This document shows positions 1-24,216 of a stretch of DNA of 24,216 nucleotides, one piece after another. The position numbers and the translations under genes are program-made. Every line of letters begins with the position of its first letter. Position 1 is the first letter of the stretch. The notes below the pieces were generated by a model, which saw nothing but the letters and a program-made list of their open reading frames with translations, was not told the DNA's origin and made no database searches. The stretch comes from a virus: IMG/VR virus record IMGVR_UViG_3300044701_002185, positions 1-24,216 of that record. One strand, written 5' to 3'.

Positions 1-20
1 TAACTCACACGGAGGCATAG

Positions 21-191
21 ATGCCTATTAAGTCGATGGCGCAGTTGCGGGCGATGTATGCGGCGGCCGAGAATGGCGAGTCGGGTATCCCCAAGAAGGT
101 CGCTCAGCGGTATATTGAGGAGACCCCGAAGTCAACCATCCGGGACCTCCCGGAGCGCGTGGCTCCGAAGAAGAAAGTCAAGCGGCGTTAA
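21..191 (+). CDS. small basic conserved-type phage protein (56 aa)
   Basis: A 56-residue ORF with a strong ribosome binding site (GGAGG at 11-15, 5 bases before the ATG) and a TAA stop at 189-191. The protein starts MPIKSMAQLRAMYAAAENGE and ends in a Lys/Arg-rich tail (KKKVKRR). Small proteins of this layout, with an N-terminal 'K-S-x-A-Q', a central 'G-I-P-K-K-V-A-x-x-Y' and a basic tail, are common next to structural genes of tailed phages and have no settled function. It lies 18 bases ahead of the next structural-type gene and is probably cotranscribed with it. The TAA at bases 1-3 may be the stop of the preceding gene outside the window. Too short for the function to be inferred from sequence. 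Confidence 0.72.
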   Translation: MPIKSMAQLRAMYAAAENGESGIPKKVAQRYIEETPKSTIRDLPERVAPKKKVKRR

Positions 192-209
192 TTACAGGAG
201 ACACGAACA

Positions 210-854
210 ATGGCGAGCTTCACTTCACGACTGGCAGGCTGGGCGGCTGGTCGCCTTGGCGGACAGAAGGCCAAGGAAAAGACGATGGACTGGATGGGCA
301 AGACGGGGGTCGGCAAGGCGCTGTCCTTTGCCGGGGATACCGCGTTGATGGGCGGGGCGGGAAAGCTGGCCGGGATGGCTGGCCGGGCCGCTGGCTTTGG
401 CAAGGCGGCGAGCGCGGCGGGTGGGCTTCCGGCTGGCGTGACCGAGGTCGGGCGGCTGGCGTCGGCAAACCCCTCCGAGGCGGGCAGTATGGTGGCGCGG
501 ATGGTTCAGCCGATTACGAGCGTACCGCAGACCGCGTTCAAGGCACTCCCGAACATCACCTCGCCGAGTATGCTTGACCGGCTACAGGCTCTGCCGGGCT
601 CGCTAGGCCGTGGCATTGGTGACGTGGCGCGTGGGGCGCTGGACTTCGCCAAGGCGAACCCGGTGCCGGTGGGCAAGGGGCTGGAGGCCTTTGCCGCGCT
701 CCAGCAGAATCAGGCCGCGCAGAATATTGCCCGTGAGCGGATTGGGCTGGAGCGTCAGCAGATGGAGCAGGCAATGGAACAGCGGCGACGGATGGCAGAG
801 GCGCTTCAGCCCCTGCTGGCCCAGTTGCGCTCGCGTATGGGAGGGATGGGCTGA
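210..854 (+). CDS. probable internal virion / DNA-ejection protein (214 aa)
   Basis: Preceded by GGAG (at 196-199) with a normal gap to the ATG. The first 100 residues are rich in Gly and Ala (segments such as ALMGGAGKLAGMAGRAAGFGKAASAAGG), forming a low-complexity, amphipathic, membrane-seeking stretch. The last 60 residues (Q-rich, with ARERIGLERQQMEQAMEQRRR) look like a charged coiled coil. This composition, and the position first in a row of similar genes before a giant virion-type protein, matches ejection (internal core) proteins of podoviruses, such as the gp14-gp15-gp16 series of T7. No catalytic motif is visible. The stop codon overlaps the next start (TGATG), so the two are translationally coupled. 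The assignment rests on composition and synteny, not on a recognised domain. Confidence 0.6.
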   Translation: MASFTSRLAGWAAGRLGGQKAKEKTMDWMGKTGVGKALSFAGDTALMGGAGKLAGMAGRAAGFGKAASAAGGLPAGVTEVGRLASANPSEAGSMVARMVQPITSVPQTAFKALPNITSPSMLDRLQALPGSLGRGIGDVARGALDFAKANPVPVGKGLEAFAALQQNQAAQNIARERIGLERQQMEQAMEQRRRMAEALQPLLAQLRSRMGGMG

Positions 855-1438
855 TGCGTGAGACTGACCCACTGGCACAGTACCAGTTGCCTGCGCTTGG
901 CCGAGGCCGGGAGCAGGGCCGTGGTTATACGATGCCGACCACGCCGGGTGGTCGCCAGATGACCTTTGCCAAGATGCAGGCCGACGGGATGGCGCGACCG
1001 GCCCCCGTGGAGATGATGGGCGTGCCGATGGTCGAGTCCCGGCAGGAGCCGATTCGCCCGACGCTCCCGGCTATTCCGGCTCCAATGCCGATGGCTCCGC
1101 AGATTCCAACGACGGCGACCCAGACCCCGACGTTTGCGCCGAGCGGGATGCCAACGGCTGGAGGGTACAGCCAGCCGGTAGACCGTCTTCGCGCCATTGC
1201 AATGGAGAACCTCTCGGCGCAGTTCGGCGGACAGCGGCAGGCGCTAGAGGAGGACTTGGCTCGCCGTGGGCTGGCGGCGTCGTCGATTGGCGCTGGCCGG
1301 ATGGGCGACTTGGCTGGGCAGTATGCGCGAGCGCAGGCTCAGCTGGAGGCCGACCTGATTCAGCAGAGGCAGGCGCAGGAGAACGCGGACCGCGACCTGC
1401 TGGTTCGGTTGGCGTCCCTGATGTCCGGAGGGTTCTAA
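854..1438 (+). CDS. probable virion structural protein, Pro-rich N-terminus and coiled-coil C-terminus (194 aa)
   Basis: The ATG overlaps the previous stop by one base. Residues about 50-110 are rich in Pro, Met and Thr and look disordered. Residues about 115-190 form a Gln/Ala/Arg-rich helix (AMENLSAQFGGQRQALEED, then QYARAQAQLEADLIQQRQAQ). A short 'ARRGLAASSIGAGRMGDLAGQ' type segment links the helices; this pattern recurs in small virion proteins of podo- and siphoviruses. No enzymatic motif is visible. With the genes on either side it forms a set of three short helical proteins directly before the 1905-aa protein, consistent with an internal core or ejection complex. Function is inferred from context only. 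Confidence 0.55.
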   Translation: MRETDPLAQYQLPALGRGREQGRGYTMPTTPGGRQMTFAKMQADGMARPAPVEMMGVPMVESRQEPIRPTLPAIPAPMPMAPQIPTTATQTPTFAPSGMPTAGGYSQPVDRLRAIAMENLSAQFGGQRQALEEDLARRGLAASSIGAGRMGDLAGQYARAQAQLEADLIQQRQAQENADRDLLVRLASLMSGGF

Positions 1439-1439
1439 G

Positions 1440-2009
1440 ATGGCACTCAGCGATGTGTTGGGCCTGCTCGCCGGGTCGTTCGGCGCGGGTCTGTCGGAAT
1501 ACGGGGCACAGCAGGCGCGGACTGCTGAACTAGAGCGCAAGCGGGCTGAGGAGGAGCGCGTCCGCAGGGCGACCGAGGCCCTCTTTGGTGGCGGTGAGCT
1601 GACCCCAGCGCGGGCCGGGGCCGCGATTACGGCGGGCGTGTCGCCGACCGTGCTTGGCTCCGCGCAGATGTTTGGGCAACGGATGAGGCAAGAGCAGGAG
1701 CCAGAGTCGCAGATGCGCGAACCGAGTACCCGTGGAACGATTACACAGGTACAGATTGGCGAGGGTCTTGGATACCTGAATAATTGGCTGAACCAAATGG
1801 TGTCGCCAGAGGAACGGCGGCGGCGACAGACGTTGTTCCGTTCGTTCCGCGACAGCCCGCAGTATCGCACGGCCACGCCGGGCGAGATTGGGTATTACAT
1901 CAAGCAGGCGGAAACCTCGCGCCTTCCGGGTACCGGTCTCACGACGCCGGGCGCTCCGGGCGCTACGCTGTCTGGGCGCACCTCTACTCCGTCTGGCCGT
2001 CCACGCTAA
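1440..2009 (+). CDS. probable virion structural protein, helical (189 aa)
   Basis: Starts one base after the previous TAA. The N-terminal 25 residues are hydrophobic and Gly-rich (MALSDVLGLLAGSFGAGLSE) and could insert in a membrane or pack in the virion core. Residues 25-50 form a highly charged helix (RTAELERKRAEEERVRRATE). A Pro/Gly/Thr-rich tail closes the protein. The layout is the same as the two genes before it, short and helical with low-complexity ends, which supports a shared role in a virion core complex. No known domain is recognised. The 12-base gap to the giant gene suggests one transcript. Confidence 0.5.
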   Translation: MALSDVLGLLAGSFGAGLSEYGAQQARTAELERKRAEEERVRRATEALFGGGELTPARAGAAITAGVSPTVLGSAQMFGQRMRQEQEPESQMREPSTRGTITQVQIGEGLGYLNNWLNQMVSPEERRRRQTLFRSFRDSPQYRTATPGEIGYYIKQAETSRLPGTGLTTPGAPGATLSGRTSTPSGRPR

Positions 2010-2021
2010 TCCTATTGACCG

Positions 2022-5000
2022 ATGACGCTTCCCATTCGTCCTGACCTGACGTTTGGTTCGACCCCGGCCCTGTCGGGTGCGTTAACTGGACGCCTGCCGT
2101 TCGGCGGACCCCCGCCTGCGCCATACACACCGGAGGGATGGGAAGAGGAACGCAAGCGGAGACTGCAAGAGGCCATCGCATTGGGCCTGCCGATTCGCGA
2201 TGTAAAACAGATGCAGTTGCCGGAGGTCAAGATTGAGGCCCCGCGTCCAGCCCTGCCACAGTTGGCGAATGTGTTGGCGCGGGAGATGTATCCGGAGCTC
2301 GAAGGAACGACCCCGACTCCGACTAGCCCGTTAGAGCGTTACAGTGTGGGTGGGGTGCTGGCGGATGTGGCGGCTCAGCCTATCGCGGCCCTGATGTCAA
2401 CCTCTGGTCGCATCGGCGAGGGGATTCAGCGGACGCTTGGGTTCGAGGAGGCGGCTCGGCGGACAAAGGAGCGGACGCAGGTTTTGAACGAAGCCTTGGC
2501 TCCGACCACGGGGCTTGGCGTGGCGGCTCGCGTCCCCGCCGAGTTGCTCACCAGTGCCGCGCCATATGTGGCGGCTGGCCCCGGTGCCGCTGGGCTTCTG
2601 CGCTCGGCGGCATTGACTGGTATTGAGTCTCGGGCGGAGGAAGGGTCTACGGTCAAGGCATTGGCCGACCTGACCGAGTCTGAAACCCTACGCCGTATTG
2701 CACAAAGCCCCTACAAGACGGCGGCAGACATCGGCCTCGACTTGGCTCTTAACGCCGCGCCTGAGGTGATTGGTGGGGCATTGCGTGGGACGCGGACGGC
2801 GGCACGAGCGGCAGAGCCGGGGTTCCTTCCGGCGGCGAGCGCGGTCGCCCGGCAGGTCGGCCAGAACATCGCCGATGTCCGTCCGGGTGCGGCAGTCAGG
2901 GCGTTGGGGACCGTTGTTCGTCAGGACCCTATTTCGGCGCTGACAGCGGCGGCAACGCTGGGTAGTGAAGCTGTTGCACCGGGTCTTGGGACGCTGGCGG
3001 CGGCTATCCCCGCGACAACGCGTGCCCCGTTTGCGGACCGGCTGTTCTCTCGGCTTGGTCGCGCCATTGAGGCCGCGCCGTTCGAGAAGGGAACGCCTCA
3101 GCAGTGGGCGGCCGCGCTGTCCAAGAACGTGGCGGCGGGCGAGCGGGAGTTCACCGGAATTGACGAGTTCCTGCGGTCCTCGCAGGCCAAGACGCTGACC
3201 AAGGCCGAGGTGCGTCAGGCATTTGAGCAGAACCGGGTTCGACTAGGCGAAAGTGTTGCCAGTCCAGAAACGTGGATGGCACGGAAAGAGGCGGAAGATG
3301 TAGTAGCAAGGGCTGATACGGCGCTGAATAATCGCATTGAAGAAGTGGCGAATCAGCTCGCCGAAGAAAACGGTTCGTATGCGCGGTTGATAGAGCAGGC
3401 GCAGGAGATGCGGAATGCTCGCAATATGCCGGAAGCTGAGAAGTTTGAGCGGATGGCAAGGACGTTGATGTCAACGTATCGAGATGAGGCACGGCAGTTG
3501 CTTTCCGAAACTGGCGAGATGGACCAGTTGAATTACGCTGTTCGGCAAGCGTCTGAAGAGGCTGGGAAAATCCCCAGACCGACATACGGGCGATACACTC
3601 AGCCCGGTAAACTCGACAACTATCGCGAGGTTGTACTGACGCTGGAGGGTCAGGAGGTCGGTCAAGCTCCGTATCGGTCGTCGCACTGGTCGATTGACAA
3701 CCCGCTTCTGCACGTTCGGATGTCGGACCGCACCCTGCCTGACGGACAGAAAATGCTGTTTGTCGAGGAAATCCAGAGCGACTGGCATCAGGAAGGAAAA
3801 AAGCGTGGGTATATTCCAAGTCTTGAGAATGTTAAAAGCCAGCTTACTGATGTGGAGAAACGGCTTGCTGAACTAAATAGTTCTAGGGGTGACTTTAGTG
3901 AACAGCGGCGGGTTGAATACATCAACTTGTTTGAAAGGCAACGTCAGCTGAGAGACCAGTTGCGTGTATCTGGCGTTAAAAATGCTCCATTCAAAAAGAC
4001 TCCCGAGTGGACCGAGTTGGCCCTGAAGCGCGTCATCGACGAGGCGGTACAGGGTGGTTACGACCGCGTAGTACTGGTGACCGGCGAGCAGGCGGCTGAG
4101 AACTTTGACTTGTCACGGCAAATCAAACAGCTTGACTGGTACACCAATGACGGTGGCAAGACATTTGCCTTGTCGGATGGTTCCACGCGCATTGCCGACA
4201 ATGTTTCTGCGGCACAGCTTCCGGATTACGTCGGCAAGGAGGTCGCGCAAAAGATTGTTGACTTTCAGGGCGCACGCCCAGCGACGTTTGCCACAAGAGA
4301 AGGCGAGAGAGGCGGCACGCTTCGCGGCATTGACCTGAAGGTTGGCGGCGAGGGGATGCGGTCGTTCTACGACAAGCTCGTCCCCAACACCCTGCGCGAC
4401 CTTGGAAAGTCGATGGGTCTGAGGTTTGAGTTCGAGCCGGTCAGTATCATCGAAGGTCGCGGGCAAAACCTGTCGTTCCGCATCACCCCGGAGGCGCGTG
4501 ACCGCGTGCTGTCTGAAGGGATGCGGTTGTATGATATCGGCGGCGCGACGGGCGAGGCGCTCCGCCAAATCGTTCAGCGCCCGGCTTTGGCGACGGGCGT
4601 GGGCGCGGCGGTTGGCGCGGCGCAGTCGCCTGAGGACCGCCTTGGTGGTGCGGCGGTTGGGGCGTTGGCCGGGGCTGGGATTGCTGGGGCGGTGGTGTCT
4701 GGGAAGCAGTTGCTCAAGGCGCGTCGGGCGCTGATTGAGGCGGGCCTGCCGACGGAACTCGACCGGGCATATGCCTTGGCGAAGGGGAGCATCGACTTCA
4801 CCGGGCAGGTCGGCCGTCAAATTGCCCAGCGCGGCCGTGAAGGGTTCAAGCGTGTCTTCGAGAAGGCCATCGATGGGCTGGCGGAAATCGACCGGCTGTC
4901 GGCGCGGGCTGAGGCGCGTGGAATGGCTCCCGAGCGGTCGGCGGCGACAGGTCTTAATATGGCGCTGTCCTCGCAGGCCACGGCGGCGCGGGCACTGCGT

Positions 5001-7739
5001 GAGGGCGTTGGGTTAGAGCAGGGCGGCATCATCGACCCGGAGACGCTGGAGATTGTCGCGCCATCGTTGGAGCGTGTCTTTCAGCCGCTTGGCAATAGCC
5101 CCATCAAGAATGAACAGGGGATGACCTATGCGGTCGCTCTGCGTCGCCTTGGGCGCTACGAGCGGGCGGTAGCGGACTTGGCAGACTGGGAGACACGGGC
5201 GGCCAGCGGGGCTGGGCGTGTCGGACAGCGTCCGGTATCTACGGCGACGATGCCATCTGGGGCCAAGCGAGCTACTCGCCTTAAGGACCTGATTGGGAGT
5301 GCCGGCGAAACCATTCCGACAACCTCTGGTCTGGGAGACAGGCCAAATCCGCTACAGGTATATGGCGGTGATGAGGCAATGCTTGAGGCAGACCGGGCTA
5401 TCGTCGAGGCGTTCGGTCAGAAGCCGGAGTTTGTGGAGTTCGCGAACGGTTTGCGGCAGTACACGGATGGCTTGGCAAACTATGCGGTCAAGACGGGGCT
5501 GTGGACGTCAGAGATGGCTCAGCGGTTCAAGGATTCCGACGCGCTGTATGTGCCGTTCAAGCGACTGATTGAGGCGAACACGGCGAAGCCCCGGATGGGG
5601 ATGCGTGGCCGTCCAATGCCGGGGCAGGTCACGCCGGGGGTCCAGCGGTTCAAGGGGTCGGACCTGATGATTGGGAATCCGGCCGAGGCGCTGGCCGAAT
5701 ATACGGCGTCGCTTATCCGGCGGGCAGATGCCTACCGGGTGGGCACGATGCTGATGGACACCGTGGAGGCGCTCGGCGAAGAGGGCGCTGGCATCCTCAC
5801 CAAGATTGACGCGACGGATGCGCGAGTGAAGGCGGCGGCGGTGGCAAATGCCGAGGCGGCGTATCGTGGGATGGGCTTGCCGGAGGATGAGGCTGAGGCG
5901 TTGGCTGATGTATTCGCCCGCCTGTCCACCAAGAACGAGGTTATCTGGCGCAACACGCCGAACGGCAAGGAGTACTTCCTCGTCAACGACCCTGCCCTGC
6001 TCAATGCGCTCTCAACGCTAAATGTGCAGGACGAGGGCGCAGTCAAGGCGATTGTGGCGGTCTTTGGTCCCCTCAAGCGACTGGCCACGGCGTTCGCCAC
6101 AGGGTATGCCCCGGCCTTCTGGCTTGGCACAAACCTCCCGCGTGACATACAGATGGGCCTTTTGCAGACCAGCGGTATCCGTCCCGGCGACGTGGCTGGT
6201 GGTATGGCGGAGGCGCTCAAGTCCATCTTCGGTCGGTCGGCAGAGGTCGAAGCGCTCGGTCGGGCTGGCGCTGGGCAGGTCTCGCAGTACGGCGGGACGC
6301 TCTCCCCGGCGGCGGTGGCTCGGCAGATTGCGCCGACGACTGGTGGTGAGCAGGCTCTCGGAACACTTGAGCAGTACATCGGTGCGCCGCTCGCGGCAAT
6401 GGAGCGGGTCGGCCGGGCCTCGGAACTGCCGATGCGCTTGGCGGCGGCACGGGCGGCTCGGCGTCAGGGGGCGCAGGCTGGTGCGACCGAGGCGGGACAG
6501 CGGGCCTTGGCGGCTCGGCAGTTCGCGCAGGCCACGGTGGACTTCCGGCGGCGCAGTGGGTACGCACTGGACCGGATGTTTGAGCAGACCGTTCCGTACT
6601 TTGGCGCGGCCAAGAAGGGCTTGGGGATGTTCCTCCGCACGGCCGCTCGCAACCCCAAGCGAGTGGGCGCGGCGGTTGGACTCGTCGGGCTGGCGGTGGC
6701 GATGGAAGATGTTCTGCTCGGCGAGGGACAGGAGCGGGTCGAGGCGCTTGACCGTCCGTCCTACGAGCGGGCGAAGTATTTGCGAGTCGGTAATACCAAG
6801 GTGGCACTCCCGCAGGAGTTGGCGGTCTTCGCCTCGGCATTCCGCGTTGGACTGGCCCAGCTTCGACAGGACGACCCGTATGTGTACGAGCAGTTTAAAC
6901 AGTCGCTGGAGAACCTCCTCCCACCTGTAGTCAGCGATGTCACGCGCGGACGATACCTGCCGTTCCCGGTGCTGGGGCAGTTGGAAGAGATTGCTCAGAA
7001 CCGCTCGGTCTTTACAGGCCGCCCGATTGTGCCGCAGGGGATGGAGCGACGGATGCCGTCCGAGCGGCGGTACGAGACCACGGCCCCGACGTTTGATGTG
7101 TTGGCCGGAGCGGCGCGGGCACTCGGAGCAGAAGAGGCGTCGCCGTTGCAGGCCGAATATCTGGTGCGCGGTTTGACTGGGCGGTTTACCCCGGCTATTA
7201 CAGCGGTGACGGATATTCCAGCGCAGGCGATTATGGGCGAAGAGGCTCGGCCACAGGTGCCTCAGCCAGTAATGCGTCAGCCGCTGAACCCGCTGGCCGC
7301 ATTCCGCGTTCAGCCAACCCGTGCCACGGAAAGCGAGCGCGAGTACTACGACCTGCGCTCGGCTTATCAGCAGGCGCGGGCGACGGTCACGGCCCTCGAC
7401 CGGCAGTACGAGCAGGCGCAGGCGGCTGGTGATGAGGGTGCGATGCGCCGACTGGAAGCTCGGAGCGCTGAGCTACAGCAAGACCCTCTCTTCGCGCAGG
7501 CAAGCCGGGATGTCGCGGCTGGGACTGGGGCGTCCGACGTGTTGAACTGGGAAAAGCAGGTGCAGGACCGACTGGACGACATTCAGGCGGACATAGACTA
7601 CGTCGAATCCGAGTACGCGGCCAAGCGAATGACTGGCGAGCGAGCCCGGAAACTCATCGACGAGTACAACACGGAGCGTCGGACGCTGATGCGCGAAGCG
7701 GCGGCCGGGCTTCGGTCAAGAATGGGGACCCCACGATGA
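2022..7739 (+). CDS. giant internal-virion / polyvalent-type protein, probable DNA-ejection protein (1905 aa)
   Basis: One uninterrupted frame of 1905 codons. Visible regions: Ala-rich, membrane-like helices (about 130-330); a domain at about 545-810 with the conserved-looking segments YRSSHW, VEEIQSDWHQEGKKRGY (about 580), APFKKTPEWTELALKR, and GIDLKVGGEGMRSFYDK (about 769), a set found in very large phage 'polyvalent' proteins; a Gly/Ala hydrophobic stretch at about 855-900; an LPD38-like region from about 1130 to 1570 (SDALYVPFKRL, GYAPAFWLGTNLPRD, EQTVPYFGAAKKGLGMF, then a hydrophobic helix ending AMEDVLL); and a charged coiled coil over the last 130 residues. Proteins of this build are packaged in the virion and enter the cell with the DNA (family knowledge). 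Residues about 405-660 are encoded by visibly AT-richer DNA than the rest, suggesting an inserted module. No RNA polymerase, transglycosylase or methylase motif is evident. The last four bases overlap the next gene (ATGA). Confidence 0.75.
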   Translation: MTLPIRPDLTFGSTPALSGALTGRLPFGGPPPAPYTPEGWEEERKRRLQEAIALGLPIRDVKQMQLPEVKIEAPRPALPQLANVLAREMYPELEGTTPTPTSPLERYSVGGVLADVAAQPIAALMSTSGRIGEGIQRTLGFEEAARRTKERTQVLNEALAPTTGLGVAARVPAELLTSAAPYVAAGPGAAGLLRSAALTGIESRAEEGSTVKALADLTESETLRRIAQSPYKTAADIGLDLALNAAPEVIGGALRGTRTAARAAEPGFLPAASAVARQVGQNIADVRPGAAVRALGTVVRQDPISALTAAATLGSEAVAPGLGTLAAAIPATTRAPFADRLFSRLGRAIEAAPFEKGTPQQWAAALSKNVAAGEREFTGIDEFLRSSQAKTLTKAEVRQAFEQNRVRLGESVASPETWMARKEAEDVVARADTALNNRIEEVANQLAEENGSYARLIEQAQEMRNARNMPEAEKFERMARTLMSTYRDEARQLLSETGEMDQLNYAVRQASEEAGKIPRPTYGRYTQPGKLDNYREVVLTLEGQEVGQAPYRSSHWSIDNPLLHVRMSDRTLPDGQKMLFVEEIQSDWHQEGKKRGYIPSLENVKSQLTDVEKRLAELNSSRGDFSEQRRVEYINLFERQRQLRDQLRVSGVKNAPFKKTPEWTELALKRVIDEAVQGGYDRVVLVTGEQAAENFDLSRQIKQLDWYTNDGGKTFALSDGSTRIADNVSAAQLPDYVGKEVAQKIVDFQGARPATFATREGERGGTLRGIDLKVGGEGMRSFYDKLVPNTLRDLGKSMGLRFEFEPVSIIEGRGQNLSFRITPEARDRVLSEGMRLYDIGGATGEALRQIVQRPALATGVGAAVGAAQSPEDRLGGAAVGALAGAGIAGAVVSGKQLLKARRALIEAGLPTELDRAYALAKGSIDFTGQVGRQIAQRGREGFKRVFEKAIDGLAEIDRLSARAEARGMAPERSAATGLNMALSSQATAARALREGVGLEQGGIIDPETLEIVAPSLERVFQPLGNSPIKNEQGMTYAVALRRLGRYERAVADLADWETRAASGAGRVGQRPVSTATMPSGAKRATRLKDLIGSAGETIPTTSGLGDRPNPLQVYGGDEAMLEADRAIVEAFGQKPEFVEFANGLRQYTDGLANYAVKTGLWTSEMAQRFKDSDALYVPFKRLIEANTAKPRMGMRGRPMPGQVTPGVQRFKGSDLMIGNPAEALAEYTASLIRRADAYRVGTMLMDTVEALGEEGAGILTKIDATDARVKAAAVANAEAAYRGMGLPEDEAEALADVFARLSTKNEVIWRNTPNGKEYFLVNDPALLNALSTLNVQDEGAVKAIVAVFGPLKRLATAFATGYAPAFWLGTNLPRDIQMGLLQTSGIRPGDVAGGMAEALKSIFGRSAEVEALGRAGAGQVSQYGGTLSPAAVARQIAPTTGGEQALGTLEQYIGAPLAAMERVGRASELPMRLAAARAARRQGAQAGATEAGQRALAARQFAQATVDFRRRSGYALDRMFEQTVPYFGAAKKGLGMFLRTAARNPKRVGAAVGLVGLAVAMEDVLLGEGQERVEALDRPSYERAKYLRVGNTKVALPQELAVFASAFRVGLAQLRQDDPYVYEQFKQSLENLLPPVVSDVTRGRYLPFPVLGQLEEIAQNRSVFTGRPIVPQGMERRMPSERRYETTAPTFDVLAGAARALGAEEASPLQAEYLVRGLTGRFTPAITAVTDIPAQAIMGEEARPQVPQPVMRQPLNPLAAFRVQPTRATESEREYYDLRSAYQQARATVTALDRQYEQAQAAGDEGAMRRLEARSAELQQDPLFAQASRDVAAGTGASDVLNWEKQVQDRLDDIQADIDYVESEYAAKRMTGERARKLIDEYNTERRTLMREAAAGLRSRMGTPR

Positions 7740-8041
7740 GCCGTGTTAAGGAACTGGTCAGCGAACACGTCAGCAAGCGGTACAAGACGGGCGCGTGGCA
7801 ACGGAAGGAAGGACAGAACCCGGAGGGGGGCCTGAATGCCAAGGGCCGGGCCTCGCTTCGGGCGCAGGGGCAGAACATCAAACCGCCGGTCAGCCGCGAG
7901 CAAGCGGCCCGGTCGGAAACCTCAGCGGCACGTCGCCGCTCGTTCTGTGCCCGGTCTGCTGGACAGATGAAGATGTGGCCTGAGGCCGCGAAGGACCCGG
8001 AGAGCCGCCTGCGGAAAGCCCGTCGGGCGTGGGACTGTTAA
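7736..8041 (+). CDS. small basic protein, DUF6321-like (101 aa)
   Basis: The ATG overlaps the stop of the giant gene (ATGA), so translation is coupled. The protein is basic. It contains 'NPEGGLNAKGRASL' at about 28-41 and ends in 'RRRSFCARSAGQMK...DPESRLRKARRAWDC'. This pairing, an N-P-x-G-G-L-x-x-K-G-R box followed by R-R-x-S-F-C-x-R and D-P-x-S-R-[IL]-x-K-x-x-R-x-W-x-C, is what I recall for the DUF6321 group of podoviruses and cyanophages. Two cysteines are kept at the C-terminal block. Function is unknown. Its place directly after the ejection-type gene and before the lysis genes suggests a late, virion- or DNA-associated role. The family name comes from memory and is not confirmed by a search. 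Confidence 0.65.
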   Translation: MSRVKELVSEHVSKRYKTGAWQRKEGQNPEGGLNAKGRASLRAQGQNIKPPVSREQAARSETSAARRRSFCARSAGQMKMWPEAAKDPESRLRKARRAWDC

Positions 8042-8054
8042 CCCTTGGTGCATT

Positions 8055-8345
8055 ATGTCAAATGAAAAGTCCTCTTTGATGCTGGTGGTCGCGGGTTTCT
8101 TTGGCTCCCTCATTGCAGTGGGAAAGGCCAGCCACGGCAACCTCCGCGACAATATGCTGGCGGTGTCCGCTGGAACCAGCAGTGCCTACTTCCTGACCCC
8201 GGTGGTATTCTCGGTCACTGGCATTGAGGCCAGTCAGCAGACGCTGTCGGCAGTGGCGTTCCTGCTGGGTGTGATGGGTCAGCGCGGCGTCGAGATTGTC
8301 ATTGGGAAAGTCTTTCCGGAGGCGAAGAATGCTCCGGTCGATTAA
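8055..8345 (+). CDS. probable holin, three membrane segments (96 aa)
   Basis: Three predicted membrane helices fill the protein: about residues 7-24 (LMLVVAGFFGSLIAVG), 34-54 (MLAVSAGTSSAYFLTPVVFSV) and 62-82 (LSAVAFLLGVMGQRGVEIVIG). The tail is short and charged. Length, helix count and position just upstream of the amidase fit a class I holin, which makes the inner-membrane lesions that let the endolysin out. The Shine-Dalgarno sequence is weak, which may keep expression low. It overlaps the next membrane-protein gene by 17 bases. It could instead be the antiholin, with the neighbour being the holin. Confidence 0.7.
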   Translation: MSNEKSSLMLVVAGFFGSLIAVGKASHGNLRDNMLAVSAGTSSAYFLTPVVFSVTGIEASQQTLSAVAFLLGVMGQRGVEIVIGKVFPEAKNAPVD

Positions 8346-8670
8346 CGCGCTGGCGAACGGGCTCATCTGCCTTGGCGGGCTGGCGTTCTATGTGATGCTC
8401 TTCACGAAGATTGGCGACGGGGTCAAGCAGATTGACCGCTTTGGCAAGTTTAGCTACTACCTCATCAAGTGTTCGCTTGCCTTTGTCGTAGCTGGGGCGC
8501 TTCTCAATGTTCTGCTTTTGACGAGCCCGCCGTTTACCGAAGTGCTGATGAACGTTGGCTTCGGTGTCATCTTCTCGTGGGCGGCGGTCTGGCACGGAGT
8601 CAAGTTCGGGGTCGTGACTGGCGTCAAGACGATTGACCGCAAGACCGGCACGTTCCGGGTGCCCAAGTAA
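8329..8670 (+). CDS. membrane protein of the lysis cassette, second holin or antiholin candidate (113 aa)
   Basis: I chose the ATG at 8329 over the upstream in-frame start at 8296, because GGAGG at 8318-8322 lies 6 bases before it. Three hydrophobic segments are visible: about 6-24 (NALANGLICLGGLAFYVML), 42-62 (YYLIKCSLAFVVAGALLNVLL) and 70-90 (EVLMNVGFGVIFSWAAVW). The tail is basic (KTIDRKTGTFRVPK). The gene overlaps the holin gene upstream by 17 bases and the amidase start downstream by one base (TAATG). Two adjacent small membrane proteins before an endolysin are often a holin/antiholin pair. Which member is which cannot be decided from sequence. Confidence 0.6.
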   Translation: MLRSINALANGLICLGGLAFYVMLFTKIGDGVKQIDRFGKFSYYLIKCSLAFVVAGALLNVLLLTSPPFTEVLMNVGFGVIFSWAAVWHGVKFGVVTGVKTIDRKTGTFRVPK

Positions 8671-9122
8671 TGCCGGACCTCACGCATCCCAGTCCGAATC
8701 ACAACGCCCGCACGCAGGACGTGAAGCTCATCGTCCTGCACGCCGACGCCTCCCCGACCGAGAAGGGGTGTCTGTCGTGGCTCCAGTCGCGAGAGAGCAA
8801 GGTGTCGTACCACATTCTTATTGGCCGGGACGGCGCTATCTACCGGTGTGTGCCGTATGACCGCCGGGCGTGGCACGCTGGCAAGAGCGAGTGGAAGGGC
8901 CACAAGGACCCGAATGGCATCTCGGTCGGCGTGGCGTTCAGCAATAAGAACGACGGGAAGGAACCGCTGACAGACAAGCAGAAGGCGGCGGCCAAGCAGG
9001 TCATCGCGGAGATTCGCACCAAGTACGGGGCGCTCCCGGTGACGACCCACGCGCAGATTGCCCCCGGCCGGAAGAATGACCCGGAGCAGGTACCGGGCTT
9101 CCGGCTGGAGGACTACGCGTGA
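8670..9122 (+). CDS. endolysin: N-acetylmuramoyl-L-alanine amidase, Amidase_2/PGRP fold (150 aa)
   Basis: A single-domain, T7-lysozyme-like amidase that cuts the bond between N-acetylmuramic acid and L-Ala in peptidoglycan. Zinc ligands are expected at H24 (in IVLHADAS), H127 (in TTHAQIAPGRKNDP) and D137, with K135 two residues before the Asp. The core motifs SYHILIGRDGAIYRCV (46-61) and AWHAG (67-71) are intact. The usual acidic 'I-G-I-E' position reads SVGVAF here, with no Glu. The length equals that of T7 lysozyme (about 150). There is no signal peptide, so release needs the neighbouring holin. The start overlaps the previous stop, and the stop overlaps the next ATG (TGATG), giving a coupled cassette. 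Confidence 0.92.
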   Translation: MPDLTHPSPNHNARTQDVKLIVLHADASPTEKGCLSWLQSRESKVSYHILIGRDGAIYRCVPYDRRAWHAGKSEWKGHKDPNGISVGVAFSNKNDGKEPLTDKQKAAAKQVIAEIRTKYGALPVTTHAQIAPGRKNDPEQVPGFRLEDYA

Positions 9123-9715
9123 TGGGTACCGTCGATAAGGTGTATGTGCTGGTGTTTGCGGTGTTGTGCAGTCTGGGGGTCGGCTATCTCCTCACCCACC
9201 CTTCTCCCCGTCAGGATGTGCTGGCAATGACACAACGCGTAGATACGGCTCTTCGGGAGGTCGAGCGTGCCAGAGTCACCGCGATTCAGGCGCAGTACGC
9301 GAGCAAGGCGGCAGGCCAGCAGGAGCGGAAGGCGGCCGTCGCGCTCGGAGCGCAGGTGGCGCTAGTGCAGGACAGCCTCGACGCACTCCGGCAGATTGCA
9401 CAGGACAGCGGGGCGAGCTTGGACTCGGTGCGGCAGGCGCTGAAGGGGTCCATTCAGCTGGCCGACAGCCTGACTATGCAAGTTTCGGTATATATGGCCG
9501 CCGTGGATACGCTTCGGTCGAAACAGGCCGAGGAGCGGCGGGCAATGACCGTGGCGATGGACCGGGCGGATTCGGCGCTGGCTCATCAGGACGCGTTGAT
9601 TCGAGCGCTCCAGAAGAAGGCTGAGTGTCGCGTGTTTGGCCGTCCCTGCCCCAGTCGCACCCAAATGCTACTGGCTGGCCTTGGGACAGGTATCGTGCTG
9701 GGACTTGCTCGGTAA
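9122..9715 (+). CDS. spanin-like protein: N-terminal membrane anchor, long coiled coil, C-terminal hydrophobic segment (197 aa)
   Basis: I prefer the ATG at 9122, overlapping the amidase stop, to the GTG one codon earlier. Residues 6-24 form a hydrophobic anchor (KVYVLVFAVLCSLGVGYLL). Residues about 30-165 are a long Ala/Gln/Asp-rich helix that looks like a periplasm-spanning coiled coil. A Cys pair follows (ECRVFGRPCP), and the last 16 residues (MLLAGLGTGIVLGLAR) are hydrophobic again. The position right after the endolysin fits an Rz-type spanin, which fuses inner and outer membranes at the end of lysis. A separate Rz1-type lipoprotein is not evident. The hydrophobic C-terminus and the N-terminal Cys leave a unimolecular spanin possible, though 'AVLC' is a poor lipobox. 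Confidence 0.65.
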   Translation: MGTVDKVYVLVFAVLCSLGVGYLLTHPSPRQDVLAMTQRVDTALREVERARVTAIQAQYASKAAGQQERKAAVALGAQVALVQDSLDALRQIAQDSGASLDSVRQALKGSIQLADSLTMQVSVYMAAVDTLRSKQAEERRAMTVAMDRADSALAHQDALIRALQKKAECRVFGRPCPSRTQMLLAGLGTGIVLGLAR

Positions 9716-9724
9716 CTACCAGTC

Positions 9725-9753
9725 TTGACAGAACCCGGTGGTGGTGTTACATA
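9725..9753 (+). promoter_or_regulatory. sigma70-type promoter for the 9780-11839 unit
   Basis: A perfect -35 (TTGACA, 9725-9730), a 17-base spacer and a partial -10 (TACATA, 9748-9753) lie in the 64-base gap after the lysis cassette. Transcription would start near 9760, leaving a 20-base leader before the ATG at 9780. The -10 overlaps an inverted repeat, so occupancy of that repeat could control it. Confidence 0.55.
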
Positions 9754-9765
9754 GGAAACACCACC
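9740..9765. repeat. perfect 9-bp inverted repeat over the -10 and start site
   Basis: Arms GGTGGTGTT (9740-9748) and AACACCACC (9757-9765) are exactly complementary around an 8-base centre. The repeat covers the promoter -10 and the predicted transcription start, as an operator would. As RNA it would be a hairpin, and it could also stop read-through from the lysis genes, but no U-tract follows. Confidence 0.6.
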
Positions 9766-9774
9766 TACTGGGGG
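9759..9774 (+). promoter_or_regulatory. leader box, variant copy (CACCACCTACTGGGGG)
   Basis: A divergent copy of the CACACCA...GGGGG leader found before other first genes in this window. GGGGG lies 5 bases before the ATG at 9780 and can pair with the CCUCC of 16S rRNA with one G-U wobble. Confidence 0.45.
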
Positions 9775-9779
9775 AACGA

Positions 9780-10004
9780 ATGTCAATGATGGTGAACGTG
9801 GTGTGTCCGGTCTGTCTCGGGACAGGCGACAACGTTGATGGCGTTCACGGGTGCGGGTCCTGCTTGATGCAGGGGCACATCCGGGTAGACCGAGATGTCA
9901 ACGGCGCGGTGCCAAGTGGGTTTGTTGAGTGGGTAGACGCTGATTTCGGTGTTATTCCTGCCAATCCCTTGACGCTCCGTTCCGAGGTTTATGCCCGTCC
10001 GTAA
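9780..10004 (+). CDS. small zinc-ribbon protein, DnaJ-like CxxCxGxG motif (74 aa)
   Basis: The start at ATG 9780 is set by the GGGGG leader box just upstream; an in-frame start further upstream would fall inside the promoter. The protein carries two Cys pairs, CPVCLGTG (about 9-16) and CGSCLMQG (about 26-33). These resemble one DnaJ-type zinc-binding unit (CxxCxGxG) followed by a second knuckle. The C-terminal half has no recognisable motif. It is the first gene of its unit and overlaps the metallophosphoesterase gene by 14 bases. Small zinc-knuckle proteins are common among phage early genes. A role in nucleic-acid or protein binding is plausible but not shown. Confidence 0.65.
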   Translation: MSMMVNVVCPVCLGTGDNVDGVHGCGSCLMQGHIRVDRDVNGAVPSGFVEWVDADFGVIPANPLTLRSEVYARP

Positions 10005-11325
10005 AGACCATACGCCGTGGACTGACGCAGAAAAACGCCGCTTATCGCAACTCTCCGCGCAGGGAGAGGGGTCGGAGGCTGTGGTGGCGGTTCTCAATGC
10101 GGAGTTCCACGAAGGCCGTGAGGTGCGGAACCTTGCGGCGGTGCGAATTCAGCGCACTAATCTCGGGGTGTATGTGGCTCGGCGGCCGAACGCGCTCACG
10201 CCCAAGGCCGCGCCAGCCGCTGAGCAGGAAGTCGAGACGCGGGCGACCAATGACGCGACCGAAGCCCGGAGTGTCGGGACCAAGATTAAGACGGTCGAGG
10301 ACCTCCTCCGCCACATCGAAGCGGACCTGACGCGCTTTGAGGTGGAGCGGTCTGAGGCGACCAAGTGGGAGTCGGCGTCGGTCAATCCGGAGACAGGCAA
10401 GCCGCAGGTGACGGAGTTGCACCGCGTCTTCGTCCGGCTCAAGCCCAAGGCGGGACCGTCGGTGTTGGATGCCGTCGAGGCGATGATTCACGGGAGCGTC
10501 AAGGCGCGGCGTCCCGTGAGCGGGCCGTCCCTCAAGGGCAAGAACACCGCCGTCTTGCAGGCGCTGGTCATTGCCGACCCGCACATCGGGAAACACGCGT
10601 GGGCGCAGGAGACCGGGTGGCAGGACTACGACATCAAGATTGCCAAGACACTCCTTCGCGATGCCGCCGGGGAACTCTTGGCCGATGGCGAGCATCGTCG
10701 CGTGGGACGGCGGGCCATCTTCCTACTCGGCGACTACTTCCACTACGACACGCCGGACGCCAAGACCACCAAGGGCACGCCGCTGGAGCGCGATGGGCGC
10801 GTCGAGAAGATGGTGGACGAGGGGGCGGCCATCCTGTTTGACATCATTGAGCAGTCGGCGGCAACCCTGCCTACCGAGGTCGTGCTGGTGCCGGGGAATC
10901 ACGACTCAATGATGACGGTCGCGCTTCGGCACATCCTGCGGGCCTACTTCCGGAACGATAAGCGGGTCACGCTGGACGACGCCAAGACGACCCGGAAGTA
11001 CTTCACCCACGGGCGGGTCCTGCTGGGCCTGACCCACGGGGACAAGGCCAAGAAGCGGCTCGGCGAACTGATGCCTGCCGAGGTGCCGGACCTGTGGGGC
11101 AAGTCGAGCTACCGGGAGTGGCACACCGGACACCTGCACGGGGAGGCCGAGGTCCAGACGGTCGGCGGGGTGGTGATTCGGACGGCCCCGGCGCTCTGCC
11201 CCCCGGACGGCTGGCACGCGCAGGAAGGGTATGTCGGCAAGCCCCGTGGGATGCAGAGCTTTTACTACCACAGCGGGGGGTCTTTACTCGGTATGTCGGT
11301 TAGCAATCCGGACCGAGGGGTATAG
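9991..11325 (+). CDS. metallophosphoesterase (Mre11/SbcD-type calcineurin-like nuclease) with N-terminal Myb-like segment (444 aa)
   Basis: All five metal-binding blocks of the calcineurin-like phosphoesterase fold are present: D196-P-H198, G-D248 (LGDYFHYD), G-N303-H304-D305, T-H349-G-D and G-H381-L-H383. Around them are the phage-type features DYDIKIAKTLL and TTKGTPLERDGRVEK, known from phage proteins annotated as DNA repair exonucleases. Residues about 5-60 (TPWTDAEKRRLSQLSAQGEG...) look like a Myb/SANT-type helix-turn-helix, so a DNA-binding head is likely. The middle (about 65-190) is variable. The expected activity is a Mn-dependent phosphodiesterase or nuclease on phage or host DNA. 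The start overlaps the previous gene and has GAGG just before it. It belongs to the early unit with the small zinc protein. Confidence 0.85.
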   Translation: MPVRKDHTPWTDAEKRRLSQLSAQGEGSEAVVAVLNAEFHEGREVRNLAAVRIQRTNLGVYVARRPNALTPKAAPAAEQEVETRATNDATEARSVGTKIKTVEDLLRHIEADLTRFEVERSEATKWESASVNPETGKPQVTELHRVFVRLKPKAGPSVLDAVEAMIHGSVKARRPVSGPSLKGKNTAVLQALVIADPHIGKHAWAQETGWQDYDIKIAKTLLRDAAGELLADGEHRRVGRRAIFLLGDYFHYDTPDAKTTKGTPLERDGRVEKMVDEGAAILFDIIEQSAATLPTEVVLVPGNHDSMMTVALRHILRAYFRNDKRVTLDDAKTTRKYFTHGRVLLGLTHGDKAKKRLGELMPAEVPDLWGKSSYREWHTGHLHGEAEVQTVGGVVIRTAPALCPPDGWHAQEGYVGKPRGMQSFYYHSGGSLLGMSVSNPDRGV

Positions 11326-11334
11326 ATTAGTGGG

Positions 11335-11556
11335 ATGGCGACCTGCCGCCGGGACCGCAAGGAGGCTTGCCCGGACCGCTACGAGGCGGTCCGGCAGGGC
11401 CGTTGCTGGTTTAGCTGGCAGGCCAAGGGGTGGTTTATCATCGACCACGGCGTGCCGACCCTCTACGAGCACTGCCGCTGGTGCGGGGGCAGTCTCCCGG
11501 TGTTGGCCGATGTCATCCTACGGGCGTTAACCGAGGCGGAAGACGATGGCGACTAG
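11335..11556 (+). CDS. small Cys-rich protein (73 aa)
   Basis: Not recognised. The protein has five cysteines: C4, C12, C24, and the pair C47/C50 in HCRWCGGSL, with a His just before that pair. This suggests a small zinc site. The tail is acidic (ALTEAEDDGD). It starts 9 bases after the metallophosphoesterase stop with only a weak ribosome site (GTGGG) and overlaps the next gene by 11 bases, so it is probably cotranscribed. Its reality rests on the tight spacing and the ordered Cys pattern. Confidence 0.55.
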   Translation: MATCRRDRKEACPDRYEAVRQGRCWFSWQAKGWFIIDHGVPTLYEHCRWCGGSLPVLADVILRALTEAEDDGD

Positions 11557-11839
11557 ACGGCGACGGACGGCCAACGTCCTGACGGGCAAGTCCGCCTCGG
11601 TGGCGATTCAGCGCAACGGGCTGTCGATTGAGGTGGGCGATGTCCCAGCCGTCGATGCCGCGCTGGTCGCCAAGTGCCTGCTCGACGCCATTCGAGGGCT
11701 TCAGGCGGCGGGCTACGACGAGCTGGTGGTCGATGCCGGGGCCCTGCACGGGGGCGTGATTGAGGTCCCTGAGGACATCGACGGCGACGACTTCGCCCTG
11801 CCCCCAGAAGCCAAGCGGCGCATCGGCTTCACGGCCTAA
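11546..11839 (+). CDS. hypothetical phage protein (97 aa)
   Basis: Not recognised. It has a basic start (MATRRRRTANVL) followed by a mixed alpha/beta-looking body (SVAIQRNGLSIEVGDVPAVDAALVAKCLLDAIRGL) and an acidic stretch near the end (PEDIDGDD). There is no transmembrane segment and no Cys pattern. The 11-base overlap with the previous gene supports coupled translation. It is the last gene of the 9780-11839 unit, followed within 20 bases by a GC-rich hairpin. Confidence 0.55.
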   Translation: MATRRRRTANVLTGKSASVAIQRNGLSIEVGDVPAVDAALVAKCLLDAIRGLQAAGYDELVVDAGALHGGVIEVPEDIDGDDFALPPEAKRRIGFTA

Positions 11840-11856
11840 CCCCTAAAACGCACGAA

Positions 11857-11876
11857 CCCCCGGACTGAGCCGGGGG
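11857..11876. terminator. GC hairpin between convergent units
   Basis: Arms CCCCCGG (11857-11863) and CCGGGGG (11870-11876) flank a 6-base loop, 17 bases after the stop of the plus-strand unit and downstream of the minus-strand unit that ends at 11937. On the minus strand a GTTTT run follows about 9 bases later; on the plus strand there is no T-run. It is a plausible bidirectional but imperfect terminator. Confidence 0.5.
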
Positions 11877-11884
11877 CCGTGGGC

Positions 11885-11898
11885 CACACCATAGGGGG
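11885..11898 (+). promoter_or_regulatory. leader box copy (CACACCATAGGGGG)
   Basis: Matches the leader found before the first genes of other units, with GGGGG 4 bases before an ATG at 11903. It is the only copy not followed by a normal-sized gene on its strand, and no promoter-like pair is obvious upstream. Confidence 0.5.
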
Positions 11899-11902
11899 AG
11901 TG

Positions 11903-11947
11903 ATGGCAGATACGCCCGTTGCGGGGGCGTGCCGGACTATACGCTAG
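11903..11947 (+). CDS. possible 14-codon leader-type micro-ORF
   Basis: ATG 11903 to TAG 11945-11947 encodes MADTPVAGACRTIR. It is noted only because a well-formed copy of the leader box stands at the right distance before it. Its last 11 bases overlap the 3' end of the convergent minus-strand gene. It may be a tiny expressed peptide, a relic of a lost gene, or a chance ORF after a displaced leader. No function is proposed. Confidence 0.2.
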   Translation: MADTPVAGACRTIR

Positions 11948-12155
11948 CGACAGGGCCTCTGTCAAGGGTTCCGTAGCGTGCCGCCTGATACCGAGCGAGT
12001 TGCACCTTGGCCCAGTGCTCGGGGAAGAACCGCGAGATGACGCGGTTGCCGTAGTACTGCGTGGTCAAGTGAATCGGCACCGGCTCCAGCCGTGAGGACA
12101 CCTTCTCCCGCCACGTCCGCTCGGCCAGCTTCGCCTCAATTTCGTCAATCGGCAT
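11937..12155 (-). CDS. hypothetical small protein, last gene of the minus-strand regulatory unit (72 aa)
   Basis: Start taken at the ATG at 12155, which overlaps the upstream gene's stop by 11 bases (ATGCCGATTGA). A longer in-frame version would run back through the upstream gene. The protein begins MPIDEIEAKLAERTWREKV and ends in a basic/aromatic helix (EHWAKVQLARYQAARYG). No motif is recognised. Continuous overlap with three upstream genes shows that it belongs to one operon transcribed away from the 12.8-kb control region. The GC hairpin at 11857-11876 lies 60 bases beyond its stop. Confidence 0.6.
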   Translation of the reverse strand: MPIDEIEAKLAERTWREKVSSRLEPVPIHLTTQYYGNRVISRFFPEHWAKVQLARYQAARYGTLDRGPVASV

Positions 12156-12342
12156 TTTCCTCTCGTACAGCGGCGATAGCCCATTCGAGCCCCCTGATAA
12201 TGTCCTCGTCAACATATGGCGAGTCTGGTGTCCCAAACTTGCAAGCCTCAATTAACCTCACAATCCGCTCGCGTTCATCTCGCCGAATTAACTCCACGGC
12301 GGCATCGGTCATCACGCATCCGTACATTCCGTCAATCGGCAT
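12145..12342 (-). CDS. hypothetical small helical protein with RRDERERI motif (65 aa)
   Basis: Start at the ATG at 12342, with GAGG about 8 bases upstream, overlapping the preceding gene by 11 bases. The protein carries 'LIRRDERERIVRLIEACKFG' from about residue 18, a charged helix seen in many small phage and prophage proteins of unknown function. A second helix follows (EDIIRGLEWAIAAVREE). An internal Met at residue 11 could also serve as start, but the overlap pattern favours the first. Function unknown; possibly DNA- or partner-binding through the basic helix. Confidence 0.65.
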   Translation of the reverse strand: MPIDGMYGCVMTDAAVELIRRDERERIVRLIEACKFGTPDSPYVDEDIIRGLEWAIAAVREENAD

Positions 12343-12505
12343 CGTTCAGCCTCGCAGGTTGGGCGCGGCAGGCCGCGCAGATAGGGGTGTCATCCTCGTC
12401 GGTGTCGTCACCACAAATGCGACAGACTTGCGCCTGACGGCGAGCGAAGTCGTCGATGCCGCTGTTCTCCCAGTCGCCGTCGGAGATATCGAAATCACCG
12501 GCCAT
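12332..12505 (-). CDS. small zinc-finger protein (57 aa)
   Basis: Start at the ATG at 12505 (GAGG upstream, 11-base overlap with the HTH gene). The first 20 residues are acidic (MAGDFDISDGDWENSGIDDF). Then come two Cys pairs, VCRICGD (about 27-33) and ICAACRA (about 42-48), giving a CxxC-x11-CxxC zinc ribbon. The spacing and small size recall DksA/TraR-type or C4 zinc-finger proteins of phages, which can bind RNA polymerase or DNA, but I cannot assign it to that family. It is the second gene of a four-gene unit headed by a repressor-like protein. Confidence 0.65.
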   Translation of the reverse strand: MAGDFDISDGDWENSGIDDFARRQAQVCRICGDDTDEDDTPICAACRAQPARLNDAD

Positions 12506-12755
12506 TGCTTGCCTCGGACGACGTGGTGCGCTTCCGCATCTCGGCGCAGTAGGTGCGAAGGCGAGCCTGTACGGCCTGCGGGATGGGCTTGAGATGTCGT
12601 TGCCAGCGCCAGATACTGACCCGGCTCCGACCAAGTACCTCCTTGGCAAAGCTGTCAATGGTCCCGCCGTGGAGCTTGATGGCGCGTTGCAACAGAATGC
12701 TTCCGGGGTGGTGCGGGCGCTCGCGGCCATCGGCCGCCGTGGGATACGCTGGCAT
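12495..12755 (-). CDS. helix-turn-helix regulator, Cro/CI-like candidate (86 aa)
   Basis: ATG at 12755 with GGAG (12760-12763) just before it on the minus strand. The core reads ILLQRAIKLHGGTIDSFAKE, then VLGRSRVSIWRWQRHLKPIP (about 20-59). This is a typical HTH, with helix 2 near SFAKEVLG and a recognition helix near RVSIWRWQ, of the short Cro-like kind in which 'x-S-x-x-x-W' precedes a basic loop. There is no C-terminal oligomerisation or cleavage domain, so it is not a full CI-type repressor. It is first in its unit and divergent from the 12886 gene. The palindrome 12810-12824 between the two promoters is its obvious candidate operator. Repressor versus activator cannot be decided. Confidence 0.75.
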   Translation of the reverse strand: MPAYPTAADGRERPHHPGSILLQRAIKLHGGTIDSFAKEVLGRSRVSIWRWQRHLKPIPQAVQARLRTYCAEMRKRTTSSEASNGR

Positions 12756-12784
12756 TGGTCTCCAGAGAAAGGGTGGACGACACG

Positions 12785-12813
12785 AACCTACACGCCGGAT
12801 GCGAATGTTGCAA
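12785..12813 (-). promoter_or_regulatory. leftward promoter for the HTH unit
   Basis: Read on the minus strand: TTGCAA (12813-12808), a 17-base spacer, TAGGTT (12790-12785). The start would be near 12778, giving a leader of about 23 bases with GGAG before the ATG at 12755. The -35 overlaps the palindrome 12810-12824. The -10 matches consensus at only three positions. Confidence 0.4.
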
Positions 12814-12824
12814 GTGGGACTTGC
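12810..12824. promoter_or_regulatory. operator-like palindrome between divergent promoters
   Basis: GCAAGT (12810-12815), GGG, ACTTGC (12819-12824) form an exact 6+6 inverted repeat. It overlaps the -35 of both the leftward (12808-12813) and rightward (12821-12826) promoters, so one bound dimer could shut both or switch between them. A further GCAAG lies at 12838-12842, inside the rightward spacer. Confidence 0.55.
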
Positions 12825-12849
12825 GCTAGGACAAGGGCAAGCATATATT
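12821..12849 (+). promoter_or_regulatory. rightward promoter for the 12886 gene and the SSB unit
   Basis: TTGCGC (12821-12826), a 17-base spacer, TATATT (12844-12849), with a predicted start near 12856. Its -35 and spacing match promoters at 15392, 21933 and 23810. The leader holds the CACACCA/GGGGG box. Confidence 0.6.
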
Positions 12850-12868
12850 GTCTGTGCAGGCCAACCTA

Positions 12869-12881
12869 CACACCACGGGGG
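12869..12881 (+). promoter_or_regulatory. leader box copy (CACACCACGGGGG)
   Basis: Stands 4 bases before the ATG at 12886. An out-of-frame ATG at 12882 opens only three codons (Met-Tyr-Gly-stop) and overlaps the real start region. Confidence 0.55.
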
Positions 12882-12885
12882 ATGT

Positions 12886-13035
12886 ATGGATAGCACGGCG
12901 TTGCAGAAGGTGATTGCGGACCTGTATCGGCACATTGCGTTGTTGCAGGAAACGGTTCAGCAAATGGAACGCCACTCCATCGCAGATACCGAGGCGTTGC
13001 TTCAGCGGGTGCGGGAGTTAGAAGGTCAGCTGTAA
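12886..13035 (+). CDS. small coiled-coil protein, first gene of the rightward unit (49 aa)
   Basis: The ATG at 12886 is chosen because it follows the promoter (12821-12849) and the leader box at standard distance; the same frame upstream is open only by chance. The whole protein looks like one amphipathic helix with a heptad pattern (LQKVIADLYRHIALLQETVQ, then ALLQRVRELEGQL), so it probably forms a dimeric coiled coil. No domain is recognised. Being first behind the divergent control region, it is a candidate regulatory or anti-host early protein. It could instead be a partner of the HTH protein. Confidence 0.6.
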   Translation: MDSTALQKVIADLYRHIALLQETVQQMERHSIADTEALLQRVRELEGQL

Positions 13036-13086
13036 GCAGGACGCAGGACCCCGCCGCCACGACGGGCGAGCGGATACACACTTGAC

Positions 13087-13101
13087 GGGGGACGCGCCCC
13101 C
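13087..13101 (+). repeat. GC hairpin just before the SSB ribosome site
   Basis: GGGGG (13087-13091), a 5-base loop ACGCG, and CCCCC (13097-13101), ending one base before AAGGAG (13102-13107). In RNA this stem would abut the Shine-Dalgarno sequence of the gene starting at 13114 and could modulate its translation. Confidence 0.45.
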
Positions 13102-13113
13102 AAGGAGCAGGCA

Positions 13114-13806
13114 GTGAATCAGAAGCTGACGTTGGAGAATGCGGGCGATGCGGCGACCTTTACGGTCTCGTCGGCCCGGACGGTGCAGACCAAGTTCGGC
13201 ACCAAGCTGGTGTTCAGTGGGACGGATGAAGAGGGCACGGGTGTCGAGACGCCGCTCATCCCGGACACGACGGGTATGAAGCAACTCGACCGTCTTGGGC
13301 TGACAATGGAGACGGTCGTGGGTGAGACGCTGACCTTCTCGCGAGCCCCGAACCCGAGCGGCAAGCCCTACTGGAACATCGACGTGGCGAGTCTGGCTCC
13401 GGTCGCCCCGACCAAGCGGATGGCTCCGCCATCGCCCGAGGTGGTGGGGACGAGCAAGCCTGTTGCGCCGTCGCTTAAGGCGACCAAGACCGTGAGCGGA
13501 GTGGCTGAGGCATACGCCAACCTTTGGGAGCAGATGGCGGGCTTCCTCTCGGTGTCGTGCGCGACTCACCAGATTGCCCTGAGCGCTGAGGCGGTGCAGT
13601 CGGCGACCGCGACCGTTTGGATTGCGCTCCGCGACCACGGCCTGCAAGGCGTGAGCGAGGCCCCGAAGGCGCAGGCCGCGCCAGCCGCTCCGGCGGTGAA
13701 GCACCCGGCCCCGACGGGCAAGCGCCTCCCGCCGCCCGAGGCGATGGACTTCTCGAAGGTGCCACCGCCGTCGGATAACGACGCCACAGACGATTTGCCG
13801 TTCTGA
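13114..13806 (+). CDS. single-stranded DNA-binding protein-like (230 aa)
   Basis: GTG start with AAGGAG at 13102-13107. Residues about 1-95 are beta-rich and resemble an OB-fold (KLTLENAGDAATFTVSSART, FGTKLVFSGT, GETLTFSRAPNPSGKPYWNI). A Pro/Ala-rich linker and a helical section (about 125-175) follow. The last residues are NDATDDLPF, the acidic 'D-D-[IL]-P-F' tip by which bacterial and phage SSBs recruit replication and repair proteins. That tip is the strongest evidence. The OB-fold is not a textbook SSB sequence, so a related replication-associated ssDNA binder is possible. It leads a group of nucleases and zinc proteins, which fits replication or recombination. The hairpin upstream may tune translation. 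Confidence 0.7.
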   Translation: MNQKLTLENAGDAATFTVSSARTVQTKFGTKLVFSGTDEEGTGVETPLIPDTTGMKQLDRLGLTMETVVGETLTFSRAPNPSGKPYWNIDVASLAPVAPTKRMAPPSPEVVGTSKPVAPSLKATKTVSGVAEAYANLWEQMAGFLSVSCATHQIALSAEAVQSATATVWIALRDHGLQGVSEAPKAQAAPAAPAVKHPAPTGKRLPPPEAMDFSKVPPPSDNDATDDLPF

Positions 13807-13985
13807 TGACGCGCTACGAATGGTCCGAGGAGTTGCAGGAATACGGGCACTGGGGGCGCTACTTCGTGGACGGCAACCCGGAGCGGGTGTGGGTGCCGCA
13901 TTGCAAGAAGCACTTCCAGTTCTCGGTGCCGTGCAAGGTGTGCGAGGCGCTAAGCCTTGGCACGGATGAGGGGCCGGAAGCGTGA
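13806..13985 (+). CDS. small Cys/His protein (59 aa)
   Basis: The ATG overlaps the SSB stop (TGATG). The protein reads MTRYEWSEELQEYGHWGRYF onward and has a possible zinc site: PHCKKHFQFSVPCKVCEA (Cys-x3-His, then CxxC, about 32-50). It ends with a GTGA overlap into the next gene. The unbroken coupling on both sides and the ordered Cys/His residues support it as real. Function unknown. Confidence 0.6.
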   Translation: MTRYEWSEELQEYGHWGRYFVDGNPERVWVPHCKKHFQFSVPCKVCEALSLGTDEGPEA

Positions 13986-14488
13986 GGTGCGACTTCCAGC
14001 GATGCCGGGCGGTCTTGGTCGAGCGCATCGACCGGCTGGGGCGGGTGACGTATACCTGCCCCGGCTGTACCCGGCGCAAGTCAGGCGTTTGCCAGACGTG
14101 TCCGAGTCCGGTCGAGGGCGAGGTGGGGCGGGCGTTCTATTGTGCGCCGTGCAAGAAGCGTCGGCGGCGGGTCTATGTGATGAAGTGGCAACGCAACAAT
14201 CTCGACAAGGTCGCGGCTGGGGCGCGGCGTCGCCGCTGGTTGTTGAAGTACGGGCGGCGTCCGCCGAAGGAGAAGATGACCTTGAAGGAGGCAGGGAAGC
14301 TGGGAGGGAAGAAGGGCTCAGCGGCGCGGATTGCGTCGATAGGGCCCGAGCGGGTGCGAGAGATTGCACTGAAGGCCAACGCGGCCCGATGGGCCAAACA
14401 CCGGAGACAGTTATGTCAGACCGAATCATCCTCAGTAGCGGGGAAGTCGCCATCGCCAACACCCTTGCCGCCATCCGGCAAGGCGTGA
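13982..14488 (+). CDS. zinc-ribbon protein with basic helical C-terminus (168 aa)
   Basis: GTG start overlapping the previous stop (GTGA). The N-terminal 60 residues carry paired cysteines (C3, C8; TCPGCTRR; VCQTCPSP; YCAPCKKRRRR), enough for two zinc ribbons. A strongly basic middle follows (about 55-95). Then comes 'LKEAGKLGGKKGSAARI...GPERVREIALKANAARW', a helical repeat known from many phage and bacterial small DNA-associated proteins (G-G-x-x-x-A-A...R-x-x-I-A-x-x-A-x-x-A-R-W). Nucleic-acid binding is likely. The last 76 bases overlap the start of the nuclease gene in another frame. An overlapping open frame covering 13957-14412 is judged non-coding. Confidence 0.6.
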   Translation: MRCDFQRCRAVLVERIDRLGRVTYTCPGCTRRKSGVCQTCPSPVEGEVGRAFYCAPCKKRRRRVYVMKWQRNNLDKVAAGARRRRWLLKYGRRPPKEKMTLKEAGKLGGKKGSAARIASIGPERVREIALKANAARWAKHRRQLCQTESSSVAGKSPSPTPLPPSGKA

Positions 14489-14898
14489 ACCGCGAGGCAG
14501 GCATCAAGAATCAGAAGGCGGGCCAGCAGGACGCCATCACGACCGAGGTGGTCGGGGTACTGGGCGAGTTCGCCTTCGCCAAGTGGGCGAATGTCTTCCC
14601 TGACCTGACCACTCATCTTCGACGGGGCTCATTCGACGCCACGTTCCGAGGCTGGAATGTGGATGTCAAGTCCACCCGAAACCCGAACGGCGACCTGTGG
14701 GTGGACGCTCGGCGAGACAAGCTCCCGGACCTGTACGTCTTGGTCCACGTCGAGTACGCGGCCTGCACGATGTTGGGCTGGTGCTGGTCCGCCGAGGTGC
14801 CGACCCGCAACTATGCGCCTGAGGGCCGTGCGCCGCAGATTGCTCACCGGGACTTAGATGCAATGCGCTGGATGTGGGAGATTGACGAGCGGCGCTAA
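14413..14898 (+). CDS. PD-(D/E)XK-type nuclease-like protein (161 aa)
   Basis: Start at the ATG at 14413 with GGAG 6 bases upstream. Key features are a helix with G-E52 (VGVLGEFAFAKWANV), an Asp at about 75 (GSFDATF) and the D84-V-K86 pair in WNVDVKSTRN, followed by beta strands (LWVDARRDKLPDLYVLVHV). This E...D...D-x-K arrangement is that of PD-(D/E)XK nucleases, a fold used by resolvases, restriction enzymes and phage recombination nucleases. The substrate cannot be told. The product could act in recombination or repair with the SSB-like protein and the other nucleases nearby. It is the last gene before the large non-coding region. Confidence 0.7.
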   Translation: MSDRIILSSGEVAIANTLAAIRQGVNREAGIKNQKAGQQDAITTEVVGVLGEFAFAKWANVFPDLTTHLRRGSFDATFRGWNVDVKSTRNPNGDLWVDARRDKLPDLYVLVHVEYAACTMLGWCWSAEVPTRNYAPEGRAPQIAHRDLDAMRWMWEIDERR

Positions 14899-14906
14899 GG
14901 TGACGC

Positions 14907-14935
14907 TTGACGGCATCGCCTCACGGGGTTAGCTT
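14907..14935 (+). promoter_or_regulatory. candidate promoter for the non-coding RNA region
   Basis: TTGACG (14907-14912), 17 bases, TAGCTT (14930-14935), beginning 8 bases after the nuclease stop. The start would be near 14942. The -35 and spacing match the promoters at 9725 and 20684 (minus strand), though the -10 is weak (3 of 6). Confidence 0.45.
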
Positions 14936-14941
14936 CGTGGG

Positions 14942-15354
14942 GCGGTGTCGTCAGAAGCATCGCACTTGCAGTCACAACTGAAGGCCCCCGTAAGTATCTC
15001 CTGCTGACTCCCGACTAGGGGTGCCAGCCTTCTGACAGGAGAGAACGCGGGGGCCAGTTGTTTGTCTGCGGGCCTACTCTCGGTCTCCCGCAGGGCAGAT
15101 GAACCGACACCTGCCGTTCAATCCTGACCGTGCCAGCGTCACCCGATAAACAAATCCACGCTCTGTCAGCCTACAACGTGGTCGGTCGTCTTGGGTGTAT
15201 TGCTGGGAGCTCCACGGTGGCATAGCACCACCGATAGGTCACCCGTCGAGGGACTTCGCCAGACACCCGCTGGCAAGCGCAGACGGCCCCAGTGCTAGCC
15301 TTCGGTCCTGACGCTGTGACTGCCCGTAGACGACCGGGTATGGCTCGGGTATGC
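14942..15354 (+). ncRNA. candidate large structured non-coding RNA
   Basis: About 550 bases (14899-15454) hold no credible gene, yet contain nested exact complementarity. Domain 1: ACAACT (14974-14979) plus GGCCCCCG (14983-14990) pair with CGGGGGCC (15048-15055) plus AGTTGT (15056-15061), with a 3-base bulge. Inside it TCTCCTG (14997-15003) pairs with CAGGAGA (15036-15042) and carries a further hairpin capped by GACTA (15013-15017). Domain 2: CTGCGGG (15066-15072) with CCCGCAG (15087-15093). Domain 3: CAGCGTCA (15134-15141) with TGACGCTG (15309-15316), enclosing GGTCGTCT (15184) with AGACGGCC (15281), GGGTGT (15193) with ACACCC (15263), CTGG (15203) with CCAG (15259), and CGGTGG (15215) with CCACCG (15228). 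Nested arms in correct order indicate RNA folding. The ends are approximate. A replication origin is the main alternative. I do not recognise a known RNA family. Confidence 0.6.
15335..15353 (+). repeat. direct repeat CGGGTATG x2
   Basis: CGGGTATG occurs at 15335-15342 and 15346-15353, an 11-base period, just after the last stem of the non-coding RNA candidate. Either copy of GGGTA could pair with TGCCC at 15321-15325. It could be a protein site (iteron-like) or a pair of alternative RNA pairings. Confidence 0.4.
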
Positions 15355-15391
15355 CCATCACACAACACTACGCACATCGCAAAACTCACTC

Positions 15392-15420
15392 TTGCGTGAC
15401 GCACAAGACGCCGCTATACT
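15392..15420 (+). promoter_or_regulatory. promoter with palindrome for the second HTH unit
   Basis: TTGCGT (15392-15397), 17 bases, TATACT (15415-15420), with a start near 15427. The -35 lies within the palindrome TGCGT-G-ACGCA (15393-15403), a candidate operator for the HTH protein encoded immediately downstream. Confidence 0.6.
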
Positions 15421-15436
15421 CGTCGTCACACCACTT

Positions 15437-15450
15437 CACACCACAGGGGG
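15437..15450 (+). promoter_or_regulatory. leader box copy (CACACCACAGGGGG)
   Basis: GGGGG ends 4 bases before the ATG at 15455, within the predicted leader of the 15392 promoter. Confidence 0.55.
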
Positions 15451-15454
15451 AAGT

Positions 15455-15694
15455 ATGTCAGACTCCGCTCCGGCGGACGTTTCGTCGTCCACGAAGGTCA
15501 TTCACCCGCTCGTGCAGGATGCGATTCGGGTGCTGATGCAGGAAGGCGACCGTTCGACGGCACCCGCCAAGCTCCGGCTGGCGATGCAGATTGGCTATAA
15601 CATCTACTCCATCGGGCACTGGGAAGCGGGGCGGCGTCAGCCCTGCCCGGATGCGCTTACGCGGATGGAAGCGGTCGTGGCGGGGCGTCGCTGA
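15455..15694 (+). CDS. small XRE-type helix-turn-helix protein (79 aa)
   Basis: The ATG at 15455 follows the leader box; the upstream open frame is ignored because it precedes the promoter. The C-terminal half reads LRLAMQIGYNIYSIGHWEAG then RRQPCPDALTRMEAVV. This matches the second half of an XRE/Cro HTH, where 'x-S-x-x-x-W-E-x-G-x-R-x-P' is the recognition helix and the loop that follows. The first 35 residues are a Ser/Ala-rich tail and a helix. No dimerisation domain is evident. It sits first in a long plus-strand unit, with a palindrome on its own -35, so autoregulation is plausible. Its stop overlaps the exonuclease start (TGATG). Confidence 0.68.
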   Translation: MSDSAPADVSSSTKVIHPLVQDAIRVLMQEGDRSTAPAKLRLAMQIGYNIYSIGHWEAGRRQPCPDALTRMEAVVAGRR

Positions 15695-16404
15695 TGCCGG
15701 TTGTCCTCGACATCGAAACGGTGCCGCTGGCGTCGGCCCTTGCCGTGGAGTATCCGGAAGACCGCCAGCCGCCCGCGAACTACAAGAGCGCCGAGACTAT
15801 CGCTAAGTGGCGCGAGCAGGACCGCATCAAGTGGGGTGAGGAGCGAGCGAAGAAGGCTAGTCTCAACCCGCGCCTGTGCCGCATCCTGTGCCTTGGCTGG
15901 GCGGTCGTGACCGAAGACGGAACGCTCACCGACCACGGGTGCTTTTACGCCGAACACGAGGACGGCGAGGCCGAACTGCTCGCCAACTTCTGGCGGCTGA
16001 TGGCGACGCACTCCGGGCAGGTCGTGACGTGGAACGGGTCGTGGGACCTCCGCGTCCTCGTCCTTCGCTCCGCGCACCATCGCCTCACGCCGACCCTTGG
16101 CGCGGCCCACATCCGCGAGTGGCTCCGGAAGTATCAGACCCGCCCGCACTTCGACTGCAAGGCGGTCGTGCTGAACTGGGACGTGGTGCAGTCCGGCGAG
16201 GGCCTGAGCGAGTGGGCGGCGTTCTTTGGCCTGCCCGGCAAGACGGAAGGCGTCACCGGCAAGGATGTCTACCCGCTCTTCCTTGGCGGGATGCACGACG
16301 AGATTGCCGAGTACTGCATACGCGATGTGCTGGCGACCGCTGGCATCTACGCTCAGTTGCTGGACTTCTTCGGCGACACCTACGCTCTCTTCGACGAGGC
16401 CTGA
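15694..16404 (+). CDS. DnaQ-like 3'-5' exonuclease, PolB-type (236 aa)
   Basis: Three exonuclease motifs of the DEDDy type are in order: Exo I D6-I-E8 (VVLDIETVP), Exo II with N114 and D118 (VTWNGSWDLRVL), and Exo III Y207-x3-D211 (AEYCIRDVLATAGIY). The layout matches free-standing 'PolB-like' 3'-5' exonucleases found in phages, which lack a polymerase domain. It would remove nucleotides from 3' ends, for proofreading, recombination or end trimming. The ATG overlaps the HTH stop. It heads a run of genes with a VRR-NUC nuclease two genes on. No DNA polymerase is present in this window, so its partner lies elsewhere or in the host. Confidence 0.85.
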   Translation: MPVVLDIETVPLASALAVEYPEDRQPPANYKSAETIAKWREQDRIKWGEERAKKASLNPRLCRILCLGWAVVTEDGTLTDHGCFYAEHEDGEAELLANFWRLMATHSGQVVTWNGSWDLRVLVLRSAHHRLTPTLGAAHIREWLRKYQTRPHFDCKAVVLNWDVVQSGEGLSEWAAFFGLPGKTEGVTGKDVYPLFLGGMHDEIAEYCIRDVLATAGIYAQLLDFFGDTYALFDEA

Positions 16405-16405
16405 G

Positions 16406-16573
16406 ATGACCGACGACCCGCGCCGTGAACACCGCATCGACTGGCCTCCTGCCACGATGCATCGCCACCCCTCGACGATTGCCACGCCGCTCGCCGCGCT
16501 TGGCTGTGTCTTTACGTCGATGGTGATGGGCTTCCTCTCGCTGTACGGCCTCTATGCGCTGGTGTCCCGATGA
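16406..16573 (+). CDS. small single-pass membrane protein (55 aa)
   Basis: The ATG at 16406 is one base after the exonuclease stop, with GAGG upstream. About 20 polar, charged residues (MTDDPRREHRIDWPPATMHR) precede one hydrophobic helix (about 25-53, with LAALGCVFTSMVMGFLSLYG). The gene ends with an ATGA overlap into the VRR-NUC gene. The charge distribution suggests the N-terminus lies in the cytoplasm. Function unknown. Small inner-membrane proteins among phage early genes are often host-takeover or superinfection-exclusion factors, but nothing here shows that. Confidence 0.6.
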   Translation: MTDDPRREHRIDWPPATMHRHPSTIATPLAALGCVFTSMVMGFLSLYGLYALVSR

Positions 16574-16965
16574 GCCCGGTCCGCAAGAAGCCCCGCTATC
16601 TGGAGGCGCTGGAGCAACGGCTCTTTATCAAGCGCCTGCGGCTTGACCCCCGCACGAAGGACCTGCCGTGGTGCTCGGTGCCGAACGGCGGCAAGCGAAG
16701 CCCGCGTGAGGCGGCTCTGCTCAAGGCCGAGGGCGTGCAGGCGGGCGTCCCCGATTGGCTCTGCTTCGAGGCGGTTCAGATTGACGACCTTGTTTGGCAC
16801 GGGCTGGCGATTGAGTTCAAGTCGCCGACGGGCAAGGGTCGCGTGAGCGAGGCGCAGGATAACTGGCACGAGATGCTTCGCGAGAATGGCTGGATGGTCG
16901 AGGTCTGCACGAGCGCAGAGCAGGCGTGGAACCTTACGATGGAGTATCTCGGCTATGAGTCATAA
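16570..16965 (+). CDS. VRR-NUC domain nuclease (131 aa)
   Basis: Stand-alone VRR-NUC, a PD-(D/E)XK nuclease family. Visible signature: E15 in the first helix (LEALEQRLF), NGGKRSPREAALLKAEG (39-55), G-V-P61-D62 (QAGVPDWL), the E82-F-K84 pair (LAIEFKSPTGKGRVSEAQ) with Q96 after it, and the closing GWMVEVCTSAEQA strand-helix. The length matches phage stand-alone members (about 100-140 aa), which cleave Holliday junctions or branched DNA in characterised cases. The start overlaps the upstream membrane-protein gene (ATGA), and the end overlaps the next gene by 11 bases. It probably serves recombination or branch removal before packaging. Confidence 0.88.
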   Translation: MSPVRKKPRYLEALEQRLFIKRLRLDPRTKDLPWCSVPNGGKRSPREAALLKAEGVQAGVPDWLCFEAVQIDDLVWHGLAIEFKSPTGKGRVSEAQDNWHEMLRENGWMVEVCTSAEQAWNLTMEYLGYES

Positions 16966-17131
16966 GCCCATCGCCTGTGCGTGCGATACGCTCTGCCGCG
17001 TCTGTGCGTGGCAGTCGCTCGACGCCGACGACATCGCCGCGCATAACCTCCGCGTGGCCTGCCACGGCGAGCGCAAGTATCCCGGCCGCCGCGTTACGCC
17101 GTTCACCCTCTCACGGGAGACGCCGCGATGA
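16955..17131 (+). CDS. small Cys-rich protein (58 aa)
   Basis: Starts within the end of the VRR-NUC gene (11-base overlap). Four cysteines cluster at the N-terminus (ACACDTLCRVCAWQ), and an H..C pair follows (AAHNLRVACHGERKYPG), suggesting one zinc site. The C-terminus is basic and Pro/Arg-rich. It is not recognised. Support comes from the coupled overlaps on both sides (the next ATG overlaps its stop by 4 bases). Confidence 0.55.
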   Translation: MSHKPIACACDTLCRVCAWQSLDADDIAAHNLRVACHGERKYPGRRVTPFTLSRETPR

Positions 17132-17328
17132 TATGGCTTGTCGCCGTGCTCTCGGTCGCGCTGATTGCCGCGCTGTGGGTCATCCGTCAGCTCGTGCGGG
17201 CCACGCGACGGCTCGCGCTCGTCATTCATCGTCAGTCGGTGCCGAGTGAGACCAGCTCGACCTGCGTGGACCGCGTGAGCTATACCATCCTTCTGCACAA
17301 CACCACCACACTAGGGCCTATCGAATGA
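17128..17328 (+). CDS. small membrane protein (66 aa)
   Basis: ATGA overlap with the gene before. The first 20 residues form a hydrophobic anchor (MIWLVAVLSVALIAALWVIR), followed by a basic juxtamembrane stretch (RQLVRATRRLALVIHRQ) and a polar tail. The charge pattern places the tail in the cytoplasm by the positive-inside rule. Function unknown. It is the second single-pass membrane protein in this operon. The stop overlaps the next start (ATGA). Confidence 0.55.
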   Translation: MIWLVAVLSVALIAALWVIRQLVRATRRLALVIHRQSVPSETSSTCVDRVSYTILLHNTTTLGPIE

Positions 17329-17507
17329 GTCAGGGCAAGGGGAGCAATGCGCGGCCCTTCTCCATCACACAGGACGAGTACGCTCGTCGCTGGGAGTTGG
17401 CGTTCGGGTCAAAGGAGGCGCTCGACGAGGCGGTCGCCAACGCCGACGCGCAGTACTGGGAAAAGAAGGCGGCCGACGCCGCGAGTGAGGACGGCAATGG
17501 CGCATAA
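17325..17507 (+). CDS. small conserved-type phage protein with GKGSxxRPFS motif (60 aa)
   Basis: Begins MSQGKGSNARPFSITQDEYA and then RRWELAFGSKEAL. The pairing of G-K-G-S-x-x-R-P-F-S with a following 'R-W-x-x-x-F-G' is one I recall from short proteins in many tailed phages, of unknown function. The C-terminus is an Ala/Glu/Asp-rich helix. A CACCACCACACTAGGG segment at 17300-17315 precedes it but lacks the GGGGG of the leader box. It overlaps the downstream gene by 11 bases. Confidence 0.68.
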   Translation: MSQGKGSNARPFSITQDEYARRWELAFGSKEALDEAVANADAQYWEKKAADAASEDGNGA

Positions 17508-18054
17508 CATCGACCTCCCGCGTCACCGCTACGTCCACGTCATCGAATCCGCCGTGCTCCGCAATGGCGCGACCGACAAGACCATCCCCGCCGTGTGGTG
17601 GGGGATGAGCGCCACGCCGGGCCGGATGTTCGGGTGCCACGTCCTGCTGGAGTCTGGCGCGATGGTGGTAGACCTTCCGCTTCACTGCCTGCGACACAAG
17701 GCCGATGCCACACATCGATGGACCTTCGACCTTGCTCAGCGGTGGGATGCTTACGGCTGGTCTATCGAAGCGCACGAGCCTGCCTATCTCTCTGGGTTGT
17801 CGTGCAAGGTACTAGACGAGGACCACGCGCACGTTGCACACGTTGGCGATTTGTGGTTCTATCTTGACCACGTTTCCGACGGCTACTCAGCAGAGCCCGG
17901 CCAGCACAAGCACCACTGGATTGTCGCGCTGGAGGACGGCGTGTTTACTTGTGTGCCGCAAGACCAACTCCTCGTGCGAGAGTCGAGCTTCACGCAGATT
18001 GACGGCATTCCCGCCATCAAGCGTCAAACCCGCGTCTGGAGTTGCGAATCGTGA
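17497..18054 (+). CDS. hypothetical phage protein, beta-rich (185 aa)
   Basis: Start at the ATG at 17497, inside the end of the previous gene. The body looks beta-strand-rich with many aromatic and His residues (IPAVWWGMSATPGRMFGCHV; VDLPLHCLRHKAD; GDLWFYLDHVSDGYSAEP; HHWIVALEDGVFTCVP). The 'G-x-x-x-x-L-P-L-H-x-L' segment recurs in phage proteins of unknown function. There is no membrane segment and no catalytic motif that I can name. Its stop overlaps the glycosyltransferase start (GTGA), so both are made from one message and may work together, for example as substrate binder and transferase. That link is inference. Confidence 0.6.
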   Translation: MAHNIDLPRHRYVHVIESAVLRNGATDKTIPAVWWGMSATPGRMFGCHVLLESGAMVVDLPLHCLRHKADATHRWTFDLAQRWDAYGWSIEAHEPAYLSGLSCKVLDEDHAHVAHVGDLWFYLDHVSDGYSAEPGQHKHHWIVALEDGVFTCVPQDQLLVRESSFTQIDGIPAIKRQTRVWSCES

Positions 18055-19406
18055 GCGATACCCCTGTGACGGATACGCCGCTCACCGATGCCGAGGTGAT
18101 GCAGGCGATTACTGCCGCCTTCGACGCGACCCGGTGGCAGGACATCGTAGACCTCACCGATGCGTGGTTGGAGGCACGCGGCGAGTTGCCCGGACCCGCC
18201 GCGCACTTCCGCGCCGCTGGGTTGCAGGGCGTGGGCCGACTGGAGGAGGCAGTGCCGTGGGCCGAGGTTGCGGTCGCCTCCATCACGCCGCCCAAGCACG
18301 GGCTCGACCCGTCCGCCGTGCCTTACTTCGCCGCGCTGGTCGGATTGGGGCAGGCGCTCGCCATCACGGGCCACACCGACCAAGCGATGCGCGTCTACCG
18401 CGAGGCGCTTCGGACGCCGGTGCTGTTGCCCGAGTCGCTCGCGTCCAAGGCGCATCTGCGATTGGCTATCAAGCCGAAGCAGTGGCGCAAGGCGTGGGAG
18501 GAACACGAGGCCCGCCTGCTGGACACCAAGAGCAAGAACGGCGTCCCCGGCGTCCCGGTGTGGGATGGGAAGCCGACCGACGGCCCCGTCGTGGTCCTGC
18601 ACGAGCAGGGCATCGGTGACGCGGTCCTCTTCGCTCGCTGGCTCCCGCTCCTTGCCGAGCGGTCCGGGCATCCGGTGATTTGGGTCGGGGAGAAGATGTT
18701 CCACCGCTACATCGCCGCCATCCCCGGCGTCACGTCGTGCGTGACCGTTCCGGAGGCGTTCGAGGAGGTGGGCGAGGCGCTCCGGCTCCGCGAGGGGTCG
18801 TGCTACATCCGGGCAATGTCACTCCCGCATCGCTTCGCCTGCACGCCGCAGAACGTCCCGGCTCCCGTGGCTCCGCCGTTCCCGCGCTCCCCGCTTGCGT
18901 CCGGCAAGGTTCGGGTGGGCGTATGCTGGGAAGGGTCCAAAACCGCGCACCACAACTTCGACCGCTCGCTGTCGCCTGACGTGGCCTCACTCCTGTGGGC
19001 CGACAGCCCGAGCGAGGTCGAGTGGGTCAGCCTCCAGTACAACACCGAGCCTCCCGAGGGTGCGCCATTCGCCACGATGGGCGAGGGGGACCTCTACGAC
19101 ACCGCCGAGCGTATCGCGTCCTGCGATTTCGTGGTCACGGTGGATACGTCGGTCTTCCACGTTGCGGCGAGTTTGGGCGTCCCGACTATCGTCCTCCCGC
19201 CGATGACGGTCGATTGGCGCTACACCGGGTGGCCCGGCGGGATGCGGACGCTCTGGTATCCGTCCGCCGTGGTCATCCGACGCGAAAGCGCCCGAGAGAC
19301 AACGGCACAAGTCCGGTCTGCTCGGGCGGTACTTCACGATGTCGTGTTGGCGTTACGTCACCAGCCAGCCATCAGCCTGCCCGTCACGGCGTCCGCCGCG
19401 ACGTAG
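18051..19406 (+). CDS. TPR-containing glycosyltransferase, GT9/heptosyltransferase-like fold (451 aa)
   Basis: I chose the GTG at 18051 (GTGA overlap) over the TTG at 18042. Residues about 15-175 look like TPR-type helical pairs (RWQDIVDLTDAWLEARGE; GLGQALAITGHTDQAMRVYR). A GT-B-like domain follows with the hallmarks of the TPR/GT9 family: H-E185-Q-G-I-G-D190 (start of the first Rossmann unit), RAMSLPHRF, VGVCWEGSKTAHHNFDRS, and V-D365-T-S-V-F-H370-V-A-A-S-L-G with a closing WRYTGWPGGMRTLWYP. Bacterial relatives transfer sugars to lipopolysaccharide or proteins. In a phage the target could be virion protein, DNA base or host surface. The acceptor is unknown. The 3' end overlaps a convergent minus-strand gene. 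Confidence 0.82.
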   Translation: MSDTPVTDTPLTDAEVMQAITAAFDATRWQDIVDLTDAWLEARGELPGPAAHFRAAGLQGVGRLEEAVPWAEVAVASITPPKHGLDPSAVPYFAALVGLGQALAITGHTDQAMRVYREALRTPVLLPESLASKAHLRLAIKPKQWRKAWEEHEARLLDTKSKNGVPGVPVWDGKPTDGPVVVLHEQGIGDAVLFARWLPLLAERSGHPVIWVGEKMFHRYIAAIPGVTSCVTVPEAFEEVGEALRLREGSCYIRAMSLPHRFACTPQNVPAPVAPPFPRSPLASGKVRVGVCWEGSKTAHHNFDRSLSPDVASLLWADSPSEVEWVSLQYNTEPPEGAPFATMGEGDLYDTAERIASCDFVVTVDTSVFHVAASLGVPTIVLPPMTVDWRYTGWPGGMRTLWYPSAVVIRRESARETTAQVRSARAVLHDVVLALRHQPAISLPVTASAAT

Positions 19407-19495
19407 GTGACCGCGAGGGTCACGCCGACAAGGGCCAGCACGGCGGCCCAGTCGAGGAAGGTATGCAAGGGGTCACGCTGGGGGTCGCGGCGCAT
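19358..19495 (-). CDS. small single-pass membrane protein (45 aa)
   Basis: ATG at 19495 overlaps the stop of the upstream gene by one base (TAATG); the TGA is at 19360-19358. The sequence is MRRDPQRDPLHTFLDWAAVL then ALVGVTLAVTYVAADAVTGR: a short basic head and one membrane helix (about 14-34). It overlaps the 3' end of the glycosyltransferase gene by 49 bases on the opposite strand. It is the last gene of the leftward ArdC unit. The tight coupling and a clean membrane helix support it despite its size. Confidence 0.5.
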   Translation of the reverse strand: MRRDPQRDPLHTFLDWAAVLALVGVTLAVTYVAADAVTGRLMAGW

Positions 19496-19719
19496 TACTT
19501 CGCCCTCCGGCGTGCCTTCTTCGCGGCGGCCTTGGCTCGGCGGTCGGCTTCGAGGTGCATCCGGACGGCCTGCTGGAAGGCGACCCCGTAGGGCATCAGG
19601 AACCCAGAGCGGCGGCGTGGCTCGCGCAGGAGCAGGCCCTCCGGGGTCAGGGCCACGACGAGGGACTCGCCGCGCAGGGTCGTGACCTTGCGAACGACTG
19701 GACGGGTCAAGTCAGTCAT
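19495..19719 (-). CDS. small basic protein downstream of ardC-like gene (74 aa)
   Basis: ATG at 19719, four bases after the ArdC-like stop. The protein begins MTDLTRPVVRKVTTLRGESL, has a short beta-like section (VVALTPEGLLLREPRRRSGF), and ends in a long Ala/Lys/Arg helix (EADRRAKAAAKKARRRAK). The basic tail suggests DNA or RNA binding. I recall similar short proteins in phage and plasmid early regions without known function. It shares the ArdC transcript, so an accessory role in host takeover is possible. Confidence 0.6.
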   Translation of the reverse strand: MTDLTRPVVRKVTTLRGESLVVALTPEGLLLREPRRRSGFLMPYGVAFQQAVRMHLEADRRAKAAAKKARRRAK

Positions 19720-19722
19720 CGG

Positions 19723-20610
19723 TCAGGCCTCCACGCTGGACACCACCGGGGCTGACTGCTCCCCGGTGACGTAGTCGGCGGCTCGCTGGGCCAAGCTCGC
19801 GGCGCGGGCGAGCATATCCGGGTGCTGGCGGCAGGCCTTCGCCCAGTGCCGAAGGTAGGCGGCGCTCTGGCTCACCTGCTCGAATCCGAAACGCCCGGAC
19901 AGGAAGGACGCGCCCAGCTCGGCGACGAGCTCCTCGAAGGCGTAGTCAGCGGACCCGAACCGGGCCGGGGTGAGGCGCTTCAGGCGCTTGTCCGCCCCCG
20001 TCCAGTGGGTGAGCTCGTGGAACAGCGTCGCATAGTAGCTTTCGCGGTCGCGGAAGGTCTCGGCGTCCGGCATCCGGATAACGTCCAGCGAGGGGATGTA
20101 GCAGGCCCCGGCGCTCCCGTGGGTGATATCGGCCCCGGTCCCCCGGACCATCTCGTCCGCGTCCTGCAAGGCCTCAAAGGCGGTCCGGGTCGGCTCGGTG
20201 TGCCGCCCCTTCAGCGCCGCGAGTGCGCCCGGCTCCATCTCGTCGAGTTGTTCCACGTTGAACACTCGGAACATCCGGGCGAAGAAGTAGCTGGACGGCT
20301 CCCCGTCCTCGTCATCCCCCGACGCCTTCTTGGTGGCCTTGGACATAAAAAACACCGGGGTGGACTTCTCCCCCTTCCGGACCACGCACTTGGCCTCCAG
20401 CGCCTGCTTGAACGTGACCCAGCCGTGGGACTTGTAGGCCATCCCGGCGAAGAGCAGGGCGATGACGTTGCCACCGGAGTAGGGGCGACCCGTCAGGGCG
20501 TTGTGCGGCCCGAGCCCCGACCACGGCCGGACCCACGGCGCGTTCCCCTGCTCCATCTCGCGGATGACCTGCTCGAAGACTTCAGCGTAGACTGCGGCGT
20601 TGCTTGCCAT
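19723..20610 (-). CDS. ArdC-like antirestriction protein: ssDNA-binding N-domain plus zincin-type metallopeptidase domain (295 aa)
   Basis: The N-terminal domain (about 1-125) has the ArdC/DUF1738 pattern: VFEQVIREMEQGNAPWVRPW, NALTGRPYSGGNVIALLF, GWVTFKQALEAK, VRKGEKSTPVFFMSK, FRVFNVEQ. The C-terminal domain has the zinc site H198-E-L-T-H202 (YYATLFHELTHWTGADKRL), with E231 (FEELVAELGASFL) as the third ligand. Plasmid and phage ArdC proteins protect incoming DNA from restriction, the N-domain binding ssDNA (family knowledge). Here the gene is first in a leftward unit with its own leader box and promoter, in line with early expression. The key residues are intact, so it should be active. It may be packaged or made at once on entry. 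Confidence 0.88.
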   Translation of the reverse strand: MASNAAVYAEVFEQVIREMEQGNAPWVRPWSGLGPHNALTGRPYSGGNVIALLFAGMAYKSHGWVTFKQALEAKCVVRKGEKSTPVFFMSKATKKASGDDEDGEPSSYFFARMFRVFNVEQLDEMEPGALAALKGRHTEPTRTAFEALQDADEMVRGTGADITHGSAGACYIPSLDVIRMPDAETFRDRESYYATLFHELTHWTGADKRLKRLTPARFGSADYAFEELVAELGASFLSGRFGFEQVSQSAAYLRHWAKACRQHPDMLARAASLAQRAADYVTGEQSAPVVSSVEA

Positions 20611-20615
20611 TGCTT

Positions 20616-20628
20616 CCCCCTTGGTGTG
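20616..20628 (-). promoter_or_regulatory. leader box copy (CACACCAAGGGGG)
   Basis: On the minus strand GGGGG lies 5 bases before the ATG at 20610. The stretch from CACACCA to the ATG is identical to that before the 21418 gene. Confidence 0.6.
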
Positions 20629-20655
20629 AGTACTGCGGTGAGTGGTGACGCGTAA

Positions 20656-20684
20656 AGACTAGTAGGGGTGAGGGAGGCTGTCAA
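20656..20684 (-). promoter_or_regulatory. promoter for the ArdC unit
   Basis: On the minus strand: TTGACA (20684-20679), 17 bases, TAGTCT (20661-20656), with a start near 20649 and a leader of about 38 bases that holds the leader box. The -35 is perfect and the -10 weak. Confidence 0.5.
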
Positions 20685-20704
20685 CCCCCACCCCCTGCTG
20701 GGGT

Positions 20705-21418
20705 TTAGACCGCGACCGCCTCCTCGACGGCCACGGGGGCGTTCGGCTCCTGCGCGGACAGGTCGTTGAGCTCCTTCAGGGCCCGCTCTAGGCACTGGAA
20801 GTAGGCCAGTGCGCGGTCGATGTCGGCGCGATAGCCTCCCGTCCGGATGACCCACTTCTTCGTCCGGACCCAGTCACCGCTGTCCACGTTGTAGTCGTGG
20901 TCGGTCTCCAGAAACAGCTGGACCTCGACCTCGCGGCGCTCCGTCTCGACCCGGATGTCGAATCCGGTCCCACGGAAGACCTTCTCGACGGCGGTGCTGT
21001 GGTAGGTCACGGCCTGTCCCCCGGCCCCGACCGTCCGGACCGGCTCCGACCAGACAAGCGGCGCGTCCACCTCCGCCCGGTGCGCCTCCCGGAACGCCTT
21101 GGCGTGGGCTATCTCCTTCTGCGCCTCCTCCATCTCCTCGGCGTACTCGGCGACCCGCTTGGCCAGCGCCTTGGCGAAGGCGACCCGCTGGGCGTCGGTC
21201 GGTGCGAGGGTGATGAGGTCCTTGTTCTGGAAGACCTCGCTGAACCGAATCTGCCCCCTGATGACGCTGACCCCGTTATGACCCTCGAACTCGACATAGC
21301 TGTCGTACTTGTTGCACCGGACCCGCGTGACCTTGGCCTTGGTGCCCTCGTTCTCGCCCGTCAGGAAGTAGAACGTCTGGCCCTTCGTGAGCGTGGTGTA
21401 GGACTCGTGCTTCGGCAT
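20705..21418 (-). CDS. hypothetical early phage protein (237 aa)
   Basis: The ATG at 21418 is fixed by the leader box just upstream; 12 extra in-frame codons before it would lie in the leader. Residues 1-70 look like a small beta-barrel (TLTKGQTFYFLTGENEGTKA, VTRVRCNKYDSYVEFEG). A long charged helix follows (about 80-120, KALAKRVAEYAEEMEEAQKE). The second half is mixed, with 'VEVQLFLETDHDYNVDSGDW' and a helical, acidic C-terminus. No catalytic signature is visible. It lies between two other leader-box genes on the same strand, next to the ArdC gene, so early expression and a host-interaction or counter-defence role are plausible. The function itself is not known. Confidence 0.65.
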   Translation of the reverse strand: MPKHESYTTLTKGQTFYFLTGENEGTKAKVTRVRCNKYDSYVEFEGHNGVSVIRGQIRFSEVFQNKDLITLAPTDAQRVAFAKALAKRVAEYAEEMEEAQKEIAHAKAFREAHRAEVDAPLVWSEPVRTVGAGGQAVTYHSTAVEKVFRGTGFDIRVETERREVEVQLFLETDHDYNVDSGDWVRTKKWVIRTGGYRADIDRALAYFQCLERALKELNDLSAQEPNAPVAVEEAVAV

Positions 21419-21423
21419 TGCTT

Positions 21424-21436
21424 CCCCCTTGGTGTG
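21424..21436 (-). promoter_or_regulatory. leader box copy (CACACCAAGGGGG)
   Basis: Precedes the ATG at 21418 by 5 bases after GGGGG. No good -10/-35 pair is obvious upstream, so this gene may be read from the 21.8-kb promoter. Confidence 0.55.
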
Positions 21437-21457
21437 TGAGACTGCTGGCCTCATCAG

Positions 21458-21495
21458 TCCGGGCCTGACCCGGAGACCGCCCCGTCAAGCCGGGG
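21458..21495. repeat. two tandem GC hairpins in the intergenic gap
   Basis: TCCGGG (21458-21463) pairs with CCCGGA (21469-21474), and CCCCG (21480-21484) pairs with CGGGG (21491-21495). They lie between the stop of the 77-aa gene and the start of the 237-aa gene. Neither has a T-run, so they look more like RNA-processing, attenuation or protein sites than standard terminators. Confidence 0.4.
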
Positions 21496-21523
21496 CAGTT
21501 TCGGCCTGTCAGTGTCCACCTGC

Positions 21524-21757
21524 TTAGCTGTGCCGATGGACCCCGCGAAGCTGTCCGCGCCGCTCCCGTCCCACCGCCTTCGCCATCTGCCGGAGTCCAG
21601 CGCATCGGGAGGCGTGGAGCTTCCCCTTGACCCACGGCATCGCCATCTGACAGGCCGGGCAGACATCCGCCCCGGTGATGAGCTCCACCCCAATCGCCGT
21701 GACCTCCTGCGCGTCCACCGCCCACGTCTGCCGCTCTGCCATCGCCCGACCGCTCAT
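21524..21757 (-). CDS. small protein with Cys pair (77 aa)
   Basis: ATG at 21757 after the leader box. The protein starts MSGRAMAERQTWAVDAQEVT and contains CPACQMAMPWVKGKLHASRC (about 33-52), a CxxC-x15-C arrangement with a His nearby that could hold one zinc. The C-terminus is basic. It is the most upstream gene of the leftward early region, facing away from the terminase. No family is recognised. Confidence 0.58.
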   Translation of the reverse strand: MSGRAMAERQTWAVDAQEVTAIGVELITGADVCPACQMAMPWVKGKLHASRCAGLRQMAKAVGRERRGQLRGVHRHS

Positions 21758-21762
21758 CCTGT

Positions 21763-21775
21763 CCCCCTTGGTGTG
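21763..21775 (-). promoter_or_regulatory. leader box copy (CACACCAAGGGGG)
   Basis: Identical 13-base core to the copies at 20616 and 21424, and 5 bases before the ATG at 21757. Confidence 0.6.
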
Positions 21776-21806
21776 TGAGTGATGCCGCGTCTTGACTACT
21801 GGCAAG

Positions 21807-21836
21807 AGTCTACACCCACCCCGTCAAGCCGCGCAA
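21807..21836 (-). promoter_or_regulatory. candidate leftward early promoter
   Basis: On the minus strand: TTGCGC (21836-21831), an 18-base spacer, TAGACT (21812-21807), with a start near 21800 and a leader of about 43 bases. A TTGACG (21827-21822) inside the spacer could be an alternative -35 but has no good -10 at 17 bases. Confidence 0.4.
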
Positions 21837-21846
21837 GGGGTCGCCA

Positions 21847-21948
21847 GATTTCGTTACAAATCGTTCGGGGTTTCTTCGGTTTCGCGACCGAAACGCCCAC
21901 GCGTTCGCTCTGGCGTTCACTCTGACGGACGCTTGCGCTTCGCTCTGG
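21847..21948 (+). other. intergenic region before the terminase: small palindromes and a direct repeat
   Basis: This gap between divergent units holds GATTT (21847-21851) with AAATC (21858-21862), GTTTCG (21879-21884) with CGAAAC (21889-21894), and TTCGCTCTGG twice (21904-21913 and 21939-21948). It is more AT-rich at its left edge than its surroundings. Phage packaging sites (cos or pac) often lie directly before or in the small terminase gene, so this is a candidate. It equally could hold regulator sites. Confidence 0.35.
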
Positions 21949-21961
21949 TTCGGCGTATGTT
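21933..21961 (+). promoter_or_regulatory. terminase promoter (late type)
   Basis: TTGCGC (21933-21938), 17 bases, TATGTT (21956-21961). The -35, spacing, -10 and following CGGG are identical to the promoter at 23810-23838. The expected start falls at about 21968-21969, the first base of the TerS ATG. Confidence 0.6.
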
Positions 21962-21968
21962 CGGGCCG

Positions 21969-22331
21969 ATGAGTGATGACGCGAAAACAGCAGTCAAGAC
22001 AGCGCTCACGCCTGCCGATGACGTGAGACGCGATAAGCTAGGCCGCCCGCTGGTCGGCTGGGCCATCGACGGGAGCAAGCGTGGACGGGGGCCCGCGAAG
22101 GGAGCGCCGAACGCTGGGAGGCCGCCTGACGAGTGGAAGGCGAAGCTCCGCGCCATCGCGAGCCGTGAGGACGTGCTCCAGCACATCGAGAGCGTGCTGA
22201 CTGCTGGACCGGACCACCCGTTCTTCGCTCGGGCGCTGGAGTACGTCACCGAGTACGGGTACGGCAAGGCGACCCAGCACATCGAGCAGAACGGGGCCAG
22301 CACGCTGGAAATCGTCGTCCGTCACGAGTAG
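21969..22331 (+). CDS. candidate terminase small subunit (120 aa)
   Basis: Start at the ATG at 21969; an in-frame ATG at 21957 lies inside the promoter -10 and would not be transcribed. No Shine-Dalgarno is visible, and the mRNA may be leaderless. The N-terminus is polar and basic, with a Gly/Arg/Lys-rich stretch (GSKRGRGPAKGAPNAGRPPD). A helical middle follows (EWKAKLRAIASREDVLQHIE; FFARALEYVTEYGYGKATQH), then a short beta end (STLEIVVRHE). The 'A-x-x-Y-x-x-x-x-G-Y-G-K-x-x-Q' segment is typical of phage proteins encoded immediately before TerL. TerS binds the packaging site and regulates TerL. Position and this segment support the call. No classic HTH is clear. Confidence 0.62.
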   Translation: MSDDAKTAVKTALTPADDVRRDKLGRPLVGWAIDGSKRGRGPAKGAPNAGRPPDEWKAKLRAIASREDVLQHIESVLTAGPDHPFFARALEYVTEYGYGKATQHIEQNGASTLEIVVRHE

Positions 22332-22335
22332 CCGC

Positions 22336-23781
22336 GTGGCGACGCTCTACCTCCCCGCGCCGATGGCACACCAGTCGGAGGTCCTCGACGCGCCCGAACG
22401 CTTCAAGCTCTGGCGAGCCGGACGCCGGACAGGCAAGAGCCGCGCCGCCCTGATTGCCTCCCTGCTGGGCCACGGCGAGGGCAAGCATCGCGGAGCGCTG
22501 ACAGGCGGGAACATCGTCTGGCTCACGCCCGACTACCCGCAGAGCCGCGCCATCTGGCGAGAGGAACTCAAGCCCCGTCTTGCCGGGTTGCCGGGCGTCA
22601 CGCTCCACGAGACCGACCGCCGCGTCCAGTTCGGGTCGGTCGGCTCGCTCGAACTCCGCTCTGCCGAGAGCATCGACAACATTCGCGGTCGCAGTCTTGA
22701 CGGCATCGTCATCGACGAGGCGGCGTACCTCGACCTCGACTACGCGCTCGGGGCGGTCGTGATGCCTGCCCTGCTTGACCGGGGCGGCTGGTGCCTCATC
22801 GCCTCCACGCCGTCGGCAGGCTGGGACGGGAACAGCGCCCGGCTCACGCCGTCGTACTTCAACCGCCTCTGCCAGCAGGTCGAGGCAGGCGCTCGCGGTC
22901 CCGACTGGCGGCACTGGCACCACCCCACCGAGGCGAACGCTCGCCTGTCGCCGGATGACATCGCTCTCCTGCGGGCCGAGTACCCGCCGGGCTCCGCGAC
23001 CGCTCAGCAGGAGCTCGACGCCAGCTTGACGGCCTCCGGTGCCGCGTTCTACCCGGAGCTCGCGGACTACGCGCCGCTGGTCATCCCTCGCGACCGCCTG
23101 CCGACCTACCTCCCGGACTGGTGGCAGTTCTGGGCGGGCTACGACTGGGGCTACTCGCACCCGGCGGTCTTCGTCCCCTGCGCCGACGACGGCACCACGC
23201 TCTACGTCCTCGACGCCCTCTACCTGCACCGGGAGCAGGACCACGAGCAGGCCGCCAGCATCCGGGGCAACCTCCAGCTTCCGGGCCACGACGGGCGCAT
23301 TCCAGCGGCCTGCGGTCGGCGGGTCTACGCCGGGCACGACGCCTTTGCCCAGCGGATGGCGCACACGGCCCAGCCGGAGACGGTCGCCGACGTGTTCGAC
23401 CGCTACGGGGTGGCGCTGTCCAAGGCGTCCCTCGACCGGGAGGCGGGGGCGAAGGTCATCCGGCGTCTGCTCTCGCAGGACCGCCTGCGGTTCGTGGACA
23501 CTATCGGCACCCGTCGCTTGCTGGCGGAGTTGCAGGCGCTGGTGCCGGACCCCAAGCGACCCAACGTGCCGCTCAAGCGAGACGCCAACGACCGGGGCGA
23601 CAACGGCGACGACGGCGCGGACGCCTTCCGGTACGCGGTCGCCAGCCTGCCGATGCTAGTCGCCGAGCCGGAGCGACCCGTTGGCGTGGGGCCGGAAGGG
23701 GCAGACCCGAACGACTGGACGCAGTACGTCCCCGAGGCCAACCCCAGCTACCGCGACGAGGCGGGCGGGATGCTGATGTGA
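22336..23781 (+). CDS. terL: terminase large subunit: ATPase plus nuclease (481 aa)
   Basis: Powers DNA packaging and cuts concatemers. ATPase: Walker A G29-R-R-T-G-K-S35 (LWRAGRRTGKSRAA), Walker B D127-E128 (GIVIDEAAYLD), and motif III about 155-158 (IASTPSAGWDG). Nuclease: an RNase H-type set with D270 (WAGYDWGYSHPAVFV), D335 (YAGHDAF) and D426/D429 (NGDDGADAFRYAVASLP). Start taken as the GTG at 22336, 4 bases after the TerS stop; an ATG nine codons later is possible, and no clear ribosome site marks either. Length is normal for the family. It is placed between TerS and the first structural gene, as usual. Confidence 0.93.
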   Translation: MATLYLPAPMAHQSEVLDAPERFKLWRAGRRTGKSRAALIASLLGHGEGKHRGALTGGNIVWLTPDYPQSRAIWREELKPRLAGLPGVTLHETDRRVQFGSVGSLELRSAESIDNIRGRSLDGIVIDEAAYLDLDYALGAVVMPALLDRGGWCLIASTPSAGWDGNSARLTPSYFNRLCQQVEAGARGPDWRHWHHPTEANARLSPDDIALLRAEYPPGSATAQQELDASLTASGAAFYPELADYAPLVIPRDRLPTYLPDWWQFWAGYDWGYSHPAVFVPCADDGTTLYVLDALYLHREQDHEQAASIRGNLQLPGHDGRIPAACGRRVYAGHDAFAQRMAHTAQPETVADVFDRYGVALSKASLDREAGAKVIRRLLSQDRLRFVDTIGTRRLLAELQALVPDPKRPNVPLKRDANDRGDNGDDGADAFRYAVASLPMLVAEPERPVGVGPEGADPNDWTQYVPEANPSYRDEAGGMLM

Positions 23782-23809
23782 CGTGTGGCAACCGGGGGCT
23801 AGCGTACTC

Positions 23810-23838
23810 TTGCGCTAGCGGACCTTTCGGGATATGTT
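23810..23838 (+). promoter_or_regulatory. late promoter before the structural genes
   Basis: TTGCGC (23810-23815), 17 bases, TATGTT (23833-23838), in the 102-base gap after TerL. The palindrome CGCTAGCG (23813-23820) overlaps the -35. The start is near 23845, leaving a leader of about 39 bases with AGGA before the ATG at 23884. Confidence 0.6.
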
Positions 23839-23883
23839 CGGGGTGCGTCAATCTGTAGAAGCCCTTTTGCCGCAGGATGGCCT

Positions 23884-24207
23884 ATGTCCGCTACGGTGTT
23901 GAAGTCGCAGGTCGTGACCATTGCCGCGCAAGACGACGCGGCGACGGTGTTGGGGTTCCCGTCCGCTGGGGCGGTAGCCGTGCAGATTACCGGGGCCTTG
24001 TCGGCGACGATTGCCTTCGAGGCGACCGTGGACGGCACCAACTGGGTGGCGTTCAATATGACCCCCTCGAACAGCGGCACGGCGGCGTCTAGCGCGACGG
24101 CGGCTGGCGCGTTTAGTGCGCTCACGCTGGGCTACGCGGGCATTCGGGCGCGGTGCTCGACGTACAGCAGTGGGTCGCCGGTCGTCACCGTTCGCTACTC
24201 TTCGTAA
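23884..24207 (+). CDS. probable virion structural protein, beta-sandwich type (107 aa)
   Basis: ATG at 23884 with AGGA about 6 bases upstream. The protein is Ala/Ser/Thr/Val-rich and nearly all beta-strand: VVTIAAQDDAATVLGFPSAG, VQITGALSATIAFEATVDGT, NWVAFNMT, YAGIRARCSTYSSGSPVVTV. The 'F-E-x-[ST]-x-D-G-x-N-W' segment with a closing 'R-x-R-C-x-x-[YF]-x-S-G-x-x-x-V' recurs in small phage proteins encoded near the terminase and portal, thought to be virion parts (neck, decoration or tail-associated). It is the first gene after the late promoter. Nine bases remain after its stop, with an ATG at 24210 that may open the next gene. Confidence 0.65.
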   Translation: MSATVLKSQVVTIAAQDDAATVLGFPSAGAVAVQITGALSATIAFEATVDGTNWVAFNMTPSNSGTAASSATAAGAFSALTLGYAGIRARCSTYSSGSPVVTVRYSS

Positions 24208-24216
24208 GATGTCGCT

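Follow-up and report, generated by a model that had tools for sequence, protein, structure and literature searches.

The question raised by this locus is what is encoded in a gap of about 550 bases in the window, by which we mean the whole 24,216-nucleotide stretch of viral DNA analysed here (IMG/VR record IMGVR_UViG_3300044701_002185). To our knowledge, phage RNAs of large size and elaborate structure form a very small set (GOLLD and ROOL), and their functions are still open. A first-pass annotation had proposed that the gap, placed at 14899–15454, holds a large structured noncoding RNA of an undescribed type with three domains. The gap bounds were correct, no conserved open reading frame (ORF) was present within them, and the complementary arms that had been listed occurred in the sequence. 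Comparison with related phages supported the candidate as a real large structured noncoding RNA, and the compelling support came from covariation, including that in five predicted pseudoknots which had not been described as such. The overall claim thus stood, but the domain borders and several stems did not, and the gap contains two separable modules, a 5' module and a core, rather than one three-domain RNA (Table 1).

Table 1. Positions of the RNA modules, their pairings and the flanking features in the window
Feature	Position	Strand	Details
DUF5843 gene	14413–14898		upstream neighbour; its stop opens the gap, and the next gene starts at 15455
Promoter-like pair TTGACG-17-TAGCTT	14907–14935	+	TTGACG 14907–14912, 17-base spacer, TAGCTT 14930–14935; begins 8 bases past the upstream stop; predicted transcription start ~14941
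5' RNA module	14941–15066	+	hairpin h1, stems h2a, h2b, h3 and h4, PK0, U-rich tail
Hairpin h1	14942–14963	+	GCGGUG/CAUCGC; loop gives the 5' strand of PK0; covariation
PK0	14950–14957 / 15029–15036	+	GUCAGAAG / CUUCUGAC; covariation in alignment A2
Internal loop AGUA/GAA	14993–14996 / 15043–15045	+	near-invariant AGTA and GAA columns in A2
Core RNA	15066–15353	+	288 nt; helices HA, HB, HC, HD, HE, HF, HG and HH, pseudoknots PK1–PK4; alignment A1
PK1	15081–15085 / 15126–15130	+	CGGUC / GACCG; loop of HA; 100% paired; CGGUC/GACCG or CGGUU/AACCG
PK2	15223–15228 / 15292–15297	+	hairpin loop of HF; 99.2% paired; seven versions, each perfectly paired
PK3	15184–15190 / 15329–15335	+	GGUCGUC / GACGACC; 99.4% paired
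PK4	15263–15269 / 15346–15352	+	hairpin loop of HG with the 3' end; 86.4% paired; compensatory changes in 5 of 7 pairs
Promoter-like pair TTGCGT-17-TATACT	15392–15420	+	that of the next gene, outside the RNA; also precedes the homologue of that gene in L002, L005, L006, L007 and L011

Relatives were first found by protein-anchored searches, with flanking genes 64–89% identical at the protein level. The identity of the gap to that of the window was 85% in L002–L004 and 76–79% in L011, L007 and L005, and in L005 the core DNA (79%) was more conserved than the flanking genes (68–72%). We then searched with a DNA pattern of two short motifs taken from the first relatives, which matched 29 contigs, and a looser form returned the same 29. 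With a 3' pattern and later searches added, at least 36 IMG/VR contigs, the window included, were found to carry the core; since all relatives came from IMG/VR and were found via motifs or genes taken from the earliest members, more distant types were likely missed. No credible core match was obtained in INPHARED, in PLSDB (nucleotide search) or in the GTDB species genomes (pattern scan). The sole GTDB pattern match (L041) was a chance match with the wrong spacing and no surrounding core, and matches to a 5'-module pattern (L046–L048, L050 and L051) were discarded as AT-rich chance matches. One copy of the core was present per contig; in some contigs that copy was reported in two pieces. Among 20 other records, many of them fragments, the exonuclease of the window was found in none and a relative of its terminase in one, so the RNA does not seem to be confined to one close lineage; empty sites sought in these records via exonuclease and terminase relatives were not obtained. 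A conserved 97-aa phage protein with no Pfam match, encoded at 11546–11839 of the window and in relatives, marks the neighbourhood of most of the RNAs. Its gene was present on 42 contigs, and within the available sequence the core was found on 33 of these and was undetectable on four contigs of 23–37 kb.

We aligned 22 cores by sequence only using MAFFT (alignment A1), and the structure was drawn on the window by inspecting relatives. The results showed that 92.7% of 1707 helix cells were paired, compared with 32–47% when the 3' strands were slid by 1–3 columns, a control somewhat favourable to a structure that had been drawn with the relatives in view. Compensatory changes on both sides occurred in 51 of 78 pairs, and none of 500 shuffles, uncorrected for relatedness, reached any of five measures. 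Pseudoknot PK4 crosses both PK2 and PK3, and the 5' strand of PK3 occurred as GGTCGTC, GGTCGTT, GGTGGTG, GGTCATC and GGTCGTG. On this model, the four pseudoknots probably hold the core in one compact globule. Stem HG was paired in 51% of cells in A1 because its surroundings vary in length, and inspection of single sequences revealed it in a shifted register. A fold from RNAalifold alone was rejected, as pseudoknots lie outside its model and the nested structure that it gave was misleading. Two relatives, L006 and L038, carry a type-B core in which the 3' half is largely replaced. Equivalents of HC (CGCTCGT/ACGAGCG in L006), HE (CCAAG/CTTGG), PK1, PK3 (GGGGCAG/CTGCCCC) and PK4 (TGACTA/TAGTCA) were kept by inspection, and a PK2 counterpart sought by eye in both was not found. 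The 8-bp stem that had been proposed to close the third domain (CAGCGTCA at 15134–15141 with TGACGCTG at 15309–15316) was not conserved in relatives; its CCAGCG pairs with 15201–15206 instead, and 15309–15316 belongs to a variable region. No terminator-like tail was found past the core, with a run of four T in only one of 26, and the 3' end of the core is therefore undefined.

For the 5' module, a second alignment of 15 sequences (A2) showed 90.3% of cells paired, compared with 45–54% in the slid controls, and compensatory change in 18 of 38 pairs. All eight pairs of PK0 formed in 12 of the 15 sequences, in many different letter versions, and the remaining three paired when shifted by one column. 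Free folding of 14941–15066 returned the same nested stems as drawn, with a fold z-score of −3.25. The AGUA/GAA internal loop appears to resemble the E-loop (sarcin-ricin) motif. The stretch after the GC stem was rich in U (57% T against a background of 18%), part of it pairing in h2a, and the GC stem and the U-rich stretch together look like a terminator or attenuator.

Both promoter-like pairs named in the first-pass annotation were present. Promoter-like sites were positionally conserved in the relatives, where TTGACN or TTGCGN with TAnnnT stood about 35–37 bases before h1, and a strict scan placed a promoter pair upstream of 11 of 26 cores, compared with 4.3 in shuffles. These sites bear on a stem of 14 bp with one bulge that had been assigned to the first domain. 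Its left arm (about 14910–14925, partner about 14936–14950) falls inside the promoter, and by inspection similar complementarity was limited to the window and the relative that is 85% identical to it. Since the promoter-like pairs sit in register before h1 in relatives, this left arm is probably promoter DNA that is not transcribed.

Compensatory change in the homologous gaps was massive, its intermediates were G-U and not A-C, and no reading frame was conserved. In paired columns, G-U cells outnumbered A-C cells by 92 to 28 in the core and by 30 to 8 in the 5' module, indicating that the RNA of the + strand is what folds. Stop codons stood in changing frames and no frame was open across all relatives; long minus-strand ORFs, probably spurious, span the core in some of them. 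Comparison of folding energy with shuffled sequences gave a z-score of −3.78 for the whole gap, but energy proved a poor witness: the reverse complement of the gap scored −3.06, a coding control −2.48 and the core alone −0.74. Because these three scores fail to discriminate, energy alone is not evidence here, and the score of the core, despite overwhelming covariation, shows that energy z-scores can miss ornate RNAs.

We searched the window and its relatives against Rfam 15. At gathering thresholds there were no matches in the window, and a permissive scan of the region gave at best 24.9 of 105 bits, for a eukaryotic miRNA model on a simple hairpin; all of its hits, eukaryotic miRNA models driven by hairpins and the like, were far below threshold. 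In the relatives only tRNA genes scored above threshold, and ARAGORN called no tRNA or tmRNA in the window. The proposal of an undescribed RNA type thus agreed with the absence of a credible match to any Rfam 15 family. The GOLLD model (RF02032) matched none of nine records up to E=10 and was absent from the cmscan lists; the ROOL model (RF03087) matched none of nine records in a search without a responding positive control, and the all-family cmscan also listed no ROOL. The RNA was not filed as a member of GOLLD or ROOL because neither model matches. As judged from sequence, it is a new RNA family within the broad kind of large ornate phage RNAs; it may have been described elsewhere earlier. 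ROOL is likewise phage-borne, with a complex predicted structure that includes pseudoknots and a function that is unknown (PMC12286853); compared with this RNA it is longer (659 nt for env-120; 574-position model).

The arrangement of the two modules varied between phages. In the window the core directly follows the 5' module, and in others an ORF lies between them: an N6/N4 DNA methylase (L017 and L038), a DUF5843-like gene (L039 and L049) or another long ORF, a C5 methylase by sequence (L014). By inspection, the linker of L037 and L040 holds a tRNA-like sequence (T-arm GGTTCGATTCC with matching acceptor strands) that was not called by ARAGORN. In L073, L074 and L084, around 6300–6450, a 5' module without a nearby core stands directly before a different ORF, which in L073 starts MNWIRVAVAIGDDPD; the module of L074 and L084 is divergent and has its own PK0 complementarity (GGGAAC/GTTCCC). 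Conversely, in L019 the core occurs by itself; by inspection it has a promoter-like pair of its own there (TTGCGG-16-TATCTT), and it faces a convergent gene. The core is oriented in the same way in L085 and L086. The idea that the two modules form a single RNA and cannot be separated was dropped, given the 5' module alone in L073, L074 and L084 and the core alone in L019. The genes before and after the core were unrelated between phages; those on its 3' side were the 15455 gene or genes for a C5 methylase, a PD-(D/E)XK-like protein or, in type B only, an HNH protein. This small HNH protein (PF01844 above cut-off; L006:4855–5196) immediately follows each type-B core, the surroundings of which otherwise differ. 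In two relatives, a tRNA gene begins no more than about 150 bases past the core (L011:6038–6108 and L057:9901–9971); tRNA genes close by have also been reported for GOLLD (PMC12286853) and ROOL.

On balance, we think it probable that a noncoding RNA of a new family, transcribed independently and acting in trans, is encoded in the gap. Its promoter, sigma70-like, would drive the 5' module, a hairpin and a long stem locked by PK0, and in the window the core, which follows directly, would be transcribed with it as one RNA. The terminator-like 5' module may set how much transcription enters the core or an interposed gene. The RNA would act in trans during infection in a structural, ligand-binding or protein-binding role, possibly self-assembling, as proposed for GOLLD and ROOL. 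An autonomous trans-acting RNA is preferred to a leader because in the L019 group the core has a promoter-like site to itself and is convergent with its neighbour. Further in favour are the covariation and G-U bias of both modules, the promoter-like sites in register, the position of the core between different genes, the higher conservation of the L005 core than of its flanking genes, and the type-B relatives, which keep the architecture with largely different sequence. Counted against it are the lack of a terminator-like tail past the core, the 5' module without a nearby core in three phages and the phages of the group without a detectable core.

The main rival is control in cis, in which the 5' module would serve as a leader for transcription attenuation or antitermination, and the core would be a regulatory UTR of the operon, sensing a ligand, a protein or the state of infection. 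We consider it unlikely as an account of the whole element, though still a serious contender, and the 5' module is a likelier candidate for a cis role than the core is. The GC stem and U-rich tail of the 5' module fit such a role, and the module stands directly before ORFs in L017, L038, L039, L049 and L073. Structured phage RNAs of the HK022 put type act in cis on transcription elongation (PMC9378689). The likeness is to the 5' module only, as a structured phage RNA, and any effect on polymerase here would be hypothetical; its pseudoknot, probable E-loop and terminator-like tail set the 5' module apart from those RNAs. For the core, cis control is favoured by a start about 10–20 bases past the stop of an ORF in L014, L017, L018, L038 and L039. 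A leader role is possible in L005, L007, L042, L006 and L038, since the start of an ORF is there no more than a few tens of bases away from the core. However, the flanking genes of different phages are unrelated, several phages have a separate promoter-like site for the next gene, and a core of 288 nt with four interlocked pseudoknots is large for a leader. In L019, moreover, no downstream gene can be the cis target of the core, because the neighbouring gene converges on it.

A further reading, which we hold to be doubtful, is that the core is a catalytic or self-assembling RNA machine whose function is shared with none of the known classes, the methylase and nuclease neighbours marking a locus of counter-defence or genome takeover.

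Nuclease genes also raise the idea of a mobile ribozyme-like element, an intron or a retro or homing element in which a catalytic RNA carries or recruits them. The HNH gene after both type-B copies, the PD-(D/E)XK-like ORF on the 3' side of the core in L005 and L007, the ORFs between the modules and the differing insertion sites are consistent with it. HEARO, the omega RNA of IscB (RF02033), is likewise a structured RNA beside an HNH gene, a likeness confined here to the type-B copies; in contrast to it, there was no Rfam match, and the HNH protein is small (113 aa) and absent from type A. Against mobility, no Rfam intron or ribozyme model matched the window or its relatives, and no catalytic signature was recognised. 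The element is intergenic, lies after intact stop codons behind its own promoter-like site and interrupts no gene in the window. It is present once per contig, and nuclease genes are missing from most copies, including that of the window. We therefore regard a mobile ribozyme as quite improbable.

Another reading is a GOLLD RNA at high divergence, which the shared layout favours. GOLLD has a conserved 3' region, a less conserved 5' region and a variable linker that may hold a tRNA (PMC12286853), and the phage-borne RNA described here has a 5' module, a variable linker (with an ORF or tRNA-like sequence in some) and a conserved 3' core, a likeness of plan only and not proof of kinship. The tRNA genes near the core in L011 and L057 and the tRNA-like linker of L037 and L040 point the same way, and GOLLD, also a large and ornate phage RNA, has pseudoknots and loop-loop contacts as well (PMC12286853). 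On the other side, RF02032 found nothing in the nine records, the core has 288 nt against the 416 positions of that model, and genes for a DNA methylase or a DUF5843 protein can occupy the linker here. A further difference is the set of four pseudoknots in the core, of which PK4 crosses PK2 and PK3. A highly diverged GOLLD RNA is accordingly very improbable.

An explanation at the DNA level, such as an origin of replication, or by a small gene that escaped recognition is hardly credible: the inverted repeats of the gap and the minus-strand ORFs of some relatives would suit it, but the G-U bias singles out one strand, no frame is open in all relatives, a promoter-like site lies ahead of the element, and pseudoknot covariation, unexpected for a cruciform or a coding sequence, already contradicts it.

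The trans-acting RNA that we favour would add an apparently unrelated family to the large phage RNAs, with a core small enough for structure determination and mutational analysis. Base-pair-level predictions are available for five pseudoknots, and types A and B are alike in architecture with the sequence largely replaced. Some natural forms have the 5' module and others lack it, so that what ornate phage RNAs do becomes more directly testable. Elsewhere in the window, 19723–20610 on the minus strand encodes an ArdC-type anti-restriction protein (PF08401 and PF18818), and a single ORF of 1905 aa (2022–7739, + strand) covers close to one quarter of the whole stretch.
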